Source: Catenulispora sp. EB89
GTDB taxonomy: Bacteria; Actinomycetota; Actinomycetes; Streptomycetales; Catenulisporaceae
Assembly: GCF_041261445.1 (NCBI RefSeq)
Contig: NZ_JBGCCU010000008.1
Span: 186,001-250,000 of the forward strand
DNA: 64,000 nucleotides
Direction: 5' to 3'
Part shown: one piece after another, positions 1 through 64,000 of the stretch
Position numbering within the stretch: position 1 is the stretch's first letter
Layout: every line of letters starts with the position of its first letter
Made by a program: the position numbers and the translations under genes
Notes under the pieces: model-generated
What the model saw: only the letters and a program-made list of their open reading frames with translations
Databases searched by the model: none
Told to the model about the DNA's origin: nothing

Positions 1-1188
1 CTCCAGTGCCGAATGCGCACCCCCGAGCGCCGGCGCCGAGAACCCGAGCCGCGACACCTCGACCTGGCACCCGCCGGCGTCCGGCGCCATCACCCGCTCG
101 CGCACCACCGAGCGCACCCGCTCCAGCATCAGCTCCCCGACATGCGTGAAGTACCCCCCGAGCACCACCGCGCCCGGGTTCAGCACGTCGGCCAGCAACC
201 CGATGCCCAGTCCCAGATCGGCCGCCACCCGGTCGAACGCCGCCACCGTCCGCTCGTCCCCGGCCAGCGCGCGCTCCCGCAGCTCGGCCAGCCGCTGCTC
301 GACGTCCACGGTCGGGTCGTGCACCGGATCGCCGGGCGCGGCGGCCAGCCGTAGCAGGGCACTGAGACCGACCATCGTCTCCCAGCACCCGCGCCGCCCG
401 CACGCGCACTCCCGCCGCTCCGGGTCCAGCGGCATGTGCCCGATCTCGCCGGCGAACCCGGCGGCGCCGCGCAGCAGCCGGCCGTCGCTGACGATGCCGC
501 CGCCGATGCCGGTCTCGCCGGTGATGTAGAGCAGGTCGTGCAGGTCGGCGTCCTTGATCGCCAGGTACTCCGCGACCGCGCCGAGCTTCGCGTCGTTCTC
601 CAGCCGCAGCTCCGGCGTGCCGGGGCCGAGGCGCGCGCCGAGCTCGGCGAGGACCTCGACGTCCCGCCATCCCAGGTTGGCCGCGTAGTCCACGCGCCCC
701 GCCGCGATGTCGACGACGCCGGGCACCGCCAGCGTGATCCCGGCCGGTCGGACACCGGTGCCCGCGATCTCCGTCAGGCAGCGCGTGATCAGCCCGGCGA
801 GCAGGTCGAGCACCGATCCGACGCCGGCCGCCGCGACGCCGACCGGCAGCCGCTGTTCGAACACTGTCTCGCCGCGCAGCGTCATCGCCAGGACGCCCAC
901 GTAGTCGGCGCTGATCTCCGCTCCGACGCCGCACACGTCGCGGCCGTCCAGATGCACCGACAGCCCCGGCCGCCCGATCGACCCGTCGCGCTCGACCGTC
1001 CCCTCCGAGGCCAGCCCGAGTGCCACGAGCTCCCCGACCAGACCGGTGATGGTCGGCTTCGGCAGGCCGGTGTCGGCGGCGATGCGGACGCGCGAACGGG
1101 GTCCGGCGTCCCTCAGCAACCGCAGGACCACGCCGAGGTTGTCCCGGCGGATCGACGCGCGGTCGCTCGGCCGCAGATCCGACTTCAT
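1..1188 (-). CDS. ROK-family transcriptional regulator/sugar kinase-like (3' end outside window)
   Basis: Reading from ATG at 1188, the protein has an N-terminal winged helix (about residues 10-75, including a RVRIAADTGLPKPTITGLV-type recognition helix) followed by the ROK actin-like ATPase fold: a GIGGGIVSDG glycine loop, then the ROK zinc signature HMPLDPERRECACGRRGCWE with its CxCGxxGCxE cysteines. ROK repressors with both parts (NagC, Mlc, XylR type) sense sugars or sugar phosphates. The last codons run off the window edge, so the C-terminus is missing. It is divergent from the secreted lectin-type protein starting at 1303 and probably controls it and itself; an AT-rich inverted repeat lies between them. 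The effector sugar cannot be read from the sequence. Family call is firm. Confidence 0.93.
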   Translation of the reverse strand, partial: MKSDLRPSDRASIRRDNLGVVLRLLRDAGPRSRVRIAADTGLPKPTITGLVGELVALGLASEGTVERDGSIGRPGLSVHLDGRDVCGVGAEISADYVGVLAMTLRGETVFEQRLPVGVAAAGVGSVLDLLAGLITRCLTEIAGTGVRPAGITLAVPGVVDIAAGRVDYAANLGWRDVEVLAELGARLGPGTPELRLENDAKLGAVAEYLAIKDADLHDLLYITGETGIGGGIVSDGRLLRGAAGFAGEIGHMPLDPERRECACGRRGCWETMVGLSALLRLAAAPGDPVHDPTVDVEQRLAELRERALAGDERTVAAFDRVAADLGLGIGLLADVLNPGAVVLGGYFTHVGELMLERVRSVVRERVMAPDAGGCQVEVSRLGFSAPALGGAHSALE

Positions 1189-1239
1189 CCTCCACCCCTT
1201 TCGCTGGCGCCCATCGTGGCATGCGGCGCCGCCCGGGTA

Positions 1240-1278
1240 TTGACGGCTGCCGCAATAGTTTGGATCCTACTTTAACTA
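1240..1278. promoter_or_regulatory. Candidate ROK operator/promoter region
   Basis: The only AT-rich stretch between the divergent genes. It contains TTGACG at 1240-1245 as a possible -35 for the rightward gene, and the arms TAGTT (1256-1260) and AACTA (1274-1278) as an inverted repeat with a 13-nt centre containing GGATCC. ROK regulators bind imperfect AT-rich dyads of this size. No -10 at ideal spacing is obvious, so the promoter part is weak. Confidence 0.4.
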
Positions 1279-1302
1279 ACTACAGACCGGGAGGGCCCAC
1301 CT

Positions 1303-4197
1303 GTGAGAACGAGACCGGCGATCCGGACCAGAACGTCCGTCGCCCTCGGAGCCGTCGCCCTGGCGGCGGTCGGCCTGGCCGCCCCAGCCTCCGCGGCACC
1401 CACAGCCGGAGCCGTGCACGCTTCGGCCGCAGGCGTGGTGACGCTGGGCGGCAAGTGCCTGGACGACGCGAACCAGGGCACTGCGAACGGCAACGCCGTC
1501 CAGCTCTATGACTGCAACGGATCCTCGGCGCAGAACTGGACCTGGAGCGCCGACGGCACCGTGACGGACTACGGCAAGTGCCTGGACATCACCGGCGGCT
1601 CCGATGCGAACGGTGCTCTGCTCCAGCTCTACGCGTGCACCGCGAGCGCCGCGCAGCAGAAGTTCACGTGGCTCCCCGACGGCACCGTCTACAGCAGCAA
1701 GTCCGGCAAATGCCTGGCGGTGCAAGGCGGATCCGCCGCCGACGCCGCCCGCATCGGCCTGGCGCCGTGCGACCCCTCGCAGCCGCTCGAAGTCTGGAAC
1801 GCCACGACGGCCCCGCCGCCGAAGTACACCCTGTCCGCCGGCACGCCGGTCTCCTACGCCAACCCCGACGACACCCCGGCGTCGGTCTACACCGACGCGA
1901 ACGGCCAGTTCTATTATCAGCAGTCACATTCCCTTTACGGGGCGACCGACAGCCGCCAGTGGAGCTTCTACTCCGGCAGCAACTTCGACACCGCGGCCCT
2001 GGCGCCGATCAGCACCTCGGTGAATCCGGCGAACAAGCAGGACAGCAACGGCGACACCACCTGGCGCTGCAACAACAGCCCGACCGGCGTCACCTCGACG
2101 TACGCGCCGTCAGGGTCCGGATACGCCGAACGCAACTACTGCGACCTGTCCGGCACGTGGGTCGACCCGGACACCGGCTGGTGGTACGGCCTGGTGCACA
2201 ACGAGTTCACGCCGCAGCCCTTCGGCGACGGTCTGCACTACGACGCCATCGACTACGCGGTCTCCAAGGACCACGGCGCCACCTGGAGCATCGCAGGGCA
2301 CGCAGTCACCTCGCCGTACAGCACCGCCCGGGACGACACCACCCAGTTCCCGAACCAGACGTACTACTACGGCGACGGCGACCAGCGCCTGTTCGTCGAC
2401 TACGCCTCCGGCTACTTCTACGCCTTCTACGCCACGCGCGTCCTGGACAAGAGCGGCGGCGGAACCGTGTGGCTGCAACACGTGGCGCGCGCCCCGATCT
2501 CGCAGAAGATGGCGACCTCGTCGTGGCGCAAGTGGTACGACGGCGCGTGGCAGAGCCCTGGTGTCGGCGGTGCGGAGAGCGACATCATCCCGGCCGAGGG
2601 CGTCGGGAGCGGGTACGTCGCCTCCGGCGACGACTACCAGCCGTCCGCGTCGGGCGCGGTGAGCAGCCAGGTCGCGGCCGGCACCCTGCCGGACAACTCG
2701 CAGCTGGCGGTGATGAACGTGGCGTGGGACGCGTACTTGGGCAAGTACATCGGCACGCCGCAGAACAACGTGGCGCAGGCTACGAACACCCTGACGCCGC
2801 TGCACTTCTACACGACCGATGATCTGGCGACGCAGAAGTGGACGGACATGGGGCTGGTCTCCAGCTTGCCGAACGCGGCGTGGTACCGGTGGTTCCTGGA
2901 CTCCTCGACGCTGACCAGCTCCACGGTCGTGGGGAAGACGTTCCGGTCGTACTGCGCGTACTACTGCTCGACGTACACCAGCGAGTACTCGCCGGTGACG
3001 ATCGCGCCGCAGTCCTCTAGCGCGTTGCCGGCGGGGCCGGTCAGCAGCGGTGTCACGTATGAGATCGGCGCAACTGACGGCCGTTACTTGGCACAGCAGG
3101 GCTCTTCGTTGACGACGGTCGCTGGCTCGGGCACATCTGCGTCGCAGATGTGGAAGTTCACACCGACTGGCGATGGGTTCTTCACCATGGCCAACGCTGG
3201 TTCGGGGCGCGTGCTCGGGGTGCCTTCGACGTCGAACGCCGGCCGGGCTTGGGATGCGTCCGTGACGCTCGGCTCGCTCGGCGCTACTGCGACGACCGGG
3301 CAGCAGTGGTCGATCCAGACGATCGTGCAGTCGCCGGCGGCTCGGGGCCGTTCGACGGCCACCGGTGTGTATCGCCTGGTCAACCGCTATAGCGGCTTGG
3401 CTCTGAGCCTGACCGGCTCCGGCTCGCTTCCGGTCGCCACCGCGCCGCAACGCGGATGGGACAACCCCGGCACCGCCGGCGACACCCGCCCGGCGAGCGC
3501 GCAGGCGCTGGCCTTCACGGCGGTGTCCGGCAGCCCCGGCAACGCGATCACCGTGACCAGCCCCGGCAACCAGACCTCCACCGTCGGCACCCCGATCAGC
3601 CCGCTGCAGATCACCGCATCGGACTCGGCCGCCGGCCAGCACCTCACGTACGCCGCCACCGGCCTGCCCGCAGGACTGGCGATCAACGCCGCCACCGGCC
3701 GGATCACCGGCACCCCGACCGGCAACGGCGCCACCACGGCCATGATCACCGCGACCGACGCCACCGGCGCCACCGGCAACGCCACCTTCACCTGGACCGT
3801 GGTCGGCACCGACCTCGCGCTCGGCAAACCGACGACGGCATCATCGGCGCAGTCCGGCGGAAACTACGCGGCGAACCTGGCCACCGACGGCAACCCGAAC
3901 ACCAGGTGGTCTAGCACCTTCTCCGACCCGCAGTGGCTCCAGGTCGACCTCGGCGCCACCCACTCGATCACCGAGGTGAAGCTGGCCTGGGAGGCGGCCT
4001 ACGCACAGGCCTTCCAGCTCCAGACCTCCACCGACGGCTCGACCTGGACGACCATCTACAGCACCACCACCGGCAGCGGCGGCACGCAGGACCTGACCGG
4101 CCTGTCGGGCTCGGGGCGCTACATCCGCATGTACGGCACGGCGCGGGGGAGCGGGTACGGCTACTCGCTGTGGTCTTTCGAGGTATATGGGAGCTGA
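1303..4197 (+). CDS. Secreted multidomain ricin-lectin/propeller/CBM32 carbohydrate-active protein
   Basis: 964 aa, GTG start with GGGAGGG at 1289-1295. Signal peptide with AxA-type cleavage near residues 29-32 (ASAAP). Domains in order: ricin-B trefoil (about 44-166, three GKCL repeats with QNW/QQKF motifs); a long Trp/Tyr-rich region (about 175-570) resembling the five-bladed propellers of GH43-like proteins; a second ricin-like block (about 580-715); a putative Ig (He_PIG) repeat (about 750-832); and a C-terminal F5/8-type discoidin/CBM32 domain (about 838-964, with TRWSS and WLQVDLG). It should be exported and bind galactose- or arabinose-type polysaccharide. I cannot assign the catalytic family or acidic triad, so enzyme activity is inferred. 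Divergent from the ROK regulator. Confidence 0.8.
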   Translation: MRTRPAIRTRTSVALGAVALAAVGLAAPASAAPTAGAVHASAAGVVTLGGKCLDDANQGTANGNAVQLYDCNGSSAQNWTWSADGTVTDYGKCLDITGGSDANGALLQLYACTASAAQQKFTWLPDGTVYSSKSGKCLAVQGGSAADAARIGLAPCDPSQPLEVWNATTAPPPKYTLSAGTPVSYANPDDTPASVYTDANGQFYYQQSHSLYGATDSRQWSFYSGSNFDTAALAPISTSVNPANKQDSNGDTTWRCNNSPTGVTSTYAPSGSGYAERNYCDLSGTWVDPDTGWWYGLVHNEFTPQPFGDGLHYDAIDYAVSKDHGATWSIAGHAVTSPYSTARDDTTQFPNQTYYYGDGDQRLFVDYASGYFYAFYATRVLDKSGGGTVWLQHVARAPISQKMATSSWRKWYDGAWQSPGVGGAESDIIPAEGVGSGYVASGDDYQPSASGAVSSQVAAGTLPDNSQLAVMNVAWDAYLGKYIGTPQNNVAQATNTLTPLHFYTTDDLATQKWTDMGLVSSLPNAAWYRWFLDSSTLTSSTVVGKTFRSYCAYYCSTYTSEYSPVTIAPQSSSALPAGPVSSGVTYEIGATDGRYLAQQGSSLTTVAGSGTSASQMWKFTPTGDGFFTMANAGSGRVLGVPSTSNAGRAWDASVTLGSLGATATTGQQWSIQTIVQSPAARGRSTATGVYRLVNRYSGLALSLTGSGSLPVATAPQRGWDNPGTAGDTRPASAQALAFTAVSGSPGNAITVTSPGNQTSTVGTPISPLQITASDSAAGQHLTYAATGLPAGLAINAATGRITGTPTGNGATTAMITATDATGATGNATFTWTVVGTDLALGKPTTASSAQSGGNYAANLATDGNPNTRWSSTFSDPQWLQVDLGATHSITEVKLAWEAAYAQAFQLQTSTDGSTWTTIYSTTTGSGGTQDLTGLSGSGRYIRMYGTARGSGYGYSLWSFEVYGS

Positions 4198-4202
4198 GAT
4201 AG

Positions 4203-4242
4203 GCCCGGCGCTGTGGTGCGGAAGCCCGCCACGGCGCCGGGC
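4203..4242 (+). terminator. Stem-loop terminator after the lectin gene
   Basis: GCCCGGCGC (4203-4211) pairs with GCGCCGGGC (4234-4242), and the stem extends inward by five more pairs with one G-U, leaving a 12-nt loop. It has no clear T-tract, as is usual for actinomycete terminators. It begins just past the stop at 4197. The rest of the 325-nt gap to 4523 holds no supportable gene. Confidence 0.6.
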
Positions 4243-4522
4243 GCACGGCACACCGCAGCTGGATCAGCTGCACACTGCGGACACGCGTTGCGGCTCCGAC
4301 GGTGTTCCTCGGCACGGCCACCATCGTCGGAGGCCGTGGCGACGCGTTCGTGGTCGATCGCGACAACCAGGAGTACCAGAACGAGGTCCGGCATCCTCCA
4401 TGTAACGGATCCGGCCGCCGCCGACACTTAAGACGTCGTCACCTGGGTCGACTGCTCCTGAGCTGTGCACATCCGTTCGGCCCACTAAGATCAACGGTCA
4501 CGCCACGACCGGGAGGGCCGCC

Positions 4523-6784
4523 ATGCCGCAGCTGGAAACGACCTTCGCGGCGGAGCTGCGCCGCCTGCGGCTGCGGGCCCAGCTGACTTTGGAGGCGCTC
4601 GCCGAGGCCTCGGGTGTGAGCGTCCGGACGATCGGTGCGCTGGAGCGCGGCCAGAGCCTGGGCCCTCAGCGCCGGACCGTGCTCGCCCTGGCCGACGGCC
4701 TCGGTCTCGACGATGCGGAACGCCAAGCCTTAGAGCAGCTGGCTGACGTGGGTCGTCCCCGGCCGGTCACCGCGCCCGGCGGCTGGTGCGTGCCGCCGCG
4801 GCCGGTTCCCGACTTCACCGGACGTGACGCGGAGGTGGACCGGCTCGTCGCGCTGGCTGCGGAGTCCGGCGCTGACGCGCACGCCGCCGCTGCCGTCGCC
4901 GTGCTCTCCGGTCCCGGCGGGGTCGGCAAGACGACGCTCGCGGTCGAAGCCGGTCGTCGCGCGGCCGCCTCCGCCGGCCTTCCGCTGTTCTACCTGGACC
5001 TGCGCGGCATGGACCCCGAGCCGCTGGAACCGGCGGTGGCCCTGTTCCGGTTGCTGAAAGCGCTCGGCGTTGGCAACCGCGACATGCCCGATGACCTCGA
5101 CAGCAGGTCCGGGCAGTTCCGCACGCTGGTGGAGCAGCGGCCGGCGATCGTCGTCCTGGACAACGCGCGCGACGAGGAGCAAGTTCGTCCCCTGTTACCC
5201 GGCGCGGGCGTCGGGTCGGTGCTCGTCACCAGTCGCAGACTCCTGACAGGACTGGAGGGCGTCGAGCGCCTGGCGGTCCCGATCCTCGACGACGCAGCGG
5301 CCCAGCGTCTGCTGACCTCGATCGTCGGCGACACCGAGGGTCCCCGGGGCGACGGTCTGGAGGATCTGGCCGCGTTGTGCGGCGGACTGCCGCTCGCGCT
5401 GCGCATCATCGGCAACCGCCTGGCCACGCGCCCTCGCTGGACCGCCCGCCAGCTCGCGGACCGGCTCGGCGACTCCGAGCGCCGCCTGGAGCGGATCCAC
5501 GCCGGGGACCTGCAGATCACGGCCGCGTTCGCCATGTCCTACGACCACCTGACCCCGGCCGCCCAACGCCTGTGCCGCCGCGCGGCGCTCGTGCCCGGCC
5601 CCGACTTCGCCGCGCCGCTGGCCTCGATGCTGATCGGCGCCTCGGTCCCGGACACCGAGGAGTTGCTGGACGAGCTGCACGAACTCGGCCTGCTGTCCCA
5701 GACCGCCGGCGGCCGCTACGGCTTCCACGACCTGATCCGCCTGTTCGCCGGCGACCGCCTCGACGCCGAGGAGCCCGGGCGGCGCGAACCGCTGGCCGCC
5801 GCGATGACCGACTGGCTGCTGACCGTGGCCGTCGCCGCCGGCCGGTGGTTCGAGCCCGCATACGGCGCCGCCCCGGCGGAGTGGGACCTCCCGGTGGACC
5901 TGTCGAGCGCCGACGCTGCCTCGGCATGGCTGCAGGACGAGGCGGACAACTGGTTCGGCGCCGTCCGCATCGCCGCGTCGGAAGGCCACGATCGTCAGGT
6001 CATTGATACGGCTGAAGCCGTGCGCTGGTACTCCGACCGCTGGTTCCTGTGGACGCACTGGCACGAGCTCTTCGTGCTGGGCGTCGAGGCCGCCGACCGG
6101 CTCGGCGACACGGTGGCGCAGGCCAAGCAGCTGAACTACCTGTCGTGGGCCCAGGCGCAGCGCCACGAGCACGCGACGGCCGCCCAGACCGCTCTGCGTG
6201 CGGCGGGCATCGCGGAAGCGGCTGGAGCGGTGGGCCCGCAGGCCTGGGCGTTCCTGTTCGCAGCGAACGCCGAGGCTCAGCTGGATCTGTCCAAAGCGCT
6301 GCGGCACGCGCAGGACGCAGACCGTTTGTTTGCCCAGAGCGAGGACTACGAGGGCCAACTCAACGCCCTGCAAACGGTCGGCATGATCTCGCTCATGCTG
6401 GGCCACGCGGATGAGGGTATTGAGAAGCTTCGCGAGGCCGTGGAACTGGCACGCGTCCCGCAGGACGGACCCGGCCTCCAACTCATCGCCGACGTAGCAC
6501 TTCTGCTCAGCGCCTGGTACCTGGCGCGCGCCTACGAACAGACCGGCACTGACGCCGACCCCGCCGCCGAGGACGCCTACCGCCTGGCCCTGACCAGTGC
6601 CGATGCAGCCGGGACGCCGTATCAGCAGGCGAAGGTCGAGCGTGGGTTCGCCCTCCTGCTCGACCGCACCGATCGACGTAAGGAAGCTGCGACGCTGCTG
6701 CGCGCGGCGCGTGAACGGTTCGTCGAGGTCGATGCCGCACCGGAGGTCGCGGAGGCCGATGCGTTGTTGGCCGAGTGGGGCTGA
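4523..6784 (+). CDS. XRE-STAND (NB-ARC) ATPase regulator with TPR-like C-terminus
   Basis: 753 aa; ATG preceded by GGGAGGG. Residues about 5-62 form a Cro/CI-type helix-turn-helix (LEALAEASGVSVRTIGALER). A NB-ARC/STAND module follows: P-loop GPGGVGKTT near residue 129, Walker B AIVVLDNA near 208, a sensor-like VLVTSRR, and the GLPLAL motif typical of NB-ARC proteins. The C-terminal half (about 480-753) is Ala/Leu-rich helical repeat, consistent with TPRs. Such proteins are signal-dependent transcription regulators in actinomycetes. It lacks the BTAD domain of AfsR. It stands alone, ending 14 nt before the convergent exporter operon, so the target is unknown. Confidence 0.85.
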   Translation: MPQLETTFAAELRRLRLRAQLTLEALAEASGVSVRTIGALERGQSLGPQRRTVLALADGLGLDDAERQALEQLADVGRPRPVTAPGGWCVPPRPVPDFTGRDAEVDRLVALAAESGADAHAAAAVAVLSGPGGVGKTTLAVEAGRRAAASAGLPLFYLDLRGMDPEPLEPAVALFRLLKALGVGNRDMPDDLDSRSGQFRTLVEQRPAIVVLDNARDEEQVRPLLPGAGVGSVLVTSRRLLTGLEGVERLAVPILDDAAAQRLLTSIVGDTEGPRGDGLEDLAALCGGLPLALRIIGNRLATRPRWTARQLADRLGDSERRLERIHAGDLQITAAFAMSYDHLTPAAQRLCRRAALVPGPDFAAPLASMLIGASVPDTEELLDELHELGLLSQTAGGRYGFHDLIRLFAGDRLDAEEPGRREPLAAAMTDWLLTVAVAAGRWFEPAYGAAPAEWDLPVDLSSADAASAWLQDEADNWFGAVRIAASEGHDRQVIDTAEAVRWYSDRWFLWTHWHELFVLGVEAADRLGDTVAQAKQLNYLSWAQAQRHEHATAAQTALRAAGIAEAAGAVGPQAWAFLFAANAEAQLDLSKALRHAQDADRLFAQSEDYEGQLNALQTVGMISLMLGHADEGIEKLREAVELARVPQDGPGLQLIADVALLLSAWYLARAYEQTGTDADPAAEDAYRLALTSADAAGTPYQQAKVERGFALLLDRTDRRKEAATLLRAARERFVEVDAAPEVAEADALLAEWG

Positions 6785-6797
6785 CTCCAGCCGCCGT

Positions 6798-7685
6798 CTA
6801 GGAGAGGACGCGTCGCCCGAAGTTCCGCAGCCCCAACCCCAAGAACAGCGCCAGGAACCCGATCAGCACGGGATACACGATGTACAGATGCATGTGCGGC
6901 GCGTCGGTCAACGCCGCGCGCATCCCCTCGTTGATGTAGATCAGGGGATTGACGAGCACCAGCGTCTGCAGCCACGGGAACCCGCCGACCTTCACCGGCG
7001 CCAGCCGCGTCCACTCGTAGTAGGTCCCGCCGAGGAACGTGAGCGGCAGGACCACGAAGCCGAACATCAGGCCGATGTTGCGTGCCTCGAACGTGGTGCC
7101 CAGCAGCAGGCCCAGCGACGTCATCGCCACGCAGGCCAGTGGGATCAGCGTCAGCAGGATCCACCAGTGGTACGACAGGTCCGCGTGCACGCCCTTGGCA
7201 TGCACCACCGCGGCGATCGGGAAAACCAACAGCGCCGAGATCATCCCCTGGACCGCGCCGGAGAACACCTTCGCCATCGCCACCAGCCAGATCGGGCACG
7301 GCGCCTGCACCCGGTCCTCGATCTCGCGCGTGTAGCCGAACTCCGAGGCCAGCTGGAGTGCCACCGCCTGGATGCCCTGGAACATGATCGCGATCCCGAC
7401 CACTCCCGGCACCAGCACCGTGGCGAACGCCGACTCGCTGCGCGCGCCGCCCCCGCCGCCGATGCCCTGGCCGATCGTGGGGAACACGTACAAGAACACG
7501 AAGACCAGCAGGAACGGCTGGACCAGCGTGCGCGCCACGAACTCGCCGAAGTGCTTCTTCAGCACCATCAGGTCGCGCAGGATCAACGCGCCGAGCGCGG
7601 TACGGGACGCCGCGGCGGCCGAACGCGCCGGCCGGGAGCGGATCTGCTGTCCGGTGCCGCGCACGGCCTCGGTTCGCGCGGTCAT
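6798..7685 (-). CDS. ABC-2 type drug exporter permease (DrrB-like)
   Basis: 295 aa, ATG at 7685. Six hydrophobic segments with the ABC-2 membrane pattern: an N-terminal cytoplasmic stretch, then LVQPFLLVFVFLYVFPTIG, a GIAIMFQGIQAVALQLASEF helix pair, and a conserved FLGGTYYEW-type loop before the last helices. It is the membrane partner of the ATPase at 7711-8766 and would export a hydrophobic drug or lipid. Its start sits on the second copy of a duplicated TGATG stop/start junction, with AGGAGCTGAGG inside the repeat acting as its ribosome-binding site. Confidence 0.9.
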   Translation of the reverse strand: MTARTEAVRGTGQQIRSRPARSAAAASRTALGALILRDLMVLKKHFGEFVARTLVQPFLLVFVFLYVFPTIGQGIGGGGGARSESAFATVLVPGVVGIAIMFQGIQAVALQLASEFGYTREIEDRVQAPCPIWLVAMAKVFSGAVQGMISALLVFPIAAVVHAKGVHADLSYHWWILLTLIPLACVAMTSLGLLLGTTFEARNIGLMFGFVVLPLTFLGGTYYEWTRLAPVKVGGFPWLQTLVLVNPLIYINEGMRAALTDAPHMHLYIVYPVLIGFLALFLGLGLRNFGRRVLS

Positions 7686-7731
7686 CAGTCCCTCAGCTCC
7701 TGAACGGTCATCAGTCCCTCAGCTCCTTACC
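7680..7731. repeat. 26-bp tandem duplication of the ATPase/permease junction, creating an 8-codon mini-ORF
   Basis: Units start at 7680 and 7706; the first 22 bases of each are identical (GGTCATCAGTCCCTCAGCTC followed by CT). On the minus strand each copy encodes ELRD, then TGATG. The first copy ends the ATPase; the second makes a mini-ORF (7711 to 7685, peptide MTVQELRD) whose TGA overlaps the ATG of the permease. Coupled translation of ATPase, mini-ORF and permease can therefore be preserved. The pattern suggests a recent slippage or tandem duplication. Confidence 0.85.
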
Positions 7732-8766
7732 GGTCAGGCCGATGAACACGTCCTCCAGGCTCGGCGCGGCCACGGACAGGTCGGCCACGACATACCCGGC
7801 GCTCTCCGCGGCGCCGATGATCCGTGCCAGCGAGCCGTCGGCGCCGCGCAGGTGCAGTTCGAGGCTGTCGCCGGACGCCCGCAGCCGGGTGATGCCCGAG
7901 ACCGACTCGCGCAGCGCGGCTCCGAGCGCGTCGAGGTCGCCGCGGGCCTTGATCGAGACCACCGTGTCCGCGTCGACCCCGTGCTTCAGCCGGGCCGGGG
8001 TGTCCAGCGCCAGGATGCGGCCGTGGTCCATGATCGCCACCCGGCCGCACAGCCGGTCCGCCTCCTCCATGTAATGCGTGGTCAGCAGAATCGTCTGGCC
8101 GTCGGCGTTGAGCTCGCCGAGGATGTCCCACAGCGCCAGCCGGCTCTGCGGATCGAGCCCGGCGGTCGGCTCGTCCAGGAACAGGACGGCGGGCCGGTGG
8201 AAGATGGCGCGCGCGACCATGAGGCGCTGCGCCATGCCGCCGGACAGCGCGAAGACCGAGGCCTTGGCCCACTTCGCCAGCTGGAACTGCTCCAGCAGCC
8301 GGTCGGCGGTGCGCCGCGACTCGGCCCGGGGGACGCCGAACAGCAGGCCGTGGACGTACAGGTTCTCCCAGACGGTCAGCTGCCGGTCCAGCGTGTTCTG
8401 CTGCGAGACCACGCCGATCAGCTGCTTGGCCAGGGCCGGCCGCGCCACCACGTCGACATCGCCGACGAACGCCTGCCCGGACGTGGGCACCACCCGCGTG
8501 GTGAGCATGCCGACGGTGGTCGTCTTGCCCGCGCCGTTCGGGCCGAGCAGGCCGAAGATCTCGCCGGGCCGCACGTCCAGGTCCAGCTTGTCGACGGCGG
8601 CGAAATCCGTGCCGCGGTAGACCTTGGTCAGCTCCCGGGTGCTGATGACGCTGCCGGCCTCGCCGGCTCCACTGCCGCCGCCGCCATCACGGGTATCGCT
8701 GTCACTGCTGACGCCGGCCGGGGCCGGGGCCCCCGGTTGCGGGACCGGGACCGCTGGGGACTCCAC
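7711..8766 (-). CDS. ABC drug exporter ATP-binding protein (DrrA-like)
   Basis: 351 aa. Walker A GPNGAGKTT, Q-loop VVSQQNTLD, signature LSGGMAQRL, Walker B VLFLDEPTAGLDPQ and switch TTHYMEEAD are all present, and the DrrA-family C-terminal extension ends EDVFIGLTGKELRD. An N-terminal Pro/Ser/Gly-rich tail of about 40 residues precedes the ABC core. GTG start at 8766; there is no good Shine-Dalgarno, but a TAGCCT -10-like hexamer lies just upstream on the minus strand, so translation may be leaderless. It heads an operon with the permease at 6798. Substrate specificity cannot be inferred; daunorubicin-like export is family knowledge only. Confidence 0.92.
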   Translation of the reverse strand: MESPAVPVPQPGAPAPAGVSSDSDTRDGGGGSGAGEAGSVISTRELTKVYRGTDFAAVDKLDLDVRPGEIFGLLGPNGAGKTTTVGMLTTRVVPTSGQAFVGDVDVVARPALAKQLIGVVSQQNTLDRQLTVWENLYVHGLLFGVPRAESRRTADRLLEQFQLAKWAKASVFALSGGMAQRLMVARAIFHRPAVLFLDEPTAGLDPQSRLALWDILGELNADGQTILLTTHYMEEADRLCGRVAIMDHGRILALDTPARLKHGVDADTVVSIKARGDLDALGAALRESVSGITRLRASGDSLELHLRGADGSLARIIGAAESAGYVVADLSVAAPSLEDVFIGLTGKELRD

Positions 8767-8798
8767 ACGCTCAGGCTATTGCCGGCGGCCGGAGCCCG

Positions 8799-9200
8799 CT
8801 ACAGCTCGGCCGTCCCTCGTTCGGTCGCCGCACGCTCGTTGGCGCGATCGATTTCCGCCATATGCTCCTCGGCCCACGCCCGAAGCGCGGCCAGCGGCTC
8901 CTCCAGCGACAGGCCGAGCGCCGTCAGGCTGTAGTGCACGCGCGGCGGGACCGTCGGCTCCACGCGGCGCCGCGCGAGACCGTCCTTGACCAGGCCCTGC
9001 AATGTGGTCGAGAGCATCTTCTGGGACACGCCGGGCATCCGGCGCCGCAGCTCGGCGAAGCGGACCTCCTGCGGCGCGGCCTCGGCGAGCACCTTCACCG
9101 CCATCGACGTCCACTTGGAGCCGAGCCGGTCCAGCAGTTCGCGGGTCGGGCACGCCGGATCGAACAGGTCGCCGCGTGCGCCGTCGGCCAGGGCGGTCAC
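8799..9200 (-). CDS. HxlR-family transcriptional regulator
   Basis: About 133 aa: a CPTRELLDRLGSKWTSMAVKVL N-terminus and a winged-helix body (FAELRRRMPGVSQKMLSTTLQGLVKDGLARR), the HxlR hallmark, then YSLTALGLSLEEPLAALRAWAE. GTG at 9200 has GAGG five bases upstream; GTG at 9206 is the alternative. HxlR proteins are small dimeric sensors of electrophiles, redox state or metabolites. It is divergent from the hydrolase at 9306, with a 7-bp inverted repeat between them as a likely shared operator. It lies close behind the DrrA start, but that operon reads away from it on the same strand with a 32-nt gap, so readthrough is possible. Confidence 0.88.
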   Translation of the reverse strand: MTALADGARGDLFDPACPTRELLDRLGSKWTSMAVKVLAEAAPQEVRFAELRRRMPGVSQKMLSTTLQGLVKDGLARRRVEPTVPPRVHYSLTALGLSLEEPLAALRAWAEEHMAEIDRANERAATERGTAEL

Positions 9201-9258
9201 TTCCACCTCACCACCTGACGGAGAAGTGCCGTCTTGGCGGCGCTCCGTCGCTCTCTTA

Positions 9259-9285
9259 CGGTTACGAGATATCCAATGGTAACCG
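9259..9285. promoter_or_regulatory. Candidate HxlR operator (inverted repeat)
   Basis: CGGTTAC (9259-9265) and GTAACCG (9279-9285) form a perfect 7-bp inverted repeat around a 13-nt AT-rich centre, in the divergent intergenic region between the HxlR gene and the alpha/beta hydrolase. Size and symmetry fit an HxlR dimer site. Confidence 0.6.
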
Positions 9286-9305
9286 CTTCTCACATGGGAG
9301 GACAT

Positions 9306-10151
9306 GTGTCCACGCCGATCGAACTGCTCCGAGTGCCCGCCAACGGGATCGAGGTGAACGTCGCCGTCGCCGGCAGCGGCCCGGCGCTGTTGTTGCTGCA
9401 CGGCTTCCCGCACACCTGGCGACTCTGGAGCGCCGTTATCGGACCGCTTTCCGAGCGGTTCCGGGTCATCGCCCCGGATCTGCGCGGCCTCGGAGACAGC
9501 TCACGTGCCGCGGCGGGCTACGACGGCGAAACCCTCGCTACCGACGCCGAACAACTGCTGGCCGCACTGGACGTGGACTCGGCCGCGGTCGTCGGTATCG
9601 ACGCCGGTGCCGCCCCGGCGTTCCTGCTCGCCATGCGCCGGCCGGATGTGGTGCGGCAGCTGGTGCTCATGGAGGCGATGCTCGGGCGCCTGCCTGGGGC
9701 TGAAGACTTCCTGGCAGCCGGTGCGCCGTGGTGGTTCGGCTTCCATGCCGTGCCGGGCCTGGCCGAAACGGTCCTGGCGGGACACGAGGCCGAATACGTG
9801 GACTGGTTCCTGGCCGCCGGGACGGAGGGACGCGGCATTCCCGCCGGTGTACGCGACGCTTTCGTCGCCGCGTACACCGGTACCGAGTCCCTGCGCTGCG
9901 CCTTCGAGCACTACCGCGCGATGCCCGAGACCGCGCGCCAGATCGCTGCGGCGACCGCCGAGCACCGGCTGAGCGTGCCGGTGCTGGCGGTCGGCGCGCA
10001 GCCAGTGGGGCCGACGCTTTACCAGCAGTTGCGCGAGGTCGCGGACGATGTCACTCGGCACGACATCGCAGAATGCGGACACATCATCCCGCTGGATCGT
10101 CCCGAGGCTTTGCTGGCCGCGCTGAACGATTTCCTGATCACGAACCGCTGA
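9306..10151 (+). CDS. Alpha/beta hydrolase, epoxide hydrolase/dehalogenase-like (Asp nucleophile)
   Basis: 281 aa. GTG at 9306 chosen because GGGAGG (9296-9301) sits five bases upstream; it also removes a non-conserved N-terminus. Oxyanion motif HGFPHTW, nucleophile elbow VVGIDAG with Asp99 where lipases have Ser, and catalytic His259 in CGHIIPLD. An Asp nucleophile is the mark of epoxide hydrolases, haloalkane dehalogenases and fluoroacetate dehalogenases. A substrate cannot be chosen among them. It is divergent from the HxlR regulator and probably controlled by it. The 3' end overlaps the convergent alginate-lyase-like gene by 14 nt. Confidence 0.85.
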   Translation: MSTPIELLRVPANGIEVNVAVAGSGPALLLLHGFPHTWRLWSAVIGPLSERFRVIAPDLRGLGDSSRAAAGYDGETLATDAEQLLAALDVDSAAVVGIDAGAAPAFLLAMRRPDVVRQLVLMEAMLGRLPGAEDFLAAGAPWWFGFHAVPGLAETVLAGHEAEYVDWFLAAGTEGRGIPAGVRDAFVAAYTGTESLRCAFEHYRAMPETARQIAAATAEHRLSVPVLAVGAQPVGPTLYQQLREVADDVTRHDIAECGHIIPLDRPEALLAALNDFLITNR

Positions 10152-11442
10152 TCGGGTCCAACTGTTCCGGTGCCGGACGCAGCAGCCAGATGTCCCCGCC
10201 GGGCGGCGTCGGGAGGTGCGACACGGCGGCGCGCGCCGTGCGGTCTCCGGCGTCAGCGGCCGCGTGGACGACGTCGTCCGCGGCGAACGCCTGGAACTGG
10301 AGCTCCGGGTACGTCCACGCGGCCTGGCCGGTGGCGGCCGGGACCACGAAGTCGACGGCCTTGAACAGCGTGCCGCCGGTCGGGGTGGCGTAGTGCCACA
10401 GGTCGACGCCGACGTGCTTGCCGATCATCGCCAGCCGGGTCAGGGCCACCAGGTCGAAGGTCGAGTAGTGGAAGCTGCGGGTCCGGGCCAGCTCCAGCGG
10501 CAGGCCGCCGTTCGCGGCGATCTGCACGTTCAGCCGCTTGGTCTGCGCGGTCACGACGATCGAGCGGGCCAGCGCCGGCTGCCCGGTGGCCAGCGCGAGC
10601 GCGGCCTCCTGCATGTCGAAGAACGAGCCGTGGTTGTTGGTCGACGCGGCCTCGTCGGAGGCGTTCTTGCTGGTCTGCAGCCAGCCGAGGAACTGCTTGT
10701 TCCAGGTGGTCATGCCGGCCTGGTCCGCGGCCGACCAGCCGGGCGCGCCGGTGTTGAGCAGCGCGACGGCGTCCAGGATGTCAGTGAACTGCTGCGAGAA
10801 GTCGATGATCCCGATGCCGCGGCCGCTGACCGCGCAGGGGATGAACTGCGTGTAGTCCAGGCTCGGGTTCATGCGCGTGGCCGGGTCGACGAACCAGGTG
10901 CGCAGATCCAGCGCCGCCCGCTGCGCGTACGCCGCGTCGCCGGTGTAGTACCAGGCCAGCGTGAGGTCGTAGACGGCATTGAACATCTCGCCACGCTCGG
11001 CGTGGTCGGTGATGTCGTCGATCGCAGGATTGCGCACGCCGTCGCGCTGCACGTACGGGCAGCCCCAGGGGTTGGCGGCGGTGGCGGGCTGCGTCGGCCA
11101 CCAGTAAGGGGCCTGACTCAGGTAGTCGTGCTTGTCGCCGCTCGGCGGCAGCTGCGGCTTGTCCGTCACGGACCAGGGCCCGGCGGTGAGCGCGGCGTCG
11201 GCCTGCTTGCGCAGGTCGGCGAGCGGGGCTTGCAGCGACGGCAGCCCGACGCGCACGAGCTCGCGGGTCAGGGCCAGGCGGTAGCCGTCCAGGACGACGG
11301 TCGCCGGGACCTGGAACCGGTGCGCCGGCGAGCTCTGCTGCGCGGAGCCCGCTGCCGAGGCTGTGGCTGCCGATGGCGCGAACAGACTGGTGACGAGTGC
11401 GAGGGCTGCGAGTATTCGGGGCGTCGTGCGGCTGCGTTTCAA
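10138..11442 (-). CDS. Secreted alginate lyase family protein (PL5-like)
   Basis: 434 aa. TTG start at 11442 with GGGAGA upstream; a Sec signal peptide with cleavage near ASAAG (about residue 30). The mature part shows the alginate-lyase toroid motifs: DYLSQAPYWWP, RDGVRNP, TNNHGSFFDMQ (the family NNHG motif with catalytic Asn/His) and a late FHYSTFDLVALTRLA segment. Family members cleave mannuronate-rich polymers by beta-elimination, but many actinobacterial homologues are untested, so the polymer is open. Single gene, convergent with the hydrolase at 9306. Confidence 0.85.
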   Translation of the reverse strand: MKRSRTTPRILAALALVTSLFAPSAATASAAGSAQQSSPAHRFQVPATVVLDGYRLALTRELVRVGLPSLQAPLADLRKQADAALTAGPWSVTDKPQLPPSGDKHDYLSQAPYWWPTQPATAANPWGCPYVQRDGVRNPAIDDITDHAERGEMFNAVYDLTLAWYYTGDAAYAQRAALDLRTWFVDPATRMNPSLDYTQFIPCAVSGRGIGIIDFSQQFTDILDAVALLNTGAPGWSAADQAGMTTWNKQFLGWLQTSKNASDEAASTNNHGSFFDMQEAALALATGQPALARSIVVTAQTKRLNVQIAANGGLPLELARTRSFHYSTFDLVALTRLAMIGKHVGVDLWHYATPTGGTLFKAVDFVVPAATGQAAWTYPELQFQAFAADDVVHAAADAGDRTARAAVSHLPTPPGGDIWLLRPAPEQLDPISGS

Positions 11443-11587
11443 CGAAGGTCTCCCGTTCCGCCTGGTAGAGGTGATTCACATACGTGAAGCGATGACAGAG
11501 CCATGAATTCCGCGGCCTCAGTGTCGCGCGGGAGACGGGGCACGTCAATGAACTCATTCGGTCCGGTCCACCGGCCGGATAAATCAG

Positions 11588-11616
11588 TTGTCCGTGCTCT
11601 GCGGGCCCGGCAGGAT
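11588..11616 (+). promoter_or_regulatory. Candidate promoter for the leader-peptide/tRNA locus
   Basis: TTGTCC (11588-11593), a 17-nt spacer and CAGGAT (11611-11616) give a good actinomycete sigma-70-type promoter. The predicted start of transcription, near 11623, is about 45 nt before the leader ORF. Confidence 0.5.
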
Positions 11617-11667
11617 GTACCCATCAAGCGGTTCCGAAGCCGAGATCGGACAGGAAGGGGCAGGGAC

Positions 11668-11745
11668 ATGACCGTCGTAGCGACCCGACTGTGCGTCCTC
11701 CGGTCCCTGTGCCTTGCACGCCTTCCGGAGGAGATCTCGGCCTGA
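11668..11745 (+). CDS. Putative 25-aa Leu/Cys-rich leader peptide
   Basis: The peptide begins MTVVATRLCVLRSLCLARL and ends PEEISA. The ATG is preceded by AGGAAGGGG (11652-11660). Five of 25 residues are Leu (codons 8, 11, 14, 16 and 19; CTG at 8 and 14), and each CTG is followed by a TGC Cys codon. The stop codon lies at the foot of a 10-bp dyad, and a 17-bp terminator follows 21 nt later. This is the layout of translation-coupled attenuation, but no amino-acid biosynthesis gene follows: the next gene is a tRNA-like sequence. I do not recognise this peptide as a known leader. It could be a chance short frame, although its start signal, codon content and position argue against that. Confidence 0.5.
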   Translation: MTVVATRLCVLRSLCLARLPEEISA

Positions 11746-11764
11746 CCGTCACCAGGTGACGGTC
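11696..11764 (+). promoter_or_regulatory. Attenuator-like hairpins overlapping the leader ORF
   Basis: Two hairpins precede the terminator. TCCTCCGG (11696-11703) pairs with CCGGAGGA (11725-11732) across the Leu/Cys codons. GACCGTCACC (11744-11753) pairs with GGTGACGGTC (11755-11764) over the stop codon. A ribosome stalled at codons 8-16 would disrupt the first. No clear mutually exclusive antiterminator was found by eye. Confidence 0.5.
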
Positions 11765-11765
11765 C

Positions 11766-11809
11766 AAGGGCCGCCCGCCGGAAGGGGAAACCTCCGGCGG
11801 GCGGCCCTT
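11766..11809 (+). terminator. Strong intrinsic terminator between leader ORF and tRNA
   Basis: A perfect 17-bp stem: AAGGGCCGCCCGCCGGA (11766-11782) pairs with 11793-11809, with a 10-nt loop AGGGGAAACC, followed by TTCTCG. It ends 13 nt before the tRNA, so it either terminates the leader transcript or gates readthrough into the tRNA. Confidence 0.85.
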
Positions 11810-11822
11810 TCTCGTACCGCAA

Positions 11823-11896
11823 GCTTCCGTAGCCCAATTGGGAGAGGCACGGCGTTCAGAGCGCCGTCAGTGTGGGTTCGAATCCCACCGGGAGCA
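11823..11896 (+). tRNA. tRNA-like gene, anticodon CAG (Leu codon CUG) but class I fold with short variable loop
   Basis: 74 nt. Acceptor 11823-11829 (GCTTCCG) pairs with 11889-11895 (CGGGAGC) over 7 bp with one U-G; discriminator A11896; no encoded CCA. The D-stem is GCC/GGC (11832-11834 with 11846-11848). The anticodon stem CGGCG/CGCCG is perfect around loop TTCAGAG, giving anticodon CAG at 11857-11859. Variable loop TCAGT has 5 nt. The T-arm is GTGGG-TTCGAAT-CCCAC. All features of a functional tRNA are there, but bacterial tRNA-Leu normally has a long class II variable arm, which this lacks. It may be a special-purpose or differently charged tRNA, or a tRNA-shaped regulatory RNA. It could be an old pseudogene, but every stem is intact. 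Confidence 0.75.
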
Positions 11897-11958
11897 CTGG
11901 GCCTGATTTCGCGTCCCTCGTAAGGGTTTCGGCGGTTCCGTTCGTCGCCCAGAACTAT

Positions 11959-12014
11959 TGGTCTGAACCAATCTTGTAAATGGTCTTGACCAATCTGTTC
12001 CCCGCACGTACAAA
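11959..12014 (+). promoter_or_regulatory. Chitinase promoter with paired 12-bp direct repeats
   Basis: TGGTCTGAACCA (11959-11970) and TGGTCTTGACCA (11981-11992) repeat at a 22-bp interval and match the TGGTCTAGACCA-like elements known from Streptomyces chitinase promoters, which mediate chitin induction and glucose repression. The second copy covers the -35 TTGACC (11986-11991); 17 nt later TACAAA (12009-12014) can be the -10. This strongly supports chitin-responsive control of the gene at 12090. Confidence 0.85.
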
Positions 12015-12089
12015 GTGGACACCGGGCCACCCCACGGGCTCGGCGAGTTGCGCAATCCACCAGCACCTCTCCCCACCCTTGGAGGGCTC

Positions 12090-13385
12090 ATGCGGATCGG
12101 AAGACGGAATCTTCGCGCAGCACTGACAGCCGGCTCGGCGTTCGGGCTGGCGGTCGGCGCGACAGCTGTCGCGGTGGCCACGGCCCCCGCGGCGCAGGCC
12201 ACCACGTGCGCCGCGGCGTGGAGTTCCACCGCCGTCTACACCGCCGGCCAGCAGGCCAGCGAGAACGGGACCAACTACACCGCCAACTGGTGGACCCAGG
12301 GCAATGACCCGGCGACCAACAACGGCGGATCCGGCACCGGACAGCCGTGGACGTCCAACGGGGCGTGTACCGGCGGCGGCACCACCGGTGGCGGAACCGG
12401 TGGCGGTACCGGCGGAACCGGCGGCGGCACCGGTGGGGTGAGCGGCCTGCTGCTCAGCCCGTACAAGGACGTCACCGTCAACATGAACTGGAACACCTAC
12501 CAGATGCAGTCGGCCGTGACCGGGTCCGCCCTGCCGGTCGTGGGTTCCGGGAGCCTGGTGTCGCAGTACATTCCGAAACTGCCCGCGATCACCCTCGCGT
12601 TCGCCACCGGCTCCTGCGGCAGCGAGACCTGGGGCGGTGTTCCGGCCGCCGGCTTCGCCTCGGAGAACGTGGCCCAACTGCACGCCGCCAACCTGAACTA
12701 CGTCGTGTCGACCGGAGGTGCGGCCGGGACCTTCACCTGTGCCTCGACGTCCGGCATGGACTCGTTCATCGCCCGCTACGCCAGCCCCAACATGGTCGGC
12801 GTCGACTTCGACATCGAAGGCGGCCAGAGCCAGTCCGACATCCAGAACCTCGTCGCCTCCGCGGTCGGAGCACAGGCGCAGTACCCGAATCTGCAGTTCT
12901 CCTTCACGCTCGCCACACTGGGCGCCTCCGACGGCAGCTACGGCGGCGTGAACTCGCTCGGCGACGAAGTCGTCCGGGCGGTGCGCGGCTCCAGCCTGAA
13001 CCACTACGTCATCAACCTGATGACCATGGACTACGGCAGCGGATCCAGCAGCGTGTGCGTCGTCTCCGGCAGCAGTTGCCAGATGGCGCAGTCGGCGATC
13101 CAGGCGGTGAAGAACCTCGAGCACACCTACGGGATCCCGGCCAGCAAGATCGCCGTCACGCCGATGATCGGTATGAACGACGCCACCAGCGAGATCTTCA
13201 CAGTCGCCGACGTCAACACCCTGTCGTCCTACGCAACCAGCAACGGCCTGGCCGGGCTGCACTTCTGGTCACTGGACCGGGACACGCCCTGCTCGGACAC
13301 CTACGCGTCCCCCACCTGCAACTCCATCCCCAGCACGACAGCGCTGCAGTACACCAAGCAGTTCATGAGCGACACCGGGCACTGA
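12090..13385 (+). CDS. Secreted GH18 chitinase with N-terminal CBM5/12
   Basis: 431 aa, ATG with GGAGGG at 12081-12086. Signal peptide to about residue 34 (AAQA|TTCAA), then a carbohydrate-binding module of the CBM5/12 type (AWSSTAVYTAGQQ with NWWTQGNDP, about 35-90), a Gly/Thr linker (GGGTTGGGTGGGTGGTGG, about 92-116), and a GH18 barrel. The catalytic DxxDxDxE motif is present as the VGVDFDIEG strand, with the acid Glu near residue 243; the late LHFWSLDRDTPC strand is also typical. It hydrolyses chitin by substrate-assisted catalysis outside the cell. Promoter repeats upstream agree with chitin induction. It ends just before a strong terminator and is convergent with the ABC operon. Confidence 0.95.
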   Translation: MRIGRRNLRAALTAGSAFGLAVGATAVAVATAPAAQATTCAAAWSSTAVYTAGQQASENGTNYTANWWTQGNDPATNNGGSGTGQPWTSNGACTGGGTTGGGTGGGTGGTGGGTGGVSGLLLSPYKDVTVNMNWNTYQMQSAVTGSALPVVGSGSLVSQYIPKLPAITLAFATGSCGSETWGGVPAAGFASENVAQLHAANLNYVVSTGGAAGTFTCASTSGMDSFIARYASPNMVGVDFDIEGGQSQSDIQNLVASAVGAQAQYPNLQFSFTLATLGASDGSYGGVNSLGDEVVRAVRGSSLNHYVINLMTMDYGSGSSSVCVVSGSSCQMAQSAIQAVKNLEHTYGIPASKIAVTPMIGMNDATSEIFTVADVNTLSSYATSNGLAGLHFWSLDRDTPCSDTYASPTCNSIPSTTALQYTKQFMSDTGH

Positions 13386-13396
13386 CGACGAACCCA

Positions 13397-13432
13397 GAGC
13401 GGGCCGCGCACGTCTCTGTGCGCGGCCCGCTC
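13397..13432. terminator. Bidirectional 15-bp stem-loop terminator
   Basis: GAGCGGGCCGCGCAC (13397-13411) pairs perfectly with 13418-13432 around loop GTCTCT. It lies between the convergent chitinase and FtsX-type permease genes. Confidence 0.9.
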
Positions 13433-13480
13433 GATGCAGAACGCGAGGTGGATGGCCGGTGGCTGTCAGGCCGCCGGGTG

Positions 13481-16042
13481 TCAGCCGGCCTCGACCGGCC
13501 GTGCCCGCAGAGCGAGTCTGGTGGGGATCAGAACGGCGGCGGCGGCCAGGGCTGAGGTCGCAGTGATTATCGCCAGGTAGAGGAGCGGGGGAATGTAGGG
13601 GAGCGGGGAGCCGGTGAGGCCCAGGCTCACCATCATGAGCGGGGGGAGGGGGACCAGGGTGCCAACTGCCACCGCGATGAGGATCAGCATGAGCGTTTCC
13701 ATGCGCATCATGCGCAGGACCTGGTCGGGCGTGGCGCCTACCAGCCGGAGGAGGGCGAACTCCCGGGTTCGGGAGAGGGTCGTCATCACCAGGGTGTTGG
13801 CCACGGCCACGGCTATGTAGCCGAAGACCAGGACCAGGGGGAGGGCGTTGCCCAGGAGGCCGGCTGTGGCTGTGCGTTGTTGGGCCGCGGACAGGCCGCC
13901 CTTGTCCCGCACTTGAAGGCCGGGGTATCGGGTGGTGAGGGCGGTGAGTTCGGCTTCGGTCTTCTTGGGGTCGGCTGTGCCTGCGACCCGGACGAGGACT
14001 GAGTCGTAGAGCCGGCGGGAGCTGTGCTGGAGGAGGGTCTCGGCAGTCAGGGTGACGTCGCCGAATCCGAGGCCGCGCTGGTAGATGGCGATCACCTGAG
14101 GGTGCACGGTCTGCCCGTCGGGGAGGTGGATGCGGGCCTTGTCCCCGATGCCGACGCCCAGGGTCGCGGCCGCCCCCTTGCTGAGCGCCACCGTGTCCGG
14201 GGCGAGCTTGTCCAGGCTGCCGGAGGTCACGTCCAAGTCGACGACCCGGTCCAGGTCGCCCGGGGCCAGGCCCTCGGCGGAGTACTTGAAGATCTCCGGG
14301 GAACCGAGCAGGGGCGTCGAGGCATAGAGGTCGATACGGATCGTGCCCACGGCGGTTTCCACGCCGGGGAGGCCCCGGATCTGCTGCGGGGCGTCCACCG
14401 GGAGGCCGCCGGCTTCGCCGGTGAGGGTGTAGTCGGCCAGGACGCCGGCTCGGGCCTGGTCGCCGGCGGCGGCGCTCATGGTGGTGGGGATGAACAGCTG
14501 GACGGAGGCGAAGCCGATGGCGAGGATCAGGGGGCCGATTCCGGCGGCCAGACGGCGGGCGTTGGCCTGGGTGTTGGCGACGGCGAGGTAGCCCAGGTCG
14601 CCGAAGCGGCGGCGGAAGGGCGCGGCCAGGAGCCGGGTCGCGCGGGCCACCACCGGCGGGGCCAGCATCAGGCAGGCGATCACCATGAGCAGGCCGCCGG
14701 TCGCCGCGCCGGCCACCGCGAAGACGCTGCCGAAGAACAACGGGAGCGTTGAGGCGGCGAAACCGATGAGCAGGAGCAGCGCCCCGAAGACGACCCGGGC
14801 CCGGCCCAGGCCCGGTTGCTCGGTCTGGGACCCGCTCAGCGCCTCCACCGGACGGATCGCCACCACTTTGCGGGCTACCGTGAACCCCGCCACCTGTGCC
14901 GCGAGCACTCCGATGCCGACCGCCGCGACCATGGGGATCGGACCGTAGGAGAACTCGAAATCCTCGGGCAGCATGCCGACGGCCGAGAACGCGGCGCGGA
15001 GCAGGCCGGCGACCGCCGTACCCGGGAAGCAGCCCAGCACCGAGGCCACCACCGAGATGAGCAGGACCTCGCCGGCGATCATCTTGTGGATCTGCTTGGG
15101 CGTCGCGCCGACCGCGCGCAGCAGCGCCAGTTCACGGCGCCGCTGGTGGACGTTCAGCGCCAGGGTGCTGCCCACCACCATCATGGTGATAATCACGACG
15201 GTGCCGCCCAGGGCGCCGGCCAGTTCCTTCAGCGTCCCCCGGGCCGACGCCACGTCCGGATTCTCCACGCTGCTGCGCCCGGCACCGGTGTAGAGCTCGG
15301 TCCCGGTGCCCTTCAGCGCCGCGCCGATCCGGCCCTTCAGCGTGCCGATGTCAGTGCCGTTCGTGCCCTGATCCGCCAGCACGCCGATCGCAGAAACCTG
15401 ATCCGGGCGGCCGAACAGCGTGCGGGCCTCGTCGTCGGCGAAGAAGACCGGCGGCGTGCGCAGGGCACCGCCGCCGGTGAACGTCACGATGCCGACGACC
15501 CGGTACGGCGTCGCGGCGCGGGTGGAGGCGATCTCGACCGAGTCGCCGACCTTCGCCTGCACCCGGTCGGCGACCGAACGCTCCAGCACCACCTCGTCGG
15601 CCTGCTGCGGCTCCCGGCCGTCGCGCTGGAACGGACCGAGCCCGGCCGCGCTCCAGTTCGTCCCGTCCGAGGTTCGGCCGTCGGCCCCCTGCACCAGCTT
15701 CCCGTCCTTGTCGACGACCTGCGCCGGGAAGGTGAGCACGCCGACGGCCCGGCCGACCCCCGGGATGCCCGCCACCCGGCCGACCAGGTCGGCCGGGACG
15801 CCCGCCACATCGGTGATCGGCTTGCTCTTGGTCTTCTTCCCGTCGTGCACCGAGAACGACCGGTCCCCGCCGACGACGATCGGCGCGGCGGCGTAGCGCT
15901 GCACCGGGACTCCGTTGCCGATGCCGGACTGCAGGATGATGCCGAAAGCGGTGATGAGCACCGAGGCACCGAACAGGGCGACGAACGCCCCGACGAACCC
16001 GGCCTTGCGTTCTCTGAGGGTCTTGACGATCAGCTGGAACAC
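13481..16042 (-). CDS. FtsX/MacB-like ABC transporter permease
   Basis: 853 aa, GTG start 3 nt after the ATPase stop. An N-terminal membrane segment (AGFVGAFVALFGASVLITAFGI) is followed by a large extracytoplasmic MacB-type domain, a three-helix FtsX core (GTVVIITMMVVGSTLALNVHQRRRELALLRAVGATPKQI), a second soluble domain and a second FtsX core (NTLVMTTLSRTREFALLRLVGATPDQV). The duplicated FtsX arrangement is typical of actinobacterial permeases for antimicrobial-peptide resistance or lipoprotein-type export. It works with the ATPase at 16046 and is encoded beside a two-component system, which usually means induction by the compound it handles. Confidence 0.92.
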   Translation of the reverse strand: MFQLIVKTLRERKAGFVGAFVALFGASVLITAFGIILQSGIGNGVPVQRYAAAPIVVGGDRSFSVHDGKKTKSKPITDVAGVPADLVGRVAGIPGVGRAVGVLTFPAQVVDKDGKLVQGADGRTSDGTNWSAAGLGPFQRDGREPQQADEVVLERSVADRVQAKVGDSVEIASTRAATPYRVVGIVTFTGGGALRTPPVFFADDEARTLFGRPDQVSAIGVLADQGTNGTDIGTLKGRIGAALKGTGTELYTGAGRSSVENPDVASARGTLKELAGALGGTVVIITMMVVGSTLALNVHQRRRELALLRAVGATPKQIHKMIAGEVLLISVVASVLGCFPGTAVAGLLRAAFSAVGMLPEDFEFSYGPIPMVAAVGIGVLAAQVAGFTVARKVVAIRPVEALSGSQTEQPGLGRARVVFGALLLLIGFAASTLPLFFGSVFAVAGAATGGLLMVIACLMLAPPVVARATRLLAAPFRRRFGDLGYLAVANTQANARRLAAGIGPLILAIGFASVQLFIPTTMSAAAGDQARAGVLADYTLTGEAGGLPVDAPQQIRGLPGVETAVGTIRIDLYASTPLLGSPEIFKYSAEGLAPGDLDRVVDLDVTSGSLDKLAPDTVALSKGAAATLGVGIGDKARIHLPDGQTVHPQVIAIYQRGLGFGDVTLTAETLLQHSSRRLYDSVLVRVAGTADPKKTEAELTALTTRYPGLQVRDKGGLSAAQQRTATAGLLGNALPLVLVFGYIAVAVANTLVMTTLSRTREFALLRLVGATPDQVLRMMRMETLMLILIAVAVGTLVPLPPLMMVSLGLTGSPLPYIPPLLYLAIITATSALAAAAVLIPTRLALRARPVEAG

Positions 16043-16045
16043 GGC

Positions 16046-16783
16046 TCACCATTCCCCGAGCTTGGTCATCTGTTCGGCGACGCGCTCCGGTGTGGGATGC
16101 GTCATCTCCTCCGCGTGGCGGCCGTCCGCGAGGAACACCACACGGTGCGCGTAAGAGGCGGCGACCGGGTCGTGGGTCACCATCACCACCGTCTGGCCGA
16201 GGCGGTCCACGACCTCGCGCAGCAGACCGAGCACCTGCCTCGCGGTCCGGGTGTCCAGCGCCCCGGTCGGCTCGTCGGCGAACACCACCTCCGGCCGCGC
16301 CACCAGCGCGCGGGCGATGGCCACCCGCTGCTGCTGGCCGCCGGAGAGCTCGGCGGGCCGGCGGTTCATCTGCTCGGCCAGCCCCACCTGCCCCAGCACC
16401 TCGTGCAGCCGCGCGGGGTCGATCCGGCGTCCGGCCAGCATCAGCGGCACCGTGACGTTGTCGGCGACGGACAGCGCCGACAGCAGGTTGTACGCCTGGA
16501 AGACGAAGCCGACCCGCTCCCGGCGCAGGATGGTCAGCCCGACCTCGTCGAGCGTCGACAGGTCGGTGCCGCTGAGCACCACCGAGCCGGCGTCCGGCCG
16601 GTCCAGCCCGGCGGCGCAGTGCAGGAAGGTGCTCTTGCCCGCCCCCGAGGGACCCATCACCGCGGTGAACGAGCCCCGGGCGAAGGCGAGGGACAGGTCG
16701 CGCAGCGCGTGGACGGCCCCGGCGCCCTTCCCGTACGTCTTGCGGACGCCGTCCAGGCGCACCACCCAGGGCGAGTTGTTCAC
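16046..16783 (-). CDS. ABC transporter ATP-binding protein (MacB/LolD type)
   Basis: 245 aa. GTG at 16783 chosen: GGAGG lies 7 nt upstream and homologues start near VVRLDGVRKTYG; a longer open frame upstream would run into the control region. Walker A GPSGAGKS, Q-loop FVFQAYNLL, signature LSGGQQQR, Walker B VVFADEPTGALD, switch VTHDP. It powers the FtsX-type permease downstream, 3 nt away. The promoter region carries the GGTGCAGAAAACTGC motif shared with the small-peptide gene at 19041, so the linked response regulator probably controls it. Confidence 0.93.
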   Translation of the reverse strand: MNNSPWVVRLDGVRKTYGKGAGAVHALRDLSLAFARGSFTAVMGPSGAGKSTFLHCAAGLDRPDAGSVVLSGTDLSTLDEVGLTILRRERVGFVFQAYNLLSALSVADNVTVPLMLAGRRIDPARLHEVLGQVGLAEQMNRRPAELSGGQQQRVAIARALVARPEVVFADEPTGALDTRTARQVLGLLREVVDRLGQTVVMVTHDPVAASYAHRVVFLADGRHAEEMTHPTPERVAEQMTKLGEW

Positions 16784-16876
16784 TTTCGGCCTCCACTGCT
16801 CGCGCTCATCACCGGCACACCCCGAACGTAGGTTCATGACCAGGCGCGACAACACGGCGTGGACTGGAGAATCGAT

Positions 16877-16891
16877 GGTGCAGAAAACTGC
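16877..16891. promoter_or_regulatory. Shared motif GGTGCAGAAAACTGC, site 1 (candidate response-regulator box)
   Basis: The 15-bp string is identical to the one at 18938-18952. Here it lies between the divergent ABC exporter and sensor kinase genes, 94 nt from the ATPase start and 81 nt from the kinase start. The TGCAG-AAAA-CTGC core is a dyad. Confidence 0.65.
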
Positions 16892-16971
16892 CGCTCGCAG
16901 CGCGCCCACGGCCCCCGGCACCGCCGGTTGGTAAGGTGATCGCGATGTCGACGCAGAGGATTTGAGGAGCT

Positions 16972-18273
16972 GTGCGAACGCCCAGAGCTGCGGCGTTGCA
17001 GCGGCTCCGGCCCGAAGAGTGGATCGGGCAGATCCGCCGGATCGCGATCCGCTTCCCTCCGGCCGCCGCCTACATCCTGATCTGTTTGGGGACCGGGCTG
17101 GTCGGGCTGGCGCTGTGCTACCTGCTCATCGCGGTCTTCGTGCTCTGTCTGGTCGGCACGGGCTTCCTGCTGTTGCCCGGAAGCCTGCGGGTCCTGCGGC
17201 GGTTCGCGGAGTACCACCGGGGCCTGGTGGGCCGTCGGTTGGGCGCCGAGGTCCACACCCCGTACCGCGACCTGGCCCCCGGCTGGGCCACGCCCGGCAA
17301 GCCCTCGCTGCGCGACGCGGCGGTCCGCAAGGACCTGGTGTGGTTGCTGGCCCACAGCCTCGCCGGCACGGCGGTGTGTGTCGTGGCCCTGAGCGTGTGC
17401 GGCCATGCGGTCAACTGGCTCTCCGCGCCGGTGTGGTGGAAACTCGCGCCGAGCGAGCGCGACGCCGTCATCCTGGTGAACGTCGACTCGTGGCCCAAAG
17501 CCGCCTTCGCGGCGGCCGTCGGCATCGGCTACGCCGTGGTGGCCATGGCGGTCATGCGGTTGCTCGCCGACGTGCACGCGCGCGCGTCGCGCCGGCTGCT
17601 GGTCGCCCGCCCCCGAGTGGCGCTCGCCCAACGCGTCCACGAACTGACCGTGAGCCGGGCCGAGGCACTCGACGCGCACGGCGCCGAGCTGCGCCGCATC
17701 GAGCGGGACCTGCACGACGGCGCCCAGGCCGACATCGTGGCCGTCTTCCTGCGCCTGGGCATGATCAAACGGGCCCTCAGCCGGCGGCCGGAGCAGGTCC
17801 CTGAACTGGTCGACACCGCCCAGCACCTCGCCGAACAAGCCCTGGAGTCCCTGCGGAACCTGGTGCGCGGCATCTACCCACCGGTCCTCGCCGACCGCGG
17901 GCTGACCGAAGCGGTCCGGGCGCTCGCCGCCCTCAGCGCCGTCCCCACCACGATCGACGTCGACGAGGCGGCCGACCCGCCGCCCCGCGCGCCGGCCGCG
18001 GCCGAGACCGCCGCCTACTTCGTGATCTCCGAGGCGCTCACCAACGTCGCCAAACACAGCGGCGCCACCGTCGCGCTGGTCCGGCTCCGGATCACCGACA
18101 CCATGATCCGGATCCGGGTCGAGGACGACGGGAAGGGCGGCGCCGCCGAGGGCGCGGGAAGCGGGATCCTCGGACTCCGGCGGCGGGTCGCCGCGCTTGA
18201 CGGGACCACCGAGCTGTCCAGCCCGCCCGGGGGGCCGACCGTACTGAGAGCGGAGATTCCATGCGGATCCTGA
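16972..18273 (+). CDS. NarL-type sensor histidine kinase
   Basis: 433 aa, GTG start with GAGGAGC upstream. Hydrophobic N-terminus with helices at about 22-65 and again near 125-150 and 185-210 (the actinobacterial sensor domain), then HisKA_3 with phospho-acceptor His248 in RIERDLHDGAQ, and an HATPase domain (EALTNVAKHSGAT N-box; DDGKGG and GSGILGLRRR G-boxes). It autophosphorylates and passes phosphate to the regulator whose gene overlaps its 3' end by 13 nt. It likely senses cell-envelope stress or the exporter's substrate, by analogy with similar gene sets. Confidence 0.93.
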   Translation: MRTPRAAALQRLRPEEWIGQIRRIAIRFPPAAAYILICLGTGLVGLALCYLLIAVFVLCLVGTGFLLLPGSLRVLRRFAEYHRGLVGRRLGAEVHTPYRDLAPGWATPGKPSLRDAAVRKDLVWLLAHSLAGTAVCVVALSVCGHAVNWLSAPVWWKLAPSERDAVILVNVDSWPKAAFAAAVGIGYAVVAMAVMRLLADVHARASRRLLVARPRVALAQRVHELTVSRAEALDAHGAELRRIERDLHDGAQADIVAVFLRLGMIKRALSRRPEQVPELVDTAQHLAEQALESLRNLVRGIYPPVLADRGLTEAVRALAALSAVPTTIDVDEAADPPPRAPAAAETAAYFVISEALTNVAKHSGATVALVRLRITDTMIRIRVEDDGKGGAAEGAGSGILGLRRRVAALDGTTELSSPPGGPTVLRAEIPCGS

Positions 18274-18905
18274 TCGCCGAAGACAACGCCCTGCTCCGCG
18301 AGGGACTGGCTGCGCTGCTCGGCAGCGAGGGACACCACGTCGTCGCGGCCGTCGGCCACGGCGACGAACTGCTGCCGGCCCTGCTCGAACACCGGCCGGA
18401 CGTCGCGGTCGTCGACGTCCGCCTGCCGCCGACGTTCCGCGACGAGGGGCTGCGGGCCGTGGTGGAGGCCCGCCGGCGGCTGCCCGACCTCCCGGTCCTG
18501 GTGCTCTCGCAGTACGTCGAACGCACCTACGCGACCGAGCTCCTCGCCCAGAACGCTTCCGGCGTCGGCTACCTGCTGAAGGACCGGGTCGGGCGCGCCG
18601 ACGAGTTCCTGGAGGCGCTGGAGCGGGTGGCCGGCGGCGGCACGGCGATGGACCCGCAGGTCATCACCCAGCTGATGATCCGGCGGGCCGGCGACGATCC
18701 GCTGGCCGCGCTGACCCCGCGGGAGCGCGAGGTCCTGGCGCTGATGGCCGAGGGCCGCAACAACAGCACCATCGCTCAGCTGCTGTTCCTCGCCGAGAGC
18801 TCGGTGAACAAGCACATCGGAAGCATCTTCGCCAAGCTGGGCATGCCGACGCCCGAGAGCGGCAACCGGCGGGTGCTCGCCGTCCTGACCTACCTTCGGT
18901 CCTGA
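18261..18905 (+). CDS. NarL/LuxR-type response regulator
   Basis: 214 aa. Receiver domain with acidic pocket E7/D8, phospho-acceptor Asp52 (VAVVDVRLPP) and switch Lys (YLLKDR); C-terminal LuxR-type helix-turn-helix (LTPREREVLALMAEGRNNSTIAQLLFLAESSVNKHIGSIFAKL, about 150-195). It is translationally coupled to the kinase by a 13-nt overlap. The repeated GGTGCAGAAAACTGC motif, before the exporter/kinase genes and before the peptide gene at 19041, is the best candidate for its binding site. Confidence 0.95.
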   Translation: MRILIAEDNALLREGLAALLGSEGHHVVAAVGHGDELLPALLEHRPDVAVVDVRLPPTFRDEGLRAVVEARRRLPDLPVLVLSQYVERTYATELLAQNASGVGYLLKDRVGRADEFLEALERVAGGGTAMDPQVITQLMIRRAGDDPLAALTPREREVLALMAEGRNNSTIAQLLFLAESSVNKHIGSIFAKLGMPTPESGNRRVLAVLTYLRS

Positions 18906-18937
18906 GCTTCGGCGAACGCGCCCGGCTCCCGTGCGGT

Positions 18938-18955
18938 GGTGCAGAAAACTGCACC
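18938..18955. promoter_or_regulatory. Shared motif, site 2: perfect 7-bp dyad with AAAA centre
   Basis: GGTGCAG (18938-18944), AAAA, CTGCACC (18949-18955). The first 15 bases equal those at 16877-16891. It lies 86 nt upstream of the 36-aa membrane peptide and after the response-regulator stop, as expected if the regulator drives a separate transcript for the peptide. Confidence 0.7.
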
Positions 18956-19040
18956 GCTGAACGGGAGTCAGCACCGATGAAAGCTCCTGCGCCCCGACCC
19001 ACGATGGAGGAGTCAAAGCAGCCTCACGTCAGGAGCGATC

Positions 19041-19151
19041 ATGCCGGAGCAGACGGGTTGGAAGCCCGCGAAGGAAAAGCCGATGTGGCCCTGGATCGTC
19101 CTCGTGGTGGTCGTCGTGGGCGTGGCGATCAATGTGTTTCTGACGGTGTGA
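19041..19151 (+). CDS. 36-aa single-pass membrane peptide
   Basis: Sequence starts MPEQTGWKPAKEKPMWPW and continues with a hydrophobic IVLVVVVVGVAINVFLTV tail. ATG preceded by AGGAG at 19031-19035. A charged, Lys/Pro-rich N-terminus precedes one 18-residue membrane helix reaching the C-terminus. It sits directly after the two-component system and under the shared operator motif, so it is probably a member of that regulon: a small membrane regulator of the kinase or exporter, or an envelope-stress peptide. I do not recognise a family. An alternative frame from 18977 overlaps it but lacks composition and a ribosome-binding site. Confidence 0.65.
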   Translation: MPEQTGWKPAKEKPMWPWIVLVVVVVGVAINVFLTV

Positions 19152-19166
19152 GGCGGCCGGCGGCGA

Positions 19167-20135
19167 CTATTCGCTCCCGTATTCGCTCGCGTCGTTCTTC
19201 GCGCCGTTCTCAAGACGAGCCTGCTTGACCTCGCGGGCCAGGTTCCACGGGTCCGCGAGCGGGCCCAGGTGGCCGAGCTTGTCGGGGTTGAGCACCGAGC
19301 GGATCATCTGGATCCGGCCGTCGAGCACGTCGAGGACCAGCGTGCCGGCCACGTTGCCGTCCCGGTCGCGCAGGATCGCGCCCGGCTGGCCGTTCACCTG
19401 GTGCGGTTCCACGTGGGCGATGCGGGAGATCGTCGGGAAGACGCCGGCGAGCAGCCGGGCCACGTTGTCGGCGCCGATCACGCTGCGGGCCAGTGCGGGC
19501 GCCTTGCCGCCGGCGTCGCCGACCATCTGGACGTCCGCGGCCAGCAGTTCCCGGAGCCCGCCGACGTCGCCGTCCCGCAGGGCGTCGAAGAACCGTGCGG
19601 ACAGTTCCGCACGCTCCTTCTGGTCCGCTTCGAAGCGGGGGCGGCCCAGGTCCATGTGCCGGCGGGCCCGCACCGCGAGCTGACGGCACGCCGCCTCCGA
19701 GCGCCCGACGGAGTTCGCGATCTCGGGGAAGCCGAACCCGAACACCTCCCGCAGCACGAACACCGCCCGCTCCAGCGGGGACAGCCGCTCCAGTAGCAGC
19801 AAGGCCGCCATCGACACCGAGTCCGCCAGCTCCGCCGAACGCTCCGGGTCCTGATACGGGTCGGACAGCAGCGGCTCGGGGAACCAGGGCCCCACGTAGG
19901 TCTCCCGCCGCACCCGGGCCGAACGCAGCACGTCGATCGAGGCCCGCGTGACCAGAGCGGACAGGAACGCCTTCGTCGAGGTGGGCACCGTCGCCGAGGC
20001 CATGTAGCGCAGCCAGGTGTCCTGGACCGTGTCCTCGGCCTCGGTCACACTGCCCAGGATCCGGTAGGCGATGGAGAACAGCAGCGGCCGAAGCTCCTGG
20101 AACTCCTCGGCCCGCGTCGTGGCGGACGTGCTCAT
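19167..20135 (-). CDS. ECF sigma factor, ECF41/SigJ type with SnoaL-like C-terminal domain
   Basis: 322 aa, ATG at 20135 with GGAG upstream. Sigma-2 region FQELRPLLFSIAYRILGSVTEAEDTVQDTWLRY, sigma-4 LSPLERAVFVLREVFGFGFPEIANSVGRSEAACRQL, then an NTF2/SnoaL-like domain (about 180-300) containing DGDVGGLRELLAADV. In ECF41 and SigJ-like factors this fused domain replaces an anti-sigma factor and tunes activity. Its start overlaps the epimerase stop by 4 nt (ATGA), so both are one operon and the epimerase may be the cognate partner: ECF41 genes are usually beside an oxidoreductase, epimerase or carboxymuconolactone decarboxylase. Confidence 0.93.
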   Translation of the reverse strand: MSTSATTRAEEFQELRPLLFSIAYRILGSVTEAEDTVQDTWLRYMASATVPTSTKAFLSALVTRASIDVLRSARVRRETYVGPWFPEPLLSDPYQDPERSAELADSVSMAALLLLERLSPLERAVFVLREVFGFGFPEIANSVGRSEAACRQLAVRARRHMDLGRPRFEADQKERAELSARFFDALRDGDVGGLRELLAADVQMVGDAGGKAPALARSVIGADNVARLLAGVFPTISRIAHVEPHQVNGQPGAILRDRDGNVAGTLVLDVLDGRIQMIRSVLNPDKLGHLGPLADPWNLAREVKQARLENGAKNDASEYGSE

Positions 20136-21046
20136 GCCAACTCCTTCTGGAATCCCAGTCGCCACGACGGATACCGCAGCTGCCAGCCCAGTTCCCGCTT
20201 CGCCTTGGCGTTGGAGAAGCCGCGCCCCTCGACCATCATCCCCACTGCCATCTCCCCGGCCACCAGCCGGGCCAGCCACGCCGGCAGCCGCCGCGGCGGC
20301 TTGGCCCCCACGCACTGCGCGAGGTACGGCAGCCACTCGCGCATGGGGGCCGGCTCGTCGTCGACGATGTTGAACACGCCGGTCGCCCGCTGCTCCACCG
20401 CCAGCACGGTCGCGGCGGCGGCGTCGTCCAGATGCACCCACGACGAGTATCCGGTCCCGCCGCCGATGATCGGGAGCAGCCGCTTACGGACCAACGCGAC
20501 CTGCTCGTCGTTGGCTCCCGGCCCGTAGAACCCGCCGTAGCGCAGGACGGCGCCGCCGGCCTCGACGACCACTTCCTCCAAGTGGACCAGCGCTTTCGTC
20601 CCCTCGGTCACCTCCAGCGGATCGTCCTCGGTCTTGACCCACCCACCCTGCCGGATCCCGTTGAAACTGCCGTGGCTCTGCGCCACGACGTGACCCACCC
20701 CCACCGCCTCGGCCGCAGCGAGCAGATGGTCCATCCCCTCGGTCCGCAGCCGGTTGGTGACAGCGAAGAACCGATCGGCCTTGCGCGGATTGAGCTTTCC
20801 GGCGTGCGCCTGGGACAGCCCGGTCATCTGGTTCACGATCACGTCCGGCCGCGCCGTGGCCACCGCCTGGCCGACCGACGCCGCGTCCAAACCGTCCATC
20901 ACGACCCCCTCCACGCCCAGCCGCGTCAGCAACTCCAGCTTCGCCGCACTGGTCGTGGTCGCCGTCACCTGATGACCACCGGCCACCAACCGCGGCAGCA
21001 GCCGCTGACCCAGCACCCCGGTACCGCCCGCCACGAACACTCGCAT
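20132..21046 (-). CDS. NAD(P)-dependent epimerase/dehydratase-like protein, ECF41 partner
   Basis: 304 aa, ATG at 21046 with GGAGGG 8 nt upstream. Rossmann fold with GGTGVLG at residues 8-14 and an HVVAQSHG strand; the usual YxxxK catalytic pair is not obvious, so it may be an atypical short-chain protein (NmrA- or epimerase-like). Mid-protein YGGFYGPGAN and SSWVHLDDAAAATVLA are characteristic. First gene of a two-gene operon with the ECF41 sigma factor, whose start codon overlaps its stop. Substrate unknown. Confidence 0.88.
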   Translation of the reverse strand: MRVFVAGGTGVLGQRLLPRLVAGGHQVTATTTSAAKLELLTRLGVEGVVMDGLDAASVGQAVATARPDVIVNQMTGLSQAHAGKLNPRKADRFFAVTNRLRTEGMDHLLAAAEAVGVGHVVAQSHGSFNGIRQGGWVKTEDDPLEVTEGTKALVHLEEVVVEAGGAVLRYGGFYGPGANDEQVALVRKRLLPIIGGGTGYSSWVHLDDAAAATVLAVEQRATGVFNIVDDEPAPMREWLPYLAQCVGAKPPRRLPAWLARLVAGEMAVGMMVEGRGFSNAKAKRELGWQLRYPSWRLGFQKELA

Positions 21047-21179
21047 GATGTGACCCTCCTGGTCTCGACCCTCTCTCCCCACCGGAGTCGAGATGGCGGG
21101 GCCGCCAGTGACATCCGCGACGGAGGAGTGGAATGCGATCTGGGTCACATCCGGGTACGGCTGCACAAGACGATGGCCG

Positions 21180-21722
21180 TTAAGCAAGCGTCGCCAAGAA
21201 GAACCCGACGGCGGTGAGGCTCGGCCCGTCGACGATCTGGCCGCCGCGCAGCAGTTCCCGCACCTCGCCAGGCGTGAACCAGGCCACCTTCTCAGCCTCG
21301 TCCGCGTCGGGTTCGTTGCCGCCGCGCACGATGTCGGTGCCATGGAACACGGTGTAGGTCATGGTGCTGATGCCGCTGAGCGGATGGTATTCCGTGATCG
21401 GCGTCAGTTCCCGGGCGATGTAGCCGGTCTCCTCGGTGATCTCCCGGCCCACAGCCTCGGCGAGATCTTCGCCGGGCTCGGCCCAGCCGGCGGGGATCTC
21501 CCAGCCGGACGCGTCGGTGATGTGGCGGTGCCGCCACAGCAGCAGCAGACGCTGGTCCGCGTCGGTGACGATTGCTCCGACCGAGGGCTTCGGGAACTCG
21601 ATGACGTGATGCGCGACCCGGGTGCCGGAAGGCAGTTCCACGTCGTCCACCCGCACATTGACCCAGGGGCTTTCGTAGACGGCACGGCTGCCGTGCACGG
21701 TCCATCGCATGCTCGTACTCAT
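21180..21722 (-). CDS. Nudix hydrolase (ADP-ribose pyrophosphatase-like)
   Basis: 180 aa. A complete Nudix box runs from GWAEPGEDLAEAVGREITEE through TGY (GX5EX7REUXEEXGU), preceded by a beta-strand with AIVTDADQRLLLLWRHRH and an N-terminal segment typical of ADP-ribose pyrophosphatases (YESPWVNVRVDDVELPSG). It should hydrolyse a nucleoside diphosphate linked to a small moiety, with Mg2+ bound by the EE pair. Single gene, in the same orientation as the epimerase/ECF operon 134 nt downstream and the TetR gene 26 nt upstream. Confidence 0.92.
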   Translation of the reverse strand: MSTSMRWTVHGSRAVYESPWVNVRVDDVELPSGTRVAHHVIEFPKPSVGAIVTDADQRLLLLWRHRHITDASGWEIPAGWAEPGEDLAEAVGREITEETGYIARELTPITEYHPLSGISTMTYTVFHGTDIVRGGNEPDADEAEKVAWFTPGEVRELLRGGQIVDGPSLTAVGFFLATLA

Positions 21723-21747
21723 ACCTTCCTGGTCCGGCCGCGGCCGC

Positions 21748-22374
21748 CTACGCGCCGGCGATCGCGACTCGCGTGAGCGTCGTCGCCGTGCGCACGATGC
21801 TGGCGACGGCGTCCTCCGGACTCAAACCGCTGAGATCCATCAACGAGAACAGTGCCTCGGCTCCCATCACGACCGACAGGTCGGCTTTGAGCTGGGCCAA
21901 TGCCGCCTCGTCGACGGCGGCGGAGTCGGCGAGAGGCTGAAGTGCCTCGGTGATGAGCCCGAAGCGCAGGCCTGGCCGCTGTGAGGTGGTGTCCGGCTTG
22001 ACGATGGTCGCGGCGATCATCGCGCGGACCGCGCCCTGGCGCGCTAGGACGTGCCGGGCCAGGTACTCGGCGGCGGCTGCGATGCGCTCGACGGGGTCGG
22101 TGGAGTCCGCGACGGGGGCCAGGGCGTCGGCCGGTTCGGGGAGGGTGTCGGCCATCGCCTCGGCCAGCAGGCTGGCCAGGTCGGGGAAGTAGCGGTAGGC
22201 GGTGGCCTCCGAGACGAGCGCGGCCTTGGCGACCTCCGGCATCGTCACCTCGCCGCCGGAGTCCATCAGCTTCGCGGCGGCGGCGACGATCGCGGCGTGC
22301 GTGCGCCGCTTCTGGTTGACGCGACCGGTGGTCTGCGACGACGGTACGGCTTGCGCGCCCTGCGGGATGGCCAT
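21748..22374 (-). CDS. TetR-family transcriptional regulator
   Basis: 208 aa, ATG with AAGGA upstream. N-terminal helix-turn-helix about residues 22-68 (HAAIVAAAAKLMDSGG with MPEVAKAALVSEATAYRYF), then an all-helical ligand domain that is not recognisable by family. It reads toward the Nudix gene 26 nt away and may be co-transcribed with it. A perfect TATAAT box and an AGCTAGCT palindrome lie just upstream, suggesting autoregulation. Effector unknown. Confidence 0.9.
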   Translation of the reverse strand: MAIPQGAQAVPSSQTTGRVNQKRRTHAAIVAAAAKLMDSGGEVTMPEVAKAALVSEATAYRYFPDLASLLAEAMADTLPEPADALAPVADSTDPVERIAAAAEYLARHVLARQGAVRAMIAATIVKPDTTSQRPGLRFGLITEALQPLADSAAVDEAALAQLKADLSVVMGAEALFSLMDLSGLSPEDAVASIVRTATTLTRVAIAGA

Positions 22375-22412
22375 CGGTGTCCTTCCGTGCCGAGATCGGC
22401 GAGTCGGCTCCC

Positions 22413-22428
22413 ATTATAAGAGCTAGCT
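22413..22428 (-). promoter_or_regulatory. tetR promoter -10 and adjacent palindrome
   Basis: On the minus strand TATAAT occupies 22418-22413, 39 nt before the TetR start. AGCTAGCT (22421-22428) is an 8-bp palindrome touching it, a good autoregulatory operator candidate. No consensus -35 is seen. Confidence 0.5.
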
Positions 22429-22460
22429 TGCATGATAGCGATAGCCGCGGCTGGTTTCCG

Positions 22461-22506
22461 CCCGACGACCGGGCCGGGCGACCGGGCCCGACGACTGGGC
22501 CGGGCG
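22461..22506. repeat. 20-bp direct repeat, 26-bp period
   Basis: CCCGACGACCGGGCCGGGCG (22461-22480) recurs at 22487-22506 with one change (ACC to ACT). It lies in the divergent space between the TetR gene and the MmyB-type regulator. It may be a regulator-binding repeat or simple slippage. Confidence 0.6.
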
Positions 22507-22587
22507 CAGTCGGCAAGTCCGGCCCCGGCCTGGCTACTACTGCCAGGGACACGCTGACCGAGGACGCCCCGGCCGATACTTGGCTCC

Positions 22588-23499
22588 ATGAACGCCAATC
22601 CAGGCACCGGATCGCCGCTGGGGGAGTTCCTCACGACGAGGCGGTCCATGCTGACGCCGGCCGCCGCCGGACTCCCGGACTACGGGGACCGGCGGCGCGT
22701 CCCCGGACTCCGGCGCGAAGAAGTGGCGCAGCTGGCCGGAGTGAGCGTCGCCTACTACATCCGGCTGGAGCAAGGCGCGTCGCTCAACGCCTCGCCGCAG
22801 GTGCTCGACGCGCTGGCCCAGGCCCTCAGCCTCGACGAGACCGAACGCCGCCACCTGCACACCCTGTCCGGCGAGGGACGGCAGCGGGCCCGCCGACGCC
22901 GGCTCCCGGCCGAGAGCGTCACCGCGGCGGCGCGGCAGCTGATGGACGCGTTCGGCGAAGCCCCGGCGATCCTGCTCGGCCGCCGCTCGGACGTCCTGGC
23001 CTGGAACCGGTGCGGGCACGCGCTGTTCGCAGGGCACTTGGATCCGGCGAGCCCGAGCCGCTCCGCCACGCGACCCAACACCGCGAGGCTGGTCTTCCTC
23101 GACCCCCATACCCGCGAGCTCTACGGCACGGACTGGCCGAGGAAGGCCAGGGACGCCGTCGGCAAGCTCAGGGCCGCGGTCGGCGAGTACCCCGACGATC
23201 CGCACCTGGCGTCCCTGATCGGCGAGCTGACCATGGGCAGCCCGGAGTTCGCCGGCCTGTGGGCCGAGCACCGGGTCCGCGCCTGGGACCTCGCCGAGTA
23301 CGCGATGAACCACCCGCTGGTCGGGACCATGCGGGTGCTTCAGCACTCGATGACGGTCCCAGCGATGACAGGTGTGCGGCTCGTCGTGGTCACGGCGCCC
23401 CCCGAGTCGTCCTCACAGGCCGCGCTGCAACTTCTCACGCACTTCGCTCACTCCGATGTCGCAGTCCCGGAAGGCGCCACAGCCGGTATCGAGCACTGA
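22588..23499 (+). CDS. XRE regulator with MmyB-like ligand domain
   Basis: 303 aa. N-terminal helix-turn-helix with the family signature RRRVPGLRREEVAQLAGVSV and YYIRLEQG (about residues 33-60), followed by a PAS-like MmyB domain (AWNRCGHALFAGH; NTARLVFLDPHTRELYGTDW; LIGELTMGSPEFAGLWAEHRV). In Streptomyces these regulators often sit beside and control short-chain dehydrogenases, hydrolases or oxidoreductases and may bind fatty-acid-like ligands. The genes that follow (Ohr, alpha/beta hydrolase) are plausible targets. Divergent from the TetR gene. Confidence 0.92.
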   Translation: MNANPGTGSPLGEFLTTRRSMLTPAAAGLPDYGDRRRVPGLRREEVAQLAGVSVAYYIRLEQGASLNASPQVLDALAQALSLDETERRHLHTLSGEGRQRARRRRLPAESVTAAARQLMDAFGEAPAILLGRRSDVLAWNRCGHALFAGHLDPASPSRSATRPNTARLVFLDPHTRELYGTDWPRKARDAVGKLRAAVGEYPDDPHLASLIGELTMGSPEFAGLWAEHRVRAWDLAEYAMNHPLVGTMRVLQHSMTVPAMTGVRLVVVTAPPESSSQAALQLLTHFAHSDVAVPEGATAGIEH

Positions 23500-23619
23500 C
23501 CAGCTAGGCCCCAATCACGGCCCAACCACGGCCCGGTTACAGCCCAGGCTCGGCGCACTGTGCGCCGCGCCGCGATCAAACACGCCCGAAAACCTTCAAA
23601 AACAAGGAGAACTCCGCTC

Positions 23620-24048
23620 ATGTCCACCTCCACGCTCTACACCACCGAAGCCCTCTCGACCGGCGACGGCCGCAACGGCCGGGTCCGCACCGCCGACGAC
23701 GTCTTCGAAGCCGATCTGGCCGTCCCGAAGGAGATGGGCGGCCCCGGCGGCGACAAGACCAACCCGGAGCAGCTGTTCGCCGCCGGCTACGCGGCCTGCT
23801 TCCACAACGGCCTGCGCCTGATCGCGGCCGGCCAGAAGACGCCGGTGACCGGCTCGACCGTGACCGCCGAGGTCAGCCTGCTGGCGCTCGACGGCGGACG
23901 CTTCAGCCTCGCGGTCGGGCTCACGGCGCACCTTCCCGGCCTGGACCAGGCGACCGCCGACCAGCTGATGCACGACACGCACCAGGTGTGTCCGTACTCC
24001 AACTCCACCCGCGGCAACGTCGAGGTGACATTGACCGCGATCGCCTGA
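23620..24048 (+). CDS. ohr: Organic hydroperoxide resistance protein
   Basis: 142 aa; ATG at 23620 with AAGGAGA nine bases upstream. OsmC/Ohr fold with the peroxidatic Cys60 (GYAACFHNGL), resolving Cys124 (HQVCPYSNSTRGN) and the catalytic Arg/Glu pair (R21, E50 region). It reduces organic and fatty-acid hydroperoxides in the cytosol using lipoylated proteins as reductant. No OhrR gene is adjacent. Length and motifs match the Ohr subfamily rather than OsmC. Confidence 0.95.
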   Translation: MSTSTLYTTEALSTGDGRNGRVRTADDVFEADLAVPKEMGGPGGDKTNPEQLFAAGYAACFHNGLRLIAAGQKTPVTGSTVTAEVSLLALDGGRFSLAVGLTAHLPGLDQATADQLMHDTHQVCPYSNSTRGNVEVTLTAIA

Positions 24049-24084
24049 CCTGCTGTTCCGTCTCGGTCGAGCTCGGTCCGGCGG

Positions 24085-24152
24085 CTTCGTGAGAGTTGAC
24101 TTGCACAAAGGATAAGAGCACTCTATATTCATGGGAGTTAGCTCTCACGAAG
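24085..24152 (+). promoter_or_regulatory. Promoter enclosed by a perfect 11-bp inverted repeat
   Basis: CTTCGTGAGAG (24085-24095) and CTCTCACGAAG (24142-24152) are exact inverted copies 46 nt apart. Between them lie TTGACT (24096-24101) and a possible -10, CACTCT (24119-24124) at 17-nt spacing, with TATATT just after. A repressor bound at both arms would enclose the promoter of the hydrolase at 24191. Confidence 0.7.
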
Positions 24153-24190
24153 CAAAACCGCCACCTGAACACCCAAAGGGGAACGCGCAC

Positions 24191-25054
24191 ATGACTGCCT
24201 CGACCACGACTTCAACGACCTCCACGACTTCGACGGCTGCCACCGCGACCGGCCCCGCGTCCCGCACCGTCACCATCGCGACCGGCATGGGCATCACGAT
24301 CAGCGAGTTCGGCACCAACACCGAGGGCAGCGCGGTGCTGTACCTGCACGGCGGCGCCGGCCCGCGCACCATGCTGGGCCTGGCCGGCGCGCTGGCCGAG
24401 CACGTCTACGGCATCGTGCCGACCCACCCCGGCTTCGACGGCACGCCGCGCCCGGACCGCTTCGACACCATCGCCGACCTCGCCGACGCCTACCTGGACC
24501 TGCTCGACGAGCTCGACCTGACCGGCGTCATGGTCATCGGCTCCTCCATCGGCGGCTGGATCGCCTCGGAGATGGCGCTGCGCGACAACCGCGGGCGGAT
24601 AGGCGCGCTGGTGCTGCTCAACGCGGTCGGTATCAAGGCGTTCGGCGACGAGCAGGTCACCGACGTCCGCACCCTCGCCCCGCCGCAGATCAGTGAGCTG
24701 TCGTTCGTCAACCCGGCCCTGCGCCCCGACTTCGCCTCCTTCACCGACGAGCAGAAGGCGATCGGCGCCGCCAACCAGCAGACCATGGCGGTCTATTGCG
24801 GCAAGGAGTTCACGCACGACCCCAAGCTGCGCCGCCGCCTGCACCGCATCACTATCCCGGCGCTGGTCGTCTGGGGCGAGCAGGACGGCATCGCGCCGCT
24901 GGGCTACGGCCGCGACTTCGCCACCGCCTTCGGCAACGGCCACTTCGCACCGATCGCCGACGCCGGACACTTCCCGCAGATCGAGCAGATCGGCGCGACG
25001 CTCGGCGCCATCGGGGACTTCGTCGACACGGTGGTCAAGCCCGACGAGGCCTGA
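24191..25054 (+). CDS. Alpha/beta hydrolase
   Basis: 287 aa, ATG at 24191 with AAAGGGG upstream. A low-complexity Thr/Ser N-terminus (TTTSTTSTTSTAATATG) is followed by an alpha/beta-hydrolase: oxyanion YLHGGAGP, nucleophile VIGSSIGGW, acid region VVWGEQDGIAPLG, and catalytic His in DAGHFPQIEQ. No signal peptide. It resembles C-C bond hydrolases and esterases of aromatic catabolism but the substrate is open. Expression appears tightly controlled (enclosed promoter). The broken HSL-type gene follows 35 nt later, so the two once formed an operon. Confidence 0.88.
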   Translation: MTASTTTSTTSTTSTAATATGPASRTVTIATGMGITISEFGTNTEGSAVLYLHGGAGPRTMLGLAGALAEHVYGIVPTHPGFDGTPRPDRFDTIADLADAYLDLLDELDLTGVMVIGSSIGGWIASEMALRDNRGRIGALVLLNAVGIKAFGDEQVTDVRTLAPPQISELSFVNPALRPDFASFTDEQKAIGAANQQTMAVYCGKEFTHDPKLRRRLHRITIPALVVWGEQDGIAPLGYGRDFATAFGNGHFAPIADAGHFPQIEQIGATLGAIGDFVDTVVKPDEA

Positions 25055-25089
25055 GACAGACCGTCTTCTCCTCGAAAGGACCTCCTTCC

Positions 25090-25492
25090 ATGACCAGCGA
25101 ACAGCTCCCGGACGACGTGACCGCCGCCGCCGGCGAACTCGGTGGCGTGCCGGTGGTGACCGTCGGGACGTCGGCGAGTGATCCGTCAACGAGCGATCCG
25201 TCGGCCGTCCTGTTCTACCTGCACGGCGGCGCCTACGCGATCGGCTCCGCGCCGGACTCGGTCGGCCTCGCCTCGGACGTGGCCCGGCGCGTCGGCGCCC
25301 GCGCGATCTCCGTCGACTACCGGCTCGCTCCCGAGCACCGGTTCCCGGCGGCGGCCTCCGAAGGTTCCGCACGTCTTCCAATCCTTCGCCGCGCTCCTCG
25401 ACGAGGCGGACGCCGTGCTTGCTGCCGCCGGTGATCTACAGTCCGGTCTACAGCCAGCTGTTCTCGTAGGTCACAGAGTGGCGCAGTACTGA
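25090..25492 (+). pseudogene. Remnant of an HSL-type alpha/beta hydrolase with an internal deletion and frameshift
   Basis: The N-terminal part (ATG at 25090, with ELGGVPVVTVG, YLHGGAYAIGSAPDSVGLAS and RLAPEHRFPAA) closely matches the intact paralogue at 34611-35504. Near 25355 the sequence jumps to the paralogue's C-terminal part (VPHVFQSFAALLDEADAVLAAA) but in the +1 frame. Roughly 450 nt, including the catalytic Ser and Asp, are gone. In the starting frame translation stops at 25434 after unrelated residues; in the other frame the remnant ends at 25492. No functional hydrolase can be made. Confidence 0.9.
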
Positions 25493-25583
25493 CCGGCTCC
25501 GTGCGCCCCGCCCCAGCGTGCCAGGTGCTGGCCGTGGCGGCTGTTCCCAGTGCGTCTAAGGCTCTTGATTCAGCCGGTCGCCG

Positions 25584-26084
25584 TCAGCGGGCGAGTGCCG
25601 CCAAGGCCCCGGCCCGGGCGGCCTCGGTCATGGTGAACGGCAGGCCCTCCCGCACCACCGCGACCCTGCGGCCGCCGGCGACCGGGACGATGAGCACCGT
25701 CGCGTCCGCGACGCCTTCGGTGCCCTGGTCCCACCAGGCGTCGTCGGCGTCGAGGAGGTCGGACAGGATGTCGGGGAGGGTTTCCGGCGCGTCCAGCAGG
25801 GCGGCGGCCAGCTGCAGGGCCTTGGTCGGGACGTCGACGAGATCGTGCGGGTCGGCCGGGACCGCGGTGACCTGGGCGCCGCCGGCGTCGGTGACCGCCT
25901 CGACGAGGCGGAAGCGGCCGGTGTCCTCGGGCGTGCTGACGAAGAACTCGTCGACCGGTCCGCCCTGGTGGGTCTGGACGCTGAAGCCGAACACGTTGCC
26001 GCCGCAGGCCGCGATCGCCGCGGTGATCGCGGCCAGGCGGCCCGGCTCGTCTTCCAACGCCGCGCGAATTCGCCACAGAGCCAT
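25584..26084 (-). CDS. ACT-domain protein
   Basis: 166 aa. An N-terminal ACT domain (MALWRIRAALEDEPGRLAAI, AACGGNVFGFSVQTH, about residues 1-75) is followed by a second ligand-binding-like half (TVLIVPVAGGRRVAVVREGLPFTMTEAARAGALAAL). Similar stand-alone proteins in actinobacteria are presumed amino-acid sensors; no catalytic domain is visible. Single gene, divergent from the MATE transporter at 26236. Confidence 0.82.
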   Translation of the reverse strand: MALWRIRAALEDEPGRLAAITAAIAACGGNVFGFSVQTHQGGPVDEFFVSTPEDTGRFRLVEAVTDAGGAQVTAVPADPHDLVDVPTKALQLAAALLDAPETLPDILSDLLDADDAWWDQGTEGVADATVLIVPVAGGRRVAVVREGLPFTMTEAARAGALAALAR

Positions 26085-26235
26085 ATGCTTGCCTCGTCCC
26101 GGAGAATCCCGCCGAGAGCCACGGCGGATGGACTCCGCGGTAGCCGGTCATCGGGAATGATCGCACGATCCGAATCACCTCCACCAGGAGAGGTAAGGGT
26201 TCCTATGCCCTGTCACACCTGACATAGTCCTTGGT

Positions 26236-27621
26236 GTGAACATGGAGGCCGCTCACCCCGCGCGCGACACCGAGAGCGCAGAACACCCCGAACAGCCCGA
26301 GGAACGCAACGCCGCGCACGTCACGGGCCGCCAGATCCTCGCTCTGGCGATACCCGCGCTCGGCGCGCTGGTCGCCGAGCCGCTGTTCGTGCTCGCCGAC
26401 AGCGCGATCGTCGGCCACCTCGGGTCCGCGCAGCTCGCCGGTCTGGGCACCGCGGGCTCCGCCCTCAACACGCTTGTGGGCGTGTGCATCTTCCTCGCCT
26501 ACAGCACCACCGCGCAGGTCTCCCGGCTGATCGGGGCGGGCCGGCGCGCCGAGGGGATGGCGCGCGGGGTCGACGCGATGTTCCTGGCGGCCGGGCTCGG
26601 GGTGCTGCTCGCGATCATCGGCGCGAGCTGCGCGGATCCGGTCGTGCGCTGGCTGGGGGCCGGGGCCCGGGCTGCCCCGTACGCGGCGACCTACCTGCGC
26701 TTCAGCTGCCTGGGACTGCCCGGGATGCTGGTGGTGCTCGCCGCGACCGGGCTGCTGCGCGGCCTGCACGACATGCGCACGCCGCTCGTGGTCGCCGGCG
26801 TCGCGGCCGCGGCGAACACGCTGGTCAACTGGATCCTGGTCTACCCGTGCGGGCTCGGGATCGCGGGTTCGGCGGCCGGGACCGCCTCCGTGCAGACCGC
26901 GATGGGCGTCGTGTACGTCTGCCTGGTGGTCAAGGCGTGTCGGGCGCACGGTGTCGTGGCACGGTTCAACGCGCGTGCGGTGCGCGCCTCGCTCTCGGCG
27001 AACGTCGCGCTGCTCACCCGCACCGTGTGGCTGCGCGTGTACGTCGTCGCGGCGGTGTGGGGCGCCGGACGGCTCGGCACGACGGCGCTCGCCGCGCACA
27101 CCATCGCCGCCAACCTCTGGTCCGGCCTCGCCCTCGCCCTCGACGCCCTGGCCATTGCCGCGCAGGCGCTGGTCGGCCACGAGCTGGGCGCCGGACGCAT
27201 CGAGGCGACCCGGCGGATGGTGACGCGGATGAACTGGTGGGGGCTCGGCTTCGGCGTGGTCACCGGCGTCGGCCTGGCCGCGCTCAGCCCCGTGCTCGCC
27301 GGGGTCTTCACCTCCGACCACGCCGTCGCGCACGCGCTGGTGCCGGTGCTGCTGATCGCCGCGGCCCTGCAGCCGGTCGCCGGGGTCGTGTTCGTACTCG
27401 ACGGCATCCTGATCGGCGCGGGCGACGCCACCTTCCTGGCCTGGGCCTCGTTCGCCTGCACGCTCGTCTTCCTCGGCGCCCTCGCGCTCGTGGTCGCCGC
27501 GGGATGGGGGCTGACCTGGCTGTGGGTCGCCGTCGGGGTGTTCACGTTCGCCCGGCTGGCTGCCTTCTGGATCCGCTCCACGGGTAGCGCGTGGCTGCGG
27601 GTCGGCGCGCAGACCGGATAG
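26236..27621 (+). CDS. MATE-family efflux transporter (DinF-like)
   Basis: 461 aa with about 12 membrane helices in two similar halves (PALGALVAEPLFVLADSAIVGHLG opens the first; GTTALAAHTIAANLWSG the second). MATE proteins export cationic drugs or metabolites against Na+ or H+. GTG at 26236 has no Shine-Dalgarno site; CATAGT at 26223-26228 would place transcription initiation at or beside the start codon, so a leaderless mRNA is likely. An in-frame ATG lies 6 nt downstream. Substrate not inferable. Confidence 0.92.
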   Translation: MNMEAAHPARDTESAEHPEQPEERNAAHVTGRQILALAIPALGALVAEPLFVLADSAIVGHLGSAQLAGLGTAGSALNTLVGVCIFLAYSTTAQVSRLIGAGRRAEGMARGVDAMFLAAGLGVLLAIIGASCADPVVRWLGAGARAAPYAATYLRFSCLGLPGMLVVLAATGLLRGLHDMRTPLVVAGVAAAANTLVNWILVYPCGLGIAGSAAGTASVQTAMGVVYVCLVVKACRAHGVVARFNARAVRASLSANVALLTRTVWLRVYVVAAVWGAGRLGTTALAAHTIAANLWSGLALALDALAIAAQALVGHELGAGRIEATRRMVTRMNWWGLGFGVVTGVGLAALSPVLAGVFTSDHAVAHALVPVLLIAAALQPVAGVVFVLDGILIGAGDATFLAWASFACTLVFLGALALVVAAGWGLTWLWVAVGVFTFARLAAFWIRSTGSAWLRVGAQTG

Positions 27622-27635
27622 AGCACGGAAGTCGC

Positions 27636-27929
27636 TCAAGCGCAGTTTTTGCAAATCCATTCGCGACGGGTATGCCGCGCCAGCAGGCTCCGGTTTTGAA
27701 CCAGGAAACACCTGCTGCAGGTGAACTCGTTGCTTTGGAGCGGCACGACCTGAACGACCAGCTGCTCGTCCGAAAGGTCGGCTCCGGGCAGCTCCAGCGA
27801 CTCGTTGTCGCTTTCCTCCAGCTCGGCCCCGCGTACGGCGGCTTTGGTGCGGGTGGCTTTCAGCTCCTCGATGCTGTCCTCGGCGAGGTCCTCGTCGGTC
27901 TTGCGCGGGGCGTCATAGTCCGTGGCCAT
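27636..27929 (-). CDS. DUF4193 zinc-ribbon protein
   Basis: 97 aa; ATG at 27929 with AGGAGG upstream. It begins MATDYDAPRKTDEDLAEDSI and has the family's acidic centre (LELPGADLSDEQ) and a C-terminal Cys4 site (C71, C74, C93, C96: FTCSRCFL and ICKNCA). This small protein is conserved across Actinobacteria and is of unknown function; a structural zinc ribbon suggests nucleic-acid or protein contact. Convergent with the MATE gene, only 14 nt apart. Confidence 0.93.
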   Translation of the reverse strand: MATDYDAPRKTDEDLAEDSIEELKATRTKAAVRGAELEESDNESLELPGADLSDEQLVVQVVPLQSNEFTCSRCFLVQNRSLLARHTRREWICKNCA

Positions 27930-28121
27930 AGTTCCTCCTAGATTTTGGCGTGCACCATTCCAGGAGCGTTGCACGACGGGATAATATTCCACCTATCCGC
28001 AATACTGCTAATTCCCTGCTGTCTCGTACGCAGAATTGTACACAAAACGCCGGTGCGTAATCCTGGCGCCAGGCCGGCCGCACGCGGTTTTCGGCATCGG
28101 ATACATTCCCGGATATCGTGC

Positions 28122-28712
28122 TCACAGAGTTTTCGCGCAAGACGGGAGCCTGCCGCTGCGCAGGCCCTCCCTGACGCCGATGAGCGCGTCGCACAGCAGA
28201 GCCGCCGCGTCCTGCTTGGGCACCTCCAGCGCGCATGCCAACGTTCTGAGGGGCAGTCGGCCGTAGCAACTCAGCAGGATCGCGTCGCGCTGCCGTTCGG
28301 GCAGGGCCAGCAACGTCGGGTGTAGACGCTCGCTCTGGCGCTCGGAGGCCACCGGCGGCTTCAGGGGCGGCGGCTTCAGGGTCGGTGGCCGCGGGTCCGT
28401 AGCGGCGCGAATGGTTCGGTCGACCGCGATGCGCATCGCCCATGCTGTCGCCGCCTCCGGATCCGACGGGCACCTCGGAGCGGCGCGCCACACGGCTTCG
28501 AACGCCTGCACCGCTGCGGCTTCGGCACGGTCGCGATCGCAGGTCACCGCTGCGGCCATCGCCCAGATTCGCGGAGCGAGGACGCCGTAGACCGTGGCGA
28601 AGGCTTTGGTATCGCCTGCCGCGACCTTCTGGAGCAATTCTGCGAGCCGGCCCTCTTCCTTTCCCCGCGAGGTCGTGGCCGGCGGTGCTGCGCGGCTCGT
28701 GAGCAAGGACAT
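28122..28712 (-). CDS. ECF-type RNA polymerase sigma factor
   Basis: 196 aa; ATG at 28712 has GGGAG 7 nt upstream and is preferred to an upstream ATG at 28739. Sigma-2-like region FATVYGVLAPRIWAMAAAVT and AEAAAVQAFEAVWRAAPR, sigma-4 region LPERQRDAILLSCYGRLPLRTLACALEVPKQDAAALLCDAL. The Pro-rich linker (PPTLKPPPLKPP) between them is unusual. No anti-sigma gene is adjacent. Regulon unknown. The 192 nt between it and the DUF4193 gene are AT-richer than average and hold no gene. Confidence 0.85.
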   Translation of the reverse strand: MSLLTSRAAPPATTSRGKEEGRLAELLQKVAAGDTKAFATVYGVLAPRIWAMAAAVTCDRDRAEAAAVQAFEAVWRAAPRCPSDPEAATAWAMRIAVDRTIRAATDPRPPTLKPPPLKPPVASERQSERLHPTLLALPERQRDAILLSCYGRLPLRTLACALEVPKQDAAALLCDALIGVREGLRSGRLPSCAKTL

Positions 28713-29158
28713 CGCGATCTCCCTCGCGTGACCGCGCATCAGCAGCGAGGCCGGGGGAGGGGAGCGGCCTCAGCGGAGACGTAGCGGCGCCGTTTGAATG
28801 CGCCGGGGGCTGGGACGCTCGAGAACTACAAACCAGGCTACACCCGTCGATCACGACATAGCCGGTCATCCGGCGTGTCGGATGCGTGCGTCACTCCGAT
28901 GCCGTGGCGCGTCGACCCCCCAGCGCTTACGCCACCTTCTCGCCATACCAGGCCGACGAACTATGAGCTCTTATACTGAAAAAACGAATCCCGGACTCGA
29001 CGTCGCATCATCCGTTCGGCGAGGACTGGTATGGAACGCGAGCTGCTGGACGAATTCTGGCCCAGTCGGCGCATGTGGTGCTTCGACGAGATGTGTAGCC
29101 GGCCGCGCTCAGCGCGGCTCATCCGCCGGCTACCCCTCTCTCACCCAAGGAAGCACGC
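28713..29158. other. 446-nt intergenic region before the carbonic anhydrase gene
   Basis: It separates the ECF sigma gene from the carbonic anhydrase gene and is AT-richer than the surrounding genes. TATACT at 28972-28977, followed by an A-run, is the best -10-like hexamer, but no matching -35 is visible. No gene with ribosome-binding site and codon bias is supported; the long open frame crossing here is a GC-skew artefact. Confidence 0.5.
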
Positions 29159-29647
29159 ATGTCCGTCACCGATCAGTACCTGCTGAACAACGAGACCTAC
29201 GCGGCCGGCTTCACCGGTCCGCTCCCGCTGCCGCCGTCCCGGCACGTGGCCGTCCTGGCCTGCATGGACGCCCGGCTCAACGTCTACGCGATCCTGGGCC
29301 TGGCCGACGGCGAGGCGCACGTCATCCGCAACGCCGGCGGCGTGGTCACCGACGACGAGATCCGCTCGCTGGCGATCAGCCAGCGGTTGCTGGGAACCCG
29401 CGAGATCATCCTGATCCACCACACCGACTGCGGCATGCTGACGTTCACCGACGACGCCTTCAAGCAGCAGATCCAGGAGGAGACCGGCATCAAGCCCGCG
29501 TGGTCCGCGGAGGCGTTCCCCGACCTGGAGGAGGACGTGCGCCAGTCTGTCAGGCGCATCCAGGCCAGCCCCTTCGTTCCGTACCCGGACTCGGTGCGCG
29601 GATTCGTCTTCGACGTCGCCACCGGACGTCTCAACGAAGTGAAGTAG
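29159..29647 (+). CDS. Beta-class carbonic anhydrase
   Basis: 162 aa; ATG with AAGGAAG upstream. Zinc ligands C35 (AVLACMDARL), H88 and C91 (IHHTDCGML), the catalytic Asp37/Arg39 dyad, and the RNAGG strand mark a type-beta carbonic anhydrase; the length matches the short single-domain actinobacterial/mycobacterial group. It interconverts CO2 and bicarbonate in the cytosol. Convergent with the LAL regulator, 17 nt apart. Confidence 0.95.
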   Translation: MSVTDQYLLNNETYAAGFTGPLPLPPSRHVAVLACMDARLNVYAILGLADGEAHVIRNAGGVVTDDEIRSLAISQRLLGTREIILIHHTDCGMLTFTDDAFKQQIQEETGIKPAWSAEAFPDLEEDVRQSVRRIQASPFVPYPDSVRGFVFDVATGRLNEVK

Positions 29648-29664
29648 GACGCCGCGCACATCGA

Positions 29665-32301
29665 TCAGACCGCGCCGGCGGCGGGAGCGACCAAGCCGTG
29701 GGATCGGGCGAGGTCGACGGCCTCGGATCGGCTGTGGGCGCCGAGCTTTTCGTAGACGTGCCGGGTGTGGGTGCGGACGGTGTTGACCGACAGCAACAGT
29801 TCTGTGGCGATCTCCGGCGCGGACAGGTTGGTCGGCAGGTAACGCAGTACTCGCATCTCGCTGTCGCTGAGCGGCTCACGGATGCGTGCCGGGCCGATGG
29901 AGATCTTCGCCGTCGGCGTCGCCTCGTTGTCCTCCGCGAGTCGGAGGATCTCGCGAATCAGAGCCCTGTGCGCGGTGGCCTTCCCGGCGTGCCGCTTGAG
30001 CAGGCCCGACACGGGGTGCAGGAGGATCGGGAACAGGATCCGGTCGGGGGCCGCCGCGTCGAGGGCTTGCTCAAGCGCGCGGTGGGCCTCGTCGGGGAGA
30101 TCGAGGGCGTCGCAGGCCACTGCTTGAAGGACGAACCCGGCGACCGTCCAGATCGGACGAGACTCCGGAGGTGCGTCGGCAGCACGGGAGGCCAGCAGGT
30201 CCCTCGCGCCGCGGGGATCGCCTTGGGCGAGTCGGATCGCGGCCTCGGCGGTCCGGATCGCGGCGCTCGCACGTTCGGCGGGCGCCATCTCGGCGAGCGC
30301 CTGCTCGACGCTCTCGGTATCGCCCGACCGGAGCAGCGCGTGAAGCATGCAGGCACGCATCATCGGGTGGAGGATGTGCGGCGTGACGAGCGTGCTCGAA
30401 AGCTGCCGGACTTCCTGGAACACGGCGAGTGCGGCGGCATGGTCGCCGCGTGCGAGGTCCAGGCTGGCGCGCACGTAGCGGAGGTTCACCGCGGCGACCG
30501 GGTTGACCTCGGGCCGCAGGCAGCGCTGGGCCTGATCGAGCGAGGACTCCGCCTCCGCCCAGCGGCCCTGGTGGAGGAGCGCGTCGGCGTGCACCGTCCA
30601 GGCGACGGCGGTGAGCGGCTTGTCGCTCCAGCCGTGCTCTCGCGCCAGCTCGATCGCCTGCCGGCTGCGTTCGGCGCCGGCCGTGTACGACCGGGTCACC
30701 GCGAGTTGGGCGTCGTAGGCGAGGCCGGCGAGTTCGAGATACGGCCTGCCGATCTGCCGCGCCAAGGCGATCCCCTGCTCCAGATGCCGGTTCGCACCTT
30801 CGAAGCCGAGTGCCGAGACCTGCGCGCCGCCCAGGTTGATCAGGGCCAGCGCGCGCAGCCCGTCGTCGACGTCCGGCCGTACCGCCTCCGTGTTCTCGAC
30901 CGCCGCGAGCAGCCGCTCGACTTCCTCGGCCACCGTCGGGAGATCTCCGTGCCGCCGGGCGAGCCGCAGGCGCAGGATGATGCACATGATCTCGACGTGC
31001 CCGCGTCGCTCCGGGGAGACTGTTCCGGATCTCAGGTCGGCCAGGGCGAGCCACCGTCCCGCCTTCTGCAGCGAACCGTGCTCGAGGTCGGCGGCGGCCA
31101 TCAGGGCGGCGAGTTCGGGGTCGGCGGCCGCGGCGTGTGCGGGGAAGCCGGCCAGGAGGTCCTGGATCGGGGCGGCCCGGCCGTCGAGGGAGAGCTCCGT
31201 CCAGTGGTCTGAGAGCAGGTGCGCGGCGTCGTCCCATCGCTGTGCCGCCTGGTTGTGCCGTACCGCCTCGACGGTGTATCCGTTCGCGGCGAACCAGCGG
31301 CCGGCGTCGGCGTGCAGGGCGGGCAGCTGCGCCGACTGGGTCCGCCGCAGCTCGTGCTGGAGCAGATCAGCGAACATGCGGTGGTACCGGAACCACGACC
31401 GTCGCGGATCCACGGCGAGCACGAACGCCCCGGCCTGCTCCAGGTCCAGCAGGATCCGCTCCCCGTCCGAGCTCGCGGTCAGCAGATCGGCGAGCTCGCC
31501 GTTCACCCGGTCCAGGATCGAGGTCCGCAGCAACAGTGTTCTGACTTGCTCCGGCTGCCGCTCCAGCACCTCCGCCAGCAGGTAGTCCGCCACAGTGCGT
31601 TCGCTGCCGGAGAACTCGGAGGCGAACTCGTCCGGGTCCGGACGGCCGGCCAGCGACAGCGCGGCCATTCGCAGCCCGGCTGCCCAGCCCTCGGTCCGCC
31701 GGTGCAGCAGACCGACGGCTTTCTCGGACAGCCGCACGCCTGCCGCCTCGAACAGCGCCGCGGTGTCTTCGAGCGTGAAATGCAGGTTCGAGGAGCGGAC
31801 CTCGGTCAGTTCGCCGTCCAGCCGCAGCCGGTGCAGTCCGAGCCGGAGATCGTGCCGGGTGGCCAGCACGAACCGCAGCTCGGCGGGAGCCCGCAGGATC
31901 AGCAGTTGGAGCTGGCGCAGCGTCTCGGTTCCGGCCAGCTCGTGCAGGTCGTCGACGATCAGCCAGACGCGCTCGCGCAACGGGCCGAGGTCGGCGAGCA
32001 CCTGCTCGACGACGGCCCAGCCGTCCAGATCGGGCGCCGGGTGCAGCGGCCGGACCAGCGCCGATCCGGCCTTGGTGGCGCGCAGGGCGTCGACCACCGT
32101 CAACCAGAACCGCTGAGGATCGTGGCCTGGTCCGGGTACGGACACGGACGCCGTGCGGTCGACCAGGCCCGAAGCCTGAACCCAGGACCGCAGCAGGGTC
32201 GTTTTGCCGCTGCCGGCGGGCGCCGACACCTCGGTGACCCGGCCCGCACGGCTCAGCTGATCGAACAGCGCGCCGCGGAAGACGATCCGGTCGGCGCTCA
32301 T
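29665..32301 (-). CDS. LuxR/MalT-type large ATP-binding regulator (LAL)
   Basis: 878 aa. P-loop SAPAGSGKTTLLRSW near residue 25, Walker B VWLIVDDLHEL near 115, then winged-helix and long TPR-like helical repeats, and a C-terminal LuxR helix-turn-helix (LSDSEMRVLRYLPTNLSAPEIATELLLSVNTVRTHTRHVYEKL, about 812-858). MalT-like STAND activators bind ATP and a small inducer, then multimerise on DNA. It is divergent from the CocE/cupin/HSL hydrolase operon at 32432 and is the obvious candidate regulator of it. The inducer is not inferable. Confidence 0.93.
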   Translation of the reverse strand: MSADRIVFRGALFDQLSRAGRVTEVSAPAGSGKTTLLRSWVQASGLVDRTASVSVPGPGHDPQRFWLTVVDALRATKAGSALVRPLHPAPDLDGWAVVEQVLADLGPLRERVWLIVDDLHELAGTETLRQLQLLILRAPAELRFVLATRHDLRLGLHRLRLDGELTEVRSSNLHFTLEDTAALFEAAGVRLSEKAVGLLHRRTEGWAAGLRMAALSLAGRPDPDEFASEFSGSERTVADYLLAEVLERQPEQVRTLLLRTSILDRVNGELADLLTASSDGERILLDLEQAGAFVLAVDPRRSWFRYHRMFADLLQHELRRTQSAQLPALHADAGRWFAANGYTVEAVRHNQAAQRWDDAAHLLSDHWTELSLDGRAAPIQDLLAGFPAHAAAADPELAALMAAADLEHGSLQKAGRWLALADLRSGTVSPERRGHVEIMCIILRLRLARRHGDLPTVAEEVERLLAAVENTEAVRPDVDDGLRALALINLGGAQVSALGFEGANRHLEQGIALARQIGRPYLELAGLAYDAQLAVTRSYTAGAERSRQAIELAREHGWSDKPLTAVAWTVHADALLHQGRWAEAESSLDQAQRCLRPEVNPVAAVNLRYVRASLDLARGDHAAALAVFQEVRQLSSTLVTPHILHPMMRACMLHALLRSGDTESVEQALAEMAPAERASAAIRTAEAAIRLAQGDPRGARDLLASRAADAPPESRPIWTVAGFVLQAVACDALDLPDEAHRALEQALDAAAPDRILFPILLHPVSGLLKRHAGKATAHRALIREILRLAEDNEATPTAKISIGPARIREPLSDSEMRVLRYLPTNLSAPEIATELLLSVNTVRTHTRHVYEKLGAHSRSEAVDLARSHGLVAPAAGAV

Positions 32302-32431
32302 GGCCTCAAATGTACCGCCGGCGGATCACCCACTGCATCCGAACGGATCACCAAGAACGCGTGACGACAGCTCACCTGGTGACGCGACACGCTTTTCCTC
32401 GTCCGGCCCACGACAGACAGGAGCGGGTTCC

Positions 32432-34075
32432 ATGGTCGATGTCAACGTGTCGCCATTCGAGGTCGAGGTACTGGGGCGCACGGGAGACCTGCTGCGTGCG
32501 GACGTGTACCTGCCCTCGGACAGCGAAGGCCCGTACCCGATCGTGCTGGGGGCCTCGCCGTATCAGAAGGCGCTTCGCTACCTTCCGCCCAACGGGGTGT
32601 TCCCCTTCACCGAATACGGGCCGATCCAGCTCTACCTCGACAACGGCTACGCCTACGTGGCGATGGACCTGCCAGGCACCGGCCGCTCCGAGGGAACCTG
32701 GGACCCGGTGTCGCGCGGCGAGGGCGAGGCCATCCACGACATGATCGAGCACGTCGCGGTGCAGCCGTGGTCGACCGGCGCGGTCGGCATGATCGGCATG
32801 TCGCACTACTGCTGGAGCCAGTGGAACGCCGCTCGCACCCGTCCGCCGCACCTGAAGACGATCGTCGCCTACGACGGCGCGACCGACATGTACCGCGACT
32901 GGATGTACCACGGCGGCATCCCGATCCAGGGCTTCCTCAGCACCTGGCTGTTCGGCTCGGTTCTCTACCAGCACGAACTCAACGGGATCGACTTCCACGT
33001 CGGCGACAAGCACGAGTACATCTACGATGTGCTCTCGCACCCGCTCGACGACGAGTGGCAGCGCCGCCGGTCACCGTTCTGGGAACTCGATTCCGTCGAG
33101 ATCCCGGTGTTCTCCATCGGTGTGTGGGGCAAGGCCGCGCTGCACCTGCGCGGCAACTTCTACGGGTACGAACGCGTCAGAGGACCGAAGAAGCTCTTGG
33201 TCGCGCATCCGTCTGGATTCGCGGCGGCCCAGGAGTACTACTTCGACGAACAGTTCCACCGCGACGAGCTCCTGCCGTGGTACGACCACCATCTCAAGGG
33301 CCTTGAGAACGACGTCATGAAGCAGCCCGCGGCGCGCTTCTACGTCAACGGGGAAGACGCCTACCGCTCGGCCGAAGCCTGGCCGCCGCCGGACGCGAGC
33401 CCGACGGCGTTCTTCCTCGCCGGACGGCACAGCGGCGCGGTCACCTCGCTCAACGACGGCTCGCTCAGCGAAGCCGCGCCCCACGCCGATCAGGACCAGA
33501 CCTCGTGGTCCTACCCGGACCCGCTGTGGGCGGCCGGAGTCACCGTCTTCGACGAACGCGGGGTGCCGGACCACGTCGCCCGCGTCAACACCTTCACCAC
33601 CCCGCCGATGAACCGGGACCGCGAGTTCACCGGCCACGGGGTACTGACGCTGTACGCCTCGACCGACCAGACGGACCTCGACCTGTTTGTCAAAGTCTCA
33701 CTGATCCCCGCCGACACCGAGGCGGGCGCCGAGGCGGGCCGGCCGATCAAGGTCACCCAGGGCTGGCTGCGGGCCTCGCACCGCGCCGAGGATCCCGAGC
33801 TGACCTCCGACATGCGCCCGTTCCACCGGCACTCGCAGATCGAGCCGCTCACTCCGGGCGAGGTCTACGAACTGCGGGTGGAACTGCTGCCGATGTCCTT
33901 CCTCGCCCGCGCCGGGGACCGGATCCGGCTGGAGATCACGAATCAGGACTCGCTGATCGCCGACGCGCCGATGACCCACTTCTACGGGACCAAGGTCGGT
34001 ACCGACACCTACCACCACGACCGCGCGCATCCCTCGATGCTCCGCCTGCACGAGCGTCCCCGCTCCAACGACTGA
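32432..34075 (+). CDS. CocE/NonD-family serine hydrolase (X-Pro dipeptidyl-peptidase-like)
   Basis: 547 aa; ATG at 32432 with AGGAGCGGG upstream. S15-type alpha/beta hydrolase: Ser124 in GMIGMSHYCW, the N-terminal DLPGTGRSEG strand, then a C-terminal jelly-roll domain (VLTLYASTDQTDLDLFVKVSL, about 390-535) as in cocaine esterase and glutaryl-7-ACA acylase. No signal peptide, so probably cytosolic. It acts on an ester or amide not identifiable here. First gene of an operon with a cupin (15 nt later) and an HSL-type esterase; divergent from the LAL regulator. Confidence 0.9.
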   Translation: MVDVNVSPFEVEVLGRTGDLLRADVYLPSDSEGPYPIVLGASPYQKALRYLPPNGVFPFTEYGPIQLYLDNGYAYVAMDLPGTGRSEGTWDPVSRGEGEAIHDMIEHVAVQPWSTGAVGMIGMSHYCWSQWNAARTRPPHLKTIVAYDGATDMYRDWMYHGGIPIQGFLSTWLFGSVLYQHELNGIDFHVGDKHEYIYDVLSHPLDDEWQRRRSPFWELDSVEIPVFSIGVWGKAALHLRGNFYGYERVRGPKKLLVAHPSGFAAAQEYYFDEQFHRDELLPWYDHHLKGLENDVMKQPAARFYVNGEDAYRSAEAWPPPDASPTAFFLAGRHSGAVTSLNDGSLSEAAPHADQDQTSWSYPDPLWAAGVTVFDERGVPDHVARVNTFTTPPMNRDREFTGHGVLTLYASTDQTDLDLFVKVSLIPADTEAGAEAGRPIKVTQGWLRASHRAEDPELTSDMRPFHRHSQIEPLTPGEVYELRVELLPMSFLARAGDRIRLEITNQDSLIADAPMTHFYGTKVGTDTYHHDRAHPSMLRLHERPRSND

Positions 34076-34090
34076 ACGGAAGAGATCTCC

Positions 34091-34552
34091 ATGAGCATGG
34101 CCTATCTCGCACAGCCCGACCAGCAACAACACCTCGAATGGCTCGACGGCGGCACGCTGGCGATGCTGCTCGACGGCAAAGCCACGGACGGACAGCTGAT
34201 GATGGGACGCTTCGACGTCGCCCGGGGCGAAGCGCCGCCGTATCACCAGCACACCCGCGAGGACGAGGTCTTCCTGCTGATCAAGGGCACCGCGCTGGTG
34301 TGGTGCGACGACCAGGAGTACGAACTCGCCGAGGGCGGCGTCGTCTACCTGCCCCGGAACATCCCGCACGGCTACCGCATCACCTCCGCGAAGGCGGACC
34401 TGCTGATGATCAACACCCCCGCCGGCATCGAGGGGATGTTCCGGGAGACCGGCCGCGACAAGTCGACGCCGCGCCCGGACGGCTTCCAGATCACGCCCAA
34501 CCCGGCGATCGCCGACAAGTACGGGAACGTCATCATCGGGCCGCCGCGCTGA
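34091..34552 (+). CDS. Cupin-domain protein
   Basis: 153 aa; ATG with AAGAGAT upstream, 15 nt after the CocE stop. One cupin barrel with the metal-ligand set H52, H54, E58 (YHQHTREDEVFLLIKG) and H93 (YLPRNIPHGYRI), as in dioxygenase- and isomerase-like cupins. It may be a metal-dependent enzyme acting on the same substrate as the neighbouring hydrolases, or a sensor; there is no DNA-binding domain. Confidence 0.9.
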   Translation: MSMAYLAQPDQQQHLEWLDGGTLAMLLDGKATDGQLMMGRFDVARGEAPPYHQHTREDEVFLLIKGTALVWCDDQEYELAEGGVVYLPRNIPHGYRITSAKADLLMINTPAGIEGMFRETGRDKSTPRPDGFQITPNPAIADKYGNVIIGPPR

Positions 34553-34610
34553 GCCGCGTCCTTGTGTTCGATCTCCCTTCCGTGAACCGCAACCTTGGAA
34601 AGGCCCTTGT

Positions 34611-35504
34611 ATGACCCGGCAACAACGCCAGGAGCTCGACGAACTCCTGCGGCACGGCCCGCTCGACGTCGGCGGCGACGTCACCGAACAGCGGGCGATC
34701 TTCCACGAGATGATCGCCGCCACGCCTCTGCCTGAGGACGTCTCGGCCCGGCAGGACGAACTCGGCGGCGTACCTGTCGTGGTCGTCGAGACGCCCGGCC
34801 TCGACCCGTCGAGAGCGATCCTCTACTTCCACGGTGGCGCCTACGCTCTCGGCTCCGCGCCGGACTCCGTCGGCCTGGCTGCCGACGTGGCCCGTCGTGC
34901 CGGCGCACGAGCGATATCCGTCGACTACCGCCTCGCCCCCGAGCACCCCTTCCCCGCAGCCGTCGACGACGCCGTCGCCGCTTACCGTGCGCTGCTCGAT
35001 CAGGGCGTTCCCGCTTCGCGCGTCGCCTTCGTCGGTGAATCCGCCGGCGGCGGCCTGGTCGCGGCGACGCTCGTCGCCCTCAAGGACGGTGCCCTGCCGC
35101 AGCCCGCCTCGGCGGCGGTCTTCTCCCCGTGGGCCGATCTGACCGTGTCCGGCGACAGCATCACCGGCAAGGAGAAGCTCGACCCGGCCCTCACCCCCGA
35201 AGCCCTGCGCACCAGAGCACGGGACTACCTCGGCGCCCAGGACCCGGCCGCCCCGCTGGCCAGCCCGATCAACGCCGACCTCACCGGCCTGCCCCCGCTG
35301 CTCATCCAAGCCGGCTCCCACGAGATCCTGCTCGACGACGCCATCCGCCTCGCCGCCCGCGCCGCCTCCGCCGACGTCCCCGTCGAACTGCAGGTCTGGC
35401 CCGAGGTGCCGCACGTCTTCCAGTCCTTCGCGGCAATCCTCGACGACGCCGATGACGCCCTGAACGCGGCCGCTGCGTTCGTCAGGCGCAACTGGAGCGA
35501 CTGA
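34611..35504 (+). CDS. HSL-family alpha/beta hydrolase (esterase/lipase)
   Basis: 297 aa. Oxyanion HGGAYALGS (H74-G75-G76), nucleophile Ser144 in GESAGG, acidic residue in HEILLDDA and catalytic His in EVPHVFQSF: the hormone-sensitive-lipase group of esterases, cytosolic, acting on short acyl esters. Third gene of the CocE-cupin-HSL operon. It is the intact paralogue of the pseudogene at 25090-25492; the shared stretch GSAPDSVGLA is nearly identical. Confidence 0.92.
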   Translation: MTRQQRQELDELLRHGPLDVGGDVTEQRAIFHEMIAATPLPEDVSARQDELGGVPVVVVETPGLDPSRAILYFHGGAYALGSAPDSVGLAADVARRAGARAISVDYRLAPEHPFPAAVDDAVAAYRALLDQGVPASRVAFVGESAGGGLVAATLVALKDGALPQPASAAVFSPWADLTVSGDSITGKEKLDPALTPEALRTRARDYLGAQDPAAPLASPINADLTGLPPLLIQAGSHEILLDDAIRLAARAASADVPVELQVWPEVPHVFQSFAAILDDADDALNAAAAFVRRNWSD

Positions 35505-35531
35505 CCACTGCGGCACCGACGACCGGGCCGT

Positions 35532-35573
35532 GGCCCGCGGCGGCGAAGTATGCACACGAAGTCGTCGCGGGCC
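35532..35573. terminator. Bidirectional stem-loop terminator
   Basis: GGCCCGCG (35532-35539) pairs with CGCGGGCC (35566-35573); with inward extension the stem reaches 13 bp including two G-U pairs. It lies between the convergent HSL and rhamnosidase genes. Confidence 0.75.
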
Positions 35574-35587
35574 GAAGTCAGGGCTCG

Positions 35588-38500
35588 CTATTGCACGTAG
35601 CAGGCCTTGACCTGCCCGGGTGCGGGATCCCCGAACACCGCGTCATCGCAAGGGGTCGCGCCGGTGAAGGTGCCGTAGGCGTAGTGGCCGTCGGCGCCGA
35701 AGGCGACGTCGTGGGTTCCGGTGAATGTGCAGGCGATGGTTTCGGCCGAGCACGGGGTCCAGGTTGTCGCCACCGGTGGCGGGGCCTGCAAGGAGCAGGC
35801 TTTTGATACGCCTTGGTCCGGGTCGCCGAAGGTCGCGTCGTTGCAGGCCGCTCCGCCGGTCGCGGTGGCGTAGTTGTAGTCGCTTTGAGCGCCGAAGGCC
35901 ACTGTCTCGGTGCCGGCGAACGAGCACGTGCCCGTCTCGGCCGCGCACTGCTGCCATGCGCCGCTCGTCGTCGGGGCGGGCTCGATGTAGCAGGCTTTGG
36001 ATACTCCGCTGTCCGGGTCGCCGAAGACGCTGTTGCTGCAGGCGACGCCGCCGGTCTCGGTGGCGTAGTGATACTTGCCCTGGGCACCGAAAGCGACGGT
36101 CTGCGTGCCGGTGAACGAGCAAGTGTTCGTCTCGGTGGCGCATGGGGTCCAGGTGCCCGACAGCGACGTGCTGGAGGCGGGCACGAGCGTGCCGGTGAAC
36201 TGCCAGGTGCCGGAACCGACGCTGTAGGTCGTCCCGGTGCCGGTGACGGACTGTTGGCTCGCGCCGCTCGCCGGGGTGGCGGTGGTCGTGTTGCCCTGCC
36301 CGAAGTTCGGCACCCGGACGCTTGCGTTCGTACCGACTGGCACGGTGACACTCATGACGACCTGGTTCCCGGTCACGGTCCAGGACGAGGCGATCGTGCC
36401 GCGGACGGTGTCGATGGCGGCGGCGACGTGCTGCAGGCCGGCGGGGATCTGCGGTGCGACGTTCACGGTGCTGTAGCCGGGACCGGTGGGTTGGATGCCG
36501 GCGAGCTGGGTGTACAAGGAGGCGTTGACGCCGGCGAACATCGCGTGATCGTGGGACTCCATGTTCGACGCGTACGTCCACTGCTCCCAGTCCGTGGTCG
36601 CGCCCTTGCCGATCTCGTATCCGAAGCTCGGATACGAGGTCTGGTCCAGCGCCGTCATCGCCAGATCGGTGCGGCCGACGGCGGCCAGGGCGTCCAGGAG
36701 ATAGCGCGTGCCGAAGATCCCGGTGTCGAGGTGGCCGCCGTTGCCGGTGAGGACGGTGTCGACGAGGCGCGCGCCGACAGCCGGGACGTCGGCGGCCGGC
36801 ACCATGCCGAAGGCGAGGGGCAGGATGCTGGTGGTCTCGCGGCCGTCGCCGTAGCTGGCGTTGTCGGCGTTGATGAAGGCCGCGTTGAACGCCTGCTTGA
36901 TGGCGCCGGCCAGTTGCCCGTAGTGCGCCGAGTCGGCGCTCTGGCCCAGGGCTGTGGCGGCTCTGGCCACGTCCAGCGCCTGGATGTAGGACAACGCGGT
37001 GTTGACGATCGGTACCTCGCTGGTGCAGTTGCCGGCGTTCGGATTCCCCAGGCCGCCGTTGGCGTTCGCGCTGTGATCCGGCGGGCACCAGTCGCCGAAG
37101 CCGGTGGACCAGACGTATCCGGGTACGTTGGCCGCGTTGGTGTCGACGAACTTCTTCATCAGCGGATAGTTCGCCGCGAGCGTGGCGAGGTCTCCGTACT
37201 GCTGGTACAGGGTCCAGGCGAGTGTGACCTGGTCGCCGCCCATGTCGGGCTGCTGGGCGTTGCCGGAGTCGTTGGGCAGCGCGGTGCCGGGCGGCATGTC
37301 CCGGAGGTAGTTGGCGTAGTAGGTGTCCATGTCGAACTCGACGGTTGAGGCGTCGTGATAGGCCTGCACGTCCATGCCCGGCGGGGTGCGCTCGTCACGG
37401 ACCGGATTGTCGGTCGGCGTGCTCATCTGGTTGTTGATCATCGTCTGCTGGTTGTTCTGCCAGATCTGGTCGAGCAGCGCGTCGGAGGAGCTGAACGTGC
37501 TGGTGGCGGTCAGATCCGCGTGCACGACGCGGGCCTGGAGGCTGCCCGGGGTCGGGGTCTGCGGGTCGCCGGTGACCTGCACATAGCGGAAGCCGTGGTA
37601 CGTGAAGCGCGGCTCGTAGGTCTCCGGCGAGCCGGTTCCCGCGAGGGTGTAGGTGTCGGTGGACTGGGCGTTCCGGTTCGTGGTCGTGTCGATCGTTCCG
37701 TTGCCGAGCAGTTCCTCGGCGGTCTGCATCTTCACGGTGGAGCCGGTCGGGCCCTGGGTGCTCAGGACCTCCCAGCCGGCGATGTTCTGTCCGAAGTCGT
37801 AGACGTAGGTGCCCGGCTGCGGCTCGGTGAGTTTCACCGCGTTGAGGGTCTGCGCCACCGTGATCGGCGGCATCGTCTCCGCCTCCAGCGATCCGCCAGG
37901 GGCCGCGACGCTCTGAACGGGTTGCCAGGCCGAGTCGTTGAGGCCGGACGTGTCCCAGCCGGGCTGGTTGAGCCGGGCGTCGTAGGACTCGCCGTTGTAG
38001 ATGTCGTTGCCGGTGATCGGGCTTGTCGTCCACTTCCAGCTGTTGTCGCTGGTGACCGCCTGCCGGGTCCCGTCGGTGAAGGTGACCTCGATGAGCACGA
38101 CGGCCTGCTTCGGGCCGAGCCAGCGGAAGCCGTACGGGCTGAAGGCCGCGTCGTAGCCGTTGCCGAGCCACAGACCCACCGTGTTCGTACCCTGCTGTAG
38201 TTCGGCGGTCACGTCGTAGGTGGAGTAGAGGTCGCGCTGAGCGTAGGGGGTGCTGGGCCCGGCCAGTACCTGATCACCTACTTTTCCGCCGTTCAGGTGC
38301 AGCTCGTAGAAGCCGAGGCCGCTCACGTAGGCGCGCGCCTTCGCGATCGGCTTGGCCAGTGTGAAGTCTTTGCGCAACAGCGGCGCGTCCGCGCTAGTGG
38401 AGTTCGGGCTGATCCATTGCGCACTCTGCCAGTCGGCCGAATTCAGGAGCCCCATCTCCCACTGGGCTGGGGAACTCCAGGCCGAGGCCGTGCCGTGCTC

Positions 38501-38911
38501 GTCCCACGCTTGGACCGCCCAGTAATAGATCTGTCCCGACGCCAACGCCGGGCCGCCGTACAGGATGCCCACGGAATTGCCTGAGGCGACTTCTCCGGTA
38601 TCCCAGATGTTCCCGATCCCCGCACTCACATCACTCGCGCTGGTGGCGACCAAAATCCGGTAATGACTCTGATATTCGCCATTGATTTGTGAGGTCAGCT
38701 GCCAGCTGAGGCTCGGGTGCGGATCATCGATGCCCAGCGGATTCGTGGTGTCGTCGACCCGCATGCCGGAAACCGATACATCGCCCAGGCTCGGGCTTGC
38801 CGAGGCGGCCGCGGGTATCAGCGCGGTTCCGACCGCCAGCGCGAAGGCCGCGAGCAGCCACACCATGCGCGAGATGAGAACCCGGGCCGTGCTGCGGCGA
38901 CAATTCGGCAT
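35588..38911 (-). CDS. Secreted GH78 alpha-L-rhamnosidase with three C-terminal Cys-rich repeats
   Basis: 1107 aa; ATG at 38911 with AGAGGTAAC upstream. Signal peptide (WLLAAFALAVGTALIPAAASA). Bacterial rhamnosidase modules follow: N-terminal beta domains with LHLNGGKVGD and YDVTAELQQGTNTVGLWLGNGY, an alpha/alpha-barrel with the acid motif NPVRDERTPPGMD and a late SHDHAMFAG motif. After about residue 910 three repeats of about 60 residues each carry four Cys (pattern WTPCxxExxxCSFTGT...VAFGA...Y..A..TGG..C...VFGDP..GVSKACY), probably disulphide-bonded sugar-binding units. It removes terminal rhamnose from plant or microbial glycans outside the cell. Confidence 0.92.
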   Translation of the reverse strand: MPNCRRSTARVLISRMVWLLAAFALAVGTALIPAAASASPSLGDVSVSGMRVDDTTNPLGIDDPHPSLSWQLTSQINGEYQSHYRILVATSASDVSAGIGNIWDTGEVASGNSVGILYGGPALASGQIYYWAVQAWDEHGTASAWSSPAQWEMGLLNSADWQSAQWISPNSTSADAPLLRKDFTLAKPIAKARAYVSGLGFYELHLNGGKVGDQVLAGPSTPYAQRDLYSTYDVTAELQQGTNTVGLWLGNGYDAAFSPYGFRWLGPKQAVVLIEVTFTDGTRQAVTSDNSWKWTTSPITGNDIYNGESYDARLNQPGWDTSGLNDSAWQPVQSVAAPGGSLEAETMPPITVAQTLNAVKLTEPQPGTYVYDFGQNIAGWEVLSTQGPTGSTVKMQTAEELLGNGTIDTTTNRNAQSTDTYTLAGTGSPETYEPRFTYHGFRYVQVTGDPQTPTPGSLQARVVHADLTATSTFSSSDALLDQIWQNNQQTMINNQMSTPTDNPVRDERTPPGMDVQAYHDASTVEFDMDTYYANYLRDMPPGTALPNDSGNAQQPDMGGDQVTLAWTLYQQYGDLATLAANYPLMKKFVDTNAANVPGYVWSTGFGDWCPPDHSANANGGLGNPNAGNCTSEVPIVNTALSYIQALDVARAATALGQSADSAHYGQLAGAIKQAFNAAFINADNASYGDGRETTSILPLAFGMVPAADVPAVGARLVDTVLTGNGGHLDTGIFGTRYLLDALAAVGRTDLAMTALDQTSYPSFGYEIGKGATTDWEQWTYASNMESHDHAMFAGVNASLYTQLAGIQPTGPGYSTVNVAPQIPAGLQHVAAAIDTVRGTIASSWTVTGNQVVMSVTVPVGTNASVRVPNFGQGNTTTATPASGASQQSVTGTGTTYSVGSGTWQFTGTLVPASSTSLSGTWTPCATETNTCSFTGTQTVAFGAQGKYHYATETGGVACSNSVFGDPDSGVSKACYIEPAPTTSGAWQQCAAETGTCSFAGTETVAFGAQSDYNYATATGGAACNDATFGDPDQGVSKACSLQAPPPVATTWTPCSAETIACTFTGTHDVAFGADGHYAYGTFTGATPCDDAVFGDPAPGQVKACYVQ

Positions 38912-39286
38912 GGCCGTTACCTCTGATGAGAATTGAATCGTTTCAGTATCAGGATTCTGGCACAGCGTAGGAAACGGCGGACGTCGCGTCAAGGGCGCCG
39001 GCCTCGCCTCGCACGGCGCCGACGTCGAGACCGGCCCCGGCCCCGGCCTCGAACCACCCTGAAACGTCAGCGATCCTCAGCAGCCGCGGAACCAGCCCGG
39101 CTTGACGGGGAATTCTTCGACCGTCTTATCGCAACCGGTTTCCACCGCGCGATGCCCCACCTGCACACTCATGCCCTGATCGGGGTAATTCGTGTGACAC
39201 TGTTGCATATGTCAGGGCTCGCTGACACAATGGTAATTCTGACCAGAAATGAAAGATGTCACTGAGGCGAATGAAGGGATTGGCAT
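38912..39286. other. 375-nt divergent intergenic region (rhamnosidase/VOC-PLD)
   Basis: No gene is supported. On the rhamnosidase side it holds a LacI-type operator at 38934-38945. On the VOC-PLD side TGTCAG (39210-39215) and CTGACA (39222-39227) form a 6-bp dyad with a 6-nt centre, and further TGACAC words flank it (39194-39199, 39223-39228), suggesting a regulator site. The right half is notably AT-rich for this genome. Confidence 0.5.
38934..38945. promoter_or_regulatory. LacI-type operator before the rhamnosidase gene
   Basis: TGAATCGTTTCA, a near-palindrome (10 of 12 positions) matching the TGAAACGTTTCA-like LacI-family consensus, 22 nt upstream of the start codon. A LacI-family sugar repressor, not encoded in this window, probably controls the rhamnosidase. 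Confidence 0.55.
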
Positions 39287-41359
39287 ATGGGTGAGATCCG
39301 CCCCAATGTCGGGGTGATAACCCTGTCCCAGGGGGACCTCGAGCGAGCCGTGGAGTTCTACGCGAAGGTGTTCGGCAAGCCTCCGGACTCCGTCGATGCG
39401 GATTCGGCCAAGTTCCAATTCGCCAATACCGTCATCAACCTGGAAAAGGATTCGGCCGCGCAGGACGCCGGATCGCGTGTCGTGTTCACGATCTGGGTCG
39501 ACGACGCGGACAAGGCGTGCAGGGAACTCGCCGGCCAGGGCGTGACGGCGATCAAAGAGCCGCTCGGCCGGCTGGGCACGCGCAGGGCCCGTTTCGCTGA
39601 CCCGGGCGGGCATATCTGGGAGATCGCGGAGGAACGTTCGCGGCGGCCCGGCGAAACCCCGTACCTGGACGCAGTCCAGAGGGAACTGTTGGATGTCTCG
39701 CCGGGCCTTGAAGGGAAGGTGTGGAAACGCACCTCTGGAAACGCGCTCGACACGGCGGACGGCGATCCGGCCTCGTGGATCCTGCAGGTTCCCGACGCCT
39801 GGGGGTGGTCGGGTCGATCGGGCGGCCTCATGCCGCAAGGGGCGGCCAAGCGCGGCGTCAAGAACCTGCTGGAAAGGATCAGCTCCACCATCTCGCGCGC
39901 GGAACGCTGTGTGGACATCACGGGATTCGGCGTGGACATCACCGGCGTCGGGGTGCTGGAAGGCGTGTTCTCGCCGGCGGGACCTTTTCCCGACGGCGAG
40001 TTCGCCAAGGCCATGGGTGCCGGTCTCAGGGAGGCGGCCAGGAAGGCGTCCGAGAAGAAGCGCAGGCTGCAGGTGCGAGTCCTGTCCGGCGTACTCGGCC
40101 GGGGAACGTCGGCTGATCCGAAGGCCTTCCGCGACCAGCTGAAGGAGATGATCGGCGACTTCTACTCGGCCGTCGACATCAACGTGGCCTTGATGGTCAC
40201 GCGCGGCGTGACCTCCTACAACCACACGAAGTTCATCATCGTGGACGGCCGGCACGTCATTCACGGCGGCATCAACTGGATGGCCAACTTCTACTACCAG
40301 GACGCGTACCCGTCGCGCTCCGGAGTCCGCGTCGGCTTCCCTGGATACGGCTGGGGCGACTGGGCTCCGGTCACCGACCTGGACCTGGCGCTGCGCGGCC
40401 CGGCTGCCCTGTCAGCCGGCCAATTCGTGGACGAGCTGTGGACCTGGACCTGCGCGAACGCGGCGATCCCCGACGGGGAAGGGACCATGGTCCGGCTCGC
40501 GACCACCAACGATCGCCTCGATGAGGGCATCAGCAAGCTCTATCAGGGCGCTGAGTTCAAGGCCGAGCCCGACGGGCAGCTGGACGTCATCGCCGTCGGC
40601 AGCCTCGGATTCGGCATCCTGAAGAACGACTCCACATCGGAATACAGGCTGCCGGACGTGGATCGCGTGGAGGACGCCGCCTGCACCTACCTGTCGACCA
40701 GCGAGAGCTGGATGCCGCCACTGAAGTCGAACAACGAGACGAACATTGACCGTGACTACATGACGGTCAACCCCGATGCGAACGCCTTGCGGACGCTGAT
40801 CGCCTGCGCCGACACGAACGTCGTGCTCTCGCAGCAGGACATCAACGGTTTCGCCCGCTTCCCCCTCTACCACGCCCTGTTCGACGTCAGGCTGTTCGAC
40901 ATCCTCGCCGCCAAGATGCTCCTCGGAATCAAGGTCAGGATCGTCATCAGCAACCCCGGCTATCCGGACTACTCCAACATCGGCGATGTCCGCACGGAAG
41001 TCGTTCAGCCGCTCTTCGACCGCGTCAAGCTCCAGACCGGCTTCGCCACAGATGCGAACCGGGCGATGAGGGAGAACCTGCAGCTGGCGCCACTGCGGGT
41101 ATCGGACGAGCCGCTCTGGCTGAATCGGGTCAAGTACCGCCTCCACAGCAAGGTGGTTCTCGTCGACGACAAGGCGTTCTACATCGGCTCCAGGAACCTC
41201 TACCCGGACACGACCCAGGACCACGGCTTCATCATCGAGGACGCCGCGGCGGCCGAGCAGCTCAAGACCAAGTTCCTCGACATCGAATGGCACTACTCCA
41301 AGGCAGCCGCGATCTACGACTACGAGAACCCGTCGTTGGACACTCCCCAGTTCACGTAG
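39287..41359 (+). CDS. VOC (glyoxalase-fold)-phospholipase D fusion protein
   Basis: 690 aa; ATG with GAAGGGA upstream. Residues about 1-118 are a VOC/glyoxalase-fold domain (VGVITLSQGDLERAVEFYAK, VVFTIWVDDADKACRELAGQ, FADPGGHIWEIAEE). After about residue 165 a phospholipase D with both HKD motifs follows: HTKFIIVDG near 313 (followed by GGINWM) and HSKVVLVDDKAFYIGSRN near 619; between them PVTDLDLALRGPAA is the PLD-family segment. No signal peptide. Codon third positions and the upstream region are less GC-rich than the neighbours. Probably a cytosolic phosphodiesterase of unknown substrate; the fused VOC domain is unusual. Confidence 0.88.
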   Translation: MGEIRPNVGVITLSQGDLERAVEFYAKVFGKPPDSVDADSAKFQFANTVINLEKDSAAQDAGSRVVFTIWVDDADKACRELAGQGVTAIKEPLGRLGTRRARFADPGGHIWEIAEERSRRPGETPYLDAVQRELLDVSPGLEGKVWKRTSGNALDTADGDPASWILQVPDAWGWSGRSGGLMPQGAAKRGVKNLLERISSTISRAERCVDITGFGVDITGVGVLEGVFSPAGPFPDGEFAKAMGAGLREAARKASEKKRRLQVRVLSGVLGRGTSADPKAFRDQLKEMIGDFYSAVDINVALMVTRGVTSYNHTKFIIVDGRHVIHGGINWMANFYYQDAYPSRSGVRVGFPGYGWGDWAPVTDLDLALRGPAALSAGQFVDELWTWTCANAAIPDGEGTMVRLATTNDRLDEGISKLYQGAEFKAEPDGQLDVIAVGSLGFGILKNDSTSEYRLPDVDRVEDAACTYLSTSESWMPPLKSNNETNIDRDYMTVNPDANALRTLIACADTNVVLSQQDINGFARFPLYHALFDVRLFDILAAKMLLGIKVRIVISNPGYPDYSNIGDVRTEVVQPLFDRVKLQTGFATDANRAMRENLQLAPLRVSDEPLWLNRVKYRLHSKVVLVDDKAFYIGSRNLYPDTTQDHGFIIEDAAAAEQLKTKFLDIEWHYSKAAAIYDYENPSLDTPQFT

Positions 41360-41387
41360 GCCTCGTGAGCGTGGATCACCAGGCACC

Positions 41388-44300
41388 TCATCCTTGGTGG
41401 CGCTGGATGCGGCTCGTCCATATCAGGCACTGCCGCTCCAGCATCGGCGAGGCGACCAGGCGGGCCACGCGCTGCGCGTCCTCGACGTACAAAGCGGCGT
41501 CCTCCCACCGGCCGAGCGCGAGGCAGGCGTCGGCGCCGAGGAGATGGATCCGCGCGGCCAGCGGGGGGTGGTCGATCGAGTCCACCAGCGCGGTCGCGCG
41601 TGCGATGTGCTCCAGGGCGGATCGGGCGTCTCCCAAGCGGGATGACACGGTGGCCGCGGTGCCTTCGGCCGCTGCCTCGAAACGCAGATCGCCTGCGGAG
41701 CGGGCCGTGTCGATCGCCGCTTGGGCCAGCTCCAGTGCCGTGGAGAGATCGCCGTGCTCGCGGCGGGCTTGGGCGAGCCTCGTCAGTGTGTCTGCTTCGT
41801 TGCGGTGGTCGCCGATCTGCCGGTGCATCGTCAGGGCCGCGGTGAGCAGGGACTCGGCGGTGGCCAGCCGCGCCGCTCGGGCGTCATCGGGCTCATCGGG
41901 CTCGGCCGCGTCGAGCAGGGCGCCGCGGTCCAGGTGGGCCGCGCCGAGGTTCGCCAGGCTCACGGCCTCGCCGGCCGCTCTGCCGCAGGCGCGGTGCAGG
42001 TGCAGAGCCTGTTCGAGGGCGGCCAGCGCTTCCTCGATGCGCCCGGCCGTCCACAACGCGCTGCCGAGGTTGTTCAGCGCGACCGCTTGGCATTCCGTCC
42101 AGCCGGCTCGTTCGGCCAGCGCCGCGGTCCGGCCGAAGCGCCTCGCCGCCGAAGCGTGGCGTCCCTGGGCCACGTCCACCATCGCGGTGGACAACTCCGC
42201 CGCGGCCACGGCCCGGGGGTCGTCGCCCAGAGGCGCCGCGGCGCGCGCGGCCTGGGCCACCGCGGCCCAGTCGGCCGTCCCCGAACGCATCATGAAGTAG
42301 CCGGTCATCAGGTCGGCCATGGCCGACGCGGACGCGGCGCCGCCCTGGCCGACCAGGTGCGGGATCAGCGCGACGAGATTGGCCCGCTCGGTGTCGATCC
42401 AGGCCAGCGCCGCGGCCGGATCGGGGAAGGCGGGCACGTTGTCGGCGGCTGGGATGCTCGGGTCGGTCGCGTCGGTCGCGTCGGTCGCGTCGGTCGCGTC
42501 GCCCGGGCCGCCCGCGCTTCCCTGCCCGCTCGGGCCGCCCGCGCTTCCCTGCCCGCTCGGGCCGTCCGCGCTGCCCGCGCTGCCCGCGCTGCCCGCGCTG
42601 CCCGCGCCGTCCGGGCCGTCCGGGCCGCCCTGGCCGTTCGGGCCGTCCGCGCCGTCCGCGCTGCTCGGGCCGCCCGCGTCGCACGGGTCGCCCAGGCCGT
42701 TCGCGCTGCCCGGGCTGCCCTGCCCGCCCGGGCCGGTCTGTCCTTTCCGTCCCGTCGAGCCGCCGCGGCCGGGCAGATGAAGCAGATGCGGGTAGACGAT
42801 GTCCGCGACCGATTCCAGGCGGGCCAGGTGATGCCGCGCCAGCCGCGCGACGGCCTCGCCGCTCTCGGCGTCGCCGTCGGCCAGTTCCGAGGCGAACAGC
42901 CGGACGAGGTCGTGCATGCCGAAGCGGTCGGCACCGCGCTCCTGCACCAAGTGCCGGTCGGCCAGCCCGATGAGCGACCGGGCCGCCGAGCGGTGGCTGA
43001 CGCCCGCGACCGCCGCCGCCGTCCCGGTCGCCACGTCGAATCCCGGGACGGCGCCGAGCAGGCGGAACATGCGGCCCTCCTCGGGCGGCAGGGTGTCCAC
43101 GGACAGTGCGAACGCGGCTCGCACGGCGGCGTCCGGGTCGCCGGCCGTCTCCAGGGCGTCGAGCCGGTTGTCCGTCTGCAACGTCTTGGCGTAATCGGCC
43201 AGACCCAGATGCGGCCTGGCGGCCAGGTTCGCCGCGGCGATGCTCAGGGCCAGCGGCAGTCTGGCGCACAGCTGGACCAGTTCCGCGGCGGCCTGGGGCT
43301 CCCGCGCGATACGCGGCGTGCCGATCATGCCGTCCAGCAGAGCCAGGGCTTCCCGGGGCGCGAGTGCGTCGAGCGAGATCATCCGCGCGCCGTCCCGCGC
43401 GACCAGGCCGGTCATGCGATGTCGCGACGTGACGAGCACGAGCGATCCGCCCGCGGGCACCAGCGGCCGGATCTGATCGGCCCGCCCGGCGTTGTCCAGC
43501 AGGACCAGGACGCGCTTTCCCGCCAGGAGGCTGCGATACAGCGCCGCGGCCTGTTCCACGCCTTCGGGCACCTGGGCCGGCGGGATGCCGAGAGCGGTCA
43601 GGAAGCCGGTCAGGGCGGCGTGCGGCCGGACCGGTTCGGAGCCGCTGTGGCCGCGCAGATCGACATGGAGCTGCCCGTCGGGGAACCGGTCGAGCACGCG
43701 GTGCGCCCAGCGCAGCGCCAGCATCGTCTTGCCGAGTCCGCCCATCCCGGTCAGCACGATCAGTCCGGTCGCCGCCGGTCCGGACCGGTGCTCGGCCATG
43801 ATCGCGTCGAGCCGGTCCAGGTGCTCGCGGCGGCCGACGAACCCGACCGGTTCGGCGGGCAGCTGGGCTGGAGTCGGTATCGCGGGGGCCGGACGTTCGA
43901 CCGGGGCCGGGAGCCGGTCGCGCAGGATCCTGAGATGCGCGGCCCGCAGCCCGGCGCCCGGCGACACTCCGAGTTCGGCGTCCAGCAGGGCACGGACCTC
44001 CTCGAACAGCGCCAGGGCCGCGGCCTGCCGTCCGGTGCCCGCCAGGGCCAGCATCAGCCGCGCGGCCACATCCTCGTGCAGCGGCTCGGAGCCGTGGACG
44101 TCCCGCAGCGGTTCGGCGACCTGCGCGTAGCGGCCCACCGAGAACGCCGCGTCGGACCAGTCGAGCAGCAGCGACGTCCGGCGCGCCTGCACCCCGGCGA
44201 CGGCCGGATGCCCGCCGAGCCGGGTGTCGCCCTCCAGGACCTGTGATCCCTGCCAACACGCCCACGACTCGCCGAACAACTGGCACGCCGAGGCCGCCGC

Positions 44301-44963
44301 GCCGCGTTCCCAGGCGCGCCGGCCCTGCTCGGCCAAGCGGTCGAAGGCCGCCAGGTCGAGCTGTTCCGGATCCACCGTGAGCAGGTATCCGCCGCCGGTG
44401 CTGCGCAGCAGCCGGCCGCGTTCGCCGGCCCGCGATTCGGGCTCCAGGGCCCGGCGCACCTGGCCGATGTAGGTGTGGACCAGCTCCCGGCAGGTGCGGG
44501 GAGGATCCTCGTACCACAACGCGTCCACGAGATCCTGCACCGTGACGACGCGCCCGTGCCGTACCGCGAGCAGGCCCAGCACCGCCTGCTGCAGGGGCGA
44601 ACTCATCTCGACGGCCACGTCGCCGCGCAGGATGGTGAGCCGGCCGAGGACCCGGATCCGGATCCGGCCCGCAGCGGCGGGGAGCGGATGCTGCCGGACA
44701 CCGCCGGGCAGTGGACGCGGACGCGCGGAGGCGGGCCCGGCAAGGCGCTCGGCCAGTTCCTCGGCGGTCAGGTCCAGGGCTCGGGCCAGACGGTGGATCG
44801 AGACCGCCCTGGGCTTGGCGACCTGGCCGTCTTCGAGGTATCGCAGAGCCCGGACGCTCATCCCGGCGCGTCCGGCGAGCTCCTTCTGGCTGATACCCGC
44901 CGCCTCGCGCGCACGGCGCAGCGGACTGTCGTCGTCCCGGACGGTGTGTGCCTTGCCGGCCAT
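41388..44963 (-). CDS. XRE-SARP-STAND-TPR regulator (AfsR-like) with collagen-like insert
   Basis: 1191 aa, ATG at 44963 (possible SD GGGGAG is rather distant). Domains: XRE helix-turn-helix (about 12-70; ISQKELAGRAGMSVRALRYLEDG); OmpR-type winged helix (about 98-180; ALWYEDPPRTCRELVHTYIGQVRRAL) and BTAD (about 195-340), together the SARP unit; NB-ARC with P-loop TGMGGLGKTML near 405 and VLVLLDNAGR; a Gly-rich collagen-like stretch (about 731-836); and C-terminal TPRs (about 880-1190). AfsR-type proteins activate secondary-metabolite or development genes in response to kinase signals. An extra XRE domain plus the repeat insert is unusual. A Ser/Thr kinase gene lies 2.7 kb away. Confidence 0.9.
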   Translation of the reverse strand: MAGKAHTVRDDDSPLRRAREAAGISQKELAGRAGMSVRALRYLEDGQVAKPRAVSIHRLARALDLTAEELAERLAGPASARPRPLPGGVRQHPLPAAAGRIRIRVLGRLTILRGDVAVEMSSPLQQAVLGLLAVRHGRVVTVQDLVDALWYEDPPRTCRELVHTYIGQVRRALEPESRAGERGRLLRSTGGGYLLTVDPEQLDLAAFDRLAEQGRRAWERGAAASACQLFGESWACWQGSQVLEGDTRLGGHPAVAGVQARRTSLLLDWSDAAFSVGRYAQVAEPLRDVHGSEPLHEDVAARLMLALAGTGRQAAALALFEEVRALLDAELGVSPGAGLRAAHLRILRDRLPAPVERPAPAIPTPAQLPAEPVGFVGRREHLDRLDAIMAEHRSGPAATGLIVLTGMGGLGKTMLALRWAHRVLDRFPDGQLHVDLRGHSGSEPVRPHAALTGFLTALGIPPAQVPEGVEQAAALYRSLLAGKRVLVLLDNAGRADQIRPLVPAGGSLVLVTSRHRMTGLVARDGARMISLDALAPREALALLDGMIGTPRIAREPQAAAELVQLCARLPLALSIAAANLAARPHLGLADYAKTLQTDNRLDALETAGDPDAAVRAAFALSVDTLPPEEGRMFRLLGAVPGFDVATGTAAAVAGVSHRSAARSLIGLADRHLVQERGADRFGMHDLVRLFASELADGDAESGEAVARLARHHLARLESVADIVYPHLLHLPGRGGSTGRKGQTGPGGQGSPGSANGLGDPCDAGGPSSADGADGPNGQGGPDGPDGAGSAGSAGSAGSADGPSGQGSAGGPSGQGSAGGPGDATDATDATDATDPSIPAADNVPAFPDPAAALAWIDTERANLVALIPHLVGQGGAASASAMADLMTGYFMMRSGTADWAAVAQAARAAAPLGDDPRAVAAAELSTAMVDVAQGRHASAARRFGRTAALAERAGWTECQAVALNNLGSALWTAGRIEEALAALEQALHLHRACGRAAGEAVSLANLGAAHLDRGALLDAAEPDEPDDARAARLATAESLLTAALTMHRQIGDHRNEADTLTRLAQARREHGDLSTALELAQAAIDTARSAGDLRFEAAAEGTAATVSSRLGDARSALEHIARATALVDSIDHPPLAARIHLLGADACLALGRWEDAALYVEDAQRVARLVASPMLERQCLIWTSRIQRHQG
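42462..42767. repeat. Intragenic tandem repeats encoding the collagen-like insert
   Basis: Within the SARP gene: a 9-bp GTCGGTCGC unit about four times from 42462, a 27-bp unit repeated exactly at 42505-42531 and 42532-42558, and CTGCCCGCG about four times near 42571-42606, then degenerate 9-bp repeats. In the protein these give GSAG, DAT and GQGSAGGPS-type repeats with Gly every third residue. All units are multiples of 9 nt, so copy-number change keeps the frame. Not a CRISPR array. Confidence 0.85.
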
Positions 44964-45070
44964 GGTTGTGCCATCGCTCCCCGGGATCCCTGCCGTGGAC
45001 CCCGGGGATGATTCTGGCACCGCTGGTAGGCCTCTGATATGCCTCGTGCGGAACCTGTCATCGGACGGTA

Positions 45071-45119
45071 AGCGCCGCCGGCGCTCGCACGTGGATCCCA
45101 CATGCGACCGCCGGCGGCT
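45071..45119 (-). terminator. Long hairpin terminator after the S53 peptidase gene
   Basis: 45071-45094 pairs with 45098-45119 (AGC..CGCCGGCG..TCGCA.GTGG against its complement, with small bulges) around loop ATC, giving about 21 bp. It starts 21 nt past the S53 stop on the minus strand and separates it from the SARP gene. Confidence 0.7.
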
Positions 45120-45139
45120 CGGTCACCCGTTGCCGGGCA

Positions 45140-47425
45140 TCACCCCGTGGCGGCGATGTCCAGGACGTTCTTTCCCACGTACACCCAGCTCGTCCACAGC
45201 GCGCCGGCCTTCACGTAAGCCGTGCCGCTGCTGTTCAGGGTGAAGATGAGCGGACCGTTGCCGGGATCGCTGCCCACGGCGATCGAGGCGGCCTGGGTGT
45301 GCTCGTCGACCCAGTTCGTCGAGAGCCCGCCCTCCTTGGCGAGGACCTCGCCGTCGGCGCGGATCGCGGTGATCAGCGGGCCGTCGACCGGGTCGCTGGC
45401 GACCGCGATCTGGGTCATGCCGCCCGCCTCGTCCACCCAGTTCGTCGACAGGCCGCCCGCCTTCGACCAGACCTCGCCGGTCGAACTCAGGGCCGTGATC
45501 AGCGGGCCGTTCGCGGCATCGCTGGCCGCCGCGACGTGGGTCATGCCGCCGGCTTCGTCCACCCAGTTCGTCGACAGGCCGCCCTCCTTGGCCCAGACCT
45601 CGCCGTTGGACTGCACGATCACCAGCAGCGGGCCGTGGACCGGGTCGCTGGCGACCGCGACCTGCGCGACGTCGCCGGCTTCGTCCACCCACCCGGCGGA
45701 CAGGCTGCCCTCCTTCACGTACAGCTCCCCGCCGAAGGCGACGTACGCCACCAGCGGACCGTTCGCCGGGTCGCTCGCGGCCGCGACCTGGGTCGCCGGG
45801 CCGCCTTCGTCGACCCAGCCGGCGGACAGGCCGCCCTCCTTCGCGTACACCTCGCCGTTGCCGGTGGAGGCGACGAGCAACGGACCGTTCGTGGAATCGC
45901 TCGCCACGGCCTGGTGCGCGGCACCGGATATCTCGAGGTTCCACGACGCGCCGCTCAGCGCGCCCTGGGAGGCGTAGGTGTTGCCGTCCGTGCTTCTGGC
46001 GCCGAGCACCAGGTTCGGGTCCGAGAACGCGGTGTCCGGCACGAAGCCGGCCGTCCCCTGCGGCGTGCCGCTGCCCGTGGGCCCGTCGTAACCGGTCTGG
46101 GCGGTGCACAGGTAGGTCGGGCTGCAGCTGCCGTTGCTGCCGCTCGTGACATCGTTGAGGTGACCGATGTGCGCGTACGGATACGACGCGGGGTACGTCC
46201 CGGCGGTGATGTCGTTCGCCTGGGCGTACACGGCGGCGATGATCGGGGAGGACTCGCTGGTGCCTCCCACCTGCGTCCACCCGCCCGCGTTGTAGCTGTC
46301 GTAGACGGCCACGCCGGTGTTCGGGTCGGCGTCCGCCGAGACATCGGCCACGGTGCGCCGGGAGCAGCCGGTGTCCGACTGCCAGGCCGGCTTCGCCTCG
46401 TAGGCGGAGCAGCCGGAGCCGGTGCCGGACCAGGCGCTCTCGGTCCAGCCGCGGCCGTTGCCGCCGGTCGACAGCGAGGTGCCGCCGACCGCGGTCACGT
46501 CGGGGGAGGCAGCCGGATACATGACCCCGTAGCCGCTGTCGCCGGCGGAGGCGGTGATGACGACGCCGGGGTGGTTGTAGTAGGCGGTGTCGAGTTGGGT
46601 CTCCCCGCTGAACTCGGGCCCGCCGTAGCTGTTGGAGACGTACTTGGCTCCCTCGGCGACGGCCGAGTTGACGCCGGCACCGAGGTCCCCGTAGCCGGCG
46701 CTGTTCGTCTCGACCAGCAGGATGTGGCACTGCTGGCACAGCGCGGACACCATGTCCACGTCCAGCGTCTCCTCGGTGGCCCAGCCGATGGTGGCGCCGG
46801 ATGCTGCGGCGGGCAGCGGCGCCGGGGCACCGAGCTCGTTGACCTTGGTCACGCAGCCCGACAGCGTCGTGGGGTCGCAGGCGGCCAGGCCGAACTGGGC
46901 CCGGTAGGCCGCGTCGTCCGCGACGATGGCGGGATCGTCGTAGGCGTCGACGATCGCCACGGTGGTCTGCGGACCGTTCGCGGTCGCCCCGACCCCGTAG
47001 GCGCTCTGCAGGTCGGAGGGGAAGTACCCGTAGCCCCAGGGCGTGTTGAAGGGCGCGGCGGTGCCGCGAGCCAGTGGTCTGAGATCGGTACGCCGCTGCG
47101 CGAGGCAGGTCGCGGATCCCGGCTTGGGGGCGGCGCAGGCATTTTCGACCGCGGGTTTCGCCGCGGCGTGCGCGGCCATGACGGCTGCGTCGCTGATGCC
47201 TTTGGGCTTGGTTTTCGTGGGCGTACTCGTGGCGGCGGCGCGGTTACCGGCACCGGCACCAGTGGCCGCGGAGGACTGCGGAGCGCTGGCGAGCCCCACC
47301 CCGAGCACCACGGCCACTGCGGCCAGAGTGCTCAGCGCGCGCCGGTGCTGGTGCGTTCGGTGTTGCGTTCGGTGGTGCGTTGGCGGCCGATGGACGGCCG
47401 CGACCGTGCGGCGTTCCTTGAACAA
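45140..47425 (-). CDS. Secreted S53 (sedolisin) peptidase with C-terminal repeat domain
   Basis: 761 aa. TTG at 47425 chosen: GGGAGGG lies just upstream and a signal peptide follows (RALSTLAAVAVVLGVGLASA). Sedolisin residues: Glu and Asp in ATEETLDVDM (near 218-222), oxyanion Asp in TASAGDSGYG (near 296), Ser in GGTSESSPI (near 389). The usual large propeptide is short. From about residue 470 to the end there are five to six repeats of about 48 residues (VAVASDP..GPL...GEVYAKEGGLSAGWVDEAGG), resembling a tectonin- or propeller-like binding domain. Acid-active extracellular peptidase; the repeat may anchor it to a surface glycan. Confidence 0.88.
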   Translation of the reverse strand: MFKERRTVAAVHRPPTHHRTQHRTHQHRRALSTLAAVAVVLGVGLASAPQSSAATGAGAGNRAAATSTPTKTKPKGISDAAVMAAHAAAKPAVENACAAPKPGSATCLAQRRTDLRPLARGTAAPFNTPWGYGYFPSDLQSAYGVGATANGPQTTVAIVDAYDDPAIVADDAAYRAQFGLAACDPTTLSGCVTKVNELGAPAPLPAAASGATIGWATEETLDVDMVSALCQQCHILLVETNSAGYGDLGAGVNSAVAEGAKYVSNSYGGPEFSGETQLDTAYYNHPGVVITASAGDSGYGVMYPAASPDVTAVGGTSLSTGGNGRGWTESAWSGTGSGCSAYEAKPAWQSDTGCSRRTVADVSADADPNTGVAVYDSYNAGGWTQVGGTSESSPIIAAVYAQANDITAGTYPASYPYAHIGHLNDVTSGSNGSCSPTYLCTAQTGYDGPTGSGTPQGTAGFVPDTAFSDPNLVLGARSTDGNTYASQGALSGASWNLEISGAAHQAVASDSTNGPLLVASTGNGEVYAKEGGLSAGWVDEGGPATQVAAASDPANGPLVAYVAFGGELYVKEGSLSAGWVDEAGDVAQVAVASDPVHGPLLVIVQSNGEVWAKEGGLSTNWVDEAGGMTHVAAASDAANGPLITALSSTGEVWSKAGGLSTNWVDEAGGMTQIAVASDPVDGPLITAIRADGEVLAKEGGLSTNWVDEHTQAASIAVGSDPGNGPLIFTLNSSGTAYVKAGALWTSWVYVGKNVLDIAATG

Positions 47426-47715
47426 GGTTCCCTCCCTGTGTCGTGCGCGGAGAACCCGCGCCTGAACCACGACAAACGTAGGAAGAAGCACCGGGCACCG
47501 GGCTAGAGCCGCCCGCGTGCGCGAGCAACGCCCTGAACTGGTCGCGGGCTGTCGACCCGTGAACAGGCGGCAGAAAGGGGCAAGAGCGATCGCGGATCTC
47601 GCCCCGGAACGAAGAAGACGCCAGAGGCCCCCGGCGGATCAGCCTGCTGAGCCGTTCCCGCCCTCGTCAGAGGCCTGGTACGCTGCGTACGCCGGTGTTC
47701 ATTAAGGGGGGCTCG

Positions 47716-49077
47716 ATGGCCGACGTCGGGGATCGGATCGCGGATCGCTTCGTGCTGCGGGCGCTCATCGCGTCCGGCGGCATGGGCAATGTGTGGCGTG
47801 CCTACGACGAGACGCTGCGCGTCGAGGTGGCCCTCAAGCAGGTGCGGCTCGACCCGACGGCGACCGACGCCGAGCGGGCGAAGCTCATCGGGCGTGCTGA
47901 GCACGAGGCCCGCAACGGCGCGCGGGTCCGGGACGCGCCGAACATCGTCGCGGTCTACGACGTGGTGCTCGACGGCGGCGCCCCGTGGCTGGTGATGCGG
48001 CTGGTCGAGGGGCGCTCGCTGCTCGACGAGTTGGCGGCGCGCACCCGGCTGCCGGTGGCCGAGGCGCGGACGATCGCGGGCGGCCTGCTGGCCGCCTTGG
48101 CCGAGGCGCACGGCAAGGGGATCATCCACCGCGACGTCAAGCCGGCGAACGTCATGCTGGCCGCGGACGGCACGGTTCTGCTCGCCGACTTCGGCATCGC
48201 CAAGCACCACGCCGACACGACCCAGACCACGCGCGCCATGCTGATCGGCTCGCTGCAGTACATGTCGCCCGAGCGGCTGGACGGCGAGGACGTCAAAGCC
48301 GGCGACATGTTCGCCCTCGGTGTCACGCTGTACGAGGTGGTCGAGGGCGTCTCGCCGTTCCACCGGAACACGCCGACCGCGGTGATGGCGGCGATCGTGC
48401 GCAAGGACCCGGAGTGGCCGCGGCACGCCGGCGATCTTGAGGGCCTGATCATGGCACTGCTTCAGAAGGATCCCGAGGAGCGGCCGACGGTCGAGGCGGC
48501 GCGGCAGATGCTGACGGCCGGGCTGTCGGGCGCGGCGAACATACCGAACGTGCCGAGCGAGCCGAAAGTGCCGAACGCGCCGACGAAGGTGATCGCGCCG
48601 CCGGGCCAGACGAACAGTCTCGCCGCGGTGGGCCTCATGCCGACGACGAGCTCCACGCCGCCGACGACCTCGTCGAGCGCCGGCAAGAGCAGCGGCAACG
48701 ACGTCCTCGGAGGCCTGGGCCTCATCCTGGCCCTCGTGCTCCTCATCTGGCACCAGCCGATCTGGAACTACGTCCACGACCACTTCACGCACGCGACGCC
48801 GTACGACATCAAGAACATCAAGGAAGGCCAGTGCTTCTACGCCGCCCCGATCGGCGGCGCCTCGATGCCCTGGGCCCCGATCGCGTGCTCGGCCAAGCCG
48901 CCGACCGGCGAGGAGGTCTGGCAGGTGCTGCGGCGCTTCGACGACCCGACGGCCCAGTGCAACACCACCGACGTCCCCGGATGGAACGCCACCTCGGACG
49001 GTTCATGGCGGCCCGCCGACAAGTCGTATCTGCTGTGCTCGGCGGTAGTGAACAGCGGCACCGTGGCGGCGAACTAG
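47716..49077 (+). CDS. Membrane Ser/Thr protein kinase (PknB-like)
   Basis: 453 aa; ATG at 47716 with GGGGGG upstream. Eukaryotic-type kinase: glycine loop ASGGMGNVW, Lys in VALKQVRL, HRDVKPANV, ADFGIAK, MSPERL, about residues 10-270. Then a Pro/Thr/Ser-rich linker, one membrane helix (LGLILALVLLIW, about 345) and an extracellular C-terminal domain with Cys residues (EGQCFYAAP, PIACSAKP, AQCNTTD, YLLCSAV) likely in two disulphides. No PASTA repeats. It should sense something outside the cell and phosphorylate cytosolic targets. The SARP-STAND regulator 2.7 kb away is a conceivable target, by analogy with AfsK-AfsR. Confidence 0.93.
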   Translation: MADVGDRIADRFVLRALIASGGMGNVWRAYDETLRVEVALKQVRLDPTATDAERAKLIGRAEHEARNGARVRDAPNIVAVYDVVLDGGAPWLVMRLVEGRSLLDELAARTRLPVAEARTIAGGLLAALAEAHGKGIIHRDVKPANVMLAADGTVLLADFGIAKHHADTTQTTRAMLIGSLQYMSPERLDGEDVKAGDMFALGVTLYEVVEGVSPFHRNTPTAVMAAIVRKDPEWPRHAGDLEGLIMALLQKDPEERPTVEAARQMLTAGLSGAANIPNVPSEPKVPNAPTKVIAPPGQTNSLAAVGLMPTTSSTPPTTSSSAGKSSGNDVLGGLGLILALVLLIWHQPIWNYVHDHFTHATPYDIKNIKEGQCFYAAPIGGASMPWAPIACSAKPPTGEEVWQVLRRFDDPTAQCNTTDVPGWNATSDGSWRPADKSYLLCSAVVNSGTVAAN

Positions 49078-49120
49078 TGTCGCGTGAACTGAATCATTAG
49101 ACAGTCCGTGTGTACGTGCG

Positions 49121-49669
49121 ATGGTTGCTGTCATGGAAAGCGAGGCGAATCCGGACGGCGACATTGTGCTTGAGACGAGTCGCCTGTTGCTCAGGCCGTG
49201 GCGGGTTGCCGAGGCTGTCGTCCTGCGTGAGCTGTGGACCGAACGTGATCCACGGGTTCCGTCGCGTCGCCGCATCGATGCCGATGGCCATCCCACGCTT
49301 GCCGAGCTGGAAGATTCGATCCGCACCGGCCAGCAGTCCGCTGTCGGGTTGCTGGCGGTCGAGCGCAAGGCCTCGGGCGACGTCGTCGGCTACTGCGGGC
49401 TGGTCGACAGTGGGCGAGGATCGGCAGGGGAGCCGGAACTGGCATTCGAGTTTCTGCGCCGAGTCTGGGGTCAGGGATACGCGACTGAGGCCTCGTTGGC
49501 GGTGCTGGAGTGGGCGAAATCGCTGGGGTATGGGCGTCTGTGGGCCACGGTCTGGGATTGGAACGTCGCTTCTCGCCGCGTGCTGGCCAAAGTCGGGTTC
49601 ACCGAGACCGGGCGGACGGAAGTGGACCCGGTGCATGGGACCACCCTGTTCACCACGCGACGGCTCTGA
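49121..49669 (+). CDS. GNAT acetyltransferase (RimJ/RimL type)
   Basis: 182 aa. N-terminal ETSRLLLRPWRVAEA strand, the central GYCGLVDSG beta-bulge, acetyl-CoA loop RRVWGQGYATEA and NVASRRVLAKVGFTETGR C-terminus mark the GNAT 3 (RimJ/L) group. It acetylates an amine on a protein or small molecule. No Shine-Dalgarno is clear at 49121 or at the in-frame ATG 12 nt later. Its codon usage is less GC-biased than that of neighbours. Confidence 0.9.
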   Translation: MVAVMESEANPDGDIVLETSRLLLRPWRVAEAVVLRELWTERDPRVPSRRRIDADGHPTLAELEDSIRTGQQSAVGLLAVERKASGDVVGYCGLVDSGRGSAGEPELAFEFLRRVWGQGYATEASLAVLEWAKSLGYGRLWATVWDWNVASRRVLAKVGFTETGRTEVDPVHGTTLFTTRRL

Positions 49670-49749
49670 CACGGATACAGAATAGGTACTCTTATGCCGT
49701 ATTAGGTAAGAATCGGACGTAACGCCGTACGGTGAACGGGAGTGACTTG

Positions 49750-50379
49750 ATGCTCTGGGAGGCTGTGCCGACCGCGCTGGCGGCGTCGTTCTCCCCGGCC
49801 ACGCTCGTCGTCGTCGCCGGCCTGCTCGCTCGGGAGCGCGGGCGGCAGCTGTCGCTGGCCTTCCTCGCGGCGGCGGCCGCGGTCACCCTCATGGTCGGCT
49901 TCCTTGTCGTGACTGTCCTGGCCGACACCAGGATCGACGACAGCCGGCGCCATCCGACGGTGCCGCCCGCTTTGGACATCGCGCTCGGCGTGGCGGCCGT
50001 GGTGTTCGCTGTGGTGATGCTGCGCCGTCCGCCGCGGGACAAGAAGGAACGTCGGCGCGAGACCCGGTTGGCCACGGCCGTGGTGTTGGGGCTGGCGATG
50101 GGCTCGCCGTCGCCGATGTATCTGATGTCGCTGCACTCGGTCGCGCAGGCGAAGCCCGCGGTGGGGGTCCGCACCGCCGAGGTGATCCTCATCGCGGCGA
50201 TCGTGTTGCTGATGGCCGAGCTGCCGATCCTGACGTACCTGGTCGCGCCGGAGCGCACGTCCGCGATGCTCGGCAGCGCCAACGCGTGGTTCGCTCGCCA
50301 CGGCCGGGTCATCACCGTCGTTGTCGCGGCCGGTGCCGGGTGCTACTTCGTGGTCAAGGGGCTGGTCAGGCTCCTGTGA
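49750..50379 (+). CDS. LysE/GAP-family integral membrane protein
   Basis: 209 aa; ATG at 49750 chosen over the GTG at 49732 for GGGAG 8 nt upstream. Six hydrophobic segments with the LysE/GAP pattern: SFSPATLVVVAGLLARERG at the first helix pair, a cytosolic basic loop (RRPPRDKKERRRE), and a conserved MGSPSPMYLMSL motif. GAP proteins in mycobacteria help peptidolipid or sulfolipid export; others are amino-acid exporters. The exact cargo is unknown. The 80 nt upstream are AT-rich. Confidence 0.8.
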   Translation: MLWEAVPTALAASFSPATLVVVAGLLARERGRQLSLAFLAAAAAVTLMVGFLVVTVLADTRIDDSRRHPTVPPALDIALGVAAVVFAVVMLRRPPRDKKERRRETRLATAVVLGLAMGSPSPMYLMSLHSVAQAKPAVGVRTAEVILIAAIVLLMAELPILTYLVAPERTSAMLGSANAWFARHGRVITVVVAAGAGCYFVVKGLVRLL

Positions 50380-50434
50380 GCGGTGCTGCGGACGAGGCCG
50401 CGGCTCAGTCCGGCTCAGTCCGACCGAGTCCAAC

Positions 50435-52342
50435 TCAGCCGTCCTCGCTCGAAGCCCCCGCGATCCGCGCCCGCGCATAGGCGGCCTTGACCGCGGTCGT
50501 GAGCGTCTCGATGTCGTACGCGCCGTGGTGGCGCCGGCCGTTGATGAAGAACGACGGCGTGCCGGACACGCCGCTCAGATCGGCGGAGTCGACGTCCTCG
50601 GCGACGCGGTTGGCGTGGACGTGGCCGCGCAGGTCCTCGGTGAAGCGTGCCAGGTCCAGGTCCAGCTCGGTCGCGTAGCGCCGCAGGTCGACCGGGGTCA
50701 GGGCGTCCTGGTGCGCCATCAGCAGGTCGTGCATCGGCCAGAACGCGTCCTGGCGGGCCGCGGCCTCGGAGGCCTCTGCGGCCAGGCGGGCCCGCGGGTG
50801 GACGTCGTCGAGCGGCAGGTGCCGCCAGACGTACCGGACGTCGCCGAACTCTGCCAGCAGGGCCCGCACCACCGGCTCGGCCTGGCCGCAGTAGGGGCAT
50901 TCGAAGTCCCCGTATTCGACGATCGTGACCGGGGCCCGGGCCGGGCCGCGCACGTGGTCGCGGTGCGGGTCGACCGGGACCGCCAGGTCGATGATCGACT
51001 CGGTGGTGCCCAGCAGCGCGCGCTGCCGGGCCGGCTTGGGCAGCAGCGCCGTGATCCGGAAGACGGCCCAGGCCAGCGCCGAGGACACCAGCGCCGCGGT
51101 GAGCACGCCGAGTTTGGCCTGCTCCAGCTGCACGCCGTGGAAGGCCAGGGTGGCGATCAGCAGCGACACGGTGAACCCGATGCCGGCGGCCGCCCCGGCG
51201 CCCGCGGCCCCGGCCCAGCCCACCGGCAGCCGGACCCGGCCGCGGCTGGCCCGGGTGAGCAGCCAGGCGGAGCCCACGGTGCCGGCCGGCTTGCCGACCA
51301 CGTACGCGATCAGGATGCCCAGCGTGATCGGGGAGGAGTAGGCGTCGGCCAGGAAGCGCGCGTCGATCGGGATGCCGGTGTTGGCCAGCGCGAACAGCGG
51401 CACGATCGCATAGCTGGTCCAGGGGTGGTACCAGCTCTGCAGCCGCTCGTTCGGTGAGATCGCGGCCGACACCCCCAGCCGCGCGCTCTGCGCCAGCTCG
51501 GCCGTCGGCTGCTCGCGGAAGCTCCGGAACCGCTCGCTGGCCTGCTGCAGATCGTCGCGGGCGGCGGGATAGGCGAACGTCAGCAGGCCGATCACCAGCC
51601 CGACGGCCACCGGGTCCACGCCGGACTTGAAGAACGCGACCCAGGCCGCGAGCCCGATCACGAAGTACGGCGGCCCGTAGCGCACGCCGCGCTGCCGCAG
51701 CACCAGGACCAGCGCGAGCAGCGCCAGCCCGACCAGCAGCGCGACCAGCTCCACCCGGCTGCTGTAGACGAAGGCGATCACCAGGATGCCGACCACGTCG
51801 TCGACCACCGAAACGGTCAGCAGATAGGTGCGGACCCGCAGCGGCAGACCCCGCCCGACCAGCGCCAGCGCGCCCAGCGCGAACGCGGTGTCGGTGCTCA
51901 TCGCCGCGCCCCAGCCGTGCCACGACGAGTGCCCGGCGTTGACGGCCAGGTAGATGGCGACCGGCACCACCGCCCCGCCGACCCCGGCGGCCAGCGGCAG
52001 CGCGAGCTGGCTGCGCCGCCGCAGCTCGCCCATGTCGAACTCCCGCCGCGCCTCCAGCCCCACGACCAGGAAGAAGAAGGTCATCAGCCCGGAGTTGACC
52101 CAGCCCCGCAGGTCCTGGTCCACCCCGTAGCGCCCGACGGTGACCGCCGCGCGGGTCGCCCACACGGTGTCGTACCCGGCCGGCGCGATGTTCGCCCAGG
52201 CCAGCGCCACGACCGCGGCGGCGGCCAGCAGCGCCGCACTCCCGGTCTCGGTGCGCAGGAACTGCCGGCGCGGAGTGCTCCGGTCGTCGGCCGAGGTCAT
52301 CGCGGCTTCCGGGGCCGGTACAGAGGAGCGCAAGATCGCCAT
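50435..52342 (-). CDS. nhaA: NhaA Na+/H+ antiporter fused to a DsbA-like thioredoxin domain
   Basis: 635 aa. Residues about 30-420 are NhaA with the pH-gated core VVDDVVGILVIAF (the conserved Asp pair), STDTAFALGALALVGRG and the GKPAGTVGSAWLL helix. After about 450 a DsbA-type thioredoxin fold follows, EYGDFECPYCGQAEPVVRALL with active-site CPYC near 480 and a cis-Pro loop SGTPSFFING. This NhaA-thioredoxin fusion occurs in several actinobacteria. The redox domain should be cytosolic or periplasmic depending on helix number. Start at 52342 may be leaderless (CAGAAT -10-like box just upstream); ATG at 52300 with GGAAG is an alternative. Confidence 0.9.
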   Translation of the reverse strand: MAILRSSVPAPEAAMTSADDRSTPRRQFLRTETGSAALLAAAAVVALAWANIAPAGYDTVWATRAAVTVGRYGVDQDLRGWVNSGLMTFFFLVVGLEARREFDMGELRRRSQLALPLAAGVGGAVVPVAIYLAVNAGHSSWHGWGAAMSTDTAFALGALALVGRGLPLRVRTYLLTVSVVDDVVGILVIAFVYSSRVELVALLVGLALLALVLVLRQRGVRYGPPYFVIGLAAWVAFFKSGVDPVAVGLVIGLLTFAYPAARDDLQQASERFRSFREQPTAELAQSARLGVSAAISPNERLQSWYHPWTSYAIVPLFALANTGIPIDARFLADAYSSPITLGILIAYVVGKPAGTVGSAWLLTRASRGRVRLPVGWAGAAGAGAAAGIGFTVSLLIATLAFHGVQLEQAKLGVLTAALVSSALAWAVFRITALLPKPARQRALLGTTESIIDLAVPVDPHRDHVRGPARAPVTIVEYGDFECPYCGQAEPVVRALLAEFGDVRYVWRHLPLDDVHPRARLAAEASEAAARQDAFWPMHDLLMAHQDALTPVDLRRYATELDLDLARFTEDLRGHVHANRVAEDVDSADLSGVSGTPSFFINGRRHHGAYDIETLTTAVKAAYARARIAGASSEDG

Positions 52343-52492
52343 ACCGGGATTCTGCCGAATCGGAGGCCCCGCGCGCTCGGGGAGGGAGGCGAGGGATGTG
52401 CGAATTCTTCGAGTTTCGGGGTTCTCGGGGCTTTCGGGGGTGCGGGGGCGGTGGTTGCGGCACCGGCGATCGCGGCGGCGGCGATCGTGGTG

Positions 52493-53140
52493 TCACCGCG
52501 CGCCGCCGACACGCGGGATCGCGGAGCTCGGATCGGTGCCGGCGAACGCCAGCCCGATGACGAAACCCGCGACCTCCTCCAGTTGCCGGACCCGGTCCAG
52601 CGTTCCGAACAGGGCCGGCACCGCGCCGACATCGCGCACGAGCCGGCCGACGAGCTCCACGGCCGCCGGGTCGTCGCCGCAGATGGGTACCGTTACGGGG
52701 GAGTCGGCACCGTTGGCGGTTCCCGCCGACCACTGCTCGGCGGGAACGAGATGGAACGCCTTGACGACGTGCGCCCCCGGCGCCAGCCGGCCGATCCGCT
52801 CCGCCGCCGAATCACCCGCGTCCGTGAGCAACACGCCTACGCCGTGCTCGACGGCGTTCGTCGGATCGATCAACGGCGTCCCCGCCAGCGCGCCTTCGCA
52901 GGCTCCTGATTCGCGCAGCATGTCCTCCACGCCGGCCCACGCCACGGTGAGCAACACCGCGTCGCACCCGGCGACGGCCTCGCGCGGGGCGGCGGCCCGC
53001 ACCCCGTGGCCCAACCGGTGGGCCAGGGCCTGTGCCCTCGCCGGGGATCGTCCGCCGACGACCACCTGGTGCCCGGCGCGTGACCAGGCTTCGCCCAACG
53101 CCGCCGCCAGTGTTCCCGTCCCCAGAATGCCGATTCTCAT
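52493..53140 (-). CDS. NADPH/F420-dependent reductase-like protein (NpdG fold)
   Basis: 215 aa; ATG at 53140 with AAGGAACC upstream. N-terminal Rossmann fold MRIGILGTGTLAAALGEAWSRAGHQVVVGGRSP, then AVLLTVAW and a KAFHLVPAEQW strand, as in F420H2:NADP oxidoreductase (NpdG) and related dinucleotide-binding reductases. A role in F420 or NADPH redox is inferred from the fold. Divergent from an HxlR regulator at 53251, so probably an inducible redox enzyme. Confidence 0.85.
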   Translation of the reverse strand: MRIGILGTGTLAAALGEAWSRAGHQVVVGGRSPARAQALAHRLGHGVRAAAPREAVAGCDAVLLTVAWAGVEDMLRESGACEGALAGTPLIDPTNAVEHGVGVLLTDAGDSAAERIGRLAPGAHVVKAFHLVPAEQWSAGTANGADSPVTVPICGDDPAAVELVGRLVRDVGAVPALFGTLDRVRQLEEVAGFVIGLAFAGTDPSSAIPRVGGAR

Positions 53141-53209
53141 GGCCGGTTCCTTCTTGTGTGTCGGACTCACGCTGATCGTTCGCGAGCCACGGTAGGGAAG
53201 CCGGTACGC

Positions 53210-53219
53210 ACCGATCGGT
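53210..53219. promoter_or_regulatory. Candidate HxlR operator: perfect 10-bp palindrome
   Basis: ACCGATCGGT between the reductase (start 53140) and HxlR (start 53251) genes. CGGTA words at 53190, 53202 and 53216 add a repeated half-site. GATAAT at 53235-53240 can be the -10 of the HxlR gene, giving an almost leaderless transcript. Confidence 0.5.
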
Positions 53220-53250
53220 AGGCATCGGGGACGCGATAATGGCAGCCGCC

Positions 53251-53619
53251 ATGAGTAACCACGAAGACCACAGCGGCGAGCTTGTCGTCGACTGCCAACT
53301 GCGCGCGGGGACCGAGCTGTTCGCGCACACCTGGGACCCGGTCGTGCTGGTGGCGCTCCGGCCGGGGCCGCGCCGGCGCCGCGAACTGCGTACGGCGATC
53401 GGTGGCCTCAGCGACAAGGTGCTGACCGAAGCGCTGCACCGGCTGCTCGCCAGCGGCCTGATCGACCGCCGCGCGCACGCCGAGGCTCCGCCGCGCGTCG
53501 AGTACGGCCTGACCGCCCTGGGACGGAGCCTGGTCGACGGCCCGATGGAGGCGTTGGGCCGCTGGACGGTGGAGCACGCTGCCGAGCTCCTCGAAGCTCA
53601 GGAGCGCGCCGCGTCGTAG
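53251..53619 (+). CDS. HxlR-family transcriptional regulator
   Basis: 122 aa from ATG 53251 (MSNHEDHSGELVVDCQLRAG). An ATG at 53239 is also in frame, but the GATAAT box just before it would leave no leader, so the later start is preferred. Winged helix ELFAHTWDPVVLVALRPGPRRRRELRTAI with GGLSDKVLTEALHRLLASGLIDRR, then YGLTALGRSLVDGPMEALG. It likely represses itself and the divergent reductase. It shares the HxlR scaffold but little sequence with the regulator at 8799. Confidence 0.9.
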   Translation: MSNHEDHSGELVVDCQLRAGTELFAHTWDPVVLVALRPGPRRRRELRTAIGGLSDKVLTEALHRLLASGLIDRRAHAEAPPRVEYGLTALGRSLVDGPMEALGRWTVEHAAELLEAQERAAS

Positions 53620-53660
53620 CGGTGATGAAACCTGACACCCGACGCCAACCGGCGGCGCGC

Positions 53661-54461
53661 CTAAGGCAGCGCGATCGGCGGACGCGGCCCGGTGCGCCGT
53701 TGCCCCGGCGGGAGCAAGAGCACTTCCAACGCGGTGGCGCACGCCGCGGCCTGCTCGGCGAACCATCCCAGCCGGGCGCTGGCCATCGCCTCGGGGGAGG
53801 AGCGCAGCGCCAGGGCGAAGCGGGCTCGGTTCGCGTTGTCCAGGACCGGGACGGCGACGGTGCGGACGCCCGCGCTGGACTCGCCTTCGTTGAGGGCGAA
53901 GCCCGCGGTGCGGACGCGTTCCAGTTCGTCGCGCAGGTCGCGGGGGTCGGTGATGGTGCGGCCGGTGAGTTGTGGTCGGGGGAGTGCGGCCAGGTCCGCG
54001 TCGTCGCCCCAGGCCAGCAGGACCTTGCCGAGGGCGGTGGAGTGCAGGGGGCGGCGCAGGCCTCGTGCGCCGTCGCGGTCCAGGGAGCCGCCGACCAGGA
54101 TGACGGCGTGCTCGGCGACGCGGGTCGCCAGGTCCGCGGTCGCGCCGGTGCGGGCGGAGAGCTCGGCCAGTTCGGGTTCGGCGCGGTGCAGGCCCCGGCG
54201 GTGGTACGCCAGCCGGCCCAGTTCGGCCAGGGACGGGCCGAGGCGGTAGCGGGCCGTGGCCGGGTCCTGTTCCAGGAAGGCCTCGTTCGTCAGGACTTTG
54301 AGCAGGCGGTGCGCGGTCGACAGCGCCAGGCCGGTGCGGCGCGCCAAGTCGGACGCGGTCAGGTCCTGGGGGCTGTCGGAGAAGCACTGCAGGAGCGCCA
54401 GCGTCCGGTGCACGGCCTGTGCGCCCTCGCGCGGCGCCGCCGGTGCGGAATCTCGGTCCAT
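53661..54461 (-). CDS. IclR-family transcriptional regulator
   Basis: 266 aa. Winged helix-turn-helix about 12-72 (HRTLALLQCFSDSPQDLTASDLA with LALSTAHRLLKVL), then an IclR effector domain (LHSTALGKVLLAW, RTAGFALNEGESSAGVRTVAVPVLD). IclR proteins sense small aromatic, keto or sulfur-type acids. It is divergent from the sulfur operon whose leader peptide begins at 54653 and is the prime candidate for its specific regulation, on top of the leader. A 15-bp dyad lies 12 nt upstream of its start. Confidence 0.93.
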   Translation of the reverse strand: MDRDSAPAAPREGAQAVHRTLALLQCFSDSPQDLTASDLARRTGLALSTAHRLLKVLTNEAFLEQDPATARYRLGPSLAELGRLAYHRRGLHRAEPELAELSARTGATADLATRVAEHAVILVGGSLDRDGARGLRRPLHSTALGKVLLAWGDDADLAALPRPQLTGRTITDPRDLRDELERVRTAGFALNEGESSAGVRTVAVPVLDNANRARFALALRSSPEAMASARLGWFAEQAAACATALEVLLLPPGQRRTGPRPPIALP

Positions 54462-54472
54462 GCGCTGGAGTA

Positions 54473-54487
54473 TTCCATATTGTGGGA
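54473..54487. promoter_or_regulatory. Candidate IclR operator
   Basis: TTCCATATTGTGGGA is an imperfect dyad (10 of 15 positions symmetric) resembling IclR-type TTCCA...TGGAA sites, 12 nt upstream of the IclR gene and 69 nt before the -35 of the sulfur operon. Confidence 0.5.
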
Positions 54488-54555
54488 GATCGTGGCGCCG
54501 GCAACGTGTCTGGCACCGAACTAATCCCGCAGTGTGGACGATTTACGCGCAGTGA

Positions 54556-54584
54556 TTGTCTTCGCTCGGCTCCTCCCGGATAGT
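54556..54584 (+). promoter_or_regulatory. Promoter of the sulfur operon
   Basis: TTGTCT (54556-54561), 17 nt, GATAGT (54579-54584). Predicted start of transcription about 54591, 62 nt before the leader peptide ORF. Confidence 0.55.
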
Positions 54585-54652
54585 GGAAGCCAGGCGCCGG
54601 GCCGGCGCCGGCCCGGGACCGCCGGGCCACCGGGACAGGAGGGAGGATCGCG

Positions 54653-54769
54653 ATGAACGCACACGGCACCGACCGCCCGCGCCCGCGACCCATCCCGGTC
54701 CGCCCCGCCCTGACAGCACGCCGCCACGTCGATCTGGTGCGCGTCTCCAGCGCCATCTGTCCGGTCTGA
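54653..54769 (+). CDS. Cysteine-type leader peptide (38 aa) of the sulfur operon
   Basis: Sequence opens MNAHGTDRPRPRPIPVRPAL and ends TARRHVDLVRVSSAICPV; ATG with GGAGGG 6 nt upstream. The (L)TARRHVDLVRVSSAIC core, with a Cys codon close to the stop, is the pattern of actinobacterial putative leader peptides found before sulfur-assimilation genes, where the ribosome's wait for Cys-tRNA at the TGT codon tunes expression of the next genes. Here the operon downstream encodes sulfonate uptake and desulfurising enzymes, which fits. The Cys is followed by Pro-Val rather than Arg and stop. Confidence 0.85.
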   Translation: MNAHGTDRPRPRPIPVRPALTARRHVDLVRVSSAICPV

Positions 54770-54951
54770 CCTCGCCCGGCGGGCCGCGCCGACCGATCGC
54801 TCCGGTCGCGCCGATCGCATAGATCTCACTGATCGCATTGATCCACCCCGCGGATCCACCCCGCCGCGTCTTTCTCGTTTCCCTTCTTGCCTCCGGAGTC
54901 GTGCCTGCCCCCAGGCGCGCGCCGGCCCATCCCCCCTGTGAGGGCACTGCT
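54770..54951 (+). promoter_or_regulatory. Attenuator-like region between leader peptide and first enzyme gene
   Basis: 182 nt. A hairpin pairs GCGCC-GACCG (54786-54795) with CGGTC-GCGC (54803-54811) around ATCGCTC. CGCGG (54849-54853) can pair with CCGCG near 54864, followed by a T-rich stretch (about 54869-54888). This may act as a terminator or translational gate responding to the leader; alternative pairings were not computed. Confidence 0.45.
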
Positions 54952-56001
54952 ATGCCGACACCCGCCGCCCCGATCTCCCCGCTCGTCCCGCCGACGCTCG
55001 ACACCCTCTGGTTCACCCGCTGTCCGGTGCCGACCGCCACCGGCATCGCCGCCGACCGCGGCTGGCTGGCCGCCGAGTTCGCCGCTGACGGCCTCGCGGT
55101 CCGCTCGCTCCAGGACGCTGGTCCCGACGTGCCGCGCGACCGGCACTTCACGCACGCCCTGACCGGCCTGTTCCGCGAAGGCGGCAACGTCCCGGCGCTG
55201 TGGGCCCGGGCGGCGGGGGAACGGACCCGGCTGATCGGCCTGACCTGGATCGAGGAACGGCAGGCGATCCTGGTCCGCGCCGAGGACCGGGACCGGATCG
55301 CCGAGCCCGGCGACCTGGCCGGGCTCCGGATCGCGGTCCCGCGCCGGGACATCGCGATCGACTTCTGGCGCGCGATGGCGCTGGCCGGGTTCCGCGGCGC
55401 GCTGGCCGCCGCCGGGACCGGCCTGGGCTTCGGCGACGTGACCCCGGTCGAGGTGGTCGCGGCGCCGTCGGCGGGGCAGTGGATCGCCGAGCTCGAAGCG
55501 CTGCGCGCCGGCCGGGTCGACGCCGTGTACGTCAAGGGCGCGCTGGCGGTGGAGGCGGCCGCCGCGCACGGCGCGGTCATCGGCATCGACCTGGACGCCT
55601 TCGCCGACCCGGCGGTCCGGATCAACAACGGCACGCCGCGCCCGGTCACCGTGCACCAGGACCTGCTGGACCGGCATCCCGAGCTGGTGGTCCGCTTCCT
55701 GCGGGTGCTGGTCGAGGCCGCCGACTGGGCCGCGTCGCACCCGGGCGAGCTGGCCCGGATCCTGGCCGCCGAGACCGGCGCCGGGCCCGAGGGCGTGGCC
55801 GGTGCCTACCGCGGCGCCGGATCCTCCGACCTGCACCTGGACCTGTCCGAGCACCGCCTGGGCCTGCTGGCGCGGCAGGAGCACTTCCTGCGCGGCCAGG
55901 GCTTCCTGGCCGCTCCGGTCGACGTCGCGGCCTGGGCCGCGCCCGAACCGCTGGCCGCCGCCCAAGCGTCGGCCGCGCGCCGGTCCGCCGCGTCTGTCTA
56001 G
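54952..56001 (+). CDS. DszB-like desulfinase/substrate-binding-fold protein, cytosolic
   Basis: 349 aa; ATG at 54952 with GAGGGC upstream. Periplasmic-binding fold without signal peptide. It aligns by eye with 2'-hydroxybiphenyl-2-sulfinate desulfinase DszB: the catalytic cysteine motif CPVP (Cys24), then HFT (His65) and Arg75 10 residues later (LFREGGNVPAL vs the DszB RFGGEIPPL), the DLAGLRIAV strand, and the late AAPVDVAAWAAPEPL (DszB EPVALDQWAAPEFL). Conservation of the Cys/His/Arg set argues for C-S bond cleavage of a sulfinate, releasing sulfite. Alternatively it is a non-enzymatic binding protein. First enzyme gene after the Cys leader. Confidence 0.75.
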   Translation: MPTPAAPISPLVPPTLDTLWFTRCPVPTATGIAADRGWLAAEFAADGLAVRSLQDAGPDVPRDRHFTHALTGLFREGGNVPALWARAAGERTRLIGLTWIEERQAILVRAEDRDRIAEPGDLAGLRIAVPRRDIAIDFWRAMALAGFRGALAAAGTGLGFGDVTPVEVVAAPSAGQWIAELEALRAGRVDAVYVKGALAVEAAAAHGAVIGIDLDAFADPAVRINNGTPRPVTVHQDLLDRHPELVVRFLRVLVEAADWAASHPGELARILAAETGAGPEGVAGAYRGAGSSDLHLDLSEHRLGLLARQEHFLRGQGFLAAPVDVAAWAAPEPLAAAQASAARRSAASV

Positions 56002-56059
56002 CTTCCGGCTGCCCGGCAGCCGTGTCCCGACATCTTCCACAGCCCGACAAGGAACCCTG

Positions 56060-57097
56060 ATGAACGCTCCGATCCGCCGAATATCCGCCGTCCTGACCGC
56101 CGCCGTCCTCGTGGCCGCCGCGGCGGCCTGCTCGTCGTCGAAGTCCGCCTCGTCGCAGGGCTCGAACACCGACGCCGCCGCGCTCGCCGGTTCGGGCAGC
56201 GTCACGATCCGCATCCCCGATCCCGGCAACTCCGGCGCGCTGGCGCTGGGCAAGAAGGACGGCACCCTGGCCGCCGCGCTGGCCAAGGTCGGCGCGAAGG
56301 TCGCGTGGACCGGGAGCGCCGGCGCGTTCGCCCCGGCCGCGCAGGAACTGGACGGCGACCAGCTGGACGTCGCAGAGGGCTCCATCACCTCCGCCGTCGC
56401 CGCGCTCGCCCAGAAGCCCGGCTTCAAACTCTTCGCCGCGGTCGCCCCGGACAAGGTCGGCGAGGGCATCCTGGTGAAGGACAACTCGGGTATCACCAGC
56501 GTCGCGGACCTGGCCGGCAAGAAGGTCGTGGTCTGGCACGGCGGCTCCAGCGAGTACCTGCTGCTCAAGGCACTGGCGCAGAACCACGTCCCGGACTCCG
56601 CGGTGCAGCGGGTGTATCTGCAGCCGAACCAGAGCGCGGCGGTGCTGCACTCCGGCCAGGTCGACGCCTGGGCCGCCTGGGCGACCTTCTCGATCTCCGA
56701 GCGGGCCAACGCCGGCGAGCACTTCCTGGTCACCGGCGGCGACATCGGCTCGCAGAACTACGCGGTGTGGGCCGTGCGCAACGAGTTCGCGAGCAAGCAT
56801 GCGGCGGTGGTGAAGGCGTTCTACGACTACCTGCACGAGGTCGAGACCAAGCAGGCGCAGAACCCCGAGGCCTACCTCAACGTGTTCCACAGCTCCGGGC
56901 CGGACGCGGTGTCCGGCAAGGAGAAGGACCTGACGGTCCAGGACTACCGGGCCGGCAGCCCGACCTCGCCGATCACCGCCGCGGATCTGGCGAACTTCAA
57001 GGAGGTCGCGCAGTTCTTCGCCGACGAGAAGGTGACGCCGGGCCTGGTGGACCTGGCGCCGAACGTGATCGACGTGACGACGCTGGCGGGGTCGTGA
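56060..57097 (+). CDS. ssuA: Sulfonate ABC transporter substrate-binding lipoprotein
   Basis: 345 aa; ATG with AAGGAACC upstream. Lipobox VAAAAACS (Cys near 24) makes it a membrane-anchored lipoprotein. NMT1/SsuA-type two-lobe fold: TIRIPDPGNSGALALGKKDG, a DVAEGSITSAVAALAQKPGF segment, DLAGKKVVVWHGGSSEYLLLKAL, and QPNQSAAVLHSGQVDAWAAW. It binds a sulfonate or related organosulfur compound outside the cell. Its stop overlaps the permease start (TGATG). Confidence 0.88.
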   Translation: MNAPIRRISAVLTAAVLVAAAAACSSSKSASSQGSNTDAAALAGSGSVTIRIPDPGNSGALALGKKDGTLAAALAKVGAKVAWTGSAGAFAPAAQELDGDQLDVAEGSITSAVAALAQKPGFKLFAAVAPDKVGEGILVKDNSGITSVADLAGKKVVVWHGGSSEYLLLKALAQNHVPDSAVQRVYLQPNQSAAVLHSGQVDAWAAWATFSISERANAGEHFLVTGGDIGSQNYAVWAVRNEFASKHAAVVKAFYDYLHEVETKQAQNPEAYLNVFHSSGPDAVSGKEKDLTVQDYRAGSPTSPITAADLANFKEVAQFFADEKVTPGLVDLAPNVIDVTTLAGS

Positions 57098-58101
57098 TGA
57101 CGGCGCTGGAGTCCGACACGGTGGCGGCCGTGGAGCCGGCCGTGGAGCCGGCCGGGCCGACGGAGCCGACGAGGCCGACCGAGCTCGCCGAGCCCGCCGA
57201 CCCGACCGCTCCCGCTCGCGAGCCCGACCCCGCTCCCGCTCGCGAACCCGCTCACGCTCACGCTCACGAAAGCGAACCCGACCCCGAACCGCTGGACCTC
57301 GTCACCCCACAAGTCCGCCGCCCGCGCCGCCGCCCCCGCGGCCTGGCCTTCGCCCTGCGCGCGCTGGGCCCGCTGGTCATCCTCGCCGGCTGGTGGACCG
57401 CCTCGGCGACCGGCGTGCTGACCAAGGACCTGCTCGCCTCGCCGCCGGACGTGTTCCGGCAGGCCGTGGACCTGTGGCGCAGCGGGCAGCTGTCGCAAGC
57501 CCTCACCGTCTCCCTCGTCCGCGCCGGCACCGGCCTGCTGCTGGGCGTCACGGCCGGGCTGGTCCTCGGCGTCACCGCGGGCTTCTCCCGGATCGGCGAC
57601 GACCTGCTCGACTCCGCCATGCAGACCCTGCGGGCCCTGCCATTCCTGTCCCTGGTGCCGTTGTTCATGGTCTGGTTCGGCATCGGCGAGGCCGCCCGCA
57701 TCATCCTGATCGCGGTCGCCACCACCTTCCCGATGTACGTCTCCACCGCCGGCGCGGTCCGCAACGCCGACCCGAAGCTGCTGGAGGCGGCGCGCGCCTT
57801 CGGGATGGGCCGGCTGGCCATCGTCCGCCGGATCGTGCTGCCCGGCGCGCTGCCGGCGATCCTGTCGGGCCTGCGGCTGTCCACGACGCTCAGCGTCATC
57901 GCCCTGATCGCCGCCGAGGAGATCAACTCCACCGCCGGTCTCGGCTACCTGATGGCGCAGGCGCAGGACTTCTCCCGCACCGACATCCTGACCGTCTGCA
58001 TCCTCATCTACGGCCTGCTCGGCCTGACCGCCGATGTGGTGATCAGGGCCCTGGAACGCGTGCTCATGCCCTGGCGCAACGCGGTGGGAGGGACCCGATG
58101 A
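57097..58101 (+). CDS. ssuC: Sulfonate ABC transporter permease
   Basis: 334 aa. A low-complexity N-terminus of about 65 residues (Pro/Glu/Ala with AREPAHAHAHE), not typical of SsuC, is followed by the BPD_transp_1 core: six helices and the EAA loop EAARAFGMGRLAIVRRIVLPGALPAIL. It forms the channel with the ATPase at 58098. Start ATG overlaps the SsuA stop by 1 nt, its stop overlaps the SsuB start by 4 nt, so expression is tightly coupled. Confidence 0.92.
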   Translation: MTALESDTVAAVEPAVEPAGPTEPTRPTELAEPADPTAPAREPDPAPAREPAHAHAHESEPDPEPLDLVTPQVRRPRRRPRGLAFALRALGPLVILAGWWTASATGVLTKDLLASPPDVFRQAVDLWRSGQLSQALTVSLVRAGTGLLLGVTAGLVLGVTAGFSRIGDDLLDSAMQTLRALPFLSLVPLFMVWFGIGEAARIILIAVATTFPMYVSTAGAVRNADPKLLEAARAFGMGRLAIVRRIVLPGALPAILSGLRLSTTLSVIALIAAEEINSTAGLGYLMAQAQDFSRTDILTVCILIYGLLGLTADVVIRALERVLMPWRNAVGGTR

Positions 58102-58820
58102 GCGTCGCGGTGCGAACCGACGGTGTCCGGCGCGAGTTCGGCGGCCGGACCGTGCTCGGCGGCGTGGACCTGGAGATCCGGCGCGGGGAGTTCGTGGCGC
58201 TGCTCGGCGCCAGCGGCTCGGGCAAGACCACGTTGCTGCGGCTGCTTGCGGGACTGGACAGCCCGGACTCCGGCACGGTCCTGGTGCCCCGGCAGCGGAC
58301 CGTGGTCTTCCAGGAGCCGCGCCTGGTCCCCTCGCAGCGGGTGCTGGGCAACGTCGCGCTCGGCCTGCCGCGCGGCGCCGCCACCCGCGCGACCGCCCTG
58401 GCGGCGCTGGCCGAGGTCGGCCTGGCCGGCCACGCCCGCGCCTGGCCGGCGACCCTGTCCGGCGGCGAGGCGCAGCGCGTGGCGCTGGCCCGGGCGCTGG
58501 TGCGCGAGCCGGGGCTGCTGCTGCTCGACGAGCCGTTCGCCGCGCTGGACGCGCTGACCCGGCTGAAGATGCAGGACCTGGTGGCCGACCTGGTGGCCCG
58601 CCACCGGCCGGCGGTGCTGCTGGTGACGCACGACGTGGACGAGGCGATCCGGCTCGCCGACCGCGTCGTGGTGCTCGGCGGGGGCGGGCGCCTGGTCCTG
58701 GACGAGCCGGTCGCTCTGGCCCGCCCGCGTGACGACGCGGACCCGGCGTTCCCGGTGCTGCGCCGCCGGCTGCTCGCCGAGCTCGGCGTGACACCGGTCG
58801 TCCAGGAGCGCGCGGCATGA
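58098..58820 (+). CDS. ssuB: Sulfonate ABC transporter ATP-binding protein
   Basis: 240 aa. Walker A GASGSGKTT, Q-loop VVFQEPRLVP, signature LSGGEAQRVALARALV, Walker B LLLLDEPFAALDAL, switch VTHDVDEAI. Nitrate/sulfonate/taurine class. Overlaps SsuC by 4 nt and the M20 gene by 4 nt. Confidence 0.93.
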   Translation: MSVAVRTDGVRREFGGRTVLGGVDLEIRRGEFVALLGASGSGKTTLLRLLAGLDSPDSGTVLVPRQRTVVFQEPRLVPSQRVLGNVALGLPRGAATRATALAALAEVGLAGHARAWPATLSGGEAQRVALARALVREPGLLLLDEPFAALDALTRLKMQDLVADLVARHRPAVLLVTHDVDEAIRLADRVVVLGGGGRLVLDEPVALARPRDDADPAFPVLRRRLLAELGVTPVVQERAA

Positions 58821-60058
58821 CCGTCCTCGACGACGCCCGCGACCTCCAGCCCGAGCTCGTACGACTGCGCCGGTCCCTGCACGCCGAACCCGAGACCGGC
58901 CTGCGTCTGCCGCGCACCCAGGAGAAGGTGCTCGCAGCGCTGGACGGTCTCGGTCTGGAGATCACGCTCGGCAAAGCCCTGACATCGGTGACGGCGGTAG
59001 TGCGGGCCTCGCGGCCGGACACCGCTGCGGTCCCGACCACTCCGGTCCCGGCCGCCCCGGTCCCGGCCGCCCCGGTCCTGCTGCGCGCCGACCTCGACGC
59101 GCTCCCGCTCACCGAGTCCACCGCCCTGGACTACGCCTCCCGAACCCCCGGCGCGGCCCACGCCTGCGGCCACGACCTGCACGCGGCGATGCTCGTCGGC
59201 GCCGCCCGGCTGCTCGCGGCCCGCCGCGAGCAGCTGCCCGGCGACGTCATCCTGATGTTCCAACCCGGCGAGGAAGGCCACGACGGCGCCCGCCTGATGC
59301 TGGAGGAAGGCCTGCTCGCCGCCGCCGGCCCCCGACCGGCCGCCGCCTACGCCCTGCACGCGGCGTCCACCGCCCCGCTCGGCCGCTTCGGCACCCGGCC
59401 CGGACCCGCCCTGGCCGCGTCCGGCACCGTCGAGGTGCTGTTCCGGGGCAGCGGCGGCCACGGCGCCTGGCCGCAGACCGCACGCGATCCGATCCCGGCC
59501 CTCGGCGCGGCGATCGGCGCGCTCCAGACCATGGTCACCCGCCGGTTCGACGCCCTGCAACCGGTGCTGGTCTCGATCGGCCGGGTGGCGGCCGGCACCG
59601 CGCCGAACATCATCCCGGAGACCGCGCAGCTCGCGGCCACGCTGCGGGCGTTCAGCGCCGACGCCCACCGGCGGCTGGAAGCCGAGATCGACCGCGTCGT
59701 CCACGGCATCGCCGCCGCGCACGGTGTCGAAGCCGAGATCACCCACAGCCCCGGCTACCCGGTGACGGTCAACGACCCGGCCGCCACGGACTTCGTCGCC
59801 GCCGCGTGCGCCGACCTGTTCGGCGCCGACCGCTACGCCGCCGCCGAGCGGCCCGCGCTGGTCTCCGACGACATCGGACGCGTCCTGGCCGAAGTGCCCG
59901 GCGCCATGGTGTCGCTCGGCGCACGCCCTCGGGGCCTGGACGCCGAGCACGCAGCGCCCAACCACTCGCCGCACGCGGTGTTCGACGACGCCGTTCTCGC
60001 CGACGGCGCGGCGCTGCTGGCCGAACTCGCTCTACGACCACGGAAAGAAGCCTCCTGA
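58817..60058 (+). CDS. M20D amidohydrolase (N-acyl-amino-acid or N-acetyl-cysteine type)
   Basis: 413 aa; starts 4 nt inside ssuB. M20D motifs: VLLRADLDALPL, HACGHDLHAAML (metal ligands), MFQPGEEGHDGARLML, dimerisation segment GSGGHGAWPQTARDPIPA and EHAAPNHSPHAVFDDAV. A short Pro/Ala repeat (TTPVPAAPVPAAPV) interrupts the N-terminal strands. It hydrolyses an N-acyl amino acid. In Bacillus, M20D members in sulfur operons deacetylate N-acetyl-S-alkylcysteines; the same role here would feed cysteine or its thioethers to the desulfurising enzymes. That assignment is inference. Confidence 0.85.
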   Translation: MTVLDDARDLQPELVRLRRSLHAEPETGLRLPRTQEKVLAALDGLGLEITLGKALTSVTAVVRASRPDTAAVPTTPVPAAPVPAAPVLLRADLDALPLTESTALDYASRTPGAAHACGHDLHAAMLVGAARLLAARREQLPGDVILMFQPGEEGHDGARLMLEEGLLAAAGPRPAAAYALHAASTAPLGRFGTRPGPALAASGTVEVLFRGSGGHGAWPQTARDPIPALGAAIGALQTMVTRRFDALQPVLVSIGRVAAGTAPNIIPETAQLAATLRAFSADAHRRLEAEIDRVVHGIAAAHGVEAEITHSPGYPVTVNDPAATDFVAAACADLFGADRYAAAERPALVSDDIGRVLAEVPGAMVSLGARPRGLDAEHAAPNHSPHAVFDDAVLADGAALLAELALRPRKEAS

Positions 60059-60059
60059 T

Positions 60060-60701
60060 ATGCCCCGCATTCACATAGTCCTGCCACCGGCGGCCGACGC
60101 CCCGCCGTTGGCCACCCTCCCGGGCTCGTTCACCGACGTGCGTCCGCAGACAGTCGATCCCTTCCTGGCGCTCGCCAAGGCCGCAGATCTGGCCGGGCTC
60201 TCCGGCATCGTCGTTCCGCACGACCCCCAGGGTCCCGAACCGCTGGTCACCGCGGCCGGACTGCTGCGCGCGACCCGCCACGTCACGGTCTTCGCCGGGA
60301 TCCAGCCCTGGATCGCGACGCCGCAGTACACCGCGAAGCTCTCGGCCTCGCTCCAGCGCTTCTCCGGCGGCCGTTTCGGCTGGTACCTCGACGACACCGC
60401 CGAATCCGCGGCGTTCGTCGGCACCGCCCGCGAGTTCTGGCACCGCCCCGACGGCCTGCCCGACGTGCTGTCCGAGCACCCCTTCCCGCACCTGGCCACC
60501 GCCGGCGAGGGCGGCACGGCACACCTGGACGTCGCAGGCCTCGAACCCGACGCCGTCACCGCGCTGATCCAGGAGCGTCGCGGCGCGGACATCGCAGAGT
60601 TCTTCCTCGCCGTCGGCCACGACCCCGGCGAGGTCTACCGGATCGGGGAGTACGTCCTCCCGGTCCTGTCCCAGGAAAAGGAGCCGGCCCGTGTCGGTTG
60701 A
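60060..60701 (+). CDS. Shortened luciferase-like monooxygenase family protein
   Basis: 213 aa against 350-390 for SsuD-type enzymes. The first half (FLALAKAADLAGLSGIVVPHD, LRATRHVTVFAGIQPWIATPQYTAKLSASLQRFSGGRFGWYLDD) and the extreme C-terminus (YRIGEYVLPVLSQEK) match the luciferase-like family, with the central region reduced. It could be a second subunit for the monooxygenase at 60691, whose start overlaps it by 11 nt, or an in-frame deleted relic that is still translated. The frame is intact and codon bias normal. No ribosome-binding site is strong; coupling to the M20 gene (1 nt gap) is likely. Confidence 0.7.
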   Translation: MPRIHIVLPPAADAPPLATLPGSFTDVRPQTVDPFLALAKAADLAGLSGIVVPHDPQGPEPLVTAAGLLRATRHVTVFAGIQPWIATPQYTAKLSASLQRFSGGRFGWYLDDTAESAAFVGTAREFWHRPDGLPDVLSEHPFPHLATAGEGGTAHLDVAGLEPDAVTALIQERRGADIAEFFLAVGHDPGEVYRIGEYVLPVLSQEKEPARVG

Positions 60702-61860
60702 CATCTACTGGCGCATCGCCATGGAGGGCGACCAGAAATCGCTCCACGAGCCGGGCAGCACCCGGGGCGGCTTCGCCCGGCACCTGTCCGGCGGCGTCGC
60801 CCCGGGCACCAACCGCGGCACGGCCGACGGCTTCACCCACGCCGACTACATGGCCGAGGTGGTCCGCGCCTCGGAGGAATCAGGCTTCGTGGGCGGGCTG
60901 CTGCCCTCGTTCCCGCACACCGACGACCCCTGGGCCGCCGCCGCGACACTGGCCGCCGAAACCCGCGGCTACCGCTTCATGGTCGCCTTCCAGCCGGGGT
61001 TCCTGCACCCGGTCCAGGCCGCGCGCATGTCCGCGACGCTGCAGAAGGCCACAGGCGGACGCCTGGTCTACAACATCATCTCCGGCGGCGGCGGACCCGC
61101 GCAGCTGTGGTGGGGCGACACCACCGGGCACGACGACCGGTACGCGCGTACCTCGGAATTCCTCGATGTGCTCAAGGGCGTGTGGACCGGCGACGGCCTG
61201 TTCCGGCACGACGGCCGCTTCTACCAGGTCACCGACGGCGGACTGCCCGCGGCGCTCGCCGGGCAGCCGTTCCCGGAGATCTTCTTCTCCGGCTCCTCCC
61301 CGGCGGCGATCGAGGCGGCCGGCCGGCACGCCGACTACTACCTGTCCTGGCTGGAGCCGTTCGAGGCGCTGGCCGCGAAGTTCGCCGCGGTGCGCGAGCG
61401 CAGCCCGAAGCCGCCGAAGTTCGCCGTCCGGATCGACATCCTGGCCCGCGAGACCGAGGAAGAGGCCTGGGACGTGGTCCGGCGCGGCTGGGCCGGGCTG
61501 CCGCAGGAGTCCTCGCAGGCCGGGGGCGAGAGTGGGGACTCGGTCGGCTGGCGCCGCAGCCAGGACTTCACGTCCGCCGGCGACGGCTCGTACCGCGCGC
61601 TGGAGGTGGCGCCGAACGTCTGGGGCGGCTTCCACCGGCTGCGGCCGGGCCCGGCGTTCGGCCTGGTCGGCGACTACCGGCAAGTCGCCGACCGGCTCAA
61701 CGAGCTGATAGCGCTCGGCGTGGACGCCTTCATCCTGGCCGGAGTGCCGCACCTGGAGGAGGCGCGCCGGGTCGGCCGGCACGTCCTGCCGCTCTTGGAA
61801 ACGAACCCGTTGACCGTGAATCCGCTGGAAGCGAACCTCTTGAAAGGAAACCCGCGATGA
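60691..61860 (+). CDS. FMNH2-dependent alkanesulfonate-type monooxygenase
   Basis: 389 aa, GTG start inside the preceding gene with AGGAAAAGGAG upstream. SsuD/SfnG-like TIM barrel: N-terminal DIYWRIAMEGDQKSL, RYARTSEFLDVLKGVWTG, FSGSSPAAIEAAGRHADYYL, a bacterial SsuD tail LVGDYRQVADRLNELIALG with VDAFILAGVPHLEEARRVG. It should cleave the C-S bond of a sulfonate (or oxidise a sulfone) using FMNH2 and O2; no flavin reductase is encoded in the window. The C-terminal 20 residues (NPLTVNPLEANLLKGNP) look repetitive. Last codons overlap the next gene. Confidence 0.88.
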   Translation: MSVDIYWRIAMEGDQKSLHEPGSTRGGFARHLSGGVAPGTNRGTADGFTHADYMAEVVRASEESGFVGGLLPSFPHTDDPWAAAATLAAETRGYRFMVAFQPGFLHPVQAARMSATLQKATGGRLVYNIISGGGGPAQLWWGDTTGHDDRYARTSEFLDVLKGVWTGDGLFRHDGRFYQVTDGGLPAALAGQPFPEIFFSGSSPAAIEAAGRHADYYLSWLEPFEALAAKFAAVRERSPKPPKFAVRIDILARETEEEAWDVVRRGWAGLPQESSQAGGESGDSVGWRRSQDFTSAGDGSYRALEVAPNVWGGFHRLRPGPAFGLVGDYRQVADRLNELIALGVDAFILAGVPHLEEARRVGRHVLPLLETNPLTVNPLEANLLKGNPR

Positions 61861-62771
61861 CCGTCCGCGTCGGCTACTTCCCGCAGAACAACTCCCTGTT
61901 CGTGCTGCGCCACCTCGGCCTCCTGGAGCAGCGGCTCCCCGACGTCGAGTGGGTCGACCTGCGCGGGCTTGAGCACGGCCCGCGCGTCGACCCGACCCGC
62001 GCGCTGCCCTCGGCCCACGGCGACCACCTGTTCGACGGCGGCTACGACTTCATCGGCACCGGCTCCACCCCGCCGGTCACCGCGCAGGCCAAGGGCCACG
62101 ACATCGTCTACGTCGCGGTGTCCGGCCCGCGCGTGGAGAACGGCCGCCTGGTCGTGCACGCCGACTCCGACATCGTCGATCCCGGCGGGCTCAAAGGCCG
62201 GCGCGTCGCGCTCGGCCACGGATCGTGGCAGACCACGCTGCTGCTGCTCGCCCTGGAGAAGGCCGGTCTCACCTGGTCCGACATCACCCCGGTCGACGTC
62301 TACGGCGACGCCGCCGAGCGCTTCCTGGCCCGCGAGGTCGACGCCTGGGTCGGCTCGTATCCGTACCTGACGAAGGTCGAGCAGCAGGCGGAGCTCAGGG
62401 AGCTGATCCCCACCGACGGGCTGTTCAGCCACCGCTCGCTGTGGTTCACCAGCCGCGCCTTCGCCACCGGCCGCCGCGACGACCTCGCCGCCATCGTCGC
62501 CGCGCTCCAGGAGGCGGACGCCTGGACCGCCGAGCACCCGGCTCAGGCCGCGGAGTTCTTCGCCGCCGACGACGACCGCCCGGCCGCCGAGTGGGAGCAC
62601 GCCCTGCGCACCCGCCCCTGGGGCCTGCTGCCGCTGGACCCCGGCTTCGTCGCCGAACAGCAGCACGCCGCTGATCTGTTCTTCGCCAACGGCCTGATCG
62701 AGCGCTCCGTGACCGTCGCGGACGCGGTGCTGGGCGAGGTGAACGACGTCGTGCGGGAATCAGCGCGCTGA
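61857..62771 (+). CDS. Cytosolic SsuA-like substrate-binding-fold protein
   Basis: 304 aa; ATG overlaps the monooxygenase stop by 4 nt, with AAAGGAAA upstream. The NMT1/SsuA fold is clear (VRVGYFPQNNSLFVLRHLGLLEQ, YDFIGTGSTPPVTAQAKGHDIVYVAV, GLKGRRVALGHGSWQTTLLLLALEKAG, DAWVGSYPYLTKVE) but there is no signal peptide or lipobox, and no CPVP cysteine as in the DszB-like protein at 54952. It therefore stays in the cytosol: an intracellular binding protein, enzyme or chaperone for the operon's substrate. Last gene of the tightly overlapped set. Confidence 0.82.
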   Translation: MTVRVGYFPQNNSLFVLRHLGLLEQRLPDVEWVDLRGLEHGPRVDPTRALPSAHGDHLFDGGYDFIGTGSTPPVTAQAKGHDIVYVAVSGPRVENGRLVVHADSDIVDPGGLKGRRVALGHGSWQTTLLLLALEKAGLTWSDITPVDVYGDAAERFLAREVDAWVGSYPYLTKVEQQAELRELIPTDGLFSHRSLWFTSRAFATGRRDDLAAIVAALQEADAWTAEHPAQAAEFFAADDDRPAAEWEHALRTRPWGLLPLDPGFVAEQQHAADLFFANGLIERSVTVADAVLGEVNDVVRESAR

Positions 62772-62940
62772 CTTTCGGGCGGGCAACCCGGTTGATCGGT
62801 GAGCGGTAGGGCATTTTCGAAGAAGTGTTCGCGGCCCGCCAGGCCCTACGTTCTGCGCAGGAGTCCAATCGGACGTGCATCAGTGCCCTGCGTCGCCGAC
62901 GCGTCGGTGCCGGTGTGCGTCCTCGGCGGGGCCGGAGGGG
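62772..62940. promoter_or_regulatory. Intergenic dyads before the multi-His membrane protein
   Basis: GTAGGGC (62807-62813) and GCCCTAC (62844-62850) are inverted copies 30 nt apart. CCGACGCGTCGG (62896-62907) is a perfect 12-bp palindrome. Either could be a regulator site or, for the first, a weak terminator of the operon upstream. Confidence 0.4.
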
Positions 62941-63717
62941 ATGTCGTTGCCGAACATGCCGAACATGCCGAAGATGCCGGGGATGGTGATGGGCGGCGGG
63001 CACCACGTGCCGCTGCTCGACACGCTGGGAGCGGTGGGGCTGCTGGCCTGGGCCGCGGCCATGTGGCTGGCGGTCGCGGGGCTGGCGTTCGTCGACCGCG
63101 GGGGCAAGAAGGCCTGGATGTACCGGGCGAGCCTGACCGTCATCCTGATCGGCGTGGTCGGTCAGATCGGGCACCTGACCGAGCACGTCGCGCAGGCCGG
63201 CTACTGGATCTGGCATCCGGAGTCGCCGTCGTGGATGACGCCGTGGGGGACCGGTCTGGCCAACGGGTTCCAGCAGGTCGACCCCGGCCGGAAGACGCTG
63301 GGCATGGAGATCCTGCACCTGGTCGGCAACTTCATCTTCCTGGCCGGGCTGGCCGCGGTGATGGTCGTCACCGGCCGGGCCCGCCGGACCCGGACCCGCT
63401 GGTGGGGCCGGATGGGCGTGTGGATGCAGGGCATCCACGGCCTGGAGCACCTGGCGCTGACGGTGTCGATCTGGCTGGGCGCCAAGGAGGCCGTCGGGCT
63501 GTCCACCTGGTTCGGGCAGCTGAAGCCGGGGCCGGGCGCCACCACGTACCGGGTCTGGTGGCACTTCTGGGCCAACGTCGTGGGCTCCTTCATCTTCGCC
63601 ATGGCGCTGTGGCACCTGCGCCGCGAGCGGGGCGAGATCGCCGATTCGTTCCGCGAGACCCCGGTGAACCCGCCGGCGCCGGCCGAGCCGCCGCTGCCGG
63701 TGGACGTGCTGACCTGA
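62941..63717 (+). CDS. Multi-His integral membrane protein of unknown function
   Basis: 258 aa; ATG with GGAGGGG 2-8 nt upstream. Met/Pro-rich start (MSLPNMPNMPKMPGMVMGGG) then HH, and six or so hydrophobic helices. Several helices carry His pairs: GQIGHLTEHVAQ, MEILHLVGNFIF, GIHGLEHLALTV, RVWWHFWANVV. His at regular places within helices suggests metal or haem binding, and the Met-rich N-terminus suggests copper. I do not recognise a characterised family. It may be co-transcribed with the AhpD-like gene 34 nt downstream. Confidence 0.75.
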   Translation: MSLPNMPNMPKMPGMVMGGGHHVPLLDTLGAVGLLAWAAAMWLAVAGLAFVDRGGKKAWMYRASLTVILIGVVGQIGHLTEHVAQAGYWIWHPESPSWMTPWGTGLANGFQQVDPGRKTLGMEILHLVGNFIFLAGLAAVMVVTGRARRTRTRWWGRMGVWMQGIHGLEHLALTVSIWLGAKEAVGLSTWFGQLKPGPGATTYRVWWHFWANVVGSFIFAMALWHLRRERGEIADSFRETPVNPPAPAEPPLPVDVLT

Positions 63718-63751
63718 CCGCTTCACCCCCTCACCTCGGAGGTTCAAGGCC

Positions 63752-64000
63752 GTGCCGCACATCGACCTTGGCAACGACCAGCCAGGCATCCGCTCGCTGT
63801 TCTTCTACCGTCCCGAGACCGCCGCGCCGCTGTGCGACCTGGTCGAGGTCCTGCTCCGCGGCCCGAGCACGCTGGAGCGCTGGGAACGGGAGCTGATCGC
63901 CACCCGGGTCTCCGGCCTCAACGAGTGCCGCTACTGCACCACGACCCACGCCGCGTACGCCTGCGAGCAGGCCCCGGCGCAGACCGGGCTGGACCTGGTC
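63752..64000 (+). CDS. AhpD/carboxymuconolactone-decarboxylase-like protein (5' part; runs off window)
   Basis: 83 codons visible; GTG at 63752 with GGAGG 10 nt upstream. The redox motif C59-R-Y-C62-T-T-T-H66 within LNECRYCTTTHAAYA is the CxxC...H site of AhpD-like alkylhydroperoxidases of the carboxymuconolactone decarboxylase superfamily. It reduces or relays electrons to peroxides. C-terminal part lies beyond 64000. Confidence 0.88.
   Translation, partial: MPHIDLGNDQPGIRSLFFYRPETAAPLCDLVEVLLRGPSTLERWERELIATRVSGLNECRYCTTTHAAYACEQAPAQTGLDLV

Follow-up and report, generated by a model that had tools for sequence, protein, structure and literature searches.

Positions 11588-11896 on the forward strand of the window, the 64,000-nt stretch of Catenulispora DNA that was analysed, hold a short leader gene and a tRNA gene at a single locus. 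Within 11668-11896 come, in this order, an ORF of 25 codons, a stop-codon hairpin, a GC-rich terminator-like hairpin and an intact class I tRNA-Leu(CAG). A sequence-only reading had proposed a promoter, an ORF, two hairpins, a terminator and a tRNA here, and every part was present at the position claimed for it. The candidate promoter (11588-11616) consists of a -35 element TTGTCC (11588-11593) and, after 17 nt, a -10 element CAGGAT (11611-11616). It is a weak match and was not reported by a stringent sigma-70 scan; most relatives carry TTG(T/C)C and a -10 element of the type NANNCT at the equivalent position. The Shine-Dalgarno sequence GGAAGGGG (11653-11660) lies 7 nt 5' of the ATG of the leader ORF (11668-11745), which encodes MTVVATRLCVLRSLCLARLPEEISA and matches the leader profile with E=2.4e-15. 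The ORF has, as had been counted, 25 codons with five Leu and two Cys codons among them; the presumed sensing codons lie within 11689-11709 and are Leu8 CTG (11689-11691), Leu11 CTC (11698-11700) and Leu14 CTG (11707-11709). The predicted 5' strands of an antiterminator follow at 11721-11743 (CCTTCCGG at 11721-11728 and CGGCCT at 11738-11743). The stop-codon hairpin, GACCGTC...GACGGTC (11744-11764), begins within the leader stop codon itself. The terminator-like hairpin (11766-11809; -44.4 kcal/mol) shares its 5' arm with the antiterminator. Its perfect 17-bp stem and the start of the tRNA 13 nt further 3' were both as read from the sequence, and a 2-bp apical extension brings the stem to 19 bp. 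The hairpin is strong, but its tail has just a short U tract, UUUCUC in the window; a terminator scan reported no site at 11766-11809.

The usual form of bacterial tRNA-Leu is class II, with a long variable arm. The tRNA of the locus (11823-11896, anticodon 11857-11859) lacks this arm and has the complete cloverleaf, CAG anticodon and 5-nt variable loop described for it before; ARAGORN calls it tRNA-Leu(CAG). It carries A73, and CCA is not encoded. A covariance model had been suggested as a check on the gene: the Rfam tRNA model gave 53 bits, outside the pseudogene range and within the 48-74 bits obtained across all tRNAs of the genome. Across 10 genomes, the cloverleaf pairing was 100% intact, and at four pairs both partners have changed; together with the score, these compensatory changes rule out a pseudogene. 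A14, A15 and A73 are all retained. The acceptor stem of 7 bp and the T stem of 5 bp exclude an allo-tRNA, which would have 8/4 or 9/3 stems. The anticodon duplicates that of a class II tRNA-Leu(CAG) in the same genome, where the nearest tRNA is a class I Leu(CAA) at 78%. A tRNA array unit or mobile element was rejected, as just one tRNA occurs in the 64-kb window; a distant blastn search of 11640-11897 against plasmids gave partial matches only, over the tRNA part.

The leader and the tRNA form a conserved unit

A DNA search of 60 relatives located the leader together with the tRNA in the genus of the window strain and in its sister genus. For these two genera, a pattern search yielded Catenulispora pinisilvae and Actinospica durhamensis. 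Both were complete and adjoining in 10 genomes (seven Catenulispora and three Actinospica-group genomes), and in all 10 Catenulispora/Actinospica genomes that have the class I tRNA-Leu(CAG), a leader of always 25 codons precedes it. The conservation in related genomes that the sequence-only reading had asked for was thus found. The leader profile matched in 11 Catenulisporaceae genomes (E=1e-11 to 1e-15), one of which, G001, has the leader on a contig that ends about 100 bases past it. The full-length leader occurs at a single site per genome, exclusively 5' of class I tRNA-Leu(CAG). Outside the Catenulisporaceae, no convincing leader was obtained among 392 genomes of the order (best outside match E=0.025) or in a sample of 395 genomes of the class, which yielded one partial match (E=8e-4) within a 515-aa frame. 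Viral contigs contained no relative of the leader pattern.

Leader, terminator hairpin and tRNA were kept together across about six genomic contexts: the upstream neighbourhood is common to G000 (the window genome), G002, G007, G008 and G009 and different in the remaining five of the 10 genomes, and only G007 and G009 have a common downstream neighbourhood. The 10 genomes of two genera, the E-values of the leader profile and the fully preserved cloverleaf pairing place the locus beyond chance. Directly 3' of tRNA-Leu(CAG), eight of the 10 genomes carry a tRNA(GAG), which is absent from the window strain and G002. Behind the leader, this second tRNA has a long variable arm in Catenulispora (L002, L004-L006, L008) and a short loop in Actinospica (L009-L011), a change from class II at one and the same locus.

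Nine leader residues were invariant in all 10 genomes (M1, R7, L8, C9, L11, R12, L14, P20 and E21), as was the presence of a purine-rich Shine-Dalgarno sequence. Between the genera, the codons for C9, L11 and R12 differ at silent positions only, as expected for a translated peptide. The leader is thus a translatable short ORF under coding constraint. For P20 and E21 (CCGGAG), RNA pairing offers an explanation of the invariance, and CGACTGTG is unchanged between genomes at the DNA level. Comparison with NCBIfam assigned the peptide to no known leader-peptide family. The conserved Leu codons are CTG at positions 8 and 14 and CTC or CTT at position 11; in the RNA, CUG, CUC and CUU are the codons read by CAG and GAG tRNAs, so that the putative regulatory codons match the function of the downstream genes. 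No Leu codons are commoner than CUG and CUC, so that their use in the leader is weak evidence alone. CTT accounts for two of the five Leu codons in the window leader, compared to 2.2% in the genes of the window, and the second CTT sits in an RNA pairing element. Two CTG-TGC pairs had been singled out as the signal: both exist in the window leader and one is conserved, but the second reads TAC or TCC in relatives, where position 15 is Cys, Tyr or Ser.

Ribosome position is predicted to decide between two folds

For folding, we truncated the RNA at the apex of the terminator hairpin and took out the stretch covered by a ribosome. With the ribosome at codon 8, 11 or 14, an antiterminator was predicted in each of the 10 genomes; with the ribosome at the leader stop codon, it was lost in each of them. 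In the stalled-ribosome folds, CCUUCCGG (11721-11728) pairs with CCGGAAGG (11778-11785) and CGGCCU (11738-11743) with GGGCCG (11768-11773). These predicted pairings are nested around the stop hairpin and occupy the 5' arm of the terminator, so that antiterminator and terminator are mutually exclusive in the predicted folds of all 10 genomes, depending on ribosome position. When codons 19-25 were recoded synonymously, the observed stability of the antiterminator was reached in 0-1 of 400 draws per genome in the seven Catenulispora genomes. The antiterminator was likewise the predicted fold in the three Actinospica-group genomes, with a stability not significant against synonymous recoding. Exchange of leader ends between the genera did not consistently favour the cognate pair in folding.

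Each of the 10 genomes has a predicted stop-codon hairpin (-6.5 to -14.6 kcal/mol) and a predicted terminator-like hairpin of 13-21 bp (-26 to -44 kcal/mol) located 12-46 nt 5' of the tRNA. The full transcript folds preferentially into the terminator form, which indicates that the switch would need co-transcriptional timing. A T-box riboswitch was rejected, since no T-box model matched up to E=1, and no other Rfam family matched. On comparative and folding evidence, the proposed combination of leader peptide, attenuator and tRNA in one locus was borne out as a conserved unit.

Class I tRNAs are the only cognates found for some Leu codons

The class I shape had been taken as a hint that the tRNA is charged with something other than Leu. 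Genome tRNA sets, taken from Rfam matches, do not support this. In the window genome, as in the complete Catenulispora genome G004, the class II tRNA-Leu found were those for CAG, GAG and TAA only, and class I tRNA-Leu(TAG) and tRNA-Leu(CAA) were the only cognates found for CUA and UUG. Further evidence against a charge other than Leu is that class I tRNA-Leu is widespread and that in the Streptomyces genome G021 a class I tRNA-Leu(CAA) was the only UUG cognate found; a published gene table lists a single CAA tRNA gene per Streptomyces genome (PMC4932002). The Actinospica-group genome G012 contains a class II CAA tRNA, and no class I CAA tRNA was found there. In each genome examined, a single LeuRS gene passed the cut-off, by which a second LeuRS serving the class I tRNAs was rejected. 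Since class I tRNAs are the sole cognates found for some codons and each genome has one LeuRS, the gene content suggests that tRNA-Leu(CAG) of the unit is likely charged with Leu.

The class I tRNA-Leu(TAG) and tRNA-Leu(CAA) genes of G000 lie at L405 (G000:C23) and L090 (G000:C19:190401-190874). No matching leader plus terminator was recognised 5' of class I tRNA-Leu(TAG), of class I tRNA-Leu(CAA) (by eye) or of odd tRNA clusters. Class I tRNA-Leu(CAG) is a common tRNA of actinomycetes, myxobacteria and planctomycetes, where most copies sit within dense tRNA clusters, and class I tRNAs with Leu anticodons are frequent in viral contigs; loci of both kinds include L145-L224 and L263-L342. From this distribution it is plausible that the tRNA of the unit derived from a tRNA array and was later domesticated behind the attenuator. 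The tRNA arrays of actinomycetes, plasmids and phages (PMC5966550, PMC12803027) likewise contain class I tRNA-Leu(CAG), often beside tRNA-Leu(GAG); in contrast, the present unit has one or two tRNAs, forms no array and has an attenuator in front. The Streptomyces class I tRNA-Leu(CAA) (PMC4932002; class from G021) shares the short variable loop, a Leu anticodon, A73 and a similar T arm, whereas the tRNA of the unit has a CAG anticodon, duplicates a class II isoacceptor and is preceded by a leader and terminator hairpin. No paper treating class I tRNA-Leu as a class in bacteria was found. These bacteria have a second tRNA-Leu architecture, which lacks the long variable arm and provides the sole cognate found for some Leu codons; it also travels in arrays and viral contigs.

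Proposed function and alternative explanations

We consider it reasonably probable that the locus is a ribosome-mediated transcription attenuator that places spare tRNA-Leu genes under control of the sensed supply of charged tRNA-Leu. RNA polymerase would start near 11623. With ample charged tRNA-Leu for CUG, CUC and CUU, the leading ribosome would reach the leader stop codon, masking the stop hairpin together with the last part of the ORF; transcription would then terminate at the GC-rich hairpin, 5' of the tRNA. A ribosome waiting at Leu8, Leu11 or Leu14 would leave the ORF end unmasked to pair with the 5' arm of the terminator, and the resulting antiterminator would allow read-through into tRNA-Leu(CAG) and, in most relatives, tRNA(GAG). 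In the soil bacteria Catenulispora and Actinospica, a shortage of charged tRNA-Leu at the ribosomes would thus probably lead to more spare tRNA-Leu; on the best reading, the regulated product would be this tRNA and no protein. Use of the promoter, termination and read-through as real events, and charging with Leu are inferred, as is a physiological signal, for which Leu starvation, damage to tRNA-Leu or high demand would be candidates. Of the self-sensing loop proposed earlier, the principle of a tRNA level set by how Leu codons are translated agrees with the comparative and folding evidence; the sensed codons would be Leu8, Leu11 and Leu14, and not CTG-TGC, which is conserved only once.

The unit can be regarded as a tRNA-Leu supply loop because its tRNAs read the sensed codons, and in the window the 13-nt gap between hairpin and tRNA leaves little room for a promoter of the tRNA's own. 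The latter point bears on the alternative that leader and hairpin form a separate small transcript, encoding a small protein or acting as an sRNA, and that the tRNA is transcribed from its own weak promoter or by read-in from outside. The very stable terminator hairpins and spacers of up to 46 nt in some relatives would fit this arrangement. It is nevertheless improbable in view of spacers of just 12-14 nt in four genomes, the adjacency of leader and tRNA throughout about six genomic contexts, and the restriction of the full-length leader to one site per genome, solely before class I tRNA-Leu(CAG). Codon sensing alone needs no invariant R7, C9 and R12, which are as constant as the leucines, and with CGACTGTG invariant in DNA this speaks for a nascent peptide, RLCxLRxL, that arrests the ribosome, for example together with a translation inhibitor, and frees the tRNA through the same attenuator. 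Such drug or peptide sensing appears unlikely to us, as several positions amid the conserved residues vary, no known arrest motif was recognised in the leader, and the downstream Leu tRNA reads the leader's own Leu codons.

A Leu-Cys-rich leader might instead report charged tRNA-Cys; actinobacterial cys operons offer known examples of Cys leader peptides in an upstream position (PMC1262725). C9 is the one invariant Cys position, position 15 being Cys, Tyr or Ser, and the product is a Leu tRNA, which makes cysteine sensing extremely unlikely. The earlier suggestion that the class I tRNA carries another amino acid or is a regulatory tRNA would account for the missing variable arm and for the duplication of class II tRNA-Leu(CAG). 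It is very unlikely given that no CUA or UUG cognates other than class I tRNAs were found in the window genome and G004, that G012 has a class II CAA tRNA with no class I CAA found in it, that the nearest tRNA of the genome itself is class I Leu(CAA) (78%), that A14, A15 and A73 are retained, and that each genome has one clear LeuRS.

Attenuation sensing charged tRNA-Leu poses a functional puzzle: Leu starvation would also stall the leader ribosome, yet extra tRNA would give no help. It is possible but rather doubtful that the unit is a self-sensing supply circuit, in which the leader codons switch on a version of the same tRNA without the long arm that replaces depleted or damaged class II tRNA-Leu. 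The damage could come, for instance, from a tRNA-cutting toxin or defence system recognising class II tRNAs. The tRNA-Tyr of phage T5, as cited in PMC13096335, resists cleavage of the variable loop by retron-Eco7; by analogy only, an altered variable loop could allow a tRNA to take the place of a damaged host tRNA, although no nuclease is known for the present unit, where resistance is hypothetical.

Leader-peptide attenuation is textbook control of biosynthetic and synthetase genes. In the searchable literature, which has most subscription papers outside its reach, we came across no account of a leader peptide in front of a tRNA gene; the parts of the attenuator are known, and within that literature a tRNA gene as their target appears to be new. 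If the proposed attenuator is real, tRNA supply itself would be under direct translational feedback through the codons that its tRNA reads. Leader-peptide attenuators have been predicted for leuS of Streptomyces (PMC1262725). They resemble the present unit in the Leu-codon leader ORF, in the antiterminator and terminator and in the link to leucylation; the present unit differs in having a tRNA gene as its target, a different 25-codon peptide and a stop-codon hairpin that belongs to the antiterminator. In four Catenulispora/Actinospica genomes (L409-L412), leuS likewise has a short Leu leader ORF in front of it, along with a terminator-like hairpin; the leader in G000 is MRAVTLLLMSPR with the Leu codons CTG CTT CTT (L409, G000:C6:390300-391600). 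With Leu leaders before both, the synthetase and the spare tRNA would respond to a common signal.

Further unusual tRNA genes were observed. In Streptomyces, class I tRNA-Leu(CAA) lies between CCTT...AAGG repeats (L016, L017, L020), and at the same loci an ORF resembling an HTH/LAGLIDADG-type protein (by eye) lies 3' of the tRNA. At L406 (G000) and L408 (G004) lies a conserved gene that resembles a tRNA, has an anticodon-loop region of unusual length (CGCT CAGATCCACTCA AGCG) and receives no ARAGORN call. Tandem odd tRNAs that have a common body and differing anticodons were present at L402 (G000:C4; Trp/Arg) and L403 (G004; Arg/Glu/Arg).
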